Positions 1 to 64,000 of a stretch of 64,000 nucleotides of DNA are shown here, piece by piece. Made by a program: the position numbers and the translations under genes. How positions within the stretch are numbered: the first letter of the stretch is position 1; each line of letters starts with the position of its first letter. The DNA is taken from contig NZ_CP047946.1 of NCBI RefSeq assembly GCF_014279655.1, positions 2,542,001 through 2,606,000 of the forward strand. Reading direction: 5' to 3'. The notes under the pieces are model-generated. The model did no database searches and had not been told where the DNA came from. It was given only the letters and a program-made list of their open reading frames with translations. The DNA comes from Synechococcus sp. ROS8604. GTDB lineage: Bacteria; Cyanobacteriota; Cyanobacteriia; PCC-6307; Cyanobiaceae.

Positions 1-828
1 CCATTCAGTTTTGCAACTGAGGCATCCGTCGATCTAGCCGATGACGACGAAATGATGCGAATGATGCACGAAGCTCGTTTTGAAAGCGTGTTCCTTGGCA
101 TTGAAACCCCCGATGAAGCCAGCCTAGAAACCGCGAGAAAAGTTCAAAACACTCGCAATCCACTTGATGCCGCTGTTGACCGCATTACGGCCAATGGCAT
201 TCGGGTGATGGCTGGATTCATCATTGGTTTCGACGGAGAAAAAGATGGTGCTGGCTTACGTATCGTTGATTTCGTAACCCGTACAGGAATTCCTGCAGCC
301 ATGATGGGAATGCTGCAAGCCCTTCCCAACACAGCCCTATGGCATCGTCTTGAAAAAGAAGGTCGCTTGATTCAAGACGAATCGGCTGCCAAGGGTGTTA
401 ACCAAACGAATTTGCTTAATTTTAAACCAACCCGACCCATTCGTGACATTGCCAACGAATATGTCGAAGCATTTTGCACGCTTTACGAACCCAATGCCTA
501 CATGGATCGGGTTTATTCCTACTACTTAAAAATGGGAGCGCCACGCTGGAAAGGAACCAGCAAGTTGCCTACCTGGACTGATATCAAAGCACTATCGATC
601 GTGATCTGGCGTCAAGGCCTAAAACGCGATACTCGCGGGCGCTTTTGGCGCTATCTGTTTGGAATGGCTCGCCAGAATCCAGCCATGCTTGAGCAGTTCA
701 TCGTTGTCCTTGCACACAACGAACATTTCATGGAGTACAGAGCAATTGTGCAACAGGAAATCCGTGAGCAGCTGGAATCATTGCCACCAGAAGAACCCAG
801 CAACTCTCGCGAGCTTCAGCCTGTTTGA
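1..828 (+). CDS. B12-binding-type radical SAM protein, C-terminal part (5' truncated)
   Basis: The reading frame is open from base 1 and ends at TGA 826-828, so the N-terminal part, with any cobalamin-binding domain and the CxxxCxxC cluster motif, lies outside the window. The visible part starts in the late TIM barrel (STEASVDLAD-like strand, then FLGIETPDEASL and the GFIIGFDGE segment) and continues into a helical tail of the type called DUF4070. Proteins of this build include hopanoid methylases and many uncharacterised cyanobacterial Fe-S enzymes. The substrate cannot be told from this fragment. It converges with the DUF4346 gene, with only four bases between the stops. Confidence 0.85.
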   Translation, partial: PFSFATEASVDLADDDEMMRMMHEARFESVFLGIETPDEASLETARKVQNTRNPLDAAVDRITANGIRVMAGFIIGFDGEKDGAGLRIVDFVTRTGIPAAMMGMLQALPNTALWHRLEKEGRLIQDESAAKGVNQTNLLNFKPTRPIRDIANEYVEAFCTLYEPNAYMDRVYSYYLKMGAPRWKGTSKLPTWTDIKALSIVIWRQGLKRDTRGRFWRYLFGMARQNPAMLEQFIVVLAHNEHFMEYRAIVQQEIREQLESLPPEEPSNSRELQPV

Positions 829-832
829 GGGA

Positions 833-1231
833 TTAATCCTGAACGTAAGGACTTCCTTCGCGCAAACACTGTTCTGCCTTCTGAAGTTCCCGACCCAAAT
901 ACATCGCATGATCCAAACGGCTTAGGGGATGGTTTCCGTCCCCTTCGCACAAGGCAATCCCCAATTCTTTTGCCGTACGCCCACGCAACACGGCCGTGGG
1001 CGTTCTAGGACCACCCTTCCGGCAAGCAATCACTTCCCCGGAATCTGGATCCCGCGCAAGGCCTTGCTCATCAATCGTGTTGCCGTAGTGCTCAACAACC
1101 AATTCAGCGGCAGCAACATCCACGCGAATCAAGAAATAACCCAACGGATCTAAGGCTATAAATCGCTGCGACAACTGATCATCCAGCTGAGCACAGGCGT
1201 TGAGGTCTATGGCACTGTTGGTCTGGTTCAA
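833..1231 (-). CDS. DUF4346 family protein
   Basis: A 132-residue soluble protein matching the small cyanobacterial DUF4346 family as I remember it: a YFLIRVD strand, an EHYGNTIDE segment, a GRTAKELGIAL stretch and a C-terminal SRLDHAMYLGREL helix. No signal peptide or membrane segment is visible. Its function is unknown to me. It lies 24 bases downstream of the acetyltransferase gene on the same strand, so the two may be cotranscribed. Confidence 0.75.
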   Translation of the reverse strand: MNQTNSAIDLNACAQLDDQLSQRFIALDPLGYFLIRVDVAAAELVVEHYGNTIDEQGLARDPDSGEVIACRKGGPRTPTAVLRGRTAKELGIALCEGDGNHPLSRLDHAMYLGRELQKAEQCLREGSPYVQD

Positions 1232-1255
1232 TCTGGCTGCAAGGCTCTTCTCAAC

Positions 1256-2437
1256 TTACAGAGCAAGGGATGGCGTCTCTTTTCGAAAAGGGAGCTCAGC
1301 ATTGATCGCCTCAATCTCCTCGAGCATCAGTGGATTGACCTTGCCGAGCCAGCCACGAATCAATCCTTCCATCTGGGGCTCATACCAGCGATGGAGGCTG
1401 GTATGAGGTCGAGCCACAAACCCACGCCGACGTTTGTGGCTCCCCCCTGCTCCTGGATCAAAACTCTTCAGTCCCTGCTTCAAAGCCCACTCAATCGGAG
1501 CGTAATAGCAAACCTCAAAATGCAAACAATCAATCTCTTCATGGCTCCCCCAGTACCGCCCCCAGAGCGATGCATCGTCATGCACGCAAAGTGACATAGC
1601 CACTGGCTCATGGGGGTTGCCACGATGCGCACTAAAGAGAACAATCCGCTCACGCAATGCATTCGTAGCCAAGGCATCGAAAAACGATGCTTCGAGATAC
1701 TTGCTACCCCACATCCCCCAACGAGCACAGTGCTGTTCATAAAATTGATGCATGCATTGCATCAATGAAGGATCGAGATCCTCACCACAAAGGGGGGTAA
1801 TCTCGATGCCTGCTGCACGAACCGCCTTCCGCTCTCGTTTGATATTACGGCGCTGATTGGCATTAAACCCTGCCAAATAGTCGTCAAAATTGGCCTGCCC
1901 ATCTGATGTCCAGAGACTCTGCTGATTCAACCAAGCAGCACAACCTGCAGCTTCTGCTAAAGGACGCCAGAGCGGATCAACGTAGAGAAAATTACAGCTG
2001 AGGATGCCATTATTACGAGCAAAGGTATCAATCAACTCCAGCATGAGTTGGGTCAATGCCGCAGGATCTTCATCTGCAGCTATGTGGAAGCGATAGCCCT
2101 GTACCGGGCTGACGGGGCTCATCCCAATCAACTTTGGGTAATAACGAAGACCAAGGTCGCCAGCGAGCCGAGCGAACGCTTGATCAAACACAAACTCCCC
2201 ATAACTGTGACCCTTGAGATAGAGCGGAGCGACCGCACAAAGATGCTCCTCTCCGCGCCACAGGGATAGGTGCAGTGGCTGCCATCCCTGATCGGGCGCC
2301 ACGCTCCCAGAATCTTCAAGGGCCGCCAGCCAATTCCAGCGATAGAAGGGAATGACCTCAGGACCAAGCAGCTGTTCCCACTGCTGTTCGGGTATCTCCC
2401 GAATCGAGCGATGCCAACAAGCCTTCAGGGATGCCAT
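1256..2437 (-). CDS. FemAB-like GNAT-fold N-acetyltransferase
   Basis: About 393 residues. The ATG at 2437 (MASLKACWHRS) is preferred over the longer frame reaching 2569 because that extension is low in family character and would overlap the divergent gene starting at 2529. Landmarks are EVIPFYRWNWLAALEDSG near the N-terminus, the basic NQRRNIKRERKA segment in mid-protein, and RYWGSHEEIDCLHFEVCYY followed by FDPGAGGSHKRRRGF near the C-terminus. These fit the DUF482/FemAB-like family of the acyl-CoA N-acyltransferase fold. The acceptor substrate is unknown. Confidence 0.85.
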   Translation of the reverse strand: MASLKACWHRSIREIPEQQWEQLLGPEVIPFYRWNWLAALEDSGSVAPDQGWQPLHLSLWRGEEHLCAVAPLYLKGHSYGEFVFDQAFARLAGDLGLRYYPKLIGMSPVSPVQGYRFHIAADEDPAALTQLMLELIDTFARNNGILSCNFLYVDPLWRPLAEAAGCAAWLNQQSLWTSDGQANFDDYLAGFNANQRRNIKRERKAVRAAGIEITPLCGEDLDPSLMQCMHQFYEQHCARWGMWGSKYLEASFFDALATNALRERIVLFSAHRGNPHEPVAMSLCVHDDASLWGRYWGSHEEIDCLHFEVCYYAPIEWALKQGLKSFDPGAGGSHKRRRGFVARPHTSLHRWYEPQMEGLIRGWLGKVNPLMLEEIEAINAELPFRKETPSLAL

Positions 2438-2528
2438 GACCGGCGAAGACAGCGGCGAAGAAGAAGACCCTAACCAGTGAGAGCCAATGGAGTCACACTG
2501 AACGCAAGCCAGTTTTTGCCAACCTGCT

Positions 2529-2972
2529 GTGAACCGTGCGACGCCAGGAAAACAGCAGGTGGTGTTCACGCTCTTGGCGCTCAGCTTGATGCTGAGCGGA
2601 AGTGCCGTCCAAGCAGGGCTACTGCAGCCATTGCTGCAAATGATGCGTCCAAAACTAGAGAGCCAGCTGGCTGATCAATGTCAGCAACTCGCGAAACAAG
2701 CCCTTAAAGAGGCTGAACTCAACCTTGAACCATTCAGCCGCATGGGAGAGCAGTCGTGTCAGGCGCTAGCCAAGCCCGTCAGTGAATGCCTGATCCGTGA
2801 AACCAGTCGCGCTGGCAGAGAGTTGGGTGTGATCAGCGAACTCTTGTCAGGGCGAATTGGAGATGACGCCGAAGTGGTGATCAAACGCTGCCTGGCGTCG
2901 CTGCTGGGACTCCAGGCAACGGACCTAGAGAAGGTCCCGCTCAGCGAGCTTTTTCAGCGGCTGCGTCCATAA
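2529..2972 (+). CDS. Secreted conserved hypothetical protein
   Basis: A 147-residue protein from a GTG start. Residues 1-29 look like a Sec signal peptide: basic start, hydrophobic VFTLLALSLMLSG core, and an AVQA-type cleavage site. The mature part is helical with two cysteine-containing segments (DQCQQLAKQAL and EQSCQALAKPVSEC), which may form disulfides in the periplasm or lumen. I recognise no domain. Its 3' end overlaps the convergent RibD-like gene by 19 bases. Confidence 0.65.
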   Translation: MNRATPGKQQVVFTLLALSLMLSGSAVQAGLLQPLLQMMRPKLESQLADQCQQLAKQALKEAELNLEPFSRMGEQSCQALAKPVSECLIRETSRAGRELGVISELLSGRIGDDAEVVIKRCLASLLGLQATDLEKVPLSELFQRLRP

Positions 2973-3610
2973 CGAACCAACAGCTCATTTCCGCTCAGTC
3001 GATCGGCCGATAACAGCGTCCAAGCATCGGGCTGCGATAAAGCCAATGGCATGGTGCATCCTTCATACGGAATCCAGCTGAACCGACCTCCCAGCAGGCA
3101 TGGGCTCAGAGTCAGCTGCAGCTCATCCACTTGATCGGCTTCCAGAAGGGATGAACAGAGGCCCGCTCCTCCAAGAAGAACGAGGCGATGAAAGCCCAAT
3201 GCCGCAAGCTCCACCAGGGTGGTCTCCCAGGATGGTTGCAAGCGATGAATGGCAGAGAAACCATCCACGGAGATCCGATCTGGGGTCAAGAGCTGACGCT
3301 CAAGCGCTTGTTGAAAAAAAGGCCACTCCAGACCAAAGTCTGGACGGCGACTCACCACCAGCGCCGTTGGCTGTAACGGCCTGCCCTCTTGCTTGCGCTG
3401 CGCCAGAAGCTGTGGTTCATGAATCAAACAGGTGCAGCGATGGGCCCGCAGCGTTCCTGCACCGATCAGAACCGCATCGGCCCAAGCCAAAGCCTGTTCA
3501 AGGACGTGCCGATCGCCAGCACCGCCGAGCTGAGCAGCCCCTCCAGACGCAGGAGCAAGCCGCCCATCCAAACTGACGGCTAGCACCAGACGAACCGATG
3601 GTCGCTGCAC
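2954..3610 (-). CDS. RibD C-terminal-like reductase
   Basis: A 218-residue protein from a GTG start (VQRPSVRLVLAVSLDGRLAP). It resembles the dihydrofolate reductase-fold reductase half of RibD: the SLDGRLA opening, the VLIGAGTLRAH segment, and an LGGAGLCSSLL nucleotide-binding turn near residues 150-160. The deaminase half of RibD is absent, so this is a stand-alone pyrimidine or pterin reductase candidate. It lies just downstream of the PTPS gene on the same strand, which suggests pterin, folate or flavin metabolism, but the substrate is inferred only. Confidence 0.8.
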   Translation of the reverse strand: MQRPSVRLVLAVSLDGRLAPASGGAAQLGGAGDRHVLEQALAWADAVLIGAGTLRAHRCTCLIHEPQLLAQRKQEGRPLQPTALVVSRRPDFGLEWPFFQQALERQLLTPDRISVDGFSAIHRLQPSWETTLVELAALGFHRLVLLGGAGLCSSLLEADQVDELQLTLSPCLLGGRFSWIPYEGCTMPLALSQPDAWTLLSADRLSGNELLVRYGRSR

Positions 3611-3637
3611 GTGGAAACAGCCTCAGTTGAAACAGCC

Positions 3638-4558
3638 CTAGCCGTTAACGGCAGAATGCATTGCTTCGGGCATCGCATTGAGTGCAGGAGCTTCGGCGTA
3701 CACCTCTGCAGCGTTGTTGGGGCTTTCCTGAAGCCGCACCTTGTGCAACTGAGCACCAATAGCGCGAACGGGGGTGCTCAGTCGATCAACGATATGCAGG
3801 GCAATGTTTTCAGCCGTCGGAACACAATCGGCGAAATGGGCGACGTCCTTATTGAGGAAGGTGTGATCGAAAGGCTCCACCACGAGGTCGCTGACGAGAC
3901 GTTGAAGCGCCGCTAGGTCGCAGACCATCCCCGTGCGGGGGTCAATGCTTCCGCGCACCGTGACATCCACCAAGTAGTTGTGGCCGTGGCCATGGGGACG
4001 GGCACATTTGCCGTAAATCTGCTCGTTCTCCTCTTGGCTCAACTCTGGTCTTGCCAGACGGTGCGCAGCAGCGAAATGAGTGCGGATAGTGAGATAGGCG
4101 TCCATGGTTTGTCCGAGATAGTCGGCCCACAGGCCTGATGATTCATAAAGGCGCAGCGCCACAAGCGGCAGCTGATTGGCCAACCGAGACCAGATGATCC
4201 GAACCAAAGCTTCGGTGGTTGGCAGGCAACCCTCCGGATTGGTCACATCGAATTCTGGCCAAGCCTCATTGAGGAAGCGAAAATCGAGTTGTTCGGTGAC
4301 TTCCGAACGAATCGCATGCTTCACATCAGAGAGGTTCAGCACCATGCCATTGGCGTCAAGGCCACCGGCCATGGACACAATGAGTTCGTAATTGTGTCCA
4401 TGGCCAGGGGCAATCGCACAGGATCCAAAACGGGCTGCGTTGTCGTCAGCACTTAATTCCGGCAACCAATAACGGTGGCTGGAGCTAAAACAGGCTCGGC
4501 GGGTGATGACACAGCCACGACCTTGGCCGTGCGGTGCCGTCGTGATGGCATCAGTCAT
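3638..4558 (-). CDS. 6-pyruvoyl/6-carboxy-tetrahydropterin synthase, two-domain
   Basis: 306 residues containing two complete PTPS modules. The first (about residues 15-140) has FSSSHRYWLPEL, a GSCAIAPGHGHN block and a PTTEALVRIIW helix. The second (about 155-290) has FAAAHRLARPEL, a GKCARPHGHGHN block and PTAENIALHIV. Each half keeps the catalytic cysteine, the HGHN zinc ligands and a later Asp/His (LDFRFLN, FDHTFLN). Single-domain members are about 120-150 residues, so this is a fused tandem duplicate. Members act on dihydroneopterin triphosphate for queuosine or pterin synthesis. Which product applies here is unclear. Confidence 0.88.
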   Translation of the reverse strand: MTDAITTAPHGQGRGCVITRRACFSSSHRYWLPELSADDNAARFGSCAIAPGHGHNYELIVSMAGGLDANGMVLNLSDVKHAIRSEVTEQLDFRFLNEAWPEFDVTNPEGCLPTTEALVRIIWSRLANQLPLVALRLYESSGLWADYLGQTMDAYLTIRTHFAAAHRLARPELSQEENEQIYGKCARPHGHGHNYLVDVTVRGSIDPRTGMVCDLAALQRLVSDLVVEPFDHTFLNKDVAHFADCVPTAENIALHIVDRLSTPVRAIGAQLHKVRLQESPNNAAEVYAEAPALNAMPEAMHSAVNG

Positions 4559-4610
4559 GACGTGGTCTGACCAGCGATCATCCTAGTGAGTTCTCCCACC
4601 TGCCGAACCG

Positions 4611-5225
4611 ATGGCTGACGGCGCGACGACGACACCCCATCCTTTGAAAGCCCGTTTGGGCGGCCGGAACCTCTACCTGATCGGAATGATGGGGAGTGGT
4701 AAAAGCAGCACGGGGCGCCCCCTAGCCCAACGCCTGGGCTACGGCTTCGTTGACGCCGACGGCGTCGTGGAAGCGCTGGCTGGCCGCCCGATCCCCCAAA
4801 TCTTTGAGACAGAGGGAGAGCCAGGCTTCCGAGCACTCGAAAGTCAGGTCCTGCAAGCCATTGGCGAACGCCATTCGCTCGTGGTTGCGACCGGTGGTGG
4901 TGTGATCACGCAGCCAGAAAACTGGGGCGTTCTGCATCAAGGGATCGTGATCTGGCTTGCCCCTGAACGGGACCAACTCCTGGCGCGTCTCCTCGCAGAT
5001 CCAGGAGCCAGGCCTCTGCTTCAAAATCAAAATCCTGAAGCGGCTTTAGACGCGCTCCTGGAAGCTCGTACCCCTCTTTACGCCGAGGCCGATCTGCGGA
5101 TCACGGTGGGCGACGAGACGGTCAACGCTGTGACAGATCGAATCCTTGAGGCCGTCCCTGGCATTCTCAAACCCCATGAACTCATGTTCCAGGCTCCAGG
5201 CGCACGGCAAACCACTGAAGATTGA
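4611..5225 (+). CDS. aroK: Shikimate kinase
   Basis: A 204-residue cytosolic enzyme that phosphorylates shikimate with ATP on the route to chorismate. The P-loop GMMGSGKSS lies at residues 25-33 with Lys31. [11 protein letters not shown] carries the shikimate-binding acidic pair, FRALESQVL follows, and VATGGGVI is the GGG substrate motif. The lid region holds [11 protein letters not shown]. The ATG at 4611 gives a short N-terminal extension before the conserved strand. The last 44 bases overlap the convergent CRR7 gene. Confidence 0.95.
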
Positions 5226-5442
5226 ACCCTGGAGCCAGCTCGAGATCGCAGGCTGTGTCCAAGAGCCTTTCTGCGGCGGCAGATGACGATCCAAACGCAC
5301 GCAAATCACTTGGTAGCACTGACATATTGTCCAGCTGATCCGTCAGCCATGTCAGGGTGTCATCGGAACTGAGCAGTCGTTCTGGCTTGCCCGGCTCAAG
5401 CACCACATAGTGATCACAAGCACGGATGAGGGGATCGGACAT
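5182..5442 (-). CDS. CRR7-family protein (NDH-1 related)
   Basis: 86 residues from the ATG at 5442. The hallmarks I recall for the Chlororespiratory Reduction 7 family are present: MSDPL at the start, [26 protein letters not shown] and the C-terminal [11 protein letters not shown]. In plants CRR7 is needed to assemble the chloroplast NDH complex; the cyanobacterial role is assumed to be similar. Four NDH-1 subunit genes (ndhO, ndhM, ndhF1, ndhD1) lie elsewhere in this window. The start codon overlaps that of the divergent gene at 5441 within one CATG. Confidence 0.8.
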
Positions 5443-6229
5443 GACGCGGCCACTGCTGGCACTGATCATGGCCGTGCTTCTTCTCGCTGGACCAGCAACA
5501 CCAGCCTTAGCGGACAACACAGAACACCATCAGCAGCTCGAAGCACGCCTCAAGGATTGGCCAGCCTGGTCGGATCCTGCTCCTCTGCCGCGGCCACGCG
5601 CCAACCAGGACCTGGTGTATCCGGATTGGTTTGCAGGGCTTTGGGAGGTGGAAAGCCTGGATCTTTTGGCGAACGGCACGGTGGACGAAACATTGCCCCC
5701 CTTGCAGCATCTGGCCCAGTTTCAGCTCAATCCGCAGAACGAGGTGGTGGGGAATCGACCGTTTAATGCCAGAGCGATTGGTCAGGCGCTCTTAGGCGAG
5801 CAACTGATCAGCGTGGAGCAAGCCCCTCAGCAAGTGAACCGTCAGCTCGCTCGACTCAGCGACGATCGCCTGCTGGAAACGACGGTGATCGGCAGGGAAC
5901 AAACATCGATCAACGCCGCAACCTTTCTGAGTGATGAGCTTGTTCTCCAGGTGATGCATGGGGCAAGGGCCCCAAGACTCAGCAGAATTGAAACCCTCAG
6001 TCGCTATCGGCCATGCCCAAACGAGCCAGGCGCTGAAATTATCAGTCGAATCTGCGGGGAGCAATGGCAACAGACCTATCAAGCTCCAGGGGAAACCAGC
6101 GAATCGTTTGTGCAACGACCAAGCCGTTACAAGCTCACGCTCACACGGCTGCAGGATCCTGCTGAAGCAGGCGAGCATCCAGCCGATCGCGCCACTCAAA
6201 CAACGGCTGAAGGCGGGGATGATCACTGA
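5441..6229 (+). CDS. DUF6816-like exported protein
   Basis: 262 residues from the ATG at 5441, chosen because [19 protein letters not shown] ending in PALA makes a good signal peptide and a GAGGGG purine run lies about 6 bases upstream. An ATG 15 bases earlier is possible. The mature part has DLVYPDWFAGLWEVES, a lipocalin-like opening strand, and later RIETLSRYRPCP and ISRICGEQWQQTY. I associate this with the cyanobacterial and plastid DUF6816 group. No function is known to me. Its last 89 bases overlap the convergent GST gene. Confidence 0.7.
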   Translation: MTRPLLALIMAVLLLAGPATPALADNTEHHQQLEARLKDWPAWSDPAPLPRPRANQDLVYPDWFAGLWEVESLDLLANGTVDETLPPLQHLAQFQLNPQNEVVGNRPFNARAIGQALLGEQLISVEQAPQQVNRQLARLSDDRLLETTVIGREQTSINAATFLSDELVLQVMHGARAPRLSRIETLSRYRPCPNEPGAEIISRICGEQWQQTYQAPGETSESFVQRPSRYKLTLTRLQDPAEAGEHPADRATQTTAEGGDDH

Positions 6230-6866
6230 GACCAGCGACCCCACGGCCAGCCAATTGGGGGCCTGATGAAGCGGGGAAGCGCAACAGGGATAGCTGCGCC
6301 GCTACGGCCAAATCAGCCAGGCTGAGGGACTCGCCAACCAAGACGCTGTCCGCCGTGAGTCCATCCGCAATCGCAATCAAGTTGTTGAGCATGGCGGAAC
6401 GCTCCTCCTGGCCAAACAGCTCATTCATCCCACTGAGCCAACCCGTGGGAACGCCGGTCATCACCTGCCGAATCGGGCCCGGTACGTCATCGGGCAAAAG
6501 GGCCGCACGCAAATCTGGGTCATCCACAGCAGCCTGAAGCAGAGCCGCGCGGACGGATCCAGCCAAGGTTGTATCGGCCCAATCTTCGATCAAATGAACC
6601 TGGGCCACAGCGCGGCGATCCTTCGGGAAGAAGGGCGGTTCGGGCTGAAGCTCCTCCAAATAACGACAAATCGCGCTGGAATCTGCCACCACCGTGTCGC
6701 CATCCACGAGCACCGGAACTTGCCTTTGCCCTGACAAACGGAACACGGCTAATTGACCGATTCCAGGCGTAACTTCCACTTCTCGAAAGCTCAAACCTTT
6801 GGCGTGCAACGCCATCCGCACCTTGAGGCAGAAGGCGGAGTGACGGAATTGATGCAGCTCCAACAT
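6141..6866 (-). CDS. Glutathione S-transferase family protein
   Basis: 241 residues. The thioredoxin-like N-terminal half has MLELHQFRHSAFCLKVRMAL with Ser/Cys at the active-site position, the cis-proline turn QVPVLVDG, and VADSSAICRYLEE, which holds the glutathione-binding Ser. The helical C-terminal domain includes LSLADLAVAAQLSLLRF. This is the cytosolic GST fold, but the substrate cannot be named. Its start is close to that of the DUF751 gene on the other strand, so the two probably share a divergent promoter region of about 58 bases. Confidence 0.85.
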   Translation of the reverse strand: MLELHQFRHSAFCLKVRMALHAKGLSFREVEVTPGIGQLAVFRLSGQRQVPVLVDGDTVVADSSAICRYLEELQPEPPFFPKDRRAVAQVHLIEDWADTTLAGSVRAALLQAAVDDPDLRAALLPDDVPGPIRQVMTGVPTGWLSGMNELFGQEERSAMLNNLIAIADGLTADSVLVGESLSLADLAVAAQLSLLRFPASSGPQLAGRGVAGLSDHPRLQPLFEWRDRLDARLLQQDPAAV

Positions 6867-6924
6867 GACCGTCTTTGCCCTATGCCGGCACAGTAGCTAT
6901 CAGATTGATTTTCCTGCCAGGACC

Positions 6925-7134
6925 ATGCGCGAGTTTTTCGTCAATGTGACGCGTTACCCGCGCTACCTCATTGCCTTCAGCCTTGGAGTCCTCAACTCCG
7001 TTGCAGAGCCTTTAGCGAAGCGGCGCAGCAATCCCGTCACGGCAGTGGCTCTGATCGGGGCCTTGATCAGTGGCTTCATCACCCTTGGGCTGGTGCTCCG
7101 TGCCATGGTGACCTCAACAGCACCACTGAGCTGA
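6925..7134 (+). CDS. DUF751 family small membrane protein
   Basis: 69 residues from the ATG at 6925. [18 protein letters not shown] and the later [16 protein letters not shown] match the DUF751 pattern of cyanobacteria and plastids. Two hydrophobic stretches (about residues 15-30 and 40-62) suggest one or two membrane helices. A longer frame from 6865 adds an unlikely N-terminus. The gene ends two bases before rbfA and probably forms an operon with it. Confidence 0.8.
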
Positions 7135-7136
7135 CG

Positions 7137-7541
7137 ATGGCCCAGGGACGTCGAGTTGAACGGGTTGCCGCCTTAATCCGCAAGGAAACCAGCGAGCTGC
7201 TGATCAATGGGATCCGTGACGAACGGGTCCATCAAGGCATGGTCAGCATCACCGAGGTGGAGGTCAGCGGAGACCTCCAACATTGTCGAATTTTCGTGAG
7301 TGTCTTCGGCGAACAGGCGCAAAAAGACGAAGTCATGGATGGACTAGAGGCCGCTCGAGGATTCCTTCGTGGGGAGCTTGGCCGTCGTCTGCAAATGCGC
7401 CGCGCCCCTGAGATCGTGTTCAAACTCGATCTTGGAATTGAGAAAGGCACCAGCGTGCTCCATTTGCTTGGGGAACTCGAACGGGAGCGGGATGAACGAG
7501 GAGATGTTCCAGAAGGAACCGAACTCCCGGAGAGTCCATGA
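7137..7541 (+). CDS. rbfA: Ribosome-binding factor A
   Basis: 134 residues with the KH-like fold of Rbf[19 protein letters not shown] at the start, a strand pair around [21 protein letters not shown], then [21 protein letters not shown]. RbfA binds the 30S subunit and helps 16S rRNA 5'-end maturation and cold adaptation. Its TGA overlaps the ATG of the next gene (ATGA at 7538-7541), which implies translational coupling. Confidence 0.95.
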
Positions 7542-9235
7542 ATGCGGGTGAGCTCGGTCAGGGCGAGCTCCGAGAGGCCGTCGCCCGATTGTTGGTGGTG
7601 CGCGCCAGCGGTCATGCCACAGACAGGCAACGGCGATACCCACGCTGGGAGCTCAGCAATCACGAGCTGGAGCAGCTCCTAGGCGCTGGGGTCGGGGGCG
7701 TGATCCTGCTCGGTGGAACAGCCACAGAATTGCAACAGCGCTGCCGCACCTTTCAGCGCTGGGCTAGGCAACCCATCCTGTTGTGCGCCGACGTTGAAGA
7801 AGGCGTGGGCCAACGGTTTGAGGGAGCCAGCTGGCTCGTGCCGCCGATGGCGCTCGGACGGCTCCATCGCAGAGCTCCGAGACAGGCCGTAGAACTGGCT
7901 GAAAACTACGGACGTTGCTGCGGCAATCAGGCAAAACGCTGCGGGCTGAATTGGGTCCTGGCACCGGTTTGCGATGTCAACAACAACCCCGACAACCCGG
8001 TCATCAACGTGCGGGCATGGGGTGAAGATCCAAACACCGTGGGGGAGTTAACAGGAGCTTTTCAGCGTGGACTGGCGGCAACAGGCGTCTTGGGGTGCGC
8101 CAAGCATTTCCCTGGGCATGGCGACACCGCCAGCGATTCCCACCTGGAACTTCCTCTGCTGCAACACAGTCGCGAACGCTTAGAGAGCCTTGAACTTCAG
8201 CCGTTTCGCACCCTGATCCAGGCGGGAGTCAGCAGTGTGATGACCGCCCATCTTCTTATTCCGGCATTGGATGAACAGTGGCCGGCCACCCTCTCCACCA
8301 ACGTGCTCACCAGGCTGTTACGGGATGATCTTGGCTTCAAGGGCCTTGTGGTCACCGATGCCTTGGTGATGGAGGCCATCGCGGCTCGCTACGGAGCAGG
8401 CGAAGCCGCAGTGCTGGCATTCGCCGCAGGTGCTGACTTGATCTTGATGCCGGCCGATGCCGTGGCCGCCCTCGACGCTCTCTGCGATGCGCTGCTTTCC
8501 GGTCGCGTGCCCATGGCCCGTCTTCACGACTCGCTCAATCGCCGCCAGACGGCTTTGCAATCCATCCAGCTGCCGCTCGATTCGAGCGACAACGAGCACA
8601 CGATTGAAACAGCGGAGGAGAGAACGCTCAGCTTGGAGCTCGTCAAGCAGTCGCTGGAGATCGCCAGCCCTGCCTTCGCCAACGAGTTAACCCAGCCCAA
8701 GGAGTCAAGCCAGGCCAACCCCATCGAGGTCATCAACCTGATCCGGGTGGATGGTGTTCTTCCCTGCCCGGTGCTTCCTGCCAATGCACCTGCCATCCTT
8801 CTTCCCAAAGCCCTCGGCTTCCAATCCCTCGTCAGCCATCCCCTAGGCATTTCCCCGTGGGCGAATCCAGCGGATCCAGCAGCCCCGCTGGCGCTCGATC
8901 GCATCGGGGAAGGGCCTCTGCTCCTGCAATTATTTGTCCGAGGCAATCCGTTTCAAGCCAACCGCAGCGCTCAGGAGCCCTGGACTGATGCCATCAAACA
9001 GCTGATTGGCTTGAACCGACTTTTCGGCTTGGCGGTGTACGGAAGCCCCTACGTCTGGGAGGCACTGAGCGCCCTGCTGCCGAGATCCATTCCAGCGGCT
9101 TACAGCCCTGGGCAAATGCCTGACGCACAGCAAGAGTTGCTTCAACAGTTGCTTCAACAGTTGAAGCAACATCGCCTGAATCCGGATCCTGCTTCAGCGC
9201 CATCAACGTTTGCCATCAACGAATTCACCGACTGA
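7538..9235 (+). CDS. Glycoside hydrolase family 3, NagZ-like beta-N-acetylhexosaminidase
   Basis: 565 residues. The GH3 barrel spans about residues 15-340. It includes the NagZ-type active-site loop [14 protein letters not shown] (189-202), with its His/Asp acid-base pair, and the nucleophile strand [10 protein letters not shown] with Asp274. NagZ removes N-acetylglucosamine from muropeptides during wall recycling. The family is usually about 340 residues, so the C-terminal 200 residues form an extra domain of unknown role. The coding region near its end holds two 12-bp repeats encoding an LLQQLLQQL stretch. Confidence 0.88.
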
Positions 9236-9259
9236 ACGCGCCTAGCCTCTGCCCCAATT

Positions 9260-10480
9260 GTGCCCAAGACCATGCTCAGCCTCTCCATGATCGTGCGCAA
9301 CGAGCAAGAGCGGCTAGGAGCCTGCCTGGACTCCGTAAAAGCCTTCGCCGATGAAATGGTCATCGTTGACACGGGCTCGACCGATCAGACCATGGCCATC
9401 GCGAAGGCGGCAGGTGCACGGGTCGAACAGTTGCCTTGGCCAGGCGATTTCGCTCCAGCTCGTAATGCCGCCCTGGAATTTGTGACTGGCGACTGGGTGC
9501 TCGTGCTTGATGCGGATGAATGCCTAAGAGCTGAAGCGATTCCTGCGCTCAAGGCGCTCATGGCCCAACCTGATGTGCTGGTGATCAACCTGTTGCGCCA
9601 TGAGCAGGGTGCTGCCATGGCCCCTTATTCCAGCGTGAGTCGCCTGTTCCGCCGCCATCCCCGCATTTGCTGGAGCCGCCCGTATCACTCGATGGTGGAT
9701 GACAGTGTGCGCGAACTGCTCAAGGACGAACCCCACTGGCGGATCGCCGACTGCCCAGAGCCAGCACTGCTTCACGACGGTTACCGGCCGGAGCTACTGC
9801 AAGGAACGGATAAGGCTGCCCGTCTCCGCCGGTCCATGCAGGAATGGCTGGAACAGGAGCCAGGACATCCCTACGCCTGCGCCAAGCTCGGGGCCCTCGA
9901 GGTGGCAGATGGGGATCGGGTTCAAGGCATCGCCCTGTTGCGCGAAGGGCTTGCCAACCTTGGCGAAGGTGAAGAGCACGCTGCAGAACGCTACGAGCTG
10001 TTGCTCCATCTGGGCATTGCCCTGAGCGCGGAGGACACCGACCAGGCCATCGCGTTCTACAAACAAGCCCTAGCGCAAGCTTTGGACGTCCGTCTTGGCC
10101 TTGGCGCCAGGTTGAATTTGGCCGCCCTGCTGTTGCAAACCAACAAGCTCGATGAGGCCATCCAACTCACCAAAACGGCATGCCAACGCGCTCCGGAAGT
10201 AGCCCTTGCCTGGTACAACCTGGGGCTGATGCAACGCCGCAAGGGTGAGATCAAGGACGCGTTGCAGTCCTATGAACGAGCGATCAGCCTGGAACCCAGC
10301 CATGCCGAATGCCATCAGAACCTTGCTGTTGCAAGGCTCGTCGGTGGAGACATCGACGGGGCGAGAGCCTCGTTCCGAACGGCGATCGCCCTGCTCAACA
10401 GCCAGAGGAAAGGAGACCAGGCAAGAGCCTTGGAACAGCAGGTAAGCGGACTGGTGAAACTGAATGAGGTGAATGCATGA
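9260..10480 (+). CDS. Family 2 glycosyltransferase with TPR domain
   Basis: 406 residues from GTG 9260 (ATG 9272 is an alternative). The N-terminal GT-A domain has SLSMIVRNEQERL, VDTGSTDQTM and the metal-binding VLDADECL (DAD). From about residue 190 there are TPR-like helices, including ALAWYNLGLMQRRKGEIKDALQSYERAISLEP. This layout fits cytosolic glycosyltransferases that act on protein or lipid acceptors. The acceptor is unknown. The stop overlaps the hemD start (ATGA 10477-10480). Confidence 0.88.
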   Translation: MPKTMLSLSMIVRNEQERLGACLDSVKAFADEMVIVDTGSTDQTMAIAKAAGARVEQLPWPGDFAPARNAALEFVTGDWVLVLDADECLRAEAIPALKALMAQPDVLVINLLRHEQGAAMAPYSSVSRLFRRHPRICWSRPYHSMVDDSVRELLKDEPHWRIADCPEPALLHDGYRPELLQGTDKAARLRRSMQEWLEQEPGHPYACAKLGALEVADGDRVQGIALLREGLANLGEGEEHAAERYELLLHLGIALSAEDTDQAIAFYKQALAQALDVRLGLGARLNLAALLLQTNKLDEAIQLTKTACQRAPEVALAWYNLGLMQRRKGEIKDALQSYERAISLEPSHAECHQNLAVARLVGGDIDGARASFRTAIALLNSQRKGDQARALEQQVSGLVKLNEVNA

Positions 10481-11286
10481 TTGCCGGAAGCAGTCCCGGT
10501 CTGCAGGGGCGCACCATCGTCGTCACCAGGGCTCGTGAACAACTGGGGGAAGCCCGGAAACTTTTGGAACAAGAGGGTGCCAGGGTGCTCGACCTACCGG
10601 CTTTGGAAATCGGCCCTCCCGATGAATGGGGACCTTTGGATGATGCCCTGGCTGAATTGGATGAGTTCCACTGGGTGGTCTTCTCCAGTGCCAATGGGGT
10701 GCAAGCCGTTGATGAACGTCTGCGGCTACAGGGAAGCAGCCTGGGCCGTAGGCCTGCCGGTCTCCGTATTGCTGCTGTTGGACGCAAGACCGCACGCGTT
10801 CTGGAGCAACTGGGAGCCCCCGCTGATTTCGTGCCACCAGATTTCGTGGCAGACAGCCTGATCGAACACTTTCCTGTTTCAGGTTGGGGACTAAGACTCC
10901 TGCTGCCAAGAGTGCAAAGTGGTGGCCGCACGCTGCTCGCTGAAGCCTTTGGAGAGGCGGGCGCCAGGGTGGTAGAGGTGCCTGCCTACGAATCCCGCTG
11001 TCCAGCCGACATCCCCGACACGACGGCCACAGCCTTGGCCTCAGGGGAGGTGGATGCCATCACATTCAGCAGTGGGAAAACCGTGCTCCATACAGCGGCA
11101 CTGCTAGAGCAAAGATTGGGAGCTGAACTAGCAGCTCGAGCCATGCGCTCCGTAGCCCTGGTCTCGATTGGCCCCCAGACCAGCCGACATTGCCTTGAAC
11201 AATTCGGACGGGTCGACCAGGAAGCCAACCCCCATGATCTCGATGGTTTGACCCAAGCCTGCCTTCAGGTGATGCAAACCCGCTGA
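10477..11286 (+). CDS. hemD: Uroporphyrinogen-III synthase
   Basis: 269 residues. HemD closes and inverts ring D of hydroxymethylbilane to give uroporphyrinogen III for haem, chlorophyll and bilin synthesis. The family is poorly conserved, but the pattern fits: GRTIVVTRAREQ at the start, the FSSANGVQAV turn, AAVGRKTARVLEQLG, LLPRVQSGGRTL, a second-domain FSSGKTV, and the closing SIGPQTSRHCLEQFG. It is translationally coupled to the upstream glycosyltransferase. The 3' end overlaps the convergent lipoprotein gene by 22 bases. Confidence 0.9.
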   Translation: MIAGSSPGLQGRTIVVTRAREQLGEARKLLEQEGARVLDLPALEIGPPDEWGPLDDALAELDEFHWVVFSSANGVQAVDERLRLQGSSLGRRPAGLRIAAVGRKTARVLEQLGAPADFVPPDFVADSLIEHFPVSGWGLRLLLPRVQSGGRTLLAEAFGEAGARVVEVPAYESRCPADIPDTTATALASGEVDAITFSSGKTVLHTAALLEQRLGAELAARAMRSVALVSIGPQTSRHCLEQFGRVDQEANPHDLDGLTQACLQVMQTR

Positions 11287-11768
11287 GATCTCCCGGCCTG
11301 AAGCACGGTTAGGCAGCCCGTACGGATGTTGATGGTTTGCACCTCAACGTCCATCGGGAAAAGCTGCTGAGCCTCGCCAGGGCAACGGCCTCCTGCCCCC
11401 AGACACACCACTCCCGATCCCTCAGTCGTGCTGATCAGTGCACGCAATTGATCAGCCACAGAGAGCACACCAAGGACCTTCCAGTCCTGATCTCCCGCGG
11501 CACCGAGATCGGGCCCAGAGGTGCGTTGCGGGAAAGGGGCAAAGGGATCGGTGCGCCCCTCTGGAACGGAGACGAGCACCTCATCAACACTGGGTAAAAC
11601 GGTTAAAGCTGTTGGAGGGAGGGACGGCTCAACCGTCTCCTCAGGGAACTGCAAGGGGGGTGCATTCACTTCACTGGATTGGCTGACATCCGTTGGATCA
11701 GCGGAACATCCAGCGATCAACGCCCCGAACATCAGCGTTGAAAGGGCAAAGCTCGAGACTTGACGCAA
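11265..11768 (-). CDS. Putative lipoprotein, unknown function
   Basis: About 167 residues if the TTG at 11768 is used. An ATG at 11825 would overlap the upstream gene by 56 bases. The N-terminus has a hydrophobic stretch SFALSTLMFGALIAGC whose LIAGC end is a lipobox, so the mature Cys would be lipidated and the protein anchored in a membrane. The rest is Pro-rich and then a small domain with WKVLGVLSVADQLRALI and four cysteines near the C-terminus. I recognise no family. Confidence 0.6.
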   Translation of the reverse strand: MRQVSSFALSTLMFGALIAGCSADPTDVSQSSEVNAPPLQFPEETVEPSLPPTALTVLPSVDEVLVSVPEGRTDPFAPFPQRTSGPDLGAAGDQDWKVLGVLSVADQLRALISTTEGSGVVCLGAGGRCPGEAQQLFPMDVEVQTINIRTGCLTVLQAGRSQRVCIT

Positions 11769-11769
11769 C

Positions 11770-12225
11770 TCAAGGCTCCGACCGTGGTGAGTAACCGCTT
11801 TCCACCAAATCCCTAAAACGATCAAGGTTTGCCTGGAGCTCCTTGGTAACGATCCCTCCCAGGATGCTCGGTTCCATCAACGGTGCCAAGACTCCAGGAA
11901 GTTCGTAGCTCACGCTCAGCTTCACAGCTGTGAGCTCTGGCTGCTCTTGATAGAACCGAACGCCACCTTTGGTGGGGAGTCCCCCCACCGATTCCCACAG
12001 CAGTTGCTGCTGTTCGATGCGGCTGGTGATCCGCGCTTTCCATTGAAAACGAAAACCTTGGGCTGCCAAAGTCCAATCCGTTAGGTCCGGGTCTTCTCGG
12101 GTCTTCACGGATTCAATCCAGCGCATCCAGCGAGGCATCGCTTCGAGATCACTCCAAACAGTCCACACCTGATCGACAGGTGCTTGAACTTCGGTGGTTA
12201 CCGTGTGGTCGAGCCAACGTCCCAT
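11770..12225 (-). CDS. SRPBCC (cyclase/dehydrase-like) family protein
   Basis: 151 residues from ATG 12225, four bases after the zds stop. The START-like pattern is clear: HTVTTEVQAPVDQVWTVWSDLEAMPRWMRWI, a central strand QWKARITSRIEQQQLLWES, and a long C-terminal helix LQANLDRFRDLVES. These proteins bind hydrophobic ligands in a helix-grip cavity. Its position directly behind zds suggests a role linked to carotenoid or other lipid handling, which is an inference from context only. Confidence 0.8.
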   Translation of the reverse strand: MGRWLDHTVTTEVQAPVDQVWTVWSDLEAMPRWMRWIESVKTREDPDLTDWTLAAQGFRFQWKARITSRIEQQQLLWESVGGLPTKGGVRFYQEQPELTAVKLSVSYELPGVLAPLMEPSILGGIVTKELQANLDRFRDLVESGYSPRSEP

Positions 12226-12229
12226 CGGT

Positions 12230-13702
12230 TCAGGCCACCGCGGCGTTTGTGGCCAACTTTGCCGACGTGCCAAGAATGGCTGCAGCAGCAAGATGACCAC
12301 TCATCGTGGCTCCCTCCATGGAATCGATGTAGTCCTGTCGGGTGTAACTACCAGCAAGGAAAAAATTGCTGACCGGTGTGCGTTGATCAGGGCGATAGGG
12401 CTCCATTCCAGGGGCCTCTCGATACAGAGACTGAGCCAACTTCACAACATGGCTCCAAGTGAGGTTCAAGTGCTGCGCTGATGGGAAGAGTTTGCGCACC
12501 TGAGCATCGGTGTGGGCAACGATGTCATTAACTGATTTTGGAATCCAAGGGTCGCCTGGGGTCAGGACGCACTGCAGCAACGATCCTTCTCCTGGCTTTC
12601 GGTAATCCTCAGGACTCGCCAATGCCAAATCCGCAAAACAACTGAAGTCTGCGTCAGCGGTATAGAGCAAATTGTTCAAACCAATGGGATGGGACAGATC
12701 CTTCCGGCGCGTGTCTGCCATATCTCCGTCCGCCAATTCCGTCACCCATCCGTCGTAGCGCAACTGCACCGTGGCGACCGGAACAGCTTCCAAACGATGA
12801 ATGGCATCGAATTGCTCATGCTTACGCCATGCATCGGGAAGAAGGCGCTGGATCCCTGGAACATCACAGGCCGCCAAATACACATCCGCCTGAACATTGC
12901 ACTCACCCTCGGGAGTGCTCAGGGTGAGGGAGGTCACCTTCGGGGTCTCACCCTCCTCGTAATGCACCTCCTTCACGCGGTGGCGAAGATGCAACGTGGC
13001 GCCTCGTTCTTGGATGTATTCCAAAATCGGCCCCGTGAGCCAGCGATGCGGAGAACCTTTCAGCAAATTGAGTTTTGAAGCCTCTGTTTTGGAGGCAAAC
13101 ATCATAAAAATGGTCAACATGCAGCGCGCCGAAATGGCTTCGCAATCGATAAAGCCCAAAGCGTAAGCAATCGGATTCCACATCCTGCGAATGCTCTCCA
13201 AGCTGCCGCCATGGCTGACAAACCAGGTCTGGAAACTCACGGAATCCAGGGCACGAATCGTGCGCATCGCCCCTTCGTAATCCACAAGGCCACGCACAAT
13301 TGGACTGGTGCCTAAGGCCAATGCATTACGCAACTTGTCGATCCAGGTCAGCTGCGGAGTCGTAAAAAAAGCCTTGAGTCCATTGAATGGAGCACCAATC
13401 GGGAAACGGAAATCCAGTTCCCGCAGATCACCGCCGCTATTCACAAACAGGTGAGTGTGATCTTTTGGCAGCAAATTATCAATCGCGCCCACCTTGCGCA
13501 TAAGAGCAAAGAGATTGGCGTAATTGAAAAAGAACACATGCAATCCCATCTCGATGTGATTGTCGTTTTCATCCACCCAGCTGCCGACTTTGCCGCCCAT
13601 GAACGGGCGCGCTTCGTACAGATCCACCTTGTGACCTGCGTCCACGAGGTCGACGGCAGCGGCTAGGCCGGCCAGTCCTGAGCCCACAATCGCGACCTGC
13701 AC
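12230..13702 (-). CDS. zds: 9,9'-di-cis-zeta-carotene desaturase
   Basis: About 490 residues from GTG 13702 ([13 protein letters not shown]). A TTG at 13717 and a GTG at 13708 are alternatives. The FAD-binding [18 protein letters not shown] motif opens the protein, followed by [14 protein letters not shown] and the [10 protein letters not shown] segment. The C-terminal [18 protein letters not shown] is typical of plant-type desaturases. The enzyme desaturates zeta-carotene to prolycopene using plastoquinone at the membrane. Phytoene synthase and desaturase lie about 40 kb away in this window. Confidence 0.94.
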
Positions 13703-13815
13703 CAGCACTTCTACCAATAATTCAATGACTCTATGAATCCGAACGCCTCAACTGCTTTAAGCAAGAGACGCGCGGGTTCAATACAGTGACGGCAGGCCAG
13801 CTGGACTCTTGACCC

Positions 13816-14208
13816 ATGACCACCTCCACCCCCAGTACTGCGACCCACACAGCCAAAGGTGGAAAAGGCATTCAGATCACGGATCCAGCAATGCTTCAAC
13901 TCTCGAAGCTCTGCCGAGAGCAAGGAGATGAGCAAATCCTTCGTGTTGGTGTGCGCTCTGGCGGTTGCAGCGGCATGAGCTACACCATGGACTTTGTGCC
14001 CGCCTCTGAGATTGAGGAAGGCGATGAGGTTTACGACTATGCCGCCCCCTCGGGTGCCGCCTTTCGGGTGGTCTGTGATCCCAAAAGCCTGCTCTACATC
14101 TATGGCATGCAGCTGGATTTCAGCACGGCCCTGATTGGGGGCGGGTTCAATTTCACCAATCCCAATGCCACCCAAACCTGTGGATGCGGGAGCTCCTTTG
14201 CGGTCTGA
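13816..14208 (+). CDS. IscA/SufA/HesB-type Fe-S assembly protein
   Basis: 130 residues. It has the three invariant cysteines of A-type carriers: SGGCSGMSY in the first part and CGCGSSF at the C-terminus. The N-terminal 20 residues are a polar extension. A-type carriers receive and pass on Fe-S clusters. Photosynthetic cells need them for PSI, ferredoxin and NDH-1. Whether this is the sufA or erpA counterpart cannot be told. A small TPR-like gene follows after 21 bases. Confidence 0.9.
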   Translation: MTTSTPSTATHTAKGGKGIQITDPAMLQLSKLCREQGDEQILRVGVRSGGCSGMSYTMDFVPASEIEEGDEVYDYAAPSGAAFRVVCDPKSLLYIYGMQLDFSTALIGGGFNFTNPNATQTCGCGSSFAV

Positions 14209-14229
14209 GCGACACCGCGTGGGAATCTG

Positions 14230-14688
14230 ATGACAATTTCCAGAGAATCAGAATCAGCAATGGAGTCCCAGGAATCTCAGGAATCCAGCCTGTTCGAGCA
14301 GGCGATGGCCCGTTATCAAAGTGGAGCACCAGCGGCAGAGTTGATCGATGATTTTGTCGCGATCACCGAAGCCGCACCCCGGCAATCGTCTGGCTGGACC
14401 TGCTTGGCTTGGCTTCTGTTGCTCTGCGATAGGCCAGACGATGCGTTGCGTTCTGCTCGGTTGGCGGTAAAGCTCAATGGTCAGGATCCTCAGGCTCGGA
14501 TCAATCTGACCCTGGCCATGCTGGAAACCAAAGCGAAGGGCGTTCGTGATCAAATTGCTGTCGTGCAACAGGTCTTAGCGGTTGCTCCCGAAATGGGAAA
14601 TGAGCTGAAAGAGTCGATCAATGATGGCTTTAAACGTCGGCCGGACTGGCCCGCCCTTCTCAAAGTGAAGAGTTGGTTGGAGCTCTGA
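14230..14688 (+). CDS. Small TPR-like protein
   Basis: 152 residues. After a polar Glu/Ser-rich N-terminus come paired helices that read like tetratricopeptide repeats: SGWTCLAWLLLLCDRPDDALRS and ARINLTLAMLETKAKG. No signal peptide is seen. The role is unknown; TPRs mediate protein contacts. The stop is one base from the GTG of the next gene, so the pair is probably translated as one unit. Confidence 0.75.
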   Translation: MTISRESESAMESQESQESSLFEQAMARYQSGAPAAELIDDFVAITEAAPRQSSGWTCLAWLLLLCDRPDDALRSARLAVKLNGQDPQARINLTLAMLETKAKGVRDQIAVVQQVLAVAPEMGNELKESINDGFKRRPDWPALLKVKSWLEL

Positions 14689-14689
14689 C

Positions 14690-15892
14690 GTGGCTCGGCT
14701 GCTGCTTTTAAGCAATGGTCATGGCGAAGACCTCTCGGGTGCTTTGCTTGGACAAGCCTTGAAAGCGCAAGGGCACTCCGTGGAAGCACTGCCCCTGGTG
14801 GGTCGCGGCAATCCCTACAGCGAAGCAGCCATACCGCTGGTGGGTCGTACGCGTGAATTCAGCACGGGTGGGCTTGGCTACACAACCTTTCGAGGGCGCC
14901 TCACGGAGCTGATCCAGGGTCAGGTGATCTATCTTCTAAGCCGCCTACTCAGGTTGCTTCGCAACGCAGGCCGTTATGACTTGGTGGTAGTGATCGGGGA
15001 TGTCATCCCCGTGATGGCGGCATGGCTCTGCCACCGGCCCGTGGCGACGTATCTGGTGGCTTACTCCAGTCATTACGAGGGTCGATTGCGACTGCCATGG
15101 CCCTGCGGAAGCTGCCTCAAGTCTCAGCGGTTTAAAGCGGTGTTCAGTCGCGATGCCCTCACAGCCTTGGATCTCAGCGAACAGCTGAAGCGCGAGGTGG
15201 TGTTCGTGGGCAATCCTTTTATGGATTCTGTGTTGAGCCCTAGCCAGCGCCTTCCCTACGCCAAAAGACGTCTGGGGCTCTTGCCCGGCAGCCGTCGACC
15301 AGAGCTGGAACACAATCTGCTGCTGCTTCTAGGCGTGATCGACCAGATCCCGCTCTCGCAGCACAGGCCTGGGGCGCTTGAAATCGATCTAGCACTCGTT
15401 GGAGCGCTCGGAGATGACCCCTTGCACAACCTTGCCCAGTCCCATGGCTGGTCTCTTGTTCGGGAGCAAGGCAGCTTTCCAGCACGCTTGGAGAAGGACG
15501 GGCGGCAGATTCAGGTGAGACGGCAGGGTTTTAACTCCGTGCTTCTCGGCTCAGACCTCTTGCTATGTATGGCCGGCACCGCGGCTGAGCAGGCCGTGGG
15601 CATGGCCAAGCCAGTGCTGCAACTCCCTGGCCAAGGGCCCCAATTCACCGCTGGCTTCGCGGAAGCTCAGCGACGGTTGCTTGGTCCAACCGTTTTTTGT
15701 GCTGCGGCCCCTGATGAAGGAGAGCAACGTCTAAAAGCAACAGCCAAACTGGCGGTCGAACTGCTGGAACGAAGCGTGAATGACCCAGACCTTCGTCGTG
15801 ATTGTCGGGAACAAGCGATGCAACGGTTGGGCCCCCAAGGCGGAGGCAGCAAAATGGCTGACTGGATCAGTGGGCTGCTGGGAAAGAGCTAG
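14690..15892 (+). CDS. Lipid-A-disaccharide synthase-related protein
   Basis: 400 residues from a GTG start. The N-terminus LLLLSNGHGEDLSGALLGQAL and the GLLPGSRRPEL motif in mid-protein resemble LpxB-type GT-B glycosyltransferases. The LCMAGTAAEQAVGMAKPVLQLPG segment is the sugar-nucleotide binding part. It matches the TIGR03492-type LpxB-related group of cyanobacteria as I recall it, which is distinct from true LpxB. A role in cell-envelope glycolipid synthesis is likely, but the substrate is not known. Confidence 0.85.
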   Translation: MARLLLLSNGHGEDLSGALLGQALKAQGHSVEALPLVGRGNPYSEAAIPLVGRTREFSTGGLGYTTFRGRLTELIQGQVIYLLSRLLRLLRNAGRYDLVVVIGDVIPVMAAWLCHRPVATYLVAYSSHYEGRLRLPWPCGSCLKSQRFKAVFSRDALTALDLSEQLKREVVFVGNPFMDSVLSPSQRLPYAKRRLGLLPGSRRPELEHNLLLLLGVIDQIPLSQHRPGALEIDLALVGALGDDPLHNLAQSHGWSLVREQGSFPARLEKDGRQIQVRRQGFNSVLLGSDLLLCMAGTAAEQAVGMAKPVLQLPGQGPQFTAGFAEAQRRLLGPTVFCAAAPDEGEQRLKATAKLAVELLERSVNDPDLRRDCREQAMQRLGPQGGGSKMADWISGLLGKS

Positions 15893-16168
15893 ATGACATC
15901 AAAAAACCTTGAACCCCCATGGAAAAGCTGGCTGGATCGGCTCCTCGTTGTGGATGTGTTTCTAGTCTTGGGGGGTGCGGTTTGGTTTGCCGTGGCCGTC
16001 ATCGCAGACGGACAAGGCCTCAAAGCGCCCATGCAGCAATTTCAGCGGCTCTGGGACCCCCTCTTCACCCCAGCGATTGGAGTCCTGATGGCAGCCGCCC
16101 TGATCAACGGGCTGTGGAGCTGGTGGCAGCGTCGAATGCAGCAGGCAGCTCAGAGAAACGACAGCTGA
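15893..16168 (+). CDS. Small two-helix membrane protein
   Basis: 91 residues starting directly after the LpxB-like stop. Two hydrophobic segments are visible: LLVVDVFLVLGGAVWFAVAVI (about 17-37) and FTPAIGVLMAAALINGLW (about 58-75), followed by a basic tail. It has no recognised domain. The tight spacing suggests an operon with the upstream genes. Its last 65 bases overlap the convergent TIGR01777 gene. Confidence 0.65.
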   Translation: MTSKNLEPPWKSWLDRLLVVDVFLVLGGAVWFAVAVIADGQGLKAPMQQFQRLWDPLFTPAIGVLMAAALINGLWSWWQRRMQQAAQRNDS

Positions 16169-17048
16169 AGTCCAACGCGGCTTGACGTGCTGACTGGACC
16201 CGCTGTCCTTCCAGCACCACCCTCGCTCCATCGCCAAGCAACAATTTCAAGAGTGGGCCGGGGACCGGCAGCAGGCTTGGACGCCCCAAACAACGACCCA
16301 GACTTGCCGAAAATGTGGCCATCGTGACCGGCGTTGGAGCCACGGCATTCACGGCCCCCGACCAAACATCATTCTCCACAGAAGCAAGGATCATCCGACA
16401 AAGGTCGCTGCGCTCAATCCAGCTCATCCACTGACGACCTGTTCCAATCGGTCCACCGAAACCGATCCGGAAGATCGGCAGCATTTTGCCTAGCGCACCA
16501 CCATCGGCCGCCAGCACGATCCCGATGCGCAATACCACCAATCGCGTGGCGTCAGGCTTGTCCGCCGCTGCCGCTTCCCAGTGTTGGCACAGCCCAGCAA
16601 GCACATCGTCGCCACAAGGGCTGGATTCTTCAAAACACTGGTCTGCACTGGTTCCGTAATACCCAACAGCTGAAGCGTTGATCAACACGTTGGGAGGCTG
16701 GGCCAACTCCCTCATCGCCTTCACAAGCTGGCGAGTGGTTTGCAGGCGACTGTCTTCCAGCAATTGAAGATGCGTTGAAGTCCAACGCTTCTCTGCAATC
16801 GGTTCCCCTGCCAAGTTCACAACCCCTTGCGCTTGCGCCAATGCCTGCTGCAGCGGACTCGATGGCGCCCAACTGCTCGAATCGGCTGGATTGCACTGCA
16901 CCCACGACAAGCCTGTGAGGCAACGAGGAGGAAGTCCGGCCGGAGCTGACCGACGACTCACGATGGTGAGTTCGTGCCCAGCGCTTTGAAGCATGGGAAC
17001 CAAGGCACGACCGACCAGTCCGGTGCATCCGATCAGCAAAAGTCGCAT
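16104..17048 (-). CDS. TIGR01777-type SDR epimerase-like protein
   Basis: 314 residues. The NAD(P)-binding motif GCTGLVGRALVPML lies at residues 8-21. GVVNLAGEPIAEKRW and INASAVGYYGTSADQ (the SDR YxxxS-like region) follow. The C-terminal part has the family-typical AVAPTPVTMATFSASLGRCLGRP. This is the YfcH/TIGR01777 branch of extended short-chain dehydrogenases, whose reaction is unknown. In plants a related protein is tied to cell division or plastid function. Confidence 0.88.
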   Translation of the reverse strand: MRLLLIGCTGLVGRALVPMLQSAGHELTIVSRRSAPAGLPPRCLTGLSWVQCNPADSSSWAPSSPLQQALAQAQGVVNLAGEPIAEKRWTSTHLQLLEDSRLQTTRQLVKAMRELAQPPNVLINASAVGYYGTSADQCFEESSPCGDDVLAGLCQHWEAAAADKPDATRLVVLRIGIVLAADGGALGKMLPIFRIGFGGPIGTGRQWMSWIERSDLCRMILASVENDVWSGAVNAVAPTPVTMATFSASLGRCLGRPSLLPVPGPLLKLLLGDGARVVLEGQRVQSARQAALDFSCRFSELPAAFDAATSSTAR

Positions 17049-17077
17049 GGTGGATCCATCTTGTCTGCTTCGAGAGG

Positions 17078-18331
17078 CTAGGCAGCAGCGTCCGGATCAT
17101 GTTGCCGAGAGGGCAGCGTGAGATTCATGCGTTCAGCCAACGGAACAAGCGCAAAGCCCTGAAAAAACAGGCCACAAAGCACAACGGCAAGGGCAAGAGG
17201 AGGCATCGACGCCCCCCAGGGAATGCCAGACGACCAGGCATCGATGGCCAGTGCGATTGGAACCGCTCCACGCAATCCCGCGCAGCTCACGAAAATTCGT
17301 TCATGCCTGGTGAAGGTGGTATGCCAAAGCAGGGCATGCACCATCAGGAATCTCACCGCCTGCATCAACAGAAAGAGAACAAAAGCCCAACCAGAGGCGT
17401 ACACCACATCCTGCGGGGCAACGACAAGCCCCATGCACAAGAACAGCAAAAGCTCAGCCATTTTCGCGTAACTGGAATGGGCCCCAGCAAGCGCCGTTCG
17501 ATCCAGGGTTGGGCCATTACCAATCACTAAGCCCGCCACATAGGCCGCAAGCAATGGGCTCCCACCCAGCAACAAGGTTCCACCGGTTAAGACCATCAGC
17601 AACGCCAAGCTCACGACCGGGAGCATGGCGGCATGGTTAAGGGTGAGACGCGTTCCAAGCAGTTGGAGGGTGAGGGTGCCGCCGATGAACCCCAGCAAGA
17701 TCCCGAGCACAAACTGGCGGACGACATCTGTGACCAACACCCCAGCAGCAACGCCATCTCCACCGGCTAGAGCCAACGCCAATCCAGCCAAAACAACAGC
17801 CATTGGATCGTTGAAACCCGACTCACACTCGATCAAATCAATCAATCGCTTTGGCAATCGCCCAGCCAAGGGACGGAGAAGGACCAAAACGGCAGAGGCG
17901 TCCGTACTTGCCACCATGGCTCCAATGAATAGAACCCGCGGCAGGGTTGCTGGATTCGTTCCAACACCACTGGCTGCGCTCAGTCCGAATCCGGCCCATC
18001 CAATCAAGGCCGCTGTGATGACCACTCCAACCGTGGCCAAACGCGCAGCAGGTTTGATCACACCGCGAACCGCAGACCAATTGGTGGTGAGACCACCAAA
18101 AAAAAGCACGAGCACCAGGGCGGCCTGACTGATCTGCTGCGCTTGATTGAGGTTCAGCAGAGTGATTTGCTGGCCTCCCACCACGCCCATGTGGTTTTCA
18201 ATCAGCAGGCCCAAAACCAGCACCATGAGGATGCCGGGGACCCTGATACGCGCGGCAAGATCGTCAAGAAGGACTGATACGAGCAGCAGCCCTCCAAAGG
18301 CCACTAAATACAAGGCAAGAGGGTGGGACAA
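17078..18331 (-). CDS. Cation:proton antiporter (CPA family)
   Basis: 417 residues from a TTG start. It has about 12 hydrophobic helices. Family features include LILGLLIENH-like helix 2, the GGLTTNW segment, MVASTDASAVLVLLRPL, and the ESGFNDPMAVVLAGLAL helix with the conserved Asn-Asp ion-binding pair. It probably exchanges Na+ or K+ for H+ in the plasma or thylakoid membrane. The ion cannot be set by sequence. No C-terminal TrkA or CAP domain is present. It is divergent from ndhO. Confidence 0.88.
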   Translation of the reverse strand: MSHPLALYLVAFGGLLLVSVLLDDLAARIRVPGILMVLVLGLLIENHMGVVGGQQITLLNLNQAQQISQAALVLVLFFGGLTTNWSAVRGVIKPAARLATVGVVITAALIGWAGFGLSAASGVGTNPATLPRVLFIGAMVASTDASAVLVLLRPLAGRLPKRLIDLIECESGFNDPMAVVLAGLALALAGGDGVAAGVLVTDVVRQFVLGILLGFIGGTLTLQLLGTRLTLNHAAMLPVVSLALLMVLTGGTLLLGGSPLLAAYVAGLVIGNGPTLDRTALAGAHSSYAKMAELLLFLCMGLVVAPQDVVYASGWAFVLFLLMQAVRFLMVHALLWHTTFTRHERIFVSCAGLRGAVPIALAIDAWSSGIPWGASMPPLALAVVLCGLFFQGFALVPLAERMNLTLPSRQHDPDAAA

Positions 18332-18386
18332 ACATCAGCCTTGTTGGTAGGGAGGTTTTAGCCTGGTTTCGATTGATCGTCTCTCC

Positions 18387-18644
18387 ATGGCTGAACCATC
18401 CGCTGAGTCCACCCCAACCACCAAACCAGCGGCAACGCTCAAAAAGGGGGCGCTGGTTCGCGTCAACCGCTCGTCCTATCTGGGAAGCGTCGAGGCATCA
18501 GCCAGTGATCCCAGACCACCCGAATACATCTTTGAGGGACCGGGAGAACTTCTTTTGGTGAAAGGGGACTACGGCCAAGTGCGCTGGAGGCGTCCTGTTC
18601 CAGACGTCTGGCTGAAGCTCTCTCAATTGGAAGTGTTTTCCTGA
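18387..18644 (+). CDS. ndhO: NAD(P)H-quinone oxidoreductase subunit O
   Basis: 85 residues. The NdhO core is plain: [33 protein letters not shown], and [20 protein letters not shown]. NdhO is a small peripheral subunit of cyanobacterial and chloroplast NDH-1 on the cytosolic side, involved in tuning cyclic electron flow. The N-terminal 18 residues are a Ser/Thr/Pro-rich extension. Its last 22 bases overlap the 3' end of the convergent GT39 gene. Confidence 0.93.
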
Positions 18645-20710
18645 CTGTTGAGGGAATTCTCCACAGCACGCACGGCCGCAGGGAGTGACTGCACTGCCTC
18701 TGGCAACCTCCAGAGCGCCCCACCCAACACAGCAGAGATCGCATCCAAACCCACCAAAACAGGCTGATTGCCATGCTTTTGCCGAGCAGCAGCAGCCACA
18801 AAAGAGGCTCCCCAGGGATTCCAACCGGCAAGGGTCACGACACTTCGATAGGCACTCGGCCAAGGATTGTCAGGAAGCAGAGCTTCCAGAGCAGCAAACT
18901 GCTCGGCCGCCTCTGTTGGCCGATTGGCCAACACAGCGAGGAGAGCCAAGGTCCAGCGCGCTTCTTTGTCTGAAGGATTGGTAGCGAGACGGCTTAGAGC
19001 CTCCTTCTTCAGCGGGTCGCGATAAAGGAAGTGTCCATCAAGCATGTGCTCCACAGCAATGGAACTGAAGACAGCGTCTAAACCCGCAGGTCCCTGAGAC
19101 AGACCTGCCGCGAGAGCGGGAAATCGTTCCTGAAAGAACACAGGGTCCACGCTGCCTGCGTCACGACGCCACAGTGAATACGTCCCACCCTGCGGCCTAG
19201 GAAAGGTTTCAACCTGCTCAAACACTCCGCTCGTGCGCACGGCGAGATCAAGTTTTTCAGCACTGCCTCGCACCGAGCCCTGACCTCCTTCCGCCAGCAA
19301 CACCCATTGCGCCTGCTCGAGCACAGGCTTCACATCGGACCTGCTGCTGCCCAATTGCCTGCCAACCAGCCGTCCTCCTGCTCGGCGACCGTAGTAGCTC
19401 ACATTGTGCTGATTGAGATCAGGCGTACTTGGCACCACAATCAGCGTCACGGGCTGCGATCGGGGATCTGCGCCGCCAGCCCGACGCACAATCGCGTCCA
19501 AAGGACCTTGATGGCCTTGGCTCAAGCGCATGGTCTGCATGGACCACCCCGTCCAAACCATGTTGCAACCACCCAACAGCAAAGCCAATCCGGGCAACCA
19601 ACTGAAAGGCGCCGGCCAGCGCTGTTTGACCCAGAGGCCCCACTGCCAAACGCCACGCGTCAACAGAATCAGGAGCATGGGCAGCAAGGGGGCGATGTAG
19701 CGGTCGTCCTTGTTGGGGCTGAGATGGGTAAAAATCCAACCCGCCATGAGGCTGAGGATCAACCAACGCCATGCAAGCCCCTCATCGCCGTTGCGAGTGT
19801 GACGCTGCCAAGACCAAAGGATGACCCCACTCCCGCCCAGCAATAACAACCCCCAACCAATCTGATCGGGGAGCAGACGGACATACCAAAGCCACCCCTC
19901 CAGACTCAACACCCCGGGATCACCCTCGAGAGCCGCCGACTCGAGCACGGCGCGGTTGGTGCCACCCAAGGTGGTGATCCAGTTGTGCCTTAACCAGGGC
20001 AAAAGCGCCGCAATCACGAGACTCAAGCCCATCACAAACTGCCAACGGCGCGCGACAAAGCGACTGCCACGGCCAAGCGAAACGCTCACCACGACCAACA
20101 GAAGCACTGGGATCAGAATCAACAGCGCGCTTTGCTTCACGAGCAACGCCGCCGCGATCGAGAGCGCAGCCCAGAGCGCCTGCCTCCAACGCCCCCCATG
20201 CACGGGATGCCACCAAGAACCAAGACGCCAGAGCGCTAGGGCGACCATGGCGGTGAGCGGCAGCTCCAGCACGTAATCGGTCCGAAGCTCCAGAAGGAGG
20301 GGAGCCATCGCGACGAAACCGCTGCAAAGCAGGGCAAATTCGCGTGCCGCTTTCAAGGGCTGACGCAACTCCAGCGCCCAGGACGCCACCACAAACAGCA
20401 ACAGTCCATTCCACAGGCTCAGGCTCCAGGCCGCTTGCTGAGGCCCGTCACCGGCGAAGGCCATCACCGTCCCATTCACCAGTGAGGCCAGGGGGGGGAT
20501 TTTGGGCGAAAGATCTAATAAAGATCCCCAACCTTGCCAGCTGCCACCAGGGAGAGCGGCCAAGGCACGACCATGGTCAAGAGCACTGTTGAGGTAATCC
20601 GCCTGATCCCAAGCGGGCAGGCCTCCATCACTGCGCCACCAGACCCTGTCGATCAAGGTTGAGAGCAGCCAAATCAAAGCCAGCAACCCCCGAAATTGCC
20701 AAGACTTCAT
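18623..20710 (-). CDS. GT39-type membrane glycosyltransferase with soluble C-terminal domain
   Basis: 695 residues from ATG 20710, which overlaps the upstream TGA. The first 400 residues hold about 10 transmembrane helices of the GT-C kind, with the acidic pair [10 protein letters not shown] in the first luminal loop. Residues 400-540 form a soluble domain ([22 protein letters not shown]). The end has a TPR-like helical stretch ([27 protein letters not shown]). Relatives move sugars from polyprenyl-phosphate donors across the membrane to lipids or proteins. The acceptor is unknown. Confidence 0.82.
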
Positions 20711-21453
20711 CAACCGATCTCCAAGCGGCGACGTTCCTCCTGAAGACGCTTGCGCCTTTGCCTGGCTTCTCGCAACATCTCACGACCATCGTGGAGATAA
20801 CCATCCACGTAGCCCATCGTGTAGCGCTCCAATTCGCCAATCGCATCCTCTACCTCCGACAGACAGTGATAAAGACTCAGCCCGAATCCTTTTGCCGATG
20901 AGGGCGTAGGGAGGGATTGGAAGAGATCTTTCACCTTGTCCAGTTTGCTGCGACTTTGCTCCAGGTAATGACAGAAACCTTCCATCAAACGGTCGTCATA
21001 GGGATCTGCCGATAACTCACGCAATTCGCTGGCAAAGGGATTGATCACCTGGCCGAGCATGCGATCAATCGGTGTGTACACCTTCTTCAACCAATTCGCT
21101 AGGGCATCATCTTCAGCGGCACCATGCCCAGAGGCACGACGAGCAGCCTGACTCGCTCGAGCATTTCTTACGCCACGGCGGCGTGCTTCGTCTTTCTCTG
21201 CAGCCCTAGGAGACCGTTGCTGGTCGAAGGCGCGCCGTCGCTCGCGATCGCCAAGCAACTCCCAAGCAGCATTCAAAACAAGGATTCGTTCGGCATCTCC
21301 ACCCGCATCGGGATGATGTCTCTTCACAAGTTGGCGATACGCCGCCTTGATTTCAGCCGCAGTGGCGCTACGACTCACCCCGAGCGCCACATAAGGATCA
21401 CCACCTTTGGCCTCAAGCTGAGGGGAATGGCTCAAAGCTGACCATCCCGCCAC
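20710..21453 (-). CDS. J-domain (DnaJ-like) protein
   Basis: 247 residues from a GTG start; TTG 21435 is an alternative that would reduce the overlap with cysK. Residues 18-75 form a J domain: [31 protein letters not shown] with the HPD tripeptide, then [15 protein letters not shown]. No Gly/Phe or zinc-finger region follows, so it is a class III J protein that should stimulate a DnaK partner. The C-terminal part is helical and charged ([18 protein letters not shown]-like). Confidence 0.88.
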
Positions 21454-22400
21454 GCCGTTGGAGCAGCCGAAGCACTGAACATCGGTGTGGACAGATAACG
21501 CTCACCGAAGCTGGCAAGAATCACAACGATCCTTTTCCCTGCCATCTCGGGCCTTTGGCCAAGCCGGAGCGCAGCCGCCACAGCAGCTCCACTACTGACC
21601 CCGGAGAGCAGGCCTTCTTCCCGGGCCAAACGGCGCCCCACGTCCATCGCTTCTTGATCACTCACCCCAAGGATTTCATCAATCAAGCTGTGGTCAAAGA
21701 CAGAGGGAACAAAACCAGCACCAATGCCCTGAATGCGATGGGGGCCCGGTGCTCCACCCGCCAAGACAGGACTGGCTGCCGGTTCTACCGCAATCACTTT
21801 TAGGTCAGGATTGCGCTGCTTTAGGACCCCGGCACAGCCTGTGATCGTGCCACCCGTCCCGACTCCAGCCACAAGAGCATCAATCTCACCTTCGGTATCA
21901 CTCCAGATCTCTTCTGCCGTGGTGGCGGCATGGACCGCTGGATTTGCAGGATTATTGAACTGCTGCAGCAGATAAGCCTCGGGGATCTCGGAGACAAGCT
22001 CTTTGGCGAGATCTAACGCCCCTTGCATTCCTTCATTCCCTGGGGTGAGCTGCAACTCAGCCCCATAGGCCCTGAGCATGGCGCGACGCTCGGTGCTCAT
22101 GGTGTCCGGCAAGGTGAGGATTAACCGGTAGCCCCGAGCTGCTGCAACCATCGCTAAAGCGATTCCCGTGTTTCCACTGGTGGGCTCAACAAGCACGGTG
22201 CGTCCTGGAGCGATGGTTCCAGCTTGTTCAGCAGCCTGAACCATTGAACCTGCAATCCGATCCTTCACCGAAGCCGTGGGATTGAAGCTTTCCAGCTTTG
22301 CGACCAATTCAGCCAGGCAACCACTGCGCTCGGGAAGCCGGTTGAGACGTACAAGCGGAGTATGACCCACCAGATGGGTGATATCAGGAGCAATTGGCAT
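21432..22400 (-). CDS. cysK: Cysteine synthase A (O-acetylserine sulfhydrylase)
   Basis: 322 residues from ATG 22400 ([19 protein letters not shown]). The PLP lysine is Lys46 in [22 protein letters not shown] binds the substrate carboxylate, [10 protein letters not shown] holds the PLP phosphate, and [13 protein letters not shown] closes the site. The enzyme makes cysteine from O-acetylserine and sulfide. A slightly longer frame to 22412 is possible. The 200 bases upstream separate it from the first porin and contain that porin's terminator. Confidence 0.95.
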
Positions 22401-22536
22401 GCTTTTATCCAATCAGATGACGCCGCGGAGTCTTTGTGGTCTAAGACACAAACAGAAATCTACATAAAAAAGACTTTCACGCCTGAGGCATGCCCCAAAA
22501 GAGATCAGTTTAGGAACAAAATCTCCATAAAAAAAT

Positions 22537-22560
22537 CCCATATTGCATCTGCAATATGGG
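22537..22560 (-). terminator. Rho-independent terminator of first porin
   Basis: A perfect 11-bp inverted repeat (CCCATATTGCA / TGCAATATGGG, two-base turn) is followed on the minus strand by a run of seven T, read from bases 22535 down to 22529. It lies about 50 bases beyond the stop of the first porin and faces the right way for it. Confidence 0.85.
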
Positions 22561-22577
22561 AGACAAGTCAACAAGGA

Positions 22578-22597
22578 GATCCCTCCCAAGAGGGATC
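22578..22597 (-). other. Second stem-loop behind first porin
   Basis: A perfect 8-bp stem (GATCCCTC / GAGGGATC) with a CCAA loop sits between the porin stop and the T-rich terminator. It lacks a U-tract of its own. It may protect the mRNA 3' end or act as a first, weak terminator. Confidence 0.5.
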
Positions 22598-22610
22598 AAG
22601 CTTTAAGTGA

Positions 22611-24326
22611 TCAGAACTTGAAGGTGGTCTTCAGGAGGCCACCGAAGTTGTTGAAGGTGTCATCGTTGTTACGATTACCACCGAAGGCGCGGCCACGACC
22701 ATTAGTCAGATCGCCGTAAGGGCGGCTGAGGTAGTAGATCGCAGGAGTCACAGAGATGTTGTCGGTGACTTGGAACTGGTACCACCACTCCCAAGCGTAG
22801 TTGCCGTCAGCAACGAAATTGGACTTTTCGTCAAAGTCGTTGCGGTAGGAGACGTCAGTCACGAAGGATGGCTGACCAACGGCCATACCCAAGGTGTTGC
22901 CTTTCAAGAAGGCATCGGCCCACTGAAGACCCACGTACCAAGACTGCGTTGTTGCAGAACGGAACACAAACGTGTCGTCACCGTCGGTAAGGCTGTTGTA
23001 ACCGTAACCAGCACTGATTGAAGGGAACCAACCTGCTTCTTCAGGAGACCACCATGCACTCAGGCCAACAGAAGATGTATTACCAGCGTTGGTGAATGCA
23101 GCCGAAAGAGGTGTTCCGTTGAGCTGACCAACACTTGTGGAATTCTTGGAAGAATACGTGTAAGCAGCTGCTAAGCCCCAATTCTCGGGAGCGTAGGCGA
23201 TCTGAACAGTACCGTTGGAACCGGCACCATCAGTGGCGATACCACCCTCGTTGGGATCAGAGAATGAACCATTCGTGCTCACATAGTTGGCACTAATGCT
23301 GAAATCATTAGATTCCCAGCTCAAACCACCACCAGCACCCAGTGCAAGGTTGTAGGTAGAAGGAGCACCGGCGTAGGTGAAGAAGTCGAGAATCGTGTCA
23401 GCTGGATAAGCACTAGGCCATACAGCCAGCATGTCGTCCTGACGAACCACACCACCAACGGTTGCAGTGAAGCTGCTACCAACGGGGAACTGATACCAAA
23501 GGCGGTTCACGCCAACGCTGTTCGGACCAGAATTCTCTTGGAAAGCAACCTCAAGTGCGTCCAAGCCGACATAGCCATCTCCACCAAAAGCAGAGTTAGC
23601 GAAGTTGCCTGAGCGCAGAACGGTACGAAGCAAATCCTTGCCAGTGAAGCTGGTATCAAGGAACAACTTAAGGTCGTAATTGAAACTTGTACCTCCTGAT
23701 GAAGCTGCAGCAGCATCAGCACGCTTGGTACCAGCGCCGCCAGATCTCCAGCCTGATGAATCTATTCCATCTTGGAAGTTTCCATCGCGCACTGAAGCAT
23801 TGGTGCTAAAAACCGCATCCAGTACACCTTGCTTGGCGTCGCCACCGAAGCTGTTAGCACCGATCACGAAGGTGGCTACACCTTTCAGCTTGGTGGTGGT
23901 GGAGAACTGAGTGGCTTCCAGTTCGCCAACGCGGGCCTCAAGTCCGTCAACACGGCCCTTGAGGATGGCGAGTTCCTTTTCAAACTCTTTCATCAGGCGC
24001 TTGAGCTCGTCGGTCACTTCGGTGACGCGGTCGAGACAGGCGTTCAACAGAGCAGCCGCTTCAAAGCGGGTCATCGCCCTGTTACCGCGGTAGGTGCCGT
24101 TGGGATAACCAGCAACACAGCCGTAGCGCTCGATCAGGTTGCTGAGTGCCTGATAAGCCCAGTCGGTTGGGTAAACGTCAGAAAACTGAGTGATGCTGGT
24201 GACTTGCTCGCCAGTAGCGGCGTAGTCAGACACACCGTTGATGTTCAGCTCAGTGGCGTTAGCAGCCACAGGCGCCAGAAGGCCCAGGGCAGCTGGGGCC
24301 ACCAGCAGTTGATGGAAAAGTTTCAT
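22611..24326 (-). CDS. som: Som-type SLH/OprB outer-membrane porin, copy 1
   Basis: 571 residues. A signal peptide ends at ANAT (about residue 25). An SLH domain covers about 46-105 (FSDVYPTDWAYQALSNLIERYG, PNGTYRGNRAMTRFEAAALL). A coiled coil follows at 105-145 (VTDELKRLMKEFEKELAILKGRVDGLEARVGELE). The rest is a 16-strand-type OprB beta-barrel ending in KTTFKF, with the terminal Phe of outer-membrane proteins. The SLH part anchors it to the wall. Such cyanobacterial porins pass small solutes and some are linked to iron uptake. It is a close tandem paralogue of the next porin. Confidence 0.92.
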   Translation of the reverse strand: MKLFHQLLVAPAALGLLAPVAANATELNINGVSDYAATGEQVTSITQFSDVYPTDWAYQALSNLIERYGCVAGYPNGTYRGNRAMTRFEAAALLNACLDRVTEVTDELKRLMKEFEKELAILKGRVDGLEARVGELEATQFSTTTKLKGVATFVIGANSFGGDAKQGVLDAVFSTNASVRDGNFQDGIDSSGWRSGGAGTKRADAAAASSGGTSFNYDLKLFLDTSFTGKDLLRTVLRSGNFANSAFGGDGYVGLDALEVAFQENSGPNSVGVNRLWYQFPVGSSFTATVGGVVRQDDMLAVWPSAYPADTILDFFTYAGAPSTYNLALGAGGGLSWESNDFSISANYVSTNGSFSDPNEGGIATDGAGSNGTVQIAYAPENWGLAAAYTYSSKNSTSVGQLNGTPLSAAFTNAGNTSSVGLSAWWSPEEAGWFPSISAGYGYNSLTDGDDTFVFRSATTQSWYVGLQWADAFLKGNTLGMAVGQPSFVTDVSYRNDFDEKSNFVADGNYAWEWWYQFQVTDNISVTPAIYYLSRPYGDLTNGRGRAFGGNRNNDDTFNNFGGLLKTTFKF

Positions 24327-24373
24327 TTTCGGTCCTCACACCAAAAAATTGAGGTATCGAGACGCTAGGCGTC
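24324..24373 (-). promoter_or_regulatory. Porin-1 5' UTR: SD-masking hairpin and candidate Yfr1 target
   Basis: Reading the minus strand, CCTCA pairs with TGAGG (24350-24354 with 24334-24338), so the GAGG Shine-Dalgarno is in a stem. The strand GTGTGAGGA (24333-24341) is complementary to the UCCUCACAC part of the conserved Yfr1 sRNA core. A second stem (GACGCT / GGCGTC, one mismatch) lies at 24361-24373. The block is almost identical in the other porin UTR. Confidence 0.7.
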
Positions 24374-24697
24374 GTGTGTAATTTGATACCAAGTGATCCT
24401 GACGCCAATTCTTTGCGTACCAGATGAGGTAATGGCACACAGGCAAGAGCCCTTGACTTCATCAATCCATCAATGACTGCACTCTCCGCAGCCAGCCTGA
24501 AAAAAAAGACATCTTGCGAATGCCTAGACGCCAGCCTCATGGCATGACAGTTGCTCGATTGACCCACGAAAAAAGAGCTGCCCCCGCCCTCTCAAGATTG
24601 GACACCAACAGCGCCAAGGCACAACTTTTTCAAAGCGGAGCGGCAAGAACAAGAACCGGCGGTATGGGGCACACATGCCAACAATCAGCCAAACAAA
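24374..24697. other. Porin intergenic spacer
   Basis: 324 bases between the conserved UTR of porin 1 and the terminator of porin 2. I see no convincing gene. It must carry the promoter of porin 1, but no clear -35/-10 pair stands out. The repeat array found upstream of porin 2 is absent here. Confidence 0.5.
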
Positions 24698-24732
24698 AGC
24701 CCCCTGGAGGACTAATTATCTTCCAGGGGGCT
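24698..24732 (-). terminator. Rho-independent terminator of second porin
   Basis: A perfect 11-bp stem (AGCCCCCTGGA / TCCAGGGGGCT) with a 13-base loop is followed on the minus strand by TTTTGTTT. It lies about 57 bases past the stop of porin 2 and isolates it from porin 1. Confidence 0.88.
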
Positions 24733-24789
24733 AATAAGGATTTCAGCCTCAAACAAGGACTCGAAACAAGTCCTTATGTGTCAAAGAGA

Positions 24790-26508
24790 TCAGAACTTGA
24801 AGGTGGTCTTAACAAGTCCACCAAAGTTGTTAAAGGTGTTGTTGTCATCCCCACGGTTGCCACCGAAGGCCTTGCCTTGACCATTCGTCAGATCGCCATA
24901 AGGGCGGCTGAGGTAGTAGATCGCAGGAGTCACAGAGATGTTGTCGGTGACTTGGAACTGGTACCACCACTCCCAGGCGTAGTTGCCGTCAGCAACGAAA
25001 TTGGACTTTTCGTCAAAGTCGTTGCGGTAGGAGACGTCAGTCACGAAGGTGGGCTGACCAACGGCCATACCCAAGGTGTTGCCCTTCATGAAGGCGTCGG
25101 CCCACTGGAGACCCACATACCAGGACTGCGTGGTTGCAGAACGGAAGACGAGCGTGTCGTTGCCGTCAGTGATGCTGTTGTAGCCCCAACCAGCACTAAT
25201 GCTGGGGAACCAGCCTGCTTCTTCTGGGGACCACCAGGCACTCAAACCAACGGAAGAATTGTTACCTGCGCCAGTGAAGGCGGTTGCAAGGGGAGTGCCG
25301 TTACCTCCGTAGAGCGTTCCAGCATTCAGAGAGGTGTAGTTGTAGGCAGCTGCTAGACCCCAATTCTCAGGTGCGTAAGCAATCTGAACGGTACCGTTGG
25401 AACCTGCGCCATCAGTGGCGATACCACCAGCGTTGGGATCGGAAAGAGCACCATTGGTGCTGACGTAGTTAGCACTGATGCTGAAGTCGTCAGACTGCCA
25501 CCACAAACCACCACCAGCGCCTAAGCCGAGGTTGTAGGTCGCAGGAGCACCTGCATAGGTGAAGAAGTCAAGAACGGTGTCGGCTGGATAAGCACTAGGC
25601 CAGACAGCCAACATGTCGTCTTGACGAACGACACCACCAACGGTTGCAGTGAAGCTGCTACCGATGGGGAATTGATACCAGAGACGGTTTACAGCAACGC
25701 TATTAGCACCTGAAGGCTCTTCGAAAGCGGTCTCCAAGCCGTCGAGGCCAACATATTCACCACCACCGAAGGCACTGCTACCGAAGTTACCGGCACGCAA
25801 CATCGTGCGGAACAAATCCTTACCAGTAAAGCTGGTATCCAGGAAGAGACGCAGGTCGTAGTTGAAACTTGTTGCGCCCGATGAGGCTGCAGCTGCACGT
25901 GCACGCTTGGTACCAGCGCCGCCAGATCTCCAGTCTGATGAAGAGATACCTCCAGAAAAGTCTCCGTCTTGGACGGAAGCATTAGTGCTAAATACCGCAT
26001 CCAATACACCTTGCTTGGCATCGCCACCGAAGCTGTTAGCACCGATCACGAAGGTGGCTTGACCCTTCAGTTTGGTGGTGGTGGAGAACTGAGTGGCTTC
26101 CAGTTCGCCAACGCGGGCTTCCAGTCCGTCAACACGGCCCTTGAGGATGGCGAGTTCCTTTTCGAACTCTTTCATCAGGCGCTTCAGCTCGTCGGTCACT
26201 TCGGTGACGCGGTCGAGACAGGCGTTCAGCAGAGCAGCCGCTTCAAAGCGGGTCATCGCCCTGTTACCGCGGTAGGTGCCGTTGGGGTAACCAGCAACAC
26301 AGCCGTAGCGCTCGATCAGGTTGCTGAGTGCCTGATAAGCCCAATCGGTTGGGTAAACGTCGGAAAACTGAGTGATGCTGGTGACTTGCTCGCCAGTGGC
26401 GGCGTAATCAGACACACCGTTGATATTGAGCTCAGTGGCATTCGCAGCCACAGGTGCCAGAAGGCCCAGGGCAGCTGGGGCCACCAGCATTTGATGGAAA
26501 AGTTTCAT
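24790..26508 (-). CDS. som: Som-type SLH/OprB outer-membrane porin, copy 2
   Basis: 572 residues with the same build as copy 1: signal peptide, SLH domain, coiled coil, OprB-type barrel, C-terminal KTTFKF. Residues 1-150 differ from copy 1 by a single substitution (Gln-Met for Gln-Leu at 6-7), and the C-terminal strands are also nearly identical. The middle loops differ, for example LYGGNGTPLATAF against GQLNGTPLSAAF. This pattern fits tandem duplication with later gene conversion of the ends and divergence of the surface loops. It has its own terminator and a distinct upstream region with a repeat array. Confidence 0.92.
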   Translation of the reverse strand: MKLFHQMLVAPAALGLLAPVAANATELNINGVSDYAATGEQVTSITQFSDVYPTDWAYQALSNLIERYGCVAGYPNGTYRGNRAMTRFEAAALLNACLDRVTEVTDELKRLMKEFEKELAILKGRVDGLEARVGELEATQFSTTTKLKGQATFVIGANSFGGDAKQGVLDAVFSTNASVQDGDFSGGISSSDWRSGGAGTKRARAAAASSGATSFNYDLRLFLDTSFTGKDLFRTMLRAGNFGSSAFGGGEYVGLDGLETAFEEPSGANSVAVNRLWYQFPIGSSFTATVGGVVRQDDMLAVWPSAYPADTVLDFFTYAGAPATYNLGLGAGGGLWWQSDDFSISANYVSTNGALSDPNAGGIATDGAGSNGTVQIAYAPENWGLAAAYNYTSLNAGTLYGGNGTPLATAFTGAGNNSSVGLSAWWSPEEAGWFPSISAGWGYNSITDGNDTLVFRSATTQSWYVGLQWADAFMKGNTLGMAVGQPTFVTDVSYRNDFDEKSNFVADGNYAWEWWYQFQVTDNISVTPAIYYLSRPYGDLTNGQGKAFGGNRGDDNNTFNNFGGLVKTTFKF

Positions 26509-26555
26509 TTTCGGTCCTCACACCAAAAAATTGAGGTATCGAGACGCTAAGCGTC
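26506..26555 (-). promoter_or_regulatory. Porin-2 5' UTR: SD-masking hairpin and candidate Yfr1 target
   Basis: Same structure as in porin 1. CCTCA (26532-26536 on the minus strand) pairs with TGAGG (26516-26520), which hides the Shine-Dalgarno. GTGTGAGGA (26515-26523) complements the Yfr1 core. A perfect GACGCT / AGCGTC stem lies at 26543-26555. The loop is an unpaired T-rich stretch. Confidence 0.7.
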
Positions 26556-26564
26556 AAAAAGAAA

Positions 26565-26572
26565 GATATTTA
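26565..26572 (-). promoter_or_regulatory. Candidate -10 region of porin 2
   Basis: The minus strand reads TAAATATC here, close to a sigma-70 -10 box, in an AT-rich stretch about 57 bases upstream of the start codon. No good -35 box is seen, which would suit an activator-dependent promoter. This is a weak call. Confidence 0.3.
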
Positions 26573-26619
26573 ATCAACCAATTAATTCGAGCCTTGATGT
26601 GCCAGAAAGTGCTATTGGA

Positions 26620-26762
26620 TGTATCCAATACGACAAAAAGCAGTCCGATTTGTATTGCAGGCAACAAAAAAAATTCCAAAATGTATTGCATGACACAAAA
26701 TGTCTGCGAAAAGTATCAAATTTAACAAAAACATCAAATTAAGTATCGCAAGCAACAAATCA
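26620..26762. repeat. Phased array of five ~20-nt imperfect direct repeats
   Basis: Five copies of a motif of the form GTAT(Y)(S)CA(N)G(M)AACAAA have their GTAT at 26621, 26652, 26683, 26713 and 26743, so the spacing is 31, 31, 30 and 30 bases. Copies 2 and 5 share GTATYGCARGCAACAAA. The spacing is close to three DNA turns, so all sites would face the same side of the helix. The array begins about 48 bases upstream of the candidate porin -10 and lies between the porin and a divergent DUF2079 gene. The region is AT-rich. No matching array is found before porin 1. Confidence 0.75.
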
Positions 26763-26815
26763 ATCGCCTGGGGAATCGCTCCATCAGCGGAAGTGAGACA
26801 GCATTTTTGGCAAGA

Positions 26816-26837
26816 GGCTGGCCTCAGGCTGGCCTCA
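26816..26837. repeat. Perfect 11-bp tandem repeat
   Basis: GGCTGGCCTCA occurs twice head to tail, and the preceding GAGG makes GAGGCTGGCCTC partly self-complementary. It lies between the phased array and the DUF2079 start. It may be a chance duplication. Confidence 0.6.
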
Positions 26838-26890
26838 GCATGGAGATGACCATCCACTATTGATAAGGAACTATCCCAAGGCCTTTGCGG

Positions 26891-28534
26891 ATGCCTGCAC
26901 CGCTCTCAAAGCCCACCAGGTCAGCTCTGGTTGCTGCGCTGATCTTTGCAGTTGCCGCAATCCTTCTGCAGGCTTGGCGCTCCCACGTGCTGCTCGCCAG
27001 TTACGACCAAGGCATTTTTCAGCAAGTGCTGTGGAACAGCCTGCGCGGGCACCCCTTTGAGAGCACACTCTCCTCACAGCTCTCTACCAATGTGATCCAC
27101 AGCGGTGAACCCGCAGGCTTGGGCTATGCGCGTTTAGGGCAGCATTTCACACCCTCCCTACTGCTTTGGGCACCTTTATTCGGGTTGATCGGAGGCGCCG
27201 CACTTCCGATTGTGCAAGTGGGGCTGATCGTCTTTGCAGGATTCGTCCTGCATCAACTCGCCCTTCAACTTGTTCCAGCAAGGACGGCGAACTGGCTTAC
27301 GTATGGGTTCTACGGAGGGAATGCACTCATCGGTCCCACCCTGGGAAATTTCACTGATCTCTGCCAGCTTCCCCTCGCTGTTTTTGCCCTGATGCTGGGT
27401 CTTCAGAGGCGAATGGGGTGGTTGATCCTGATCGCCGCTGCCCTGATCCCGCTCATTCGAGAAGACACGGGCATCATGCTGATTGCCATCGGATTGTGGT
27501 TGCTCTTACGAGAGCCAAAACGCTGGCCAATCGCGGTCGCCCTCATCATCTGGGGAGCGGGATGGATGGTGCTGGTCACCAATGCCTTGATGCCGCTCTT
27601 CTCGGACGACAACAGCAAGAGATTCATGGTAGAGAATTTTGGCCAATATCTGGATGGGGATCCGAGCGAAGGAGCCAGCAGCCTCTCGATGTTGCAACAG
27701 GCTTTGAGCCAGCCGCTGATCGTGCTCAGGGAACTGATCTCCCCGCCAGGTCAAACCTTTTTGTACCTGCTGGGTCATGGACTGCCATTTCTGATGGTGC
27801 CCCTGATCAGCCTCGATGCATGGATCCTTGCAGGCCCGTCACTCCTGGGCCTATTTCTGGCCCAAGGCAGCAATGACCCGCTCTCGATCACCATTCGCTA
27901 TACGCTTCTCGTGGTCCCCGGCTTCAGCCTCGGGGCCCTGCTCTGGTGGAGCCGTCGCCAGCTACCAACCCCCGGCCGCCGCACTCGCCTGGCGTGGGGA
28001 ATCGCCATCAGCCTTTCTCTCCTGCTCACCGTGAGCAGCAACCCCCATCGCAGCCTGTCGTGGATCGTGCCTGACAGCATCAAACCGATGGTTTTTAGCA
28101 ATCCCATTCAGCAATGGGAGCACGGACAAGATGCCCGCCAAGTTCTGGATCTGATCCCCCAAGACGCTTCTGTGAGCGCGAACACGCCTCTCATTCCGTT
28201 GATCGCTCGACGTGAGGTTGCGGTCCGTTATCCCGAATCGCTGCATTACCTCGACCGAAACAAAAACAAACTCTCGGTGGATTGGATTGCCGTCGATCTC
28301 GACTGGCTGGAGCGCTACAGCGTGGCGTTTAGAAGTGATTGGCGTGAGCTGAAACGCATCCAGCAGGAGCTGCCTGATCAGATGGACAAGTACCGGGTGC
28401 AAGCGTTCAAAAATGGCATCGCCGTTTTGCAACAGAACGGGCCTCACAAGCCTGAATTAGAGAGGCAGTTACGTGAACGGCTCGCAACGCCTTTGGCCCC
28501 TCACCCAAAACGGCCTCCCAACAAAAAGTCCTAA
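26891..28534 (+). CDS. DUF2079 membrane protein (type A, copy 1)
   Basis: 547 residues from ATG 26891; a TTG six bases earlier is in frame. About 10-12 transmembrane helices. The first loop holds the acidic ASYDQGIFQQVLWNSLRGHPFESTLSS segment and the helix region holds HLREDTG-like LIPLIREDTGIML. DUF2079 proteins have the look of GT-C glycosyltransferases, with an Asp in the first luminal loop. Function and acceptor are unproven. It resembles the protein at 31636-33261 and starts a block of five such genes. Confidence 0.85.
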   Translation: MPAPLSKPTRSALVAALIFAVAAILLQAWRSHVLLASYDQGIFQQVLWNSLRGHPFESTLSSQLSTNVIHSGEPAGLGYARLGQHFTPSLLLWAPLFGLIGGAALPIVQVGLIVFAGFVLHQLALQLVPARTANWLTYGFYGGNALIGPTLGNFTDLCQLPLAVFALMLGLQRRMGWLILIAAALIPLIREDTGIMLIAIGLWLLLREPKRWPIAVALIIWGAGWMVLVTNALMPLFSDDNSKRFMVENFGQYLDGDPSEGASSLSMLQQALSQPLIVLRELISPPGQTFLYLLGHGLPFLMVPLISLDAWILAGPSLLGLFLAQGSNDPLSITIRYTLLVVPGFSLGALLWWSRRQLPTPGRRTRLAWGIAISLSLLLTVSSNPHRSLSWIVPDSIKPMVFSNPIQQWEHGQDARQVLDLIPQDASVSANTPLIPLIARREVAVRYPESLHYLDRNKNKLSVDWIAVDLDWLERYSVAFRSDWRELKRIQQELPDQMDKYRVQAFKNGIAVLQQNGPHKPELERQLRERLATPLAPHPKRPPNKKS

Positions 28535-28540
28535 AACGAT

Positions 28541-28567
28541 GCCCCCGACCAGAGACTGGCCGGGGGC
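28541..28567 (-). terminator. GC-rich hairpin, minus-strand terminator candidate
   Basis: GCCCCCGACC pairs with GGCCGGGGGC with one mismatch across a 7-base loop. Read on the minus strand the hairpin is followed by ATCGTTTTAG. It lies just past the DUF2079 stop, but its T-rich side faces the minus strand, so it better suits the micro-ORF at 28623-28676 than the plus-strand gene. Confidence 0.5.
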
Positions 28568-28622
28568 TCTCGCCGGGTCCGCTCTGGCGCGGAACCGATT
28601 GATCAGTTAGAGGACAATGCCG

Positions 28623-28676
28623 TCAGCCGGCGTTCTCCGCGATCAGCAGACCCTGGGTCAAACAACTGGAACTCAT
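28623..28676 (-). CDS. Possible 17-residue micro-ORF with strong Shine-Dalgarno
   Basis: On the minus strand ATG 28676 opens a 17-codon frame (MSSSCLTQGLLIAENAG) ended by TGA. Immediately upstream AGGAGGAGGT (28681-28690) matches the 16S anti-Shine-Dalgarno almost fully, with a 4-base gap to the ATG. Downstream lie a bulged stem and the GC hairpin at 28541-28567. Few genes in this window have such a ribosome site. No homology is recognised. It may be a leader peptide, a small protein or a chance match. Confidence 0.4.
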   Translation of the reverse strand: MSSSCLTQGLLIAENAG

Positions 28677-28713
28677 GGACACCTCCTCCTGGATGGATAG
28701 ATGAACGCCGGCG

Positions 28714-30330
28714 ATGCATTCGATCTCATTCATGGACCCGAAGGTTGAGGATGAGACCACATCACTGCGATCTAGTCCCTTGCAAGATAACGGACGCTGG
28801 CGGCTTGTGACAGTGCCATTGCCTCTTTTGCTCTGGTTGCTCACCCTGCTGGTTTGGCTCCCTTGGATGGGGAATCTGCCGTTGCGCGATTGGGATGAAG
28901 CTCTCGTCGCAGGAGTCTCCCGCTCCACCACAGCACAACCGGCTTGGGACTGGCTTTTAGCCATTAAAAACAGTGAGGCGATTTACCTCAACAAACCACC
29001 AGGACTGCACTGGCTCATTGGGGCCTCGATCCAGCGATTTGGGGAAGATGAATGGGCCGTACGGCTGATGCCAAGTCTGCTCTCCAGCTTGGCCGTACCA
29101 CTCATCGTGATCCTGCGTCGCCAACTGAGCCATGGACAAGGCGCTGAGCGCTCCGCCCTTTGTTCTGGTTTGATCCTGATGACCCTGTTGCCCATGGCTC
29201 GCCATGGCCGGCTCGCGATGCTGGACGGAACTCTTGTGAGTTGCAGCCTGCTCCTGATCAGCGGTTGGCTCAGCAGCAAGCGCTGGCCTTGGCGTGGCTT
29301 GCTTGCCGGATTGGGGGGAAGCGGCATCTTGCTCCTGAAACCACCGGCCCTAATTGGCTACTTGGCCATGATCGGGATCATCACTCTGCTCGATAGGCCC
29401 TCCAGCAGAAAATGTTCAGCCTTGGGCTGGGCGATGAGCGGCCTGATCCCTGGAGCCATCTGGCACCTTTGGCACCTTGGGCAGCGCGGCAGCGATGCAC
29501 TCGTGATGTGGGGCGGCCAGGGATTTGGTCGCGTGACCGAAGTCGTCGGCGAAAACAGTGGGGCCTGGGTGATGCCACTCACAGAGATTCTTGAAGGCGG
29601 GTGGCCCTGGATCCTGCTCCTACCCAGCGGCGTGGTCTGGGCATGGCGCCATCGCAAAACATCAACGGGCCGATGGGAACTCGGTCTCCTGGTCGGCAGC
29701 GCGCTGATGGTGTTGCCCTTGCGGACCCAGTTGCCTTGGTACAGCCACCTGCTCTGGCCACCCATCGCCCTTCTATGTGGAGAAGCCCTGGCTGAACTCT
29801 TGAAGGAGGGGCGTCCCCATTGGATCCCAAAAGCATGGCAATGGATGGGAGCTCTCCTCCTGGTAAGCACAACGGTTCTTGTGGCGATGAAGGCCAGGGC
29901 GGCGCTTCCCTTCCCAGCCTTGTTTGCCGCAGGCCTTGGCTTGCTCATCGGCGGAGTGATGCTCTCCAAACCCCCGCAACGTCAACGCCAACAGGGACTC
30001 GCCGTGCTGATCACGGGGTGGAGCCTTGGCCTGCTTGCCCTTTGGCACAGTCATCTATGGCTATGGGAGCTCAATGAAATCTGGGATCCAAGGCCTGTAG
30101 CAGCACAAATTCGATCGCTCCCACCTGATGCGGTTGTGATGCTGGATGGATCCACGCGCCCCTCACTCAACTGGTACGCAAAGCGTCCTTTAAAGGAATT
30201 GAAGTCCAAGACTCCAGCGGAGTTTTGGCTCGTGAGCAAGCGCTCCCGCCAAAGCTGTTCGAGCACGACCAATCCACCACACGCTGATGATTGGGCGCTC
30301 TGGCACTGCTCTTCCACCGACCAGCCATGA
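28714..30330 (+). CDS. GT39/ArnT-like membrane glycosyltransferase
   Basis: 538 residues from ATG 28714; ATG 28732 is equally possible. The GT39 signature is clear: LPLRDWDEALVAGVSR in the first loop, with the catalytic Asp-Glu pair, then KPPGLHWLIGASIQRFGEDEWAVRLMPSLL. About 11 transmembrane helices follow and a short C-terminal soluble end. It should transfer a sugar from a polyprenyl-phosphate donor on the periplasmic face. The target is unknown. Its stop overlaps the next ATG (30327-30330), which suggests translation with the type B DUF2079 protein. Confidence 0.87.
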   Translation: MHSISFMDPKVEDETTSLRSSPLQDNGRWRLVTVPLPLLLWLLTLLVWLPWMGNLPLRDWDEALVAGVSRSTTAQPAWDWLLAIKNSEAIYLNKPPGLHWLIGASIQRFGEDEWAVRLMPSLLSSLAVPLIVILRRQLSHGQGAERSALCSGLILMTLLPMARHGRLAMLDGTLVSCSLLLISGWLSSKRWPWRGLLAGLGGSGILLLKPPALIGYLAMIGIITLLDRPSSRKCSALGWAMSGLIPGAIWHLWHLGQRGSDALVMWGGQGFGRVTEVVGENSGAWVMPLTEILEGGWPWILLLPSGVVWAWRHRKTSTGRWELGLLVGSALMVLPLRTQLPWYSHLLWPPIALLCGEALAELLKEGRPHWIPKAWQWMGALLLVSTTVLVAMKARAALPFPALFAAGLGLLIGGVMLSKPPQRQRQQGLAVLITGWSLGLLALWHSHLWLWELNEIWDPRPVAAQIRSLPPDAVVMLDGSTRPSLNWYAKRPLKELKSKTPAEFWLVSKRSRQSCSSTTNPPHADDWALWHCSSTDQP

Positions 30331-31766
30331 ACAGCACGCCACCCGCACGCCTCTGGTGGACATCCTTTGGCATTGGAGTCCTTGGTTGGGGCTTAGCGGC
30401 TTCTCGCCATTGGCTGCTTCAGAGCAATGCCTATGACCTTGGGCTCTTTGATCAATGGGCCTGGTTGCTCGGCAATGGGTTACCACCTGTTTCCTCAATG
30501 GAGGATGTTCATGTGCTGGCTGATCACGGCGCCTGGATGTTCTATGGGTCCGGCTTGCTGTATTGGTTTCAACCATCCGTTCATTGGCTGCTCGCAAGCC
30601 AAGCGCTGGCCCTCAGTCTTACCGCAATCCCTGTTTGGATCTTGGGAACTCAAGCAGGTCTATCCAGACGACTCTGCTGGTTCAGCTGCCTGTTGTGGTG
30701 GCTGCAACCATTGGTTTTCAACGTCAATTTGTTTGATTTCCACCCTGAAACCTGGGTGATGCCAGCGCTCGCCTTGGCGATTTGGTGCCAACGCCAGCAG
30801 CGCTTTGGTGGGTGGCTTTTGCTTCTGGTCTTGATGTTGGGATGCCGCGATGGCCTCGTTCTGATCACGCTTGGGCTCAGCCTCAGTTTGCTAATCCAAC
30901 GGCGCTGGCGTTGGGCCATCGCGGGCGCAGGACTCTCCGGCGCCTGGGTTCTGCTGCTGAGCCAGTGGCTGTATCCCTTGTTCAGGGGTGGAGAAGGGCC
31001 AAAAGCCGCCGGTCGAATGTTTTCTCATCTCGGTAACAACTTTGGCGACATTCTGTTCATATTGATGAGCCGACCATGGCTTGCATTCACACACATCGAC
31101 TTCGGCGACGGTGCCTTCTACCTCCTGGTCTTAATCCTTCCCACTCTGCCTTTCTGGAGACGTCGGTCGCTCGTGATCTTGAGCGCCGCAGTCCCACTTT
31201 TGCTCGTCAACCTGAACGCAGAGGCATCGTCCTATCGAACGCTGATTCACCACTACAGCCTTCCTCTTGCCGTCCTCAGCGTGACAGCCGCAATCGACGG
31301 ATTAGCCCTAAGGCCAAGACAAACTTTTCCTTGGAAAGGTGTGATTTGGGCAGTCACTCTCTGGATCGCGCTAGCCAAACCCTGGTTTTTCACTGGCCCC
31401 TATCTCAACAGAGTAAATGTGATTGGTGATGCACAACAAGCCATCTCCAAACTCACACCACAGGATCGCGTTCTAACAACCAGTTACTTCGTACCCCAGA
31501 TTAGTCAAAGGCAGCACGTTGCCTTCGCCAAAAAATCGCAAAGCAAGCAAGCCTTTCGCAATGGCTGGACAGTGTTCTTACTTAATCCAAACGATCCAGG
31601 CTGGGGGTCTAAAAAAAGACTCCAGGCTGATTTGCTCAGTCAGGCAAAAGACAAGAATTGGACTTGTCAAAGCTGGGATTCTGGTCTTGAACTTTGCCGG
31701 AAACCCGACGCAAAATCAACGCTCCTCCCTCACAAAAAACCGGTTCATAGCGTCCCTCAGCCGTAA
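30327..31766 (+). CDS. DUF2079 membrane protein (type B, copy 1)
   Basis: 479 residues from ATG 30327. About 10 transmembrane helices. The first loop has SNAYDLGLFDQWAWLLGNG and the second DVHVLADHGAWMFY, followed by NLFDFHPETWVMPALALAI, which are the acidic and His-containing motifs of DUF2079. It is closer to the protein at 33440-34873 than to the type A pair. The last 22 or so residues, after ELCRKPDAK, are encoded antisense to the end of the convergent type A gene. Confidence 0.85.
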   Translation: MNSTPPARLWWTSFGIGVLGWGLAASRHWLLQSNAYDLGLFDQWAWLLGNGLPPVSSMEDVHVLADHGAWMFYGSGLLYWFQPSVHWLLASQALALSLTAIPVWILGTQAGLSRRLCWFSCLLWWLQPLVFNVNLFDFHPETWVMPALALAIWCQRQQRFGGWLLLLVLMLGCRDGLVLITLGLSLSLLIQRRWRWAIAGAGLSGAWVLLLSQWLYPLFRGGEGPKAAGRMFSHLGNNFGDILFILMSRPWLAFTHIDFGDGAFYLLVLILPTLPFWRRRSLVILSAAVPLLLVNLNAEASSYRTLIHHYSLPLAVLSVTAAIDGLALRPRQTFPWKGVIWAVTLWIALAKPWFFTGPYLNRVNVIGDAQQAISKLTPQDRVLTTSYFVPQISQRQHVAFAKKSQSKQAFRNGWTVFLLNPNDPGWGSKKRLQADLLSQAKDKNWTCQSWDSGLELCRKPDAKSTLLPHKKPVHSVPQP

Positions 31767-33261
31767 GTCTTTCCACAGCATGCAAAATGCCTCTTTGCTG
31801 TTCGGTTTCTCGCTTAAATAAGGGCACAAGAGGTGAGTAATAGCCAGGAAAAGCGGCGATCCAATCCACCTCCTGAATTTGGTCCTCTCGATCGAGGTAG
31901 CGCACACCATGAGGGAAGCGAATGGCTACCTCACGCTGAGCCAGCCATGGGAGCAGAGGAGTATCTGCACTAACTGAAGCTGTCGGCGGAATCAAGGAGA
32001 GGGCTTTGCGCCCCACGGCACGTCGCTTCACCATCGCCGAGGGAGACACATGAACCCATGGTGAAAAACTGTCTGGCACTAAGGCCGAAAAGGTTCGGTG
32101 CGGATTACTCACAATCGTAAGCAACAGCCCCATACTCAACGCAGCAGTCCAACAGGGTCGCAACCAACGCTTCTTCCAAATTGACGGGTTGGATTGCCAC
32201 CACAGCAACGTACCGATGTACAGGCCTGGAACAAGAGCCAACACGTAGCGAAGCGTCACAGCCAGAGCAGTACGACCCTGCGATAACAAAGCAATCAGCA
32301 ATGGTGCACTCACAATCAACGCCGCATCAACTGAGAACAGAGGCACCAGTAAGAGCGGCAGAGAAAGTGCAATTAGAAAGCCCAGGGTGGCCCCTGGCGG
32401 ACTGACCAAGGCTTGCAAAAGGGCTACTGGCTTTTGCAGCATTTGGAACAACACTGACCAAGTTCCGCCAGAGACATCCTCAACCAGATGCCCAAATTTT
32501 TCTTGGAGAAAACGATCAGATAAGGAAGCATCGACAGAAGGCTGAATCAACCCCGTCACAAGAAAGACCCAGGCAGATGAGATCAGCATCAACCCAATAC
32601 CTATTCCACGCACATCAGACCTACGAACAGCGGCCCAAACACCAATCGAAAAGAGCAATAAACCACTGTCTTCTCTCACCAACAACAAGGAAAAAGACGA
32701 GACAATGACCAGTCGCAAGCGGCGATCGAGCAATCCCCCCAGGATCAAAAATCCAAGCAGGGGGTACCAAATCAGGTCATGAAAGTTCTCCAACATCGGG
32801 CCAAATACAGCCCCACTCAAGAAGTAACTCAACACGAGACGCCAAGCCAACTCCTCAGGCAACCGCGATTGAGCGATACGCCACAGGACTAACCCGGCCG
32901 CTGTTAATGCTGTGACTTGTGCAAAAGGAAGAACAACCCAACCGAAAGCAGCGACCGCTGGAGCCAAAAGCAGCGTCAATGCATTGGCGTGCTGACCCAA
33001 ATGGAGATAGGAAACTTTCGGCAGATCGCCATTCACCGCAACAGCAGATGACAGAACGGATGACAAACTGCTTTCGAAAGGGCGGCCTTGCGCAGTCGAC
33101 CACAACTCCTGAAGGAATAAGGCTTGGTCGTAGGTAGACCCGAAACTTTCCAGCCGCCAAATCTGAAGGAAGAAACCAATCAGCCAAAATCCAGCCGCTA
33201 AACATAAAACAGCAGGTGGCCAATATCTGGTGAGCCGATTCCAGATCTTGAACGACGCCAT
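31636..33261 (-). CDS. DUF2079 membrane protein (type A, copy 2)
   Basis: 541 residues from ATG 33261; a TTG at 33282 is in frame. It shares with 26891-28534 the segment STYDQALFLQELWSTAQGRPFESSLSS, the YLHLGQHANALTLLLAP stretch and SFSLLLVREDSGLLL. About 11 membrane helices. Its final ~22 residues lie in a 131-base overlap with the convergent type B gene and look like run-on sequence beyond the family domain. A surface-glycan role is inferred only. Confidence 0.83.
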   Translation of the reverse strand: MASFKIWNRLTRYWPPAVLCLAAGFWLIGFFLQIWRLESFGSTYDQALFLQELWSTAQGRPFESSLSSVLSSAVAVNGDLPKVSYLHLGQHANALTLLLAPAVAAFGWVVLPFAQVTALTAAGLVLWRIAQSRLPEELAWRLVLSYFLSGAVFGPMLENFHDLIWYPLLGFLILGGLLDRRLRLVIVSSFSLLLVREDSGLLLFSIGVWAAVRRSDVRGIGIGLMLISSAWVFLVTGLIQPSVDASLSDRFLQEKFGHLVEDVSGGTWSVLFQMLQKPVALLQALVSPPGATLGFLIALSLPLLLVPLFSVDAALIVSAPLLIALLSQGRTALAVTLRYVLALVPGLYIGTLLWWQSNPSIWKKRWLRPCWTAALSMGLLLTIVSNPHRTFSALVPDSFSPWVHVSPSAMVKRRAVGRKALSLIPPTASVSADTPLLPWLAQREVAIRFPHGVRYLDREDQIQEVDWIAAFPGYYSPLVPLFKRETEQQRGILHAVERLTAEGRYEPVFCEGGALILRRVSGKVQDQNPSFDKSNSCLLPD

Positions 33262-33439
33262 CGGATCGGTTCTTTTTTCCAAAACGCCCCTATTAAAAGA
33301 CAGCAGCCCGAAGGCCCGAAACTATCGCAACTTCATCCCCTTGCCCTATGTACGCAAACGGAGAGTCAACAGAGCATCAAAGCTTCCGCAATCCATACAA
33401 ACAGGGTTAAAAGGCTACAGCAACTTCAATCAAAACCAA

Positions 33440-34873
33440 TCACTCCTTCATACGGCATAAGCGAATGTAACTATTCGGCTGATCACAAGTCATACCAGAC
33501 GCCTTTGCCTCTTCAAGGATGCGGCTCATTTTGCGTCCAACTTTTGTCTTGCCAACCTCCCGAAGCCTTCCCCGTACATTAATCAAGGCCTTTTCGCTAG
33601 GAAAAATAATTACATCAAAAGGCCATTTTTGCTGATAATCATCTTTTTCAATTTGAGATATGCGCTCACGCCCTGCCAGGTGAACCACATAATTAGAAGA
33701 GGCCAGAACAGACTCTTGAGGACCTATATCAGAAACAACTGACTGAAAAGCAACTGCTTCTGGCAAGCGTGGCAGGTATCGGGATTTAAAATAAATCATT
33801 CTTGAGTAACCCAAGAAAGCCACCAAGGACAAGACCAAGGTGGTATTGAATATATTCTTCTGAATATGACGCGCCTTGACTGAGATCGCTGGCAATGAAT
33901 CAAGACAGCCGGCAATCAAAAAGGCCAGGATGGGAATGGAGTAGTGATGATTCAACTCACGCTGAATCCCCGAATCTGAAATAATGTTCACTAAGTAAAC
34001 TGGAGCTGCGCCAAGCAAACATGCCAATGCTGGCTTACGCAGAAGAGCAAGAAAGGGAAGCGAGAGTCCCAAGGTATAGAGAAAAATATCTGAGGGGGAG
34101 GCAACACTAAAAACAATCCATGGCCGCACAAGCAATGTCGTAAGCATCTCGAGCTTCGTATCACCTAAATAACCCAAACGGATTGCAACATGATCTCCTC
34201 CAGCAGAAGAAAGATGCGTTGCCAAGAACCACCAAAAAATTGAAATTACAATTGCAATCAACCCCCTTAGATATCTACTCCTAGCGATCGCATACAAGCC
34301 CAAACCTAAGCCAAACAGAGCCTGAGCATTCTTGGCAAAGAGTACGATTAACAGACAAAAATAGTATCGCCATCTTCGCTCCTGAGTCGCCTCAAAAATC
34401 GCAATAATCATGAATGGGATCGTGAGGACATCTGGATGAAAGTCCCCCCTGTTGACCAAAAAGCCATAGGGACAAAGAACAATGGCGCACATTAAAGCCC
34501 AAATAAGCAACTGCTTAATTTGTCGCTTCACAGCCAAATAAGCAACAACAGCAGGGAGCGATCCCAACGCCATCGACTGCAAACCGATCAAGGTAAACGT
34601 AGAAGGGAAGACTTTATAAATTGCTCCTAACGGCAGGAGGAGAAGCGAAAAATGATCCTGCAAAGGAGTGACCTGCCTCAAGCTACTAATCGCCGCAGCC
34701 TTGCCTTCAGCAATCAGCCAACTAAATTGCTCAAAAAGCCCAATATCCCAAACTTGAGTACCAAACAGATAATGCTGAACAGCAGCCGTTAAAAAAAGAA
34801 TACCGGCATAGACGACAGAAACAATCAAGGCTGCGCGCTCAATCGAGGAACGATCTTTAAGACTGAAACCCAT
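33440..34873 (-). CDS. DUF2079 membrane protein (type B, copy 2)
   Basis: 477 residues. It shares with 30327-31766 the QVWDIGLFEQFSWLIAEGK loop, a TPLQDHFSLLLLP loop and VNRGDFHPDVLTIPFMIIAI. About 10 membrane helices. By eye the gene is clearly more AT-rich than its neighbours and uses more A/T-ending codons, which could mean later acquisition. It is followed by 178 bases before the type A copy on the same strand. Confidence 0.83.
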   Translation of the reverse strand: MGFSLKDRSSIERAALIVSVVYAGILFLTAAVQHYLFGTQVWDIGLFEQFSWLIAEGKAAAISSLRQVTPLQDHFSLLLLPLGAIYKVFPSTFTLIGLQSMALGSLPAVVAYLAVKRQIKQLLIWALMCAIVLCPYGFLVNRGDFHPDVLTIPFMIIAIFEATQERRWRYYFCLLIVLFAKNAQALFGLGLGLYAIARSRYLRGLIAIVISIFWWFLATHLSSAGGDHVAIRLGYLGDTKLEMLTTLLVRPWIVFSVASPSDIFLYTLGLSLPFLALLRKPALACLLGAAPVYLVNIISDSGIQRELNHHYSIPILAFLIAGCLDSLPAISVKARHIQKNIFNTTLVLSLVAFLGYSRMIYFKSRYLPRLPEAVAFQSVVSDIGPQESVLASSNYVVHLAGRERISQIEKDDYQQKWPFDVIIFPSEKALINVRGRLREVGKTKVGRKMSRILEEAKASGMTCDQPNSYIRLCRMKE

Positions 34874-35163
34874 TTAGCCTCACATCTACCACAAAAGTCT
34901 TAAAACCAATCCATACGGTAAACGATAACTCCGCAACACCACTTCTATCCCCATTGATTTCAGCAGTCAACCCTTTACTCCATTAGCCCCACAACAAAAA
35001 GATGGCGTTCAACATTGTCTTGAATTGCACAGGTCTTGCAAAGCACGGTTCACGGCTTGCCTTCATCCAACACCCATCATCCATGGCTTCTAAACCAATA
35101 TCCGCAAACAAACGCTTCCAAACAAAAGCTTTCAACTAAGAACTTTCAACTAACCATTAAAAA
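34874..35163. other. AT-rich spacer between DUF2079 and psbD
   Basis: 290 bases. It must carry the promoter of the DUF2079 gene. A 45-codon plus-strand frame (35002-35139) lacks a ribosome site and I do not call it a gene. An 11-bp direct repeat CTTTCAACTAA occurs at 35129 and 35143. Nothing else stands out. Confidence 0.5.
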
Positions 35164-35181
35164 AGCCCCCATGCGGGGGCT
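35164..35181 (-). terminator. Rho-independent terminator of psbD
   Basis: A perfect 7-bp stem (AGCCCCC / GGGGGCT) with an ATGC loop is followed on the minus strand by TTTTTT. It lies 22 bases after the psbD stop, so psbD is transcribed without psbC. Confidence 0.88.
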
Positions 35182-35202
35182 ATAAGAAGACCAAGTCGGA
35201 AA

Positions 35203-36258
35203 TCAGAGAGCGTTGCCGCGGGGCAGAACCTCTTCAGGGAAGACGAAGTTTTCGTGCGGCTGGTCAGCCGGTGCCATCCAGGCACGCAGACCTTCATTCA
35301 GAAGAATGTTCTTCGTGTAGAAGGTTTCAAATTCAGGATCCTCAGCAGCGCGGATTTCCTGTGACACGAAGTCATAGGCACGCAAGTTGAGTGCAAGGCC
35401 GATGATGCCAATGGAACTGGTCCACAGGCCCATCACTGGCACGAACAACATGAAGAAGTGCAGCCAACGCTTGTTGGAGAACGCAATTCCGAAGATTTGG
35501 CTCCAGAAACGGTTGGCGGTGACCATCGAATAGGTCTCTTCTTCCTGGGTGGGTTCAAACGCCTTAAAGGTGTTCGACTGTTCACCATCCTCAAAAAGGG
35601 TGTTTTCCACAGTCGCGCCGTGAATGGCGCAAAGCAGTGCACCGCCAAGAATGCCGGCCACTCCCATCATGTGGAATGGATTCAGGGTCCAGTTATGGAA
35701 GCCCTGGAGGAACAACAGGAAGCGGAAAATTGCAGCCACACCAAAGGAGGGCGCAAAGAACCAGCTGCTCTGCCCCAAGGGGTACATCAGGAAGACACTG
35801 ACGAACACCGCAATCGGACCTGAGAAGGCGATGGCGTTGTAAGGACGAATGCCGACCAAACGAGCAATTTCGAACTGACGCAGCATGAAGCCGATCAGTG
35901 CGAAGGCGCCGTGGAGTGCGACGAAAGCCCAGAGGCCTCCAAGTTGACACCAGCGGACAAAATCACCCTGGGCTTCTGGGCCCCAGAGCAAGAGAAGGCT
36001 GTGACCCATCGCGTCAGCGGGGGTAGACACAGCAGCGGTGAGAAAGTTGCAACCCTCGAGGTACGACGACGCAATGCCGTGGGTGTACCAAGAAGTTACA
36101 AAGGTGGTTCCCGTTAACCAGCCACCAATGGAGAGGTAGGCCGTGGGAAGAAGGAGAATGCCGGACCAGCCGACAAAAACAAATCGGTCGCGTTTGAGCC
36201 AGTCATCGAGGACGTCGAACCATCCCCGCTGCGGCATGCGACCTGCAGCGATCGTCAT
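35203..36258 (-). CDS. psbD: Photosystem II D2 protein
   Basis: 351 residues, the normal length. It has five membrane helices and the D2 hallmarks: an MTIAAGR start, [43 protein letters not shown] with its chlorophyll/iron His ligands, and the C-terminal [13 protein letters not shown]2 pairs with D1 to hold the PSII reaction centre. The usual operon has psbC overlapping psbD. Here a terminator follows instead, so this is probably the second, stand-alone psbD copy, with a psbDC operon expected elsewhere. Confidence 0.97.
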
Positions 36259-36415
36259 GAGAGAGCTTCATGAAGCTTTACGTTTGTGAGCCTAGAGGCC
36301 TTGGCTCTTTTTGCAGGGGCAACACAGCCGAGAAACTCATAGATGAGTGAAAATACCCAAGCCTCCGTTTCCAGCTCCTAGTGAGGAGAATGGAATCACA
36401 AACACTCTTTTATCT

Positions 36416-36679
36416 GTGTACGTCGTCGAATTAGCTCTTCGCATGAGCCCGATGCCTATCTCTGTTCAACGCAAGGAATCGGGAGATGCCGAATCTGTGT
36501 ATCAGCAGGTTCGGCAAGCCCTTGAGCAGGGACAGCCACGCTTGCTCGAGATGACCTGCGAAAAAGTAGAAGGCAAACGACTCAGCGTTCTAACGAGCGA
36601 CGTTTTAGCGGTTCAGATTTACGAGAAGACAGCAGCATCCGTGGGGAGCAAACGCCCAGGCTTTTCACTCGACAGCTAA
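36416..36679 (+). CDS. UPF0367 family protein
   Basis: 87 residues from GTG 36416, chosen because the family starts a short strand before the [10 protein letters not shown] motif. [26 protein letters not shown] and [13 protein letters not shown] are the other marks of UPF0367, a small soluble cyanobacterial family of unknown function. A frame to 36347 adds residues that look non-native. It is six bases before the ABC ATPase gene and likely shares its mRNA. Confidence 0.85.
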
Positions 36680-36685
36680 ATCCCT

Positions 36686-37366
36686 GTGGGAACGGACACC
36701 AACGAGCGGGTTCTTCAGTTTGAAAGCGTGAGTTTTTGCTGGCCCTCTGGCACCCACGCTCTGGACCGCTGCAGCTTCAGCGTTCCAGGGCCAGGCCTTT
36801 GGATGCTTGTAGGGAGCAACGGCAGCGGAAAGAGCACTCTCTTTCGCATGATCGGAGGCTTGATCCAACCTCAGTCAGGACGAATGGACTGCAACGTCCA
36901 AACAGCCTTGGTGTTCCAAAATCCCGACCATCAACTGCTACTTCCCAGTTGCGGCAGCGATCTTCTCCTCAACCTTCCCCCCACGCTTGCCCCGGCCCTC
37001 AAACGAAAGCGGATCGCCCACCTGCTCGAACAGGTTGGGCTCGCCGGTATGGCTGGCCGCCAAATTCACACTTTGAGTGGAGGCCAAAAACAGCGCCTAG
37101 CGATTGCTGGTGCTCTAGCCAGCGAAGCCAAACTTCTGCTGCTTGATGAGCCCACAGCCCTGTTAGACCCATGCAGCCAAAGCTCTGTCCTGGCAACCGT
37201 TCAACAGCTTTGTCACCGCTCACTCAATCCACTCACAGCTCTTTGGATCACGCATCGACTGGATGAACTGGACCATGCTGACGGTGCAGCACTGATGGAA
37301 AAGGGCATGATTGGCCCCTGGGAAAAAGGCCTCGCCTTGCGCCGCACACTCAAGGCACTTGCCTAA
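36686..37366 (+). CDS. ABC transporter ATP-binding protein, EcfA/CbiO-like
   Basis: 226 residues from a GTG start. Walker A is GSNGSGKST (about 43-51), the Q-loop is VFQNPDHQLLLP, the signature LSGGQKQRLAIAGAL, Walker B KLLLLDEPT, and the switch His lies in WITHRLDEL. The NPDHQL pattern is typical of energy-coupling-factor and cobalt ATPases. No permease or substrate-binding gene adjoins it, so its membrane partner is elsewhere or unknown. Confidence 0.9.
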   Translation: MGTDTNERVLQFESVSFCWPSGTHALDRCSFSVPGPGLWMLVGSNGSGKSTLFRMIGGLIQPQSGRMDCNVQTALVFQNPDHQLLLPSCGSDLLLNLPPTLAPALKRKRIAHLLEQVGLAGMAGRQIHTLSGGQKQRLAIAGALASEAKLLLLDEPTALLDPCSQSSVLATVQQLCHRSLNPLTALWITHRLDELDHADGAALMEKGMIGPWEKGLALRRTLKALA

Positions 37367-37401
37367 GTCAGGGCCTGGCAGTTAAGGTCTTTTGGTCTCA
37401 A

Positions 37402-37473
37402 TCCTCGGTAGCTCAGCGGTAGAGCGGTCGACTGTTAATCGATTGGTCGCAGGTTCGAATCCCGCCCGGGGAG
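37402..37473 (+). tRNA. trnN: tRNA-Asn (GTT)
   Basis: A 72-base cloverleaf without an encoded CCA. The acceptor TCCTCGG pairs with CCGGGGA (one T-G pair), discriminator G. The D arm is GCTC...GAGC, and the anticodon arm GTCGA-CTGTTAA-TCGAT gives GTT. The T arm GCAGG-TTCGAAT-CCCGC has an A-C mismatch at pair 51-63. Confidence 0.95.
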
Positions 37474-37482
37474 TTTCAAACG

Positions 37483-37518
37483 AATGTCATCACCTTCACG
37501 GTGGTGACATTTTTTTTG
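37483..37518 (+). terminator. Rho-independent terminator after tRNA-Asn
   Basis: A 12-bp stem (AATGTCATCACC / GGTGGTGACATT, one wobble) with a five-base loop is followed by at least seven T. It ends the tRNA transcript. Confidence 0.92.
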
Positions 37519-37773
37519 CTTAGGCAGCAATGATTTTTCTTTATTCAGAAAAAACTGAAGCCCAGCATCCTCCAAATCAGAAGATTTCCTGTAGAGCCTT
37601 AGGCGTCAATCTCCGCGTTACTCCAGCAAAACCCAGTCAGGCATTCAATTTCCAGGGACATGCCAACCAAAAAAGCAAGCACCGGAATTCTGCACAAACA
37701 GGTTGATGTTGAGAGAATAACTCCTTAAAGACGCGGCCTTACCTCGTCCAACTGTTTTTTCGCCAGCATTTAG
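37519..37773 (+). promoter_or_regulatory. rpaA upstream region
   Basis: About 255 bases without a supported gene between the tRNA terminator and rpaA. TTGATG (about 37702) and TAAAGA (about 37725) with a 17-base gap could be a promoter, but this is weak. A 22-codon frame at 37660 has no clear ribosome site. Confidence 0.35.
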
Positions 37774-38574
37774 ATGAAGCCTTCCATCCTGCTGATCGAA
37801 GACGACAGGGACATGAGCGAACTGGTAGGCGGCCACTTAGAACACAGTGGTTTTGATGTTCAACGCGCCGACGACGGTATTAAGGGTCAGGCTCTCGCAC
37901 TGCAATACACCCCGGATTTAATCCTTCTAGATTTGATGCTGCCCAAGGTGGACGGGCTCACGCTCTGCCAACGACTACGCAGAGATGAAAGAACAGCTTC
38001 CATTCCCATCCTGATGTTGACAGCTTTAGGTGGCACGAAGGACAAGGTGAGCGGATTCAACTCAGGAGCTGATGATTACCTCACAAAACCCTTCGACCTC
38101 GAAGAGCTTCAAGCACGCGTGAAAGCGCTTCTGAGGCGTAGTAACAGAGCTCCTATCGGAACATCCGGGAATCATCACGAAATCCTTAGCTATGGACCGC
38201 TAACCCTGGTTCCGGAACGTTTTGAGGCCATTTGGTTCGATCATCCCGTCCGCCTCACCCACCTGGAATTCGAGCTTCTTCATTGCCTGCTCCAACGCCA
38301 TGGTCAAACGGTTGCCCCCTCGCTCATCCTTAAAGAGGTTTGGGGTTATGAGCCAGACGACGATATTGAAACGATTCGCGTTCACGTCCGTCACCTACGC
38401 ACCAAATTAGAACCAGACCCACGCAAGCCCCGTTTTATCAAAACGGTTTATGGAGCTGGGTACTGCCTTGAACTGCCCACCGGGTCTCAACTCGATGGAC
38501 TCCAAGATGTGCTCGCTCAAGCGCGCCAAGATCGAGAGCAAAAAGCTGAAGCCACGAATCGGGCCACCGCTTGA
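37774..38574 (+). CDS. rpaA: OmpR-type response regulator RpaA
   Basis: 266 residues. The receiver domain (about 1-120) has the acidic EDD pair at 9-11, phospho-acceptor Asp53 in LLDLMLP, and the KPF lysine. The DNA-binding domain (about 145-240) contains [16 protein letters not shown] and [22 protein letters not shown], very close to known RpaA. It then has [13 protein letters not shown] and a short polar tail. RpaA, phosphorylated by SasA, is the main output regulator of the circadian clock and influences phycobilisome association. The holB-tmk neighbours converge with it. Confidence 0.93.
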
Positions 38575-38584
38575 TCTTGAGCGA

Positions 38585-39568
38585 TTAGAGCCCCATCAAA
38601 TCCAGAAACGTCACTTCCCAGGCCAATCTGGGTTGCACAAACGAAAGCAATTGAACGCGTAATTTCTCGAGTTTTCTGAGAATATGCCCGCTCTTTTGTT
38701 TCCTCCAATTGTGCTGCTGTAGCCAATTGATGAGCCAAAGCTGTTGCTCACCATCAAGGGCCTCAGTGAGATCACGGGCGAGTCCGAGGGCTTCAATCGG
38801 CTGGGTTGGCAAGGCGTGCAAACGTCCCATCAAATCGGCAGAAACCCGGGACCACTGCTTGACATGACCCAGTAGCGCGCCTGGAGAGCCCCCAGCCATT
38901 GCAACCAACTCAGGCTGCATGAGCGCTTGCTTTGCCGACTCTTGGTCGACTTCAGCGGGCAAACGCTGGAGCACGGACTGCATGTCTTCCACACTTAGCT
39001 GGATCAATCGAATCAACTGACAGCGGGAACGAATCGTTGAGAGCAACCGTTCAGGAGCCGCTGACAACAAAATCAACACTCCATGGCCTGGTTCCTCAAG
39101 AGTTTTGAGCAGAGCATTCGCGGCGGCTTCCGCCATCGCTTCAGGCTCCTCAAGCACAACAAGACCTCGCGACGACTCCAGAGGTTGGCGTGACAAGAAA
39201 CGACTGATGTCGCGAATCTGATCCAACCTCACAAGGGGAGGGGTTCGCCGACTCACGCCGGCCTCTTCAGCTTCAGAGCGGGAGAGCAAACGTCCCTGAT
39301 GGCTGTAGCTGGGTTCGACCCAGAGGAGATCAGGGTGGTTGCGCTCTGCCAAGCGACGCCGCTGGCGCGGATTGCACTGGCCTTCACTGAGCACACCCTC
39401 GAGGAATCTCAAAACAGCCAGGCGACGGCCTACGCCTTCTGGACCAGCGAAGAGATAGGCAGGAGCGAGGCGGTCTTGCTGCAGAGCTGCCCTTAAAAGG
39501 GTCTCAGCTAGAGGCTGGCCCACCAAATCAGCAAACAGATCTTGCTCTTCGCGCAACACCTGGCTCAT
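38585..39568 (-). CDS. holB: DNA polymerase III delta' subunit
   Basis: 327 residues from ATG 39568, which overlaps the tmk stop (ATGA). It has the clamp-loader AAA+ core: DLVGQPLAETLLRAAL, YLFAGPEGVGRRLAVLRFLEG in the Walker A position, and a VVLEEPEAMAEAAANALLKTLEEPG stretch matching sensor/Walker B. IRSRCQLIRL is the SRC motif. The P-loop and zinc cysteines are degenerate, as often in delta'. It serves replication in the clamp loader. Confidence 0.9.
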   Translation of the reverse strand: MSQVLREEQDLFADLVGQPLAETLLRAALQQDRLAPAYLFAGPEGVGRRLAVLRFLEGVLSEGQCNPRQRRRLAERNHPDLLWVEPSYSHQGRLLSRSEAEEAGVSRRTPPLVRLDQIRDISRFLSRQPLESSRGLVVLEEPEAMAEAAANALLKTLEEPGHGVLILLSAAPERLLSTIRSRCQLIRLIQLSVEDMQSVLQRLPAEVDQESAKQALMQPELVAMAGGSPGALLGHVKQWSRVSADLMGRLHALPTQPIEALGLARDLTEALDGEQQLWLINWLQQHNWRKQKSGHILRKLEKLRVQLLSFVQPRLAWEVTFLDLMGL

Positions 39569-40215
39569 GGCTGCCAAGCTGCCGCCCGGGTGAGCAAGGC
39601 GGTTTGAATCGCCTCCGCAACCTCCAGAAGCGGACGGTCAGCCACAACCGACACCCAGCCTCGCGTCTTAGCCAAATCAGAGAAACCCTTGGCAACGCGT
39701 TCTAAGAAAGCAAAACCTTCTGCTTCCATTCGGTCTTCCTCACGACTTCCGCGGCGCTGAACGCTCAATTCCAAAGGGAGATCAAGCCAGATCGTCATGT
39801 CGGGGCTGAGCCCTCGCGTGGCAATGCGTTCAAGCTCAGTGATAAGCACACGGTCGAGACTTCGTCCATATCCCTGGTACGCCATCGTCGATCCCGTGAA
39901 CCGATCACTGAGCACCCAATCACCCCTCTCCAAAGCAGGCTGAATGACTCGGTCCACATGTTGGGCACGATCCGCTGCATACATCAACAACTCTGCTGTT
40001 GGCCCCGGGTCAGCATCTTGAGGGGGGTGGAGCAGAAGCTCACGCAGGCTTGTCCCCAAGGCCGTTCCTCCCGGTTCTCGAGTGACAATCAGCTGAGACC
40101 CCGCGGGCATCAGTCCGCTCGTCGGGAGCCAACTCGATAGCTGCTGAAGCTGGGTGGTTTTGCCACAACCATCAATGCCTTCCAGCACCAGCAGTCGTCC
40201 CTTGCTCCTGCCCAT
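39565..40215 (-). CDS. tmk: Thymidylate kinase
   Basis: 216 residues. The P-loop GIDGCGKTTQ lies at 13-22, the DR(F/Y) motif as LSDRFTGSTMAYQG, and the dTMP-binding TREPGG at about residue 46. LDLPLELSVQRRGSREEDRMEAEG is the lid. The enzyme makes dTDP from dTMP. It is translationally coupled to holB downstream and starts three bases after the copper ATPase stop, so the three genes may form one operon. Confidence 0.95.
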   Translation of the reverse strand: MGRSKGRLLVLEGIDGCGKTTQLQQLSSWLPTSGLMPAGSQLIVTREPGGTALGTSLRELLLHPPQDADPGPTAELLMYAADRAQHVDRVIQPALERGDWVLSDRFTGSTMAYQGYGRSLDRVLITELERIATRGLSPDMTIWLDLPLELSVQRRGSREEDRMEAEGFAFLERVAKGFSDLAKTRGWVSVVADRPLLEVAEAIQTALLTRAAAWQP

Positions 40216-40217
40216 GG

Positions 40218-42563
40218 TTAACGAAGCCGCAGGCTGAGGGCATTCAGCACAACTGACACCGAGCTAAAGGCCATAAGCAACGCTGCTAAGGGCGGGGACA
40301 GGAGAAGTCCAAAGCCGGGCAGAAGCACACCAGCCGCAATCGGCAAAGCAATGAGGTTGTAACCAAAAGCCCAAATCAAGTTCTGACGGATCTTGGACAT
40401 CGTTCGCTTCGCCAAGCAAAGGGCCTCTGGCACCGCTTCAAGCCGGTCACCAAGCAGCACAAGATCAGCCGTGTCCTGAGCGATTTGAGTGCCAGTGCCG
40501 ACGGCGATGCCAAGGTCGGCTGCCGCCAAGGCGGGGGCATCGTTAATGCCGTCACCGACCATCGCCACAGCTCCCTGCTCGCGCAAAAGCTCAAGCCGTT
40601 CAAGCTTTTGATGCGGCAAGAGCTGCCAAGCCAGATCAGAGTCCGCAAAGCCAAGCTCACGTCCCACCCGTTCCACGGTCTGGCGACGGTCTCCACTCAG
40701 CATCGCGACGGACTGGCCCTGATCTCGTAAACGCTGGATCGCGAGCGATGCATCCGGGCGAAGTCGATCGTCGACGGTGACGAGACCCAGTGGATTTTCA
40801 GCCAAAGCAACAGCCACTAACGACTGCCCACGCTGGACAGCCGAATCGAGCGTTTGTTGCTGTTGCTCCGTCCAGGACACCCCTTGATCCCGCAGCCATT
40901 CCGGAGAACCAACGCGGACCAGACCTTCCACTCCCTGCAAACGACCTTCCATCCCCGCACCCGGAGTGGTGCGGCTGGACTCAACCCCGAGAAGAGGCAG
41001 CTGAAGTCGTTGTGCCTCCTGCAACAGCGCGTGGGCCAGTGGATGACGGCTCGTCTGCTCAAGACTGGCAGCCAGCTGAAGCGTTTGAGGAGGATCTTCG
41101 CTGGCTAATACCGAATCAACCAGGGGTCGCCCGAGCGTGAGCGTGCCCGTCTTATCGAACACCATGCGCTGCACGGAGGCTGCCAGCTCGATCACATCTC
41201 CTCCTCGAAACAACCAGCCCTGCTTCGCGGCCAAGCCTGACGAGACGGTGATCACGGTGGGAGTGGCCAATCCCAAAGCACAAGGGCAAGCCACCACAAG
41301 CACCGCAATGGAGAGTTGGAGAGCGAGACCAAGAGGCGTCTCAGCTCCCGCACCAAGAGAGCCATGGAGACCATGCGCATGGCCGTGATCCATCAAGGCC
41401 ACAGGGACATCAAGGACCTGAGGCCAAAGACGACAACCGACCTGCCACCAAAACAGGAACGTGAGAATGGCAAAACTCACCACCGCATAACAAAACTGGC
41501 CGGCTACACGATCGGCAAGCCCCTGAATCGGCGCTTTTCTTGCCTGGGCTTGCTCCACCAAATCAATGATCCGAGCCAGAGCGGTTTCACGACCAATCCG
41601 CTGCACCTCAACCATCAGGGTGGCTTCCAGATTTAGGCTGCCGGAACTGAGCTCAGCGCCTGGAGAAGCATCCAGCGGTAAGGGTTCACCCGTCAGGCTG
41701 GAAAGATCCACAGCCGAATGCCCCTCACGCACGATTCCATCCACCGGGACGCGGTCGCCGGCCAAAAGCTGAACACGCTCTCCTGGGCGCAGCGCCGAAA
41801 CGGGCACCTCACGGATCGTGCCATCGTCCATCAACAGGCGCGCCACATCAGGCTGGAGAGCCGCTAAGTCCTGCAGCGCCCGGCCCGTGCGGCGGCGCGC
41901 CCGCTCTTCCAGAAAGCGGCCGAGCAACACAAAGCCCAGGAGCATGACCGGCTCGTTAAAGAAGCAGGGCCAACCCACCTGAGGCCAAACCAAAGCGACC
42001 AAGCTGGCCAGGTAGGCACTTCCAACACCAAGGCTCACCAAGGTGTCCATCGTTGGCACCCCCATGCGGGCGGATCGCCATCCAGCGATCAGGATGGGTC
42101 GCCCAGGCCCCACCAAAGCAACCGTGGCCAAGCCGGCGTGAAAAGGAAGCGAACCAAGAGGTGGAACGTGGACGGTTCCGGCTTCAGCCAGGTGCCCCAC
42201 CACGGACAACACGAGCAGGACAAGAGCAACGATTAATTGACGCCACTGCTGCCACCACCCCCAGCTGCGATCAACCTCAACCGATGAACCGAACGCATTC
42301 ATCTCTCGAGGATGGGCACTGAAACCTCGCGCCGTTAAAGCCTCTACGACGCCATCAAGATCAGCAACGGCATCGTCTTCAAAGCGAAGCCAAGCGCTCC
42401 GCGTGACCAGGTTGACACTGGCTTCACACACCCCGGGTTGATCCAGAAGCGTGCGCTCAACCGAACGCACACAACCACCGCACTTCATGCCTTCCACGTC
42501 TAGAAGCATCGTGGGGGGCGACTTTGTGGCGTGAGCGGAATTTGTCACAACTGCAGAACGCAT
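40218..42563 (-). CDS. Copper-transporting P1B-type ATPase
   Basis: 781 residues from ATG 42563. A heavy-metal-associated domain (about 19-85) has the GMKCGGC metal site. Eight membrane helices follow, with the CPC ion site in VVACPCALGLATP. DKTGTLT holds the phosphorylated Asp, HP is in SRHPLAHAL, and GDGINDAPALA is the hinge. A His-rich stretch (MDHGHAHGLHG) precedes helix 6. Cyanobacteria use two such pumps, CtaA and PacS, to supply plastocyanin. Which one this is cannot be settled here. Confidence 0.92.
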   Translation of the reverse strand: MRSAVVTNSAHATKSPPTMLLDVEGMKCGGCVRSVERTLLDQPGVCEASVNLVTRSAWLRFEDDAVADLDGVVEALTARGFSAHPREMNAFGSSVEVDRSWGWWQQWRQLIVALVLLVLSVVGHLAEAGTVHVPPLGSLPFHAGLATVALVGPGRPILIAGWRSARMGVPTMDTLVSLGVGSAYLASLVALVWPQVGWPCFFNEPVMLLGFVLLGRFLEERARRRTGRALQDLAALQPDVARLLMDDGTIREVPVSALRPGERVQLLAGDRVPVDGIVREGHSAVDLSSLTGEPLPLDASPGAELSSGSLNLEATLMVEVQRIGRETALARIIDLVEQAQARKAPIQGLADRVAGQFCYAVVSFAILTFLFWWQVGCRLWPQVLDVPVALMDHGHAHGLHGSLGAGAETPLGLALQLSIAVLVVACPCALGLATPTVITVSSGLAAKQGWLFRGGDVIELAASVQRMVFDKTGTLTLGRPLVDSVLASEDPPQTLQLAASLEQTSRHPLAHALLQEAQRLQLPLLGVESSRTTPGAGMEGRLQGVEGLVRVGSPEWLRDQGVSWTEQQQQTLDSAVQRGQSLVAVALAENPLGLVTVDDRLRPDASLAIQRLRDQGQSVAMLSGDRRQTVERVGRELGFADSDLAWQLLPHQKLERLELLREQGAVAMVGDGINDAPALAAADLGIAVGTGTQIAQDTADLVLLGDRLEAVPEALCLAKRTMSKIRQNLIWAFGYNLIALPIAAGVLLPGFGLLLSPPLAALLMAFSSVSVVLNALSLRLR

Positions 42564-42627
42564 CAAAGAACGCTAGGCAGGGCTGCTGATTCCAGTCAGG
42601 ATGGAGTCACACCTTTTTTGGCTTCCT

Positions 42628-43149
42628 GTGCCGCGCAGCAACCGAAACGACAATTTTATCGACAAAAGCTTCACGGTCATGGCCGATCTGATCGTGAAGC
42701 TACTGCCGATTAATGCACGCGCCAAAGAAGCTTATGTGTATTACCGCGACGGGCTCTCGGCCCAGAACGACGGTGATTACGCCGAAGCCTTGGAAAACTA
42801 CGAGGAAAGCCTGAAGCTTGAGGAAAATGCGATCGACCGAGGCGAGACCCTGAAAAACATCGCCATCATTTATATGAGCAATGGCGAAGAAGATCGAGCG
42901 CTAGAGACGTACCAAAAGGCCTTGGATGAGAACCCCAAGCAACCATCGTGCCTGAAAAACATGGGCCTCATTTATGAGAAACGCGGCCGCACGGCGGAAG
43001 AAGAGGGGCGTCGTGATGATGCTGACGGCTGGTTTGACCTTGCCGCAGACGTTTGGACCCAAGCCGTCAGGCTCAATCCAGGTGGCTATCTCGATATCGA
43101 GAACTGGCTGAAATCAACCGGACGCAGCAACGTCGACGTGTATTTCTGA
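42628..43149 (+). CDS. ycf3: Photosystem I assembly protein Ycf3
   Basis: 173 residues from GTG 42628, chosen because the family begins (M)[15 protein letters not shown], here [15 protein letters not shown]. An ATG nine codons upstream gives a less family-like N-terminus. Three TPR units are visible ([68 protein letters not shown]). Ycf3 is a thylakoid-associated chaperone that assembles PsaA/PsaB. It is divergent from the copper ATPase and convergent with radA. Confidence 0.94.
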
Positions 43150-43152
43150 AGG

Positions 43153-44550
43153 TCACGCTTGGTCATCGGCAGGATTCACACCCAAAGCAAGGACAAGCGC
43201 TTCCGTGATCGAGCCCGCTTCGTGCAGCTCCAAGTTCAAGATGGCTTCCCCCGTTGCAAGTCCGCAACCTTTCGGCACCACCGCTCGTCTGAATCCAAGA
43301 CGAACGGCCTCTTGCAAGCGCAACTCCAGCTGACCAACAGGCCTGAGCTGACCACCAAGACCAAGTTCACCGAGGAGGACGGTGCCTGCCGGCAAAATGA
43401 GATCGCGATAACTAGCTACAACGGCCGCAGCTACGCCCAAATCGGCCGCTGGCTCCTCCACATCGAGACCACCCGCCACAGCGAGGTAGCAGTCAAAACG
43501 CGACAAGGGCAGGCCCATGTGCTTTTCGAGCACAGCCAAAATTTGATGCAAACGATTCACGGCAATCCCTGTGGCCGTCCGCCTTGGGCTCGCATAGCTC
43601 GTCGTACTTACAAGGGCCTGAAGATCCACAACAAGAGGCCTGGTGCCCTCACAGGCCACGATCGTGGCCACTCCGCTGGCCTCATCTCCACTCAGGAACA
43701 ACTCACTCGGGTTATTGACCTCCACAAGACCTTGGCCCTGCATTTCGAAGACGCCAAGTTCATGGGTGGCACCAAAGCGATTTTTAACCGCACGAAGGAG
43801 TCGATGACTGGCAAAACGATCCCCCTCGAAGGTGAGCACGGCATCGACCAAATGCTCGAGAACCTTCGGTCCTGCCAACATTCCCTCTTTGGTGACATGA
43901 CCGACAAGCAACAAAGCCGTGTTTTGACGTTTGGCTAAGCGCTGCAGAGAGGCGGCGCATTCGCGCACCTGAGCCACAGATCCGGGAGCGCTCGACAAAT
44001 TGGCGTCATGCAGGGCCTGAATGCTGTCGATAATCGCCACATCGGGCCGCAGAGCCTCGAGCTCTTCCAACACCAACTCCAGATCTGTTTCAGCAAGCAA
44101 CTGGAGCCCTTCACTCTCTCCTCCCAAACGCAACCAGCGCAACTTCACCTGCTGGGCTGATTCCTCAGCGCTGACATACAAAACGGAAAGTCGGTTGGCC
44201 ATCACCGATGCGCTTTGCAGCAACAGCGTGCTTTTGCCAATCCCTGGGTCACCTCCCACAAGCACGAGCGAACCGGGCACAACGCCTCCGCCCAACACCC
44301 GATCTAATTCTGGGTAGCCACTCTCAAGGCGTTGAATCGGCCGATCACCCAGATCGGCCATGGCGGTGGAACGTCGCGCCACTGGAGCCGCTGCTGACTC
44401 AGCAGGAGCGCGTCTACGCCGACCGTCCTGTTTCGGAGCGGATTGCTCGACGAGGGAATTCCAGCTCCCGCAACTGCTGCAGCGGCCAAAAAACTGCCGC
44501 GTCTGCGCACCACAGCTCTGGCAAACGAAGACTGAAGAGGGTCGGGACAC
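43153..44550 (-). CDS. radA: DNA repair protein RadA
   Basis: 465 residues from a GTG start. Zinc finger CQSCG...CSSCG (Cys10, 13, 24, 27), then a RecA-like ATPase with Walker A GGDPGIGKST, the RadA-specific KNRFGATHELGVFEM motif, and a C-terminal Lon-like domain (YLAVAGGLDVEEPAADLGVAAAV). RadA drives branch migration in recombinational repair. It is divergent from rpaB with about 90 bases between the starts. Confidence 0.95.
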   Translation of the reverse strand: MSRPSSVFVCQSCGAQTRQFFGRCSSCGSWNSLVEQSAPKQDGRRRRAPAESAAAPVARRSTAMADLGDRPIQRLESGYPELDRVLGGGVVPGSLVLVGGDPGIGKSTLLLQSASVMANRLSVLYVSAEESAQQVKLRWLRLGGESEGLQLLAETDLELVLEELEALRPDVAIIDSIQALHDANLSSAPGSVAQVRECAASLQRLAKRQNTALLLVGHVTKEGMLAGPKVLEHLVDAVLTFEGDRFASHRLLRAVKNRFGATHELGVFEMQGQGLVEVNNPSELFLSGDEASGVATIVACEGTRPLVVDLQALVSTTSYASPRRTATGIAVNRLHQILAVLEKHMGLPLSRFDCYLAVAGGLDVEEPAADLGVAAAVVASYRDLILPAGTVLLGELGLGGQLRPVGQLELRLQEAVRLGFRRAVVPKGCGLATGEAILNLELHEAGSITEALVLALGVNPADDQA

Positions 44551-44641
44551 GTCGAACTATGAAGAAAGTTGGCTTTCGGTGAATGAACGGGGCCTCCGTC
44601 CACTTATCTGTAGCCAATACCTGTACGAAATAAGTTCGGAT

Positions 44642-45388
44642 ATGACGGCCACAGCCGCCAGCAAGGAAACGATTCTGGTTGTCGACGACGAGGCCAGTAT
44701 TCGACGCATTCTGGAAACTCGTCTGTCGATGATTGGTTATAACGTTGTAACCGCCTGCGACGGCACTGAAGCTCTCGAAAGCTTTGAACAGTGCAATCCA
44801 GACCTGGTGGTCTTGGACGTGATGATGCCCAAGCTGGACGGCTATGGCGTCTGCCAAGAATTGCGCAAGGAGTCGGATGTTCCGATCGTGATGCTCACCG
44901 CCTTGGGTGACGTTGCAGACAGGATTACTGGCCTTGAGCTCGGTGCTGACGACTATGTCGTCAAACCGTTCAGTCCCAAAGAGCTAGAAGCAAGAATCCG
45001 CTGCGTTCTTCGCCGCGTTGAGAAAGAACAGGTGGCTGGCATCCCCAACTCTGGGGTGATTCAAGTCGCCGATCTCCGCATCGACACCAATAAGCGTCAA
45101 GTGTTCCGTGCGGATGAACGCATCCGCCTCACCGGAATGGAGTTCAGTCTCCTCGAACTGCTCGTGGGTCGCTCTGGCGAACCATTCAGCCGCGGTGAAA
45201 TCTTGAAGGATGTGTGGGGATATACACCTGAGCGTCACGTGGACACGAGGGTCGTGGATGTTCATATCTCACGGCTTCGCTCCAAACTCGAAGACGATCC
45301 GGCCAATCCCGAGCTGATCCTGACGGCTCGGGGAACCGGTTACTTGTTCCAGCGCATCATCGATTCCGTTGCACCCGAAGGATCCTGA
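44642..45388 (+). CDS. rpaB: OmpR-type response regulator RpaB
   Basis: 248 residues from ATG 44642; the longer open frame upstream is antisense to radA. The receiver has the VVDDE acidic pair and phospho-Asp59 in VVLDVMMPKLDGYG, then LGADDYVVKPFSPKELEARI. The winged-helix domain (about 140-240) has FRADERIRLTGMEFSLLELL and KDVWGYTPERHVDTRVVDVHISRLRSKLE. RpaB is the essential partner of histidine kinase NblS/Hik33 that binds HLR1 sites of high-light genes. plsX begins inside its 3' end. Confidence 0.94.
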   Translation: MTATAASKETILVVDDEASIRRILETRLSMIGYNVVTACDGTEALESFEQCNPDLVVLDVMMPKLDGYGVCQELRKESDVPIVMLTALGDVADRITGLELGADDYVVKPFSPKELEARIRCVLRRVEKEQVAGIPNSGVIQVADLRIDTNKRQVFRADERIRLTGMEFSLLELLVGRSGEPFSRGEILKDVWGYTPERHVDTRVVDVHISRLRSKLEDDPANPELILTARGTGYLFQRIIDSVAPEGS

Positions 45389-46676
45389 ATTCAGCCCGGC
45401 TGACGAAGCCCGGAGCAAACCACGCCGATCAAAGGCGGTAAGGAGGCTTGTGATTTGGTACCGGCGCAATAGCGCCGTGACCAGTCTCGTCGACACCGCC
45501 ACCACCTCTGCCAGCGCTGCAGGCAACGTTGCTGAATCGGTGGGATCGATGGCGGGGCAAATGCTCCAACCGGTGATGGACCCGCTACGCCGCTTGCAAA
45601 CCGCAGAGGTCGGTGATGACGGACGCATCAACGACAGTGATCGCCTTTGGGTCGCTGTGGATGGAATGGGTGGAGATCATTCCCCTGGGGAGATCCTGGA
45701 GGGCTCTCTTCAAGCCATCGATCGCCTGCCCTTGCGAATCCGCTTTGTGGGCGAAACCAACCGGGTCATGGAGGCTGCTGCAGCCTCTGGACTCACTGAG
45801 CCACTCAACAACGCAATCAACGCGGGGCACCTAGAGCTGATCCCCAGCGGACCCTCCGTGGAAATGCATGAGGAGGCCACCGTTGTGCGCCGAAAGCGTG
45901 ATGCCAGCGTCAATGTCGCGATGGATCTGGTGAAGCGCGGAGACGCTTTAGCGATTTACTCCGCGGGAAACTCTGGTGCTGTGATGGCTTCGGCCATCTT
46001 TCGCCTTGGTCGCCTTGCCGGGATTGATCGCCCCGCCATTGGAGCCCTATTCCCCACCAAAGACCCGGGCCAGCCAGTACTGGTCCTGGATGTGGGAGCC
46101 AATATGGATTGCAAGCCTGCCTATATGCATCAATTTGCGTTACTCGGCAACATCTATTCCCGAGACGTTCTCCAAGTTGATCGCCCGCGAATTGGCTTGC
46201 TCAACATTGGCGAAGAGGAATGCAAAGGCAATGAACTCGCCCTACGCACCCATGAATTACTAAGGGAAGAAACCCGTCTTCATTTCGCAGGAAATTGCGA
46301 GGGGAGAGATGTTCTATCCGGTGAATTTGATGTGGTGGTTTGCGATGGCTTCACCGGAAATGTGCTTCTGAAATTTCTTGAATCGGTGGGCAGTGTTTTG
46401 CTCGGCGTGCTCAGAGCTGAATTACCGAGGGGGCGACGCGGCAAAGTTGGTTCAGCCTTCCTGCGCAGCAATCTCAAACGGATCAAGAAAAGGCTCGATC
46501 ATGCTGAACATGGCGGCGCACTTCTCCTTGGGGTGAATGGGATTTGTGTGATCGGCCATGGAAGCAGCAAAGCCCTCTCCGTCGTGAGCGCTCTTCGCTT
46601 GGCTCACTCCGCTGCAAGTCATGGCGTGATGGACGATCTCGCCGAACTCAGCAAGCCAGCACCGCGCAAAAGCTGA
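45369..46676 (+). CDS. plsX: Phosphate acyltransferase PlsX
   Basis: 435 residues if TTG 45369 is used, overlapping rpaB by 20 bases. A GTG at 45450 has AAGGAGG three bases upstream and is an attractive alternative. The family core starts only at about residue 93 (WVAVDGMGGDHSP), so the N-terminal extension is long. AIYSAGNSGAVMASAIF, LDVGANMDC and the GFTGNVLLKFLESVG segment fit PlsX. It makes acyl-phosphate from acyl-ACP for phosphatidate synthesis. It heads plsX-fabH-fabD-plsC. Confidence 0.92.
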   Translation: MHPKDPEFSPADEARSKPRRSKAVRRLVIWYRRNSAVTSLVDTATTSASAAGNVAESVGSMAGQMLQPVMDPLRRLQTAEVGDDGRINDSDRLWVAVDGMGGDHSPGEILEGSLQAIDRLPLRIRFVGETNRVMEAAAASGLTEPLNNAINAGHLELIPSGPSVEMHEEATVVRRKRDASVNVAMDLVKRGDALAIYSAGNSGAVMASAIFRLGRLAGIDRPAIGALFPTKDPGQPVLVLDVGANMDCKPAYMHQFALLGNIYSRDVLQVDRPRIGLLNIGEEECKGNELALRTHELLREETRLHFAGNCEGRDVLSGEFDVVVCDGFTGNVLLKFLESVGSVLLGVLRAELPRGRRGKVGSAFLRSNLKRIKKRLDHAEHGGALLLGVNGICVIGHGSSKALSVVSALRLAHSAASHGVMDDLAELSKPAPRKS

Positions 46677-46697
46677 AGCGACCTGTCTGGACTGTGA

Positions 46698-47747
46698 TTG
46701 ACTGACGCCAATCACAGCGCTTCCACATTGGCTGGATCTCCCCCACCCTTCCGTGGCATGGCTCTGGTCGCAAGTGGCAGCGCCCAGGCGAACCAAACCA
46801 TCAGCAATGCTGCCCTCAGCGAGCGGGTGCAGACGAGTGACGATTGGATTCGCACACGCACCGGAATCCAGTCGCGACGCGTCAGCACGCCGGACGAATC
46901 GCTGAACGATCTTGCAGTCCGTGCTGGGCAACAGGCCCTGGCGATGGCCCAGTGGGAGCCTGACAGCCTCGATCTGGTCTTACTCGCCACCTCCACCCCT
47001 GACGACCTATTCGGATCAGCACCAAGAGTTCAGGCCGGATTGAAAGCGCACAATGCCGTGGCCTTTGACCTCACGGCGGCCTGCAGCGGCTTTCTGTTCG
47101 CACTCGTGACAGCCGCCCAGTACGTGCGCACTGGCGCCATGCAACGGGTGCTAGTGATCGGCGCCGACCAATTGAGCCGATTTGTCGACTGGGACGACCG
47201 AAGCACCTGCGTGCTGTTTGGTGACGGGGCTGGCGCCGTTGCCCTCGAAGCCACTTCTGCAGAAGCGGACGGCTTGTTGGGTTTTCGGCTGCGCAGCGAT
47301 GGCAGCCGCGGCCATTCCCTGACCTTGCCTCAGATCCCCACCAGTCTTCCCCTGGTCAACACCACCCGCCATCAATGCGGTGGCTATCTACCGATTCGGA
47401 TGAATGGACAAGAGGTGTACAAATTTGCCGTGCGCGAAGTGCCTGCCATCCTCAAGGAGCTTCTAGAACAAACATCCACAACCCCAGAGCAGCTGGACTG
47501 GCTGCTGCTCCATCAAGCCAACCAGCGCATTTTGGATGCCGTGGCGGATCGATTTTCGATCCCCCACTCCAAGGTCTTGAGCAACTTGGCGTACTACGGC
47601 AACACCTCTGCCTCCACGATCCCGCTCATGCTTGACGAAGCCGTGCGCGACGGACGCGTAGCACCTGGTCACCTGCTGGCCAGTAGTGGCTTTGGCGCTG
47701 GCCTCAGTTGGGGAGCCGCATTGTTGCGTTGGCAAGGTCCCGCTTAG
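46698..47747 (+). CDS. fabH: 3-oxoacyl-ACP synthase III
   Basis: 349 residues from TTG 46698; ATG 46758 (MALVASGSAQANQ) would match the usual FabH start better. The active-site Cys lies in LTAACSGFLFAL, the His in LLLHQANQRIL and the Asn in YYGNTSASTIPL, giving the C-H-N triad. It starts fatty-acid synthesis from acetyl-CoA and malonyl-ACP. It lies 21 bases after plsX in the lipid operon. Confidence 0.94.
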   Translation: MTDANHSASTLAGSPPPFRGMALVASGSAQANQTISNAALSERVQTSDDWIRTRTGIQSRRVSTPDESLNDLAVRAGQQALAMAQWEPDSLDLVLLATSTPDDLFGSAPRVQAGLKAHNAVAFDLTAACSGFLFALVTAAQYVRTGAMQRVLVIGADQLSRFVDWDDRSTCVLFGDGAGAVALEATSAEADGLLGFRLRSDGSRGHSLTLPQIPTSLPLVNTTRHQCGGYLPIRMNGQEVYKFAVREVPAILKELLEQTSTTPEQLDWLLLHQANQRILDAVADRFSIPHSKVLSNLAYYGNTSASTIPLMLDEAVRDGRVAPGHLLASSGFGAGLSWGAALLRWQGPA

Positions 47748-47775
47748 GCTCCCAGCCATCTTTACCTGCCAACCG

Positions 47776-48672
47776 ATGACGATTGCCTGGGTGTTCCCCG
47801 GACAGGGGTCTCAGAAGTCGGGCATGGCTGCGCCCGTGCTGACCCTTCCTGGAGCGGAAGAACGATTTGCACTCGCCTCCCGTCTGCTTGGCCGAGATTT
47901 GCTGGCGATCTGCCAAGGCGAGGCCGATGGGGACGCTGATCCAGCCGATCTCAACGACACCCGCAACACGCAACCAGCGCTCTTCGTCATTGAAAGCCTG
48001 ATTGTGGATGAACTCCGCAGGCAAGAGCGCGAGCCCGCGTTTGTCGCTGGCCATAGCCTCGGGGAATTGGTAGCTCTTTATGCCGCTGGTGTCTTTGATG
48101 TGTCCACAGGCCTTGCGTTGATGCAGCGGCGCTCAAAGCTCATGGCAGCCGCTGGAGGCGGAGCGATGACTGCCGTCATCGGCTTTGACCGCGATCAGCT
48201 TGAAAGCCTTGTCAACAGCACGGCCAGCGTGGTGATCGCCAATGACAACAGCGCTGCGCAGGTGGTGATCTCAGGGACAACGGACGCTGTAAAAAGCGTG
48301 AGTGAGCAACTCACCTGCAAGCGCGCGATTCCCCTCCCCGTCTCCGGGGCCTTCCACTCGCCCTTGATGGCAGAAGCGGCTGCAGCCTTCAAGGACCATC
48401 TCGAGGGCCTGCCTTTCGAAGATGCTCGCGTCCCCGTGCTGAGCAATAACGATCCAACCCCCTGCAGCGACGCCGGTCAACTGAAGCAGCGCTTGTCTCA
48501 GCAGATGACCACGGGCGTTCGCTGGAGAGAAACCATGGAGACACTGACCTCAGCAGGAGTCGACACTTTGATCGAAGTGGGGCCAGGGAAAGTGCTCAGT
48601 GGCTTGGCTAAAAGGTCCATGAAGGGTGTGACAATCTCCCAGCTCTCGAGCTCCGCTGATTTGGGTCTCTAA
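47776..48672 (+). CDS. fabD: Malonyl-CoA:ACP transacylase
   Basis: 298 residues from ATG 47776 (MTIAWVFPGQGSQKSGM). GQGSQ is the first motif, the nucleophile Ser lies in GHSLGELVALYAAG, and the catalytic His in GAFHSPLM. It charges ACP with malonate for FabH and the elongating synthases. It lies 28 bases after fabH and 6 before plsC. Confidence 0.95.
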   Translation: MTIAWVFPGQGSQKSGMAAPVLTLPGAEERFALASRLLGRDLLAICQGEADGDADPADLNDTRNTQPALFVIESLIVDELRRQEREPAFVAGHSLGELVALYAAGVFDVSTGLALMQRRSKLMAAAGGGAMTAVIGFDRDQLESLVNSTASVVIANDNSAAQVVISGTTDAVKSVSEQLTCKRAIPLPVSGAFHSPLMAEAAAAFKDHLEGLPFEDARVPVLSNNDPTPCSDAGQLKQRLSQQMTTGVRWRETMETLTSAGVDTLIEVGPGKVLSGLAKRSMKGVTISQLSSSADLGL

Positions 48673-48678
48673 AAAGCC

Positions 48679-49362
48679 ATGTCTCCACTTGTGTCCACCA
48701 CGGACGACAGCTCGGCTGTTGTGACATCCATCACGCCTAAACCCAGCCTGATCTACCAACTCGTTAGCTACTTGCTGGTTTTTCCTGTCTTTCGAGGACT
48801 CTTAAAAGGTCGCACGAGCGGCAACGCTTTGGTGCCTCTTCAGGGGCCATTGGTGGTGGTTGCGAATCACGGCTCCCATCTCGATCCACCGTTGCTTGGC
48901 CACGCCTTGGGCCGTCCTGTGGCCTTTATGGCCAAGGCCGAGCTCTTCCGGATTCCAATCTTGGGGGCCCTGATTCGGGCCTGCGGTGCGTATCCGGTGA
49001 AACGGGGAGCCAGTGATCGAGAGGCGGTTCGTACAGCAACAGCTCGGCTGGAAGAAGGCTGGGCCATTGGTGTCTTTCTGGATGGCACCCGTCAAACGGA
49101 CGGCCGCGTGAATCAACCAAGACCAGGCGCAGCCCTCCTTGCAGCGCGCAGCGGCGCCCCCCTTCTCCCGGTGGCCATCATCAATAGCCATCGCGCCCTA
49201 GGCGCGGGGAGAAGCTGGCCAAGACTCGTTCCCGTTGAACTTCGCATCGGAGAGCCAATCCCTGCTCCTACAGGACGCAGAAAGCCAGAGCTAGAGGCCA
49301 CCACCCGGGAGCTTCAGCGGCGCATCAATGCCTTGATCGATCAAGGCGTCGGAAAGCCTTGA
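48679..49362 (+). CDS. plsC: 1-acyl-glycerol-3-phosphate acyltransferase
   Basis: 227 residues. It has the acyltransferase motif I ANHGSHLDPPLLG (NHx4D) near residue 58, the FRIPILGALIRACGAYPVKRG motif II, and FLDGTRQTDG in place of the usual EGTR. A hydrophobic N-terminal stretch (LVSYLLVFPVFRGLL) would sit it on the membrane. It forms phosphatidate, the last step of the pathway begun by PlsX. Its end overlaps the convergent YdcF gene by 22 bases. Confidence 0.92.
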   Translation: MSPLVSTTDDSSAVVTSITPKPSLIYQLVSYLLVFPVFRGLLKGRTSGNALVPLQGPLVVVANHGSHLDPPLLGHALGRPVAFMAKAELFRIPILGALIRACGAYPVKRGASDREAVRTATARLEEGWAIGVFLDGTRQTDGRVNQPRPGAALLAARSGAPLLPVAIINSHRALGAGRSWPRLVPVELRIGEPIPAPTGRRKPELEATTRELQRRINALIDQGVGKP

Positions 49363-49928
49363 GGCCAATTCCTTAGCGCCCAAGGCTTGAGATCCTGACC
49401 TGTGATGACCCAGGTCAGCGCCCTGATCCCATCACCCAAACGCTTGCCCCACGTCTCCTCTAGACAGGCGGGCTGACAGGCCACAGGCACTCCCGTTAAG
49501 CGAATCCCCCGGCTTCCTGCCACAAGCCGTCCCACGGTCATGGCGCGGGCCAAATGATCTTCACTCGTCACCAAATAAACGTGCCGCACACCGTCGCGTT
49601 TCAAGTCATCGACCAAGGATGTGAAGTTACTGAAGGTGCCTTTGGCTCTGTAATCCAGCAAGACACGGCTCTGATCCATCCCCGCATCCCTGACGAGCCA
49701 CTGTGCGTACTCCGGATTGCTGCCACCACTGACAACCAGGGGCAAAGACAATTGCTGAGCCAAGCGCAGTCCCACCCTTTCGCGATCAAGGTCTCCGCCC
49801 AGCACGAGAATCCGTTGAGGAGGCTGAACGGTGGTGAGGGCCTGACGAAACGGCCTTAAGGGGCCTGCAGTGCTTGCCCACGCCAGAGCCGCAAGGATCA
49901 CAAACGTGGAACGCCAACCTGGGGCCAT
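49341..49928 (-). CDS. YdcF/DUF218 family protein
   Basis: 195 residues from ATG 49928, which overlaps the tsaB stop by one base. A single hydrophobic segment (STFVILAALAWASTAG) near the N-terminus suggests membrane anchoring. The DUF218 fold is seen in ILVLGGDLDRERVGLRLAQQL, VVSGGSNPEYAQWL and a LVTSEDHLARAM stretch with a conserved His. E. coli relatives SanA and ElyC affect envelope properties. The reaction is unknown. Confidence 0.85.
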   Translation of the reverse strand: MAPGWRSTFVILAALAWASTAGPLRPFRQALTTVQPPQRILVLGGDLDRERVGLRLAQQLSLPLVVSGGSNPEYAQWLVRDAGMDQSRVLLDYRAKGTFSNFTSLVDDLKRDGVRHVYLVTSEDHLARAMTVGRLVAGSRGIRLTGVPVACQPACLEETWGKRLGDGIRALTWVITGQDLKPWALRNWPQGFPTP

Positions 49929-50551
49929 CAGACAGGTCCCACCGGAGACGTGGGGTAAATGGGCAGCACAAGCTCCCAGGGCCCTGGAGCGGCCTCCTGC
50001 TCCCAGTGACAACAACGCTGGAGCAGATGCAGCACATCCGACGCAACATCCAGCTCCATGCTGAGAGCTGGAGAGGGGTCCTCGTCCTCGCTGAGTAAAT
50101 GAGGACGTTCCAGCTCTTCCACCGGAATGGAGCCAGAGAGTAGGCGGTAGCGACCCGCCACTCGACCACGACGGGGAAGGATCTGCACGATCGAGAAGGG
50201 CTCCAAAGCCTGACTGGCCGACAAGGCCACGGATAACCGTGGGGCCATCAAAGCGAAACTGCTCTCACCGTGTAAAGGGCACCCCAACTGCTGGGCCAGG
50301 GTGCGTGCCATCACCACGGTCAGGCGAGTTCCCGTGAATCCTCCAGGACCTGTGCTCACAGCCAAACGGCCAATCGAAGCCCATTCCGCTCGTGGGAGCA
50401 GCTCCTCAACAGCAGAAATCAAACCATTGGTGAGCTGACGTCCCATCGAGCGAGACAGGATGCGAGTCCCCCCAGCAGGGTTTTCAGCGTCGCAAACGGC
50501 AAGACCAAGGGTTTCGCTCGAACTATGCAAAGCCAACAGCCAACGGCTCAT
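49928..50551 (-). CDS. tsaB: tRNA threonylcarbamoyladenosine synthesis protein TsaB
   Basis: 207 residues. The ASKHA-type N-terminus LALHSSSETLGLAVCD, the VSTGPGGFTGTRLTVVMARTLAQQLG motif, and the LLSGSIPVEELE segment match TsaB. With TsaD and TsaE it forms the complex for t6A37 on tRNAs reading ANN codons. Its start overlaps the ycf34 stop (50548-50551), so it sits in the middle of a coupled three-gene run. Confidence 0.92.
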   Translation of the reverse strand: MSRWLLALHSSSETLGLAVCDAENPAGGTRILSRSMGRQLTNGLISAVEELLPRAEWASIGRLAVSTGPGGFTGTRLTVVMARTLAQQLGCPLHGESSFALMAPRLSVALSASQALEPFSIVQILPRRGRVAGRYRLLSGSIPVEELERPHLLSEDEDPSPALSMELDVASDVLHLLQRCCHWEQEAAPGPWELVLPIYPTSPVGPV

Positions 50552-50799
50552 CGAGGCAACTCCTGCTCAGGGCACAACCGCTGCCATCGTCCGTAATCAG
50601 CCACAAAGCTGGTGCAAGCGCGCACATCCCATTCCACGCCGACACCACCCCCGCTCAGGTCATGAAGACTGATATGGATGCGAGGTTCTTCAGGACACAC
50701 GTCAGGCCTGTCCGTGAGATGAGCCACACCATGCTGCCGCTCCACCGCGTGATAGGCCTGACAACGATCCACCCAGCGGCAATCCACGCAGATGCACAT
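50548..50799 (-). CDS. ycf34: Ycf34 family protein
   Basis: 83 residues from ATG 50799 (MCICVDCRWVDRC). The four N-terminal cysteines (2, 4, 7, 13) and YHAVERQHGVAHLTDRPD, then VEWDVRACTSFVADYGRW, fit Ycf34, which in Synechocystis has been reported to bind an Fe-S cluster and to affect photosynthetic gene expression. It is the first gene of the ycf34-tsaB-ydcF run. Its start codon overlaps an ATG at 50798 on the other strand. Confidence 0.9.
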   Translation of the reverse strand: MCICVDCRWVDRCQAYHAVERQHGVAHLTDRPDVCPEEPRIHISLHDLSGGGVGVEWDVRACTSFVADYGRWQRLCPEQELPR

Positions 50800-50848
50800 G
50801 CACCCCACCTCTGCAGAGGACTCCATTCTGGAGGGGGATGCCGGCCAG

Positions 50849-52009
50849 ATGGCAGGTCAACTCATGACCCGGCTGCAGCCACAACGCTGGCCGATCCCTC
50901 TCGATCGCTTCCCCGCAGAAACGGTGCTGGTGGGCGGAGCCGTCCGTGACGGATTGCTTAACCGTTTAACGGAGCATCCAGATCTCGACATGGTGGTTCC
51001 AGACGATGCGCTGGGACTGGTCCAAAAACTCTCTCAAGAGTTTGGGGGCGCCTGTGTGGTGCTTGATCGATACAGGGACATGGCCCGCCTGGTTCTGGGG
51101 AGATGGACCATCGATCTTGCAAGACAAGACGGTGATGATCTCACCGCTGATCTGTTGCGAAGGGACTATCGAATTAACGCCATTGCTCTCACCCTCACAA
51201 CGGAACCAAAACTGTTGGATCCCAGCGGTGGACTTGCGGATCTACGCGATCAACGCATTGCGGCCGTTCACGAACAGAACCTGCTGGATGATCCCCTGCG
51301 GTTGCTTAGAGCTCCAAGACTGGCCGCCGAGCTCTCGATGAGGATCGACGAGGCAACACTCGAGATGATCGCGCGCCATCGTCAGCAATTGCCCAGGGTG
51401 GCACCAGAACGGATACAAGCGGAGCTGCTGAAGCTCGTTCAAGCCAACAACGCCGATCAAGCGATCAGCTTGCTGCATTCTTTGCAATTGATCGCGCCAT
51501 GGTGTTCCGATCAAACGCCAAAAACTTTCAACACAAGCGCTTTAACAGCAGCAGAACAACAACTCGCCTTGCCGCTAGCGCGCATAACGCAATTACTCAG
51601 CGATCAAGGCTTGCGCGATTTACGGTTTAGCAGGAAACAAATCCAACGCTGCTTGCGACTGAGAACCTGGTGGTTGAGAGATCAACAGCAAAGCGCTGAC
51701 ACCCTGGAAGAGCAGAAGCGCTTAAAACTGCATCAAGAGCTTGAAGAGGATCTCCCGGCCTTCACATTGGCTTGGCCATTTGAGCGCCAAAAGGAATGGC
51801 TCAGTCGCTGGCGTGACCAGGAGGACACGCTGTTCCATCCCAGTGCACCACTGAATGGTCGAACGTTGCAGGCAGAACTTGGCTTGCGTCCAGGCCCCGA
51901 GCTGGGGGAGCTGATTCATCATCTTTGCCTTGAACGGGCCTTCGGGCGGATTGGCAACAAAGCCGAAGCCATTCAGTGCGCGCGCGACTGGATTAATAGG
52001 CCGCTGTGA
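50849..52009 (+). CDS. cca: CCA tRNA nucleotidyltransferase
   Basis: 386 residues from ATG 50849. The frame stays open to ATG 50792, but that would overlap the ycf34 start, and the family core begins at LVGGAVRDGLLNRL. PDLDMVVPDD holds the metal-binding Asp pair, RRDYRINAIAL the next motif, and DDPLRLLRAPRLAAEL the ERxxxE-neighbour region. It adds CCA to tRNA 3' ends, in keeping with the tRNA-Asn gene here lacking an encoded CCA. Confidence 0.9.
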   Translation: MAGQLMTRLQPQRWPIPLDRFPAETVLVGGAVRDGLLNRLTEHPDLDMVVPDDALGLVQKLSQEFGGACVVLDRYRDMARLVLGRWTIDLARQDGDDLTADLLRRDYRINAIALTLTTEPKLLDPSGGLADLRDQRIAAVHEQNLLDDPLRLLRAPRLAAELSMRIDEATLEMIARHRQQLPRVAPERIQAELLKLVQANNADQAISLLHSLQLIAPWCSDQTPKTFNTSALTAAEQQLALPLARITQLLSDQGLRDLRFSRKQIQRCLRLRTWWLRDQQQSADTLEEQKRLKLHQELEEDLPAFTLAWPFERQKEWLSRWRDQEDTLFHPSAPLNGRTLQAELGLRPGPELGELIHHLCLERAFGRIGNKAEAIQCARDWINRPL

Positions 52010-52075
52010 TTAACTGACTTGCCTTAACGACAGCGATCGGCCTGATAGGCAGTTTTCTTCTCTCCCCCCCGTCTC

Positions 52076-52516
52076 ATGAGCGTGCGTCTTTACATCGGCA
52101 ACTTGCCTCAAACATTCGAAGCCAAAGAGTTGGAGACCCAACTCACCAGTGTGGGGGAGGGAATCCGCTTCAAAACCGTTCTCGATCGAGAAACGGGAGC
52201 GTGTCGTGGCTTTGGATTCGCCAATGTTGACGACGAAAAAGTTGCCGATGCTTTGATCGAGCAATTCAATGGCAAGGATTTCAACGGCAACACCCTGCGC
52301 GTAGAACGCTCTGAACGACGCGAGAGCAACGCGGGTGGTGCAGGTGGTCGCCGTGGTGGCCCGGGCGGTCCTGGCAATGCCCCAGGCTCAGCACGGAAAG
52401 CCGTCAACAAGGTGGTTCACAGCGACGCAAAAGCAGAATCGGCACCCGATCCCCGCTGGGCTGGAGAACTATCCAAACTCAAAGATTTACTGGCAGATCA
52501 GAAGACAACAGTCTGA
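52076..52516 (+). CDS. Rbp-type RNA-binding protein (one RRM, Gly-rich linker)
   Basis: 146 residues. The RRM spans 3-80 with RNP2 LYIGNLP and RNP1 RGFGFANV. A glycine/arginine stretch follows (GGAGGRRGGPGGPG) and then a C-terminal tail with RWAGELSKLKDLL. Cyanobacterial Rbp proteins of this build often respond to cold and help place mRNAs near thylakoids. It is convergent with crtB, with a shared hairpin between the stops. Confidence 0.93.
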   Translation: MSVRLYIGNLPQTFEAKELETQLTSVGEGIRFKTVLDRETGACRGFGFANVDDEKVADALIEQFNGKDFNGNTLRVERSERRESNAGGAGGRRGGPGGPGNAPGSARKAVNKVVHSDAKAESAPDPRWAGELSKLKDLLADQKTTV

Positions 52517-52525
52517 TTTTCTTGG

Positions 52526-52564
52526 GCTTTGTGATCACTTAGCGAGACTGAGCGATCACAAAGC
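52526..52564. terminator. Bidirectional hairpin between rbp and crtB
   Basis: A perfect 11-bp inverted repeat (GCTTTGTGATC / GATCACAAAGC) with a 17-base loop overlaps the crtB stop. No strong T-run follows on either strand, but its place between two convergent genes suits a terminator or mRNA end stabiliser. Confidence 0.55.
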
Positions 52565-53447
52565 ATCTTGGAAGTTCAAGAGCTTTACTCAATTTTCCAA
52601 CGAAGGCGCGTCGATTAAAGACGTCATAATTGTTGCGCTCAATTGCATTAAGAATCCCTCTATACATGCGCAGTGACGTCCACACAGGCCAGCGGGCGTC
52701 TGCTGACAGCCAGCGCACCCCAGCTTCCGAACGAACGAACCATTCCCTGGCACGGGCCAGTTGAAACATCATCAGCTCGATCCAAGCCTCATTGATCTTT
52801 CCGGCCAAAAGATCATCTTCACTGACTCCAAAGTGGCGAAGATCTTCTTGTGGGAGATAGATACGACCTCGCGCACGATCTTCACCAACATCACGAAGAA
52901 TATTGGTGAGTTGATTCGCAATCCCCAAGGCAACGGCTGCGTCAGAAGGATCAGGACACTCACTCCAAGGGGCTGAAGTGTATGCCTCATCGACACCCAT
53001 CACTCCCTGAGTCATCAAGCCAACAGTTCCTGCAACGCGGTAGCAATAGAGCTTTAAATCTTGAAAAGTGGGGTAGCGGGTCCAAGACAGATCCATCCGC
53101 TGACCTTCAATCATGTCTAGGTAAGGCTGAATACCCTGCGGATATCGCTGCAAAGTGTCTTGCATCACCGCATCCAAATTGTCCTCGACATGGCCGTCGA
53201 AAAGTGCTCTGGTTTTTTCTTCCCAACGATCGAGTCGCTCGGCAAGCTCCTCGACCGGACGTAATTGAGCTTCCTCGCTATCCATGAGTTCGTCGGTCCG
53301 TCGACACCAGACGTAAATGGCCCAAATTGCCCGCCGCTTCTCAAGCGGCAATAACAAAGTGCCCAAATAAAACGTCTTTGCCCACTCGGCTGTCTCAGAG
53401 CGACAAGCCTCAAAGGCTGCATCGAGATCCGAAGCTGCGAGGGTCAT
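52539..53447 (-). CDS. crtB: Phytoene synthase
   Basis: 302 residues. The two Asp-rich motifs of squalene/phytoene synthases are present as DELMD (in WCRRTDELMDSEEA) and the NILRDVGEDRARGRIYLP block with DxxED. AEWAKTFYLGTLLLP opens the fold. It joins two geranylgeranyl diphosphates to 15-cis-phytoene, the first committed carotenoid step. It lies three bases downstream of pds on the same strand, so the two are an operon. Confidence 0.95.
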   Translation of the reverse strand: MTLAASDLDAAFEACRSETAEWAKTFYLGTLLLPLEKRRAIWAIYVWCRRTDELMDSEEAQLRPVEELAERLDRWEEKTRALFDGHVEDNLDAVMQDTLQRYPQGIQPYLDMIEGQRMDLSWTRYPTFQDLKLYCYRVAGTVGLMTQGVMGVDEAYTSAPWSECPDPSDAAVALGIANQLTNILRDVGEDRARGRIYLPQEDLRHFGVSEDDLLAGKINEAWIELMMFQLARAREWFVRSEAGVRWLSADARWPVWTSLRMYRGILNAIERNNYDVFNRRAFVGKLSKALELPRCFVIAQSR

Positions 53448-53450
53448 GAC

Positions 53451-54872
<1,422 letters not shown>

Positions 54873-54975
54873 TCAAACCACAATTTGAAGACAACCTTAA
54901 AAGGATCACTGCCCGGTTCGCTTCCTAAAGTCTTCGACAACCGCAAGCGCGGTGTCCTTACGCAATACAAGCCCC

Positions 54976-55323
54976 ATGGCCGACACCCTGCTGAAGAGCA
55001 CCACTCGCCACGTGCGCCTATTCACAGCTCGAGTGGATGACGGGCGGCTCGTCCCAGACCCCAGTCAGCTCACTCTCGACCTCGATCCAGATAATGAGTT
55101 CCTTTGGGACGAAAGCTGTGTTCAGACGGTTCAACAACGCTTCCGTGAGCTGGTTGAAGACCATGCAGGACAGCCTCTGAACGATTACAACCTTCGACGA
55201 ATCGGCTCGGAACTAGAGGGAAGCATCCGCCAGCTCCTGCAGGCAGGCCAGCTGAGCTACAACCCTGATTGCCGGGTTCTGAACTATTCCATGGGCCTGC
55301 CCCGCACACCTGAACTGCTGTGA
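54976..55323 (+). CDS. ndhM: NAD(P)H-quinone oxidoreductase subunit M
   Basis: 115 residues from ATG 54976 ([16 protein letters not shown]). NPDNEF-like [31 protein letters not shown] and [15 protein letters not shown] are NdhM hallmarks. NdhM is a peripheral subunit at the cytosolic arm of NDH-1. A longer frame to 54952 is unlikely. Its stop overlaps the GTG of the DUF3172 gene (GTGA 55320-55323). Confidence 0.93.
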
Positions 55324-55922
55324 GCCGCTCCCCCTACGACCGTCCACGGGGCGGAGATCCCCGTCGTCCTGATAAGCGCAGAGGAGGTCGGTACAACCCT
55401 CCGCCACCGGGCAACAACGAGGGTGGAGATGGAGGCGGTCGTTTCAACACCACCAGAATTGCTGTCCTCGCTGGAGTTCTGGTGGTGGGGATCGGAATCG
55501 GCAGTGCCGTTACAAGCACCACCCAGGGAGATCAAGGCAACATCGCCAGCAGCCAGCAGTTGGATATGGCGGTGCCCGATCCAGAGTTCTGCAGGCAATG
55601 GGGAGCCAGCGCCTTTGTGATGGACATTGAGATGTACACCACACTCAACCCATCCAGCAGCTTCGTCACGCAGCCCACCCTCCAACCAGGCTGTGTGATT
55701 CGCCGAGAAAACTGGGCTGTATTACGCAAAGAAGGCGCCGTCACCGCCGCTCAGGAAAGGCAATGCAAACAAAGGATGAACACCTTTGCTTACATCGGAT
55801 CCGTGAGGGACAAACCCGTTGTTCGCTGCGTCTACCAAACCGATATCACGCAGAACAAATTCCTCACCAAGGGGATCGCCGACGACACCGTGGGAATCAC
55901 CCCAGAAGCTGATCAGTTTTAA
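55320..55922 (+). CDS. DUF3172 family membrane protein
   Basis: 200 residues from a GTG start. The first 45 residues are Arg/Gly/Pro-rich and positively charged. One membrane helix follows ([18 protein letters not shown]). The rest is a small domain with [30 protein letters not shown] and a [23 protein letters not shown] stretch, holding four cysteines. It fits DUF3172 of cyanobacteria, of unknown function. Coupling to ndhM hints at a thylakoid role. Confidence 0.82.
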
Positions 55923-56914
55923 GGCGCGTCAAGATCTGTGATCACGGGCTCTGGCCCAACAACCGCAGGTCTTGGCTGACGCAAAGGACTATCGGCGCTG
56001 GCAAACACCGGCAAAACATCACACCGAAACGCCTCTGCCGCCCGTGAGCAGTAGCGAGCTGGATGGGTAATCAGCCTTAATTGACGCCGCACCTGCAGGC
56101 CGGCCACAGATGGCTTGTGCAAACTACCTGCCGTGAGCTCCCTCTCAATCGAGACCACCGGCAGGAAAGCCGCACCCAAGCCTGATTGCACAGCATTTTT
56201 GATGGCCTCAAGGGAATTGAGCTCCATCTCAATCCGCAATCTCTGCACATCCAAACCAGAACGCGCCAGCAGCTGATCCACCATCTTGCGCGTGGTGGAC
56301 TGGGCATCTAAACAAACAAATCCCAAGCGATAGAGATCCTCCTTACTCAGTTCAGGCAGGCGAGCCAGGGGGTGCTTCACCGGAAGCACCAAGGCCAATT
56401 CATCACTGGCGTAAGGAACCACCTGCAGCAACTCGTTCAACTCAGCGGGTAATTCGCCGCCGATGATGGCGAGATCGATCTGGCCATTCGCCACGCTCCA
56501 ACCGGTTCGTCTCGTGCTGTGAACATGCAGCTGCACGGCCACATCTGGGAATTTTTGCCGAAACAGACCAATCATTCGGGGCATCAGGTACGTCCCCGTG
56601 GTTTGGCTAGCACCCACCACGAGAGATCCCCCCTTCAGGTTGTGCAAGTCATCCAAAGCGCGACACGCCTCATGGCATTGACTCAGAATTCGATCGCAAT
56701 AGCTCAGCAGCAAGTGACCGGCTTCGGTGAGCTGAGCCTTGCGACCTCCACGATCAAACAAGGACACCTCAAGCTGCTTCTCCAGGTTCTGGATCTGCAA
56801 ACTGACCGCTGGCTGCGTCACATAAAGACTGTCAGCAGCTTTTTTGAAGCTGCCTTCGCTGACGATGGCGCGGAGAATACGCAGCTGATCCAGTGTGAAA
56901 GGCAGATCGGCCAT
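55919..56914 (-). CDS. rbcR: LysR-type regulator, RbcR/Ycf30-like
   Basis: 331 residues from ATG 56914 ([17 protein letters not shown]). The helix-turn-helix lies in [27 protein letters not shown] (about 17-43). The effector domain has [20 protein letters not shown] and [11 protein letters not shown]. This sequence is close to the cyanobacterial RbcR/CmpR/NdhR family and its plastid form Ycf30, regulators of RuBisCO, carbon uptake and ndh genes. RbcR is the best guess. Several ndh genes adjoin it. Confidence 0.85.
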
Positions 56915-57004
56915 ATGCGACAGCCGACCCGGCAGGGATAGCTTCAAAATTTTATAGGGAAGAAACCCACCGCCCGGCAGAATTACCCTCCATGCAGCAA
57001 CTCT

Positions 57005-57751
57005 TTGGATGAGCTCCTAGGCGGCGGAAGGCATCACTCCAGCGTGGTGATGCTGGTGCTGCTTTTGGTCTTCGCTGTGATTCACAGCGGTGGGGCTGCC
57101 CTTCGCACGCGCGCTGAAGCCAAAATTGGGGCCAGGGCCTGGCGCTTGCTGTTCGCTTCCTTGAGTATTCCTTCCGCGATTGTCGTCATCGGCTATTTCC
57201 TTGCCCATCGCTATGACGGCATAAGGCTCTGGAATCTTCAAGGCATGGAGGGCTTGGTGCCCGTGATCTGGGTGCTCACAGCCATTAGTTTTCTGTTCCT
57301 TTATCCAGCCACCTACAACCTGCTGGAAATCCCCGCTGTCCTAAAACCGCAAGTGCGTCTCTACGCCAGCGGCATCATCCGGATTAGCCGTCACCCTCAA
57401 GCCGTTGGCCAGGTTCTCTGGTGCTTTAGCCATGCCCTATGGATCGGCAGCAGCTTCATGGTCGTGACCTGCATCGGCCTGATCGGACATCACCTGTTCG
57501 CTGTTTGGCATGGAGATCGACGCTTACAGGCTCGATTTGGTGATGACTTCGTAAAGCTGAAACAAAGCACATCCGTGCTGCCTTTCGCAGCTGTCCTTGA
57601 TAGACGTCAGACCCTGATTTGGAGCGAATTGCTGCGGCCAGCACAACTCGGCATCGCGATCGCGGTGGGGGTTTTCTGGTGGGCCCATCGGTTCATTTCA
57701 TTGGGAGGCATCGCGTTCCTTCACTCACCTCTTGAAGGGCTTTTGAGCTGA
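57005..57751 (+). CDS. NnrU-family protein, likely 15-cis-zeta-carotene isomerase (Z-ISO)
   Basis: 248 residues from TTG 57005; internal GTGs near residue 14 are alternatives. About six membrane helices. The region [25 protein letters not shown] and [14 protein letters not shown] matches plant Z-ISO as I recall it (HSGxAxLR...HRYDGxxLW). His in HSGG and [11 protein letters not shown] may bind the haem b of this enzyme. Z-ISO turns the 15-cis bond of zeta-carotene between Pds and Zds. Both partner genes are in the window. NnrU proteins of other function are possible. Confidence 0.75.
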
Positions 57752-57785
57752 GCTGCCTACACTCAAATCACTCTGCTTCACTCGG

Positions 57786-59789
57786 ATGCCTTCGGCTGCC
57801 GATTTTGCCTGGCTGATCCCAGTGCTCCCCCTCGTTGGGGCACTGATCACAGGTCTTGGTCTTATTAGCTTCAATCGCACCATTAACCGGCTCAAAAAAC
57901 CGGTGGCCTTGCTGCTGATCAGCTGCATTGGAGCTGCAGCGGTCATTAGTTATGCCGTTCTGTTTGAGCAGTTGGGTGGAGCCCCCCCCGTTGAGCATCT
58001 GTTCATCTGGGCGAGTGCTGGAGATTTCAGTCTTCCGATGGGGTACGTCGTCGACCCGCTTGCAGCAGTGATGCTCGCCTTGGTGACTACGGTGGCGCTG
58101 CTGGTGATGATTTATTCCCACGGCTACATGGCCCACGACAAGGGCTATGTGCGCTTTTTCACTTACCTCGCCATCTTCAGCAGTTCCATGTTGGGACTTG
58201 TGGTGAGCCCCAACCTTCTGGAAATTTATGTGTTCTGGGAGCTGGTGGGGATGGCCTCCTACCTCTTGGTGGGCTTCTGGTACGACCGTGAAGGCGCTGC
58301 TCACGCCGCCCAAAAAGCATTCGTCGTCAATCGCGTTGGCGACTTCGGTCTCCTGCTCGGCATCCTCGGGCTTTATTGGGCCACTGGAAGCTTCGGCTTC
58401 CAGGGCATTGCCGATGGCTTATCTGCAGCCATTAGCAGTGGTGTCGTGCCTGGATGGGCTGCACTCGCTCTCTGCCTATTTGTCTTTATGGGGCCAATGG
58501 CGAAGTCGGCCCAATTCCCACTCCACGTGTGGTTGCCTGATGCCATGGAGGGGCCCACACCGATCTCTGCTTTGATCCACGCGGCCACCATGGTCGCCGC
58601 AGGCGTTTTCCTCGTCGCCAGGCTGGAACCTCTTTACAGCCAATTCCCAGCGGTAGAAACATTTATTGCCGTCATTGGAACGATCACCTGTTTCTTGGGA
58701 GCCTCCATCGCTCTCACGCAGATGGATCTCAAGAAAGGGCTTGCTTACAGCACCGTGTCGCAGCTGGGTTACATGATGCTGGCCATGGGGTGCGGCGCTC
58801 CCGTTGCTGGCATGTTCCACCTGGTGACCCATGCCTTCTTCAAGGCGATGTTGTTCCTTGGATCTGGATCTGTGATCCATGCCATGGAAGATGTGGTGGG
58901 TCACGAACCTGTCCTCGCCCAAGACATGCGGCTGATGGGTGGACTGCGCAAAAAGATGCCGATCACGGCCATCACTTTTTTAATCGGGTGTGTTGCCATT
59001 AGTGGAATCCCCCCCCTGGCTGGCTTCTGGAGCAAGGACGAGATTCTTGGCCAGGCCTTCAACAGTTTCCCGCTGCTCTGGGCTGTTGGCTTCGCGACTG
59101 CAGGCATGACCGCCTTTTATATGTTCCGCCTTTACTTCCTGACCTTCGAAGGGGAGTTCCGGGGGAACAACTCTGCTCTGCAACAGGAGCTCATGGCTGC
59201 CGCAGGGAAACAAGTCGAGGAGGGTCACGATCACCACGCCGCCGGCAGTGTCCACGAGTCACCCTGGTCCATGACCCTTCCCCTAGCGGTTCTCGCAGTG
59301 CCCTCAGCCCTGATCGGCCTGCTCGGCACCCCCTGGAATAGCCGTTTTGCTGGGCTGCTGAATCCCGAAGAGGCTGCGGAAATGGCCGAACACTTCAGCT
59401 GGGGAGACTTCCTTCCGCTCGCCGGAGCGTCCGTTGCGATTTCCGTCACCGGACTCACGGTGGCCGTTCTCGCCTACGCCCTGCGCAGGATCGACCTCGG
59501 CGAACTGGTGGCAGCTCGCTTCCCAACCATCAATGCCTTTTTGGCGAACAAGTGGTACTTAGATGCCATCAACGAGAAATTATTTGTACGCAGTAGTCGC
59601 AAGCTGGCCCGCGAAGTCCTGGAAGTGGATGCAAAGGTTGTCGATGGCGTGGTGAATCTCACCGGTTTGCTCACCCTTGGCAGTGGCGAAGGCCTCAAAT
59701 ACTTCGAAACGGGTCGAGCCCAGTTCTATGCCCTGATCGTGTTCGGTGGAGTGATTGCCATGGTGGTTCTCTTCGGCGCTCTGGGCTGA
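57786..59789 (+). CDS. ndhF: NAD(P)H-quinone oxidoreductase subunit 5 (NdhF1)
   Basis: 667 residues with about 16 membrane helices. The proton-antiporter motifs are present: FWELVGMASYLLVGFWYDRE, LHVWLPDAMEGPTPISALIHAATMVAAGVFLVAR, and TQMDLKKGLAYSTVSQLGYMM. Its length, C-terminal extension and pairing with ndhD1 point to NdhF1 of NDH-1L, the respiratory and cyclic-flow form, not the CO2-uptake forms. It is followed by ndhD1 after about 116 bases. Confidence 0.95.
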   Translation: MPSAADFAWLIPVLPLVGALITGLGLISFNRTINRLKKPVALLLISCIGAAAVISYAVLFEQLGGAPPVEHLFIWASAGDFSLPMGYVVDPLAAVMLALVTTVALLVMIYSHGYMAHDKGYVRFFTYLAIFSSSMLGLVVSPNLLEIYVFWELVGMASYLLVGFWYDREGAAHAAQKAFVVNRVGDFGLLLGILGLYWATGSFGFQGIADGLSAAISSGVVPGWAALALCLFVFMGPMAKSAQFPLHVWLPDAMEGPTPISALIHAATMVAAGVFLVARLEPLYSQFPAVETFIAVIGTITCFLGASIALTQMDLKKGLAYSTVSQLGYMMLAMGCGAPVAGMFHLVTHAFFKAMLFLGSGSVIHAMEDVVGHEPVLAQDMRLMGGLRKKMPITAITFLIGCVAISGIPPLAGFWSKDEILGQAFNSFPLLWAVGFATAGMTAFYMFRLYFLTFEGEFRGNNSALQQELMAAAGKQVEEGHDHHAAGSVHESPWSMTLPLAVLAVPSALIGLLGTPWNSRFAGLLNPEEAAEMAEHFSWGDFLPLAGASVAISVTGLTVAVLAYALRRIDLGELVAARFPTINAFLANKWYLDAINEKLFVRSSRKLAREVLEVDAKVVDGVVNLTGLLTLGSGEGLKYFETGRAQFYALIVFGGVIAMVVLFGALG

Positions 59790-59905
59790 GCGATTCGTTG
59801 ATTTGCAACCTTCAGGAGTGAGGGTTATGTGTGTCAACGCCTATCGAGTGGATGCGCATTCGCCCAAGATTTCTACACTGCCAAAAGTGGTGAAAGACCT
59901 GTCCC

Positions 59906-61581
59906 GTGCTCGAATTTGCCGTTAGTGCACCCTTTGATCCGGCATTCGACATCTCAAGCGGTATCGTTCCGGCCACTTTCCCGTGGTTGAGCCTTTCGAT
60001 CTTGTTTCCCATCGTTGGGGCCTTCATTGTTCCCTTCGTGCCAGACGATGGAGATGGCAAACAGGTGCGCTGGTTTGCACTCGGAATTGCCCTCACCACC
60101 TTCCTGATTACAGCGGCGGCCTATCTCACGGGATATGACCCCAGTTACAGCGGACTCCAACTATCGGAACGGGTCAGCTGGCTGCCCAATCTCGGGCTCA
60201 CATGGGCTGTTGGGGCCGATGGCCTCTCCATGCCGCTGATCCTGCTCACAAGCTTCATCACAGCCTTGGCGGTTTTGGCCGCCTGGCCAGTGACGTTTAA
60301 GCCCAAGCTGTTCTTCTTCCTGATCCTGGCGATGGATGGCGGCCAAATTGCCGTCTTCGCTGTTCAAGACATGCTTCTGTTCTTCCTCGCCTGGGAACTG
60401 GAGCTACTTCCTGTGTATCTCTTGCTGGCCATCTGGGGAGGAAAAAAACGTCAATACGCGGCCACAAAGTTCATTCTCTACACAGCTGGCAGCTCTCTGT
60501 TCATCCTCTTGGCGGCCCTTGCCATGGGCTTTTTTGGAGGGGGCGTGCCCAACTTTGAATACAGCGTTCTTGCCCAAAAGGGTTTCAGCACTGGATTTGA
60601 GTTGCTCTGTTATGCGGGGTTATTGATTGCCTTCGGGGTGAAATTACCGATTGTTCCCCTCCATACCTGGCTTCCTGATGCCCATGGTGAGGCCACGGCA
60701 CCTGTTCACATGTTGCTGGCAGGCATCTTGCTCAAGATGGGTGGCTATGCCTTGATGCGCTTTAACGCCGAAATCCTGCCCGTCGCGCATGCCCAATTCG
60801 CGCCCCTCCTGGTGGTGCTGGGAGTCGTGAACATCATCTATGCAGCGCTCACCTCCTTCGCTCAACGCAATCTCAAACGCAAGATCGCTTACAGCTCCAT
60901 CAGCCATATGGGTTTCGTGCTCATCGGCATTGGCAGCTTCAGCGAGCTGGGGACGAGTGGAGCCATGCTTCAAATGATTAGCCATGGATTGATCGGCGCC
61001 AGCCTGTTCTTCCTCGTGGGTGCCACCTACGACCGCACTCACACACTTCAGTTGGATGAGATGGGGGCATTGGCCAAAAGATGCGGATCATGTTTGCCCT
61101 GTGGACTGTTTGCTGCCTCGCCTCCCTTGCCCTGCCTGGGATGAGCGGCTTTGTGAGCGAACTGATGGTCTTCACAGGCTTTGCCACCGATGAGGCCTAC
61201 ACCCTCAGCTTCCGAATCGTGATTGATGGCCTGGCTGCCATCGGCGTGATCCTGACTCCGATCTATTTGCTATCGATGTTGAGAGAGATCTTCTTTGGGA
61301 AAGAAAACAGAGAACTCGTTTCTCACTCCAATCTTGTGGACGCTGAGCCCAGGGAGGTTTACATCATCGGTTGCCTGCTCGTTCCAATCATTGGCATCGG
61401 CCTCTATCCAAAGCTGATGACCGACAGCTACAGCAACACGATCTCAGCGCTTGTCAGGCGTGATGTTGACGCCATGGAGAGGGTGACGCGACCCACAGCG
61501 CCTCTCATCCGCAGCAGTTCCCTTGTGCCAGCGCTCTTCTCGGCACCAAAACTGACACCAGCGTCTCAGCCCGTCTCGTAA
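59906..61581 (+). pseudogene. ndhD: NAD(P)H-quinone oxidoreductase subunit 4 (NdhD1), frameshifted
   Basis: GTG 59906 opens a normal NdhD1 for about 390 residues, with [52 protein letters not shown] and [18 protein letters not shown]. After [11 protein letters not shown] the frame runs into CGSCLPCG and stops at 61144. The true continuation ([29 protein letters not shown]) starts at 61081 in the -1 frame and runs to 61581. One extra A in the AAAA at 61076-61079 would restore a single protein of about 558 residues, the normal size. It is either a sequence error or a real lesion. Confidence 0.88.
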
Positions 61582-61606
61582 AGATCTTCTTCCTTTCTCT
61601 GGAAAT

Positions 61607-61640
61607 GCGATTCAGACCCTGAATCGCTCCTTAATTTTTA
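61607..61640 (+). terminator. Rho-independent terminator of ndhF1-ndhD1
   Basis: A perfect 9-bp stem (GCGATTCAG / CTGAATCGC) with an ACC loop is followed by TCCTTAATTTTTA. It lies 26 bases after the ndhD1 stop. Confidence 0.8.
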
Positions 61641-61666
61641 GACGCCTGTCGCACACTCTGTTCGCC

Positions 61667-62056
61667 ATGCGTCAGATCAATTTCAGTTTAATTTTCATCT
61701 TCGGCCTCGGCACGGTGTTTTTCACGTTGGAGAACACCGCCCCCACAACGGTGAATGTTTTGCCATGGATGCACTACACCTTGCCTCTGGCCGCTCTGCT
61801 GCTCTTAGCAGCGGGGATCGGAGCTGCTGCTGCCTGGCTTTTTGCAAGCTGGAGCGGAATGCTCAATACGGTGGAGCGATTGGGCAAAGCCACTGAATTC
61901 GAAGCTCAGCAGGTTCGCATTCAAGAATTAGAAACCGACCTCGATCGCTACCGCTCAACGGTGCAGACCCAGTTAGGACTGCTGCCATCAGGCAACAGTG
62001 ACTCGGCCTCAACCACAAGCGCGAATCCCACCGTCGACATCGATTCCAATTCCTAA
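61667..62056 (+). CDS. LapA/DUF1049-like membrane protein
   Basis: 129 residues. Two membrane helices (INFSLIFIFGLGTVFFTLEN and LPLAALLLLAAGIGAAAAWLFA) are followed by a coiled-coil stretch (FEAQQVRIQELETDLDRYR) and a Ser/Thr-rich tail. This matches the LapA/DUF1049 layout. In E. coli, LapA with LapB links to envelope lipid control. The role here is unknown. Confidence 0.8.
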   Translation: MRQINFSLIFIFGLGTVFFTLENTAPTTVNVLPWMHYTLPLAALLLLAAGIGAAAAWLFASWSGMLNTVERLGKATEFEAQQVRIQELETDLDRYRSTVQTQLGLLPSGNSDSASTTSANPTVDIDSNS

Positions 62057-63056
62057 AAACGAAAGGCTTGACGGGAAGAAGGAAGCGAATCTCCTGTGGG
62101 GACTGGCGTCCCCTGGATTGGGCCGATACCTTGCCATCAGATTGAGGTTGTTTTTGTCTGATGCTGGCCTGACCTCAAAAGCGGATGCCGGCGCCCGTCT
62201 TGCAATCCGTCTTCTCCAAGATGCCGCACAAAGTGGCACGCTTGATCCTTGGGATGTCGACGTCATCTCAGTGGTCGACGGATTTTTAGATCAACTCAGA
62301 CAACGCATCGACGTTCCCCGACGGGTTGCTGCTCAGCTGGGCCAACAGGGCGGAAGCTACGAACGTGATTTGGCCGAAAGCAGCGAAGCCTTTCTTGCTG
62401 CTTCCGTGCTGGTGGGGCTCAAGGCGGAGGTGCTTGAAGCCAGCACCCTCCCTCCAGACCCTGTCGTGGAAGACGCCTTTGACCCCGACTTCATGGAACA
62501 GGGTTGGCTGGATCCCCGTTTCAATTTGCCGCACCATCCTGAACGCCACCTCTTAAGACGCCCTGTGGCTCCACCTCCCCTGAGGAGGCCGGTCACGCTT
62601 GGTGAACTGATCGAACAACTGGAGACCATTGCCGAGCAACTGGAGACAGACGAACTGGACATGCGCCGGCGTCAGCGCCAGAAGCGCTTCAGCAATCGAG
62701 AGGCGATTGCCCAGGTCGCAGCCTTGGCCCATCGGGAAAAACTTCCTGAAACCACTGCCGCCTTGGGAGTTTTCTTGAAAGAATGGGAGCAGGCCTTGCA
62801 CTGGGTTGATTTTGAGCTTCTTGTCAGCCGTTGGGCAGAGGCGGCGGCTCCCGACCTCGACACAGACCGCGTTGGGGTGTTCTGGGCCCTGTTATTTCTG
62901 TCCTCTCAGAGTCAGGTGGAACTAGAGCAAGTGGGCTCGCTGCATGCACCCATTCGTTTAAAACGCCTGCTCGTTGCCGGTGAAATCACTCAGTTGCCGA
63001 TTAAAAGTCCGGAAGTGCCAGATATCACGCCGACCTTGCCCGCGATTGCCGCTTAA
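61998..63056 (+). CDS. scpA: Segregation and condensation protein ScpA
   Basis: Up to 352 residues from GTG 61998, but the first 60 residues overlap the LapA-like gene and look non-native. A TTG near 62118-62154 before the ADAGARLAIRLLQDAAQSGTLDPWDVDVISVVDGFLDQL core is likely the real start. This core and the ESSEAFLAASVLVGLKAEVL helix fit ScpA, the kleisin of the SMC-ScpAB condensin. The C-terminal winged helix (QVELEQVGSLHAPIRLKRL) also fits. Confidence 0.85.
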   Translation: MTRPQPQARIPPSTSIPIPKNERLDGKKEANLLWGLASPGLGRYLAIRLRLFLSDAGLTSKADAGARLAIRLLQDAAQSGTLDPWDVDVISVVDGFLDQLRQRIDVPRRVAAQLGQQGGSYERDLAESSEAFLAASVLVGLKAEVLEASTLPPDPVVEDAFDPDFMEQGWLDPRFNLPHHPERHLLRRPVAPPPLRRPVTLGELIEQLETIAEQLETDELDMRRRQRQKRFSNREAIAQVAALAHREKLPETTAALGVFLKEWEQALHWVDFELLVSRWAEAAAPDLDTDRVGVFWALLFLSSQSQVELEQVGSLHAPIRLKRLLVAGEITQLPIKSPEVPDITPTLPAIAA

Positions 63057-63101
63057 TCACCCTCGTATGTTGAAGGTCACGTTTTCAAGCTTGGTACGTC
63101 A

Positions 63102-64000
63102 ATGAAGGCCATGATCCTGGCCGCAGGCAAGGGAACCCGGGTACAACCGATCACGCATGTGATCCCGAAACCGATGATTCCGATCCTCCAGAAACCGGTG
63201 ATGGAGTTCCTGCTGGAGCTCCTCAAAGAGCATGGTTTCACTGAGGTCATGGTCAACGTGTCCCATTTGGCCGAGGAAATCGAAAACTATTTCCGAGATG
63301 GTCAGCGTTTTGGTGTCGAAATCGCTTATAGCTTCGAGGGAAGCATTCAGGACGGCGAACTGATCGGAGACGCCCTGGGTTCTGCGGGTGGTCTCAAAAA
63401 AATCCAAGATTTTCAGACCTTTTTTGACGACACCTTTGTTGTGTTGTGTGGTGATGCCCTCATCGACCTCGACCTCACCGAGGCCGTCAGACGTCACCGC
63501 GCCAAAGGCGCATTGGCCAGTCTTGTCACCAAAACGGTCCCGAAAGACCAGGTGAGCAGTTATGGCGTTGTGGTGAGTGATGACGATGGCAAAATCCAAG
63601 CCTTTCAAGAGAAACCCAGTGTTGAGGAAGCCTTAAGCGACACGATCAACACCGGCATCTATCTCTTCGAGCCTGAGATTTTCGAGCACATTCCCTCCGG
63701 AAAATCCTTCGACATCGGGGCAGATCTCTTTCCCACTTTGGTGAAGCAAGGAGCTCCGTTTTATGCCCTCCCCATGGATTTTGAATGGGTCGACATCGGC
63801 AAAGTGCCTGATTACTGGCAAGCCATTCGCAGCGTTCTCCAAGGAGACGTTCGTCAAGTTGGCGTTCCGGGGAAAGAGGTCAAGCCTGGTGTGTTTGCGG
63901 GCCTGAATGTGGCCGCCAATTGGGACAAAATCAACGTTGAGGGCCCGGTCTATGTCGGCGGAATGACCAAAATTGAGGATGGTGCCACCTTGATCGGTCC
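63102..64000 (+). CDS. Sugar-1-phosphate nucleotidyltransferase (3' truncated)
   Basis: The frame is open from ATG 63102 to the window end, about 299 residues so far. The N-terminus MKAMILAAGKGTRVQPITHVIPKPMIPI is the GxGTR nucleotide-binding loop of NDP-sugar pyrophosphorylases. Further marks are VVLCGDALIDLDL, FQEKPSVEEAL, NTGIYLFEPEIFEHIP and FEWVDIGKVPDYWQA. The start of a left-handed beta-helix (GPVYVGGMTKIEDGATLIGP) follows, as in mannose-1-phosphate guanylyltransferase- and glucose-1-phosphate-type enzymes. The exact sugar is unclear. Confidence 0.9.
   Translation, partial: MKAMILAAGKGTRVQPITHVIPKPMIPILQKPVMEFLLELLKEHGFTEVMVNVSHLAEEIENYFRDGQRFGVEIAYSFEGSIQDGELIGDALGSAGGLKKIQDFQTFFDDTFVVLCGDALIDLDLTEAVRRHRAKGALASLVTKTVPKDQVSSYGVVVSDDDGKIQAFQEKPSVEEALSDTINTGIYLFEPEIFEHIPSGKSFDIGADLFPTLVKQGAPFYALPMDFEWVDIGKVPDYWQAIRSVLQGDVRQVGVPGKEVKPGVFAGLNVAANWDKINVEGPVYVGGMTKIEDGATLIG

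Follow-up and report, generated by a model that had tools for sequence, protein, structure and literature searches.

Predicted CRP-family sites, probably for NtcA, form a five-box array spaced at about three helical turns upstream of a som-type porin gene in Synechococcus sp. ROS8604

Tandem CRP sites near whole-turn spacing are a feature of enterobacterial class III promoters, and the NtcA sites in the promoters of glnA, amt1 and ntcA are established; a literature search for tandem CRP sites remained without result. The NtcA site has the form GTAN8TAC with the core GT-N10-AC, and the genes under NtcA control in cyanobacteria include urtA, glnA and nirA (PMC3898017, PMC9430850). Two reports concern porins directly: an NtcA ChIP region lies at the OprB-type porin gene all7614 of Anabaena (PMC3898017), and the porins of Prochlorococcus MED4 are targets of Yfr1 (PMC6778093).

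The locus described here lies in a window of 64,000 nucleotides of the Synechococcus sp. ROS8604 genome, which encodes two porins in tandem on the minus strand. The first occupies 22611-24326; the second, a som-type porin and the inferred target of the array (24790..26508; NF033921, 288.8 bits), combines an SLH domain (PF00395) with an OprB domain (PF04966). Between the latter and a divergent DUF2079 gene on the plus strand (26891..28534, with a start at 26885 or 26891; PF09852, 441.7 bits) sits an array of five short repeats. Their GTAT cores begin at 26621, 26652, 26683, 26713 and 26743, i.e. at intervals of 31, 31, 30 and 30 bp, and ACA follows at the identical offset in all five, so that each copy reads GTAT-N8-ACA. 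Counted away from the porin, these are box 1 (GTATCCAATACGAC, 26621..26634), whose location is matched in other porin promoters, box 2 (GTATTGCAGGCAAC, 26652..26665, 31 bp from box 1), box 3 (GTATTGCATGACAC, 26683..26696), box 4 (GTATCAAATTTAAC, 26713..26726) and box 5 (GTATCGCAAGCAAC, 26743..26756). The coordinates and the 30-31 base period given in the initial annotation are correct, and the array is far beyond chance: GTA-N9-ACA occurs five times in 26600-26780, against a mean of 0.04 and a maximum of 2 in dinucleotide shuffles (n=5000). Pairs of GTAT-N8-ACA placed 27-33 bp apart are found at a single site in the organism's own genome, namely the array, and in five of the 31 genus genomes, always at the same type of locus; the reversed-pattern control yields none in these 31 genomes.

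The spacers are mutually dissimilar, the box portion alone being common to the copies, and TRF did not report the array as a tandem repeat. As the copies differ outside the boxes and the whole period is not alike, a plain tandem duplication or VNTR was rejected. According to the initial annotation, the period would put a bound protein on one face of the helix. With 10.5 bp per turn, adjacent boxes indeed deviate from three turns by just 0.5-1.5 bp, but the intervals total 122 bp, or 11.6 turns, which leaves the outermost boxes about 4 bp (~135 degrees) out of register. Thus, the geometry is that of a slow spiral, and placement on one face is roughly true at most.

In form, the boxes follow the consensus TGTATC-N6-NACAAAA, drawn from 23 copies in five genomes that were selected by their GTA; in the right half-site A is present in 23/23 and C in 21/23. 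This fits both the CRP/FNR frame TGT-N10-ACA and the NtcA core GT-N10-AC, the latter being present in 5/5 array copies. The full GTAN8TAC palindrome is present in none of the five: the GTA half is intact throughout, and the right halves are GAC, AAC, CAC, AAC and AAC. One half-site thus keeps NAC alone, which counts against the NtcA reading. Within the genus, the sites at glnA, amt1 and ntcA depart from the full palindrome likewise, with the same asymmetry seen in GTATCAACGCGCAC at glnA (backwards), GTAGCAACAGCCAC at amt1 and GTAGCAAGGAACAC at ntcA (backwards). A strictly symmetric alternative, TGTATCN4GATACA, was tried and discarded, since it occurs in two genomes only.

A matrix built solely from the upstream regions of glnA, amt1 and ntcA (20 genomes each) places boxes 1 to 5 at ranks 100, 77, 6, 55 and 39 among the 127,962 positions of the 64-kb window, to which all matrix ranks refer, the genomes having been examined by pattern searches. 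In its symmetrised version the ranks are 13, 23, 3, 34 and 35 of 63,981, and the five boxes are the sole positions of the array region in the top 0.2%. At a threshold of at least 3.8 bits, the region holds five boxes compared to 0.42 in shuffles, 0/2000 of which reach five, and 0/1000 column-permuted matrices match the result. The signal weakens and nevertheless persists both with the 14-base core alone (ranks 15-448 of 63,987) and when one training gene is left out. A related string, TGTATC-N7-ACAAA, occurs upstream of nirA in G023 and G026. Hence the statement of the initial annotation that no named motif fits no longer holds: the boxes match sites of the NtcA/CRP family as represented by the genus-trained matrix.

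Both the proximity of the repeats to orthologous porins and their period, proposed earlier as a check, are retained in relatives with diverged spacers. The array is kept in G019 (GTAT spacing 30/31/30/29), G026 (31/31/29/30), G005 (30/59/30) and G020 (30/87), and partly in G030 (three boxes at 30 bp steps); in G005 and G026 the contig stops just short of the porin, whose presence is inferred from the shared sequence beside box 1. Although the sequence between the boxes has diverged in the first four, the spacing has been kept, such that close relatives show three to five boxes at steps of 29-31 bp, or multiples thereof where a box has decayed. More distant members (G010, G025, G027, G017, G016, G011, G024, G001) have two boxes exactly 31 bp apart, the proximal one 106-118 bp above the porin ATG, and across the genus the most conserved form is that with a second box 31 bp above box 1. 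Across all genus porin upstream regions without arrays, 12 pairs at 30-31 bp were observed, while random placement predicts 0.8 and gave no more than 5 in any of 5000 trials; these genomes are related, and the pairs are a case of conservation, not of independent evidence. Elsewhere there are two boxes at other distances (25 bp in G021 and G004, 35 bp in G023) or a single one (G007, G013, G018, G012, G008). Matches of query positions 246-289 in G017, G027 and G028 fell on the start of an apparent other coding sequence and were discounted as fortuitous. The draft contigs G005:C13 and G026:C60 start or end inside porin leaders, and near-identical porin 5' ends probably break the assemblies there.

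Downstream of the array, the best -10 candidate of the second porin is TAAATATC (26565..26572, minus strand), G019 and G020 having a comparable AT-rich element; the distance of ~48 bp between it and the start of the array, as annotated earlier, is right. No convincing -35/-10 pair was found for this gene. GGCACA (26598..26603, minus strand), which follows box 1 at a distance of 17 bp in the porin sense, may be a -35 element or the site of a second factor, and in aligned upstream regions many porin promoters of the genus show G(G/T)CACA at this distance below the proximal box. A canonical class II NtcA promoter has its site centered near -41.5 and TAN3T 22-23 bp downstream of it; no TAN3T is present at that distance below box 1, and the layout here is thus a different one. 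In G010, G025, G006, G028 and G018, GGTTAA-N5-GGTAAT-like repeats follow in 11-bp steps.

Taken together, the five repeats are most likely dimer sites for a CRP-family regulator, NtcA before all others, lying about three turns apart and controlling the second som-type porin; we assign this sequence-based reading a probability of roughly 0.68. With 2-oxoglutarate bound, NtcA would sit on several neighboring boxes at once, possibly cooperatively, and might bend the DNA at nearly constant phase. It could then aid RNA polymerase from a distance of the class I or class III kind, and porin transcription would follow nitrogen status.

Activation is plausibly the more likely outcome than repression, as judged solely from box position. 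Nevertheless, the boxes might bind NtcA while the array represses the porin or titrates the regulator, a reading we deem unlikely and yet the most serious of the alternatives. NtcA represses as well as activates (PMC3898017), and the first porin supplies a possible case: the initial annotation had noted the absence of the repeats upstream of that gene, which is right for the array as such, but one box of the same kind, GTATCAAATTACAC (24376-24389, minus strand; rank 5/127,962), lies 56 bp above its ATG, a position from which repression is easy. This single box is conserved at the first porins of G030 and G020. Against repression or titration at the second porin, the only good -10 candidate stands downstream of box 1, which gives that box an activator-like position, and one porin of Prochlorococcus SS120 goes up 1.42-fold under azaserine (PMC5451487), a weak hint in the same direction.

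The leader of the second porin likely adds a second layer of control. At its ribosome-binding site lies GTGTGAGG (26516..26523, minus strand), which is near-invariant in porin leaders and which we take to be complementary to the Yfr1 core, making it a likely Yfr1 pairing site. A short hairpin precedes it (26506-26555 for the hairpin and GTGTGAGG together, minus strand), and most leaders of som-type porins in the genus have the same arrangement. The stem varies compensatorily among genes (GACGC/GCGTC, GGCGC/GCGCC, GAGGC/GCCTC, GGACA/TGTCC). A search of the window for known RNA elements returned one tRNA only.

The identity of the regulator is the subject of the next reading, which we consider somewhat less probable still: the binder would be another CRP-family protein, namely PtrA or the CRP-like pair of an iron locus, and the array would report phosphate or iron instead of nitrogen. 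The genome encodes NtcA (TIGR03697, 378 bits) and also these other members of the family. PtrA and one of the iron-locus proteins share most of the NtcA recognition helix (STRVT), ptrA and the iron-locus genes each adjoin other porin genes, and the Prochlorococcus porin PMM0709 is phosphate-induced according to a citation in PMC5451487. However, ptrA does not accompany the array wherever it occurs, as membership of a PtrA regulon would imply, being absent above cut-off from the array genomes G019, G020 and G026, and the iron-locus pair is missing from the two-box genomes G010, G025 and G027. Either as the sole binder is thus disfavored, and NtcA is favored because, of the CRP-family regulators, it alone was found in array genomes as well as in two-box genomes. 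As to these other loci themselves, ptrA, a PhoB-like response regulator and a porin occur together at G000:C1:1622000-1627000 (L300), the porin there being preceded by Pho-box-like TTAACTT..CTTAACC repeats and one GTAATCAGGGATAC box. At G000:C1:1599500-1603500 (L301), an apparent iron locus, two small CRP-like regulators flank a gene judged ferritin-like by eye, which adjoins a further porin.

The distribution of the pair pattern outside the genus also speaks against these other regulators. In 300 family genomes it yields 38 matches versus 13 for the reversed pattern, and some single matches must accordingly be chance. The extra-genus matches concentrate in the genus g79, at urtA and at a porin beside the urease alpha gene (ureC), and one further genome (G101) has the pattern at urtA. 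The urease-side porin of g79 is preceded by two perfect GTAN8TAC boxes ~31-32 bp apart. No other evidence from outside the genus supports NtcA as the predicted regulator as strongly as this clustering at a porin and at urtA, which is a classic NtcA target. Single GTAN8TAC-type boxes also stand at ~112 bp before porins of Vulcanococcus and other Synechococcaceae. In five g79 loci (L316, L319, L322, L324, L325) the porin adjoining the urease alpha gene is a short one of the MKLFQRLLVAPAALGL type.

That the period stems from phased A-tracts which curve the DNA, or from an UP-like element, with the GTATC parts being incidental, is improbable. Runs of 3-8 A residues do follow most copies at 30-31 bp, each box then ending in ACAAAA, but GTATC and AC are kept along with the A-run across five genomes, and an A-run is short or absent in the two-box species, whose boxes nevertheless stand 31 bp apart. 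Least credible of all is that the array serves the DUF2079 gene, as the initial annotation had considered on account of the common spacer: in G026, G020 and G030 no such gene adjoins the array, nor does one adjoin several of the two-box promoters, while the distance from the porin ATG up to the first GTAT is 109-113 bp in G000, G019 and G020. As arrays persist without DUF2079, the second porin is the likely target. Near the DUF2079 gene, the window also contains large membrane-protein ORFs (30291-31766, 31636-33282), one of which resembles DUF2079 by eye.

Porins of the som type are a main nutrient gate into marine picocyanobacteria, and the switching of their genes is little understood. Through the array, one of two tandem porin genes has a control region that is absent from the other. 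If the NtcA reading is true, an array responsive to nitrogen status would couple outer-membrane permeability to the carbon/nitrogen balance. More tentatively, we propose that a picocyanobacterial porin is directly under NtcA via a helically spaced array which ranges from one to five boxes within the genus, and that the steepness with which the permeability of the outer membrane responds to 2-oxoglutarate may be set by the number of boxes. The one-to-five-box series in relatives constitutes a natural set for the dose response of tandem CRP-family sites.

Compared to the known systems, the putative Yfr1 site is of the same GTGTGAGG type as in the leaders of Prochlorococcus PMM1119 and PMM1121 (PMC6778093); that control acts after transcription, and the array would be a separate layer. 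The Anabaena all7614 region resembles the locus in that NtcA is bound near a porin gene, the NtcA site of the array being a predicted one, but it belongs to another organism, with a single GTAN8TAC-like site listed and no array reported (PMC3898017). In the titles and abstracts of the literature searched, neither a phased five-box array before a porin nor its two-box form was found. With enterobacterial class III promoters the array shares the presence of several CRP-family sites above a single promoter, spaced at close to whole turns; it differs in having more sites and a different effector. The NtcA promoters of glnA, amt1 and ntcA of the genus are alike in the GTATC-N6-NAC form and AT-rich flanks, whereas the array has five boxes at 30-31 bp with none at the class II place, a weaker second half-site, and a porin as its target. 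While NtcA boxes as such are well known, the phased five-box porin array and its genus-wide two-box form are without a counterpart in the papers searched.
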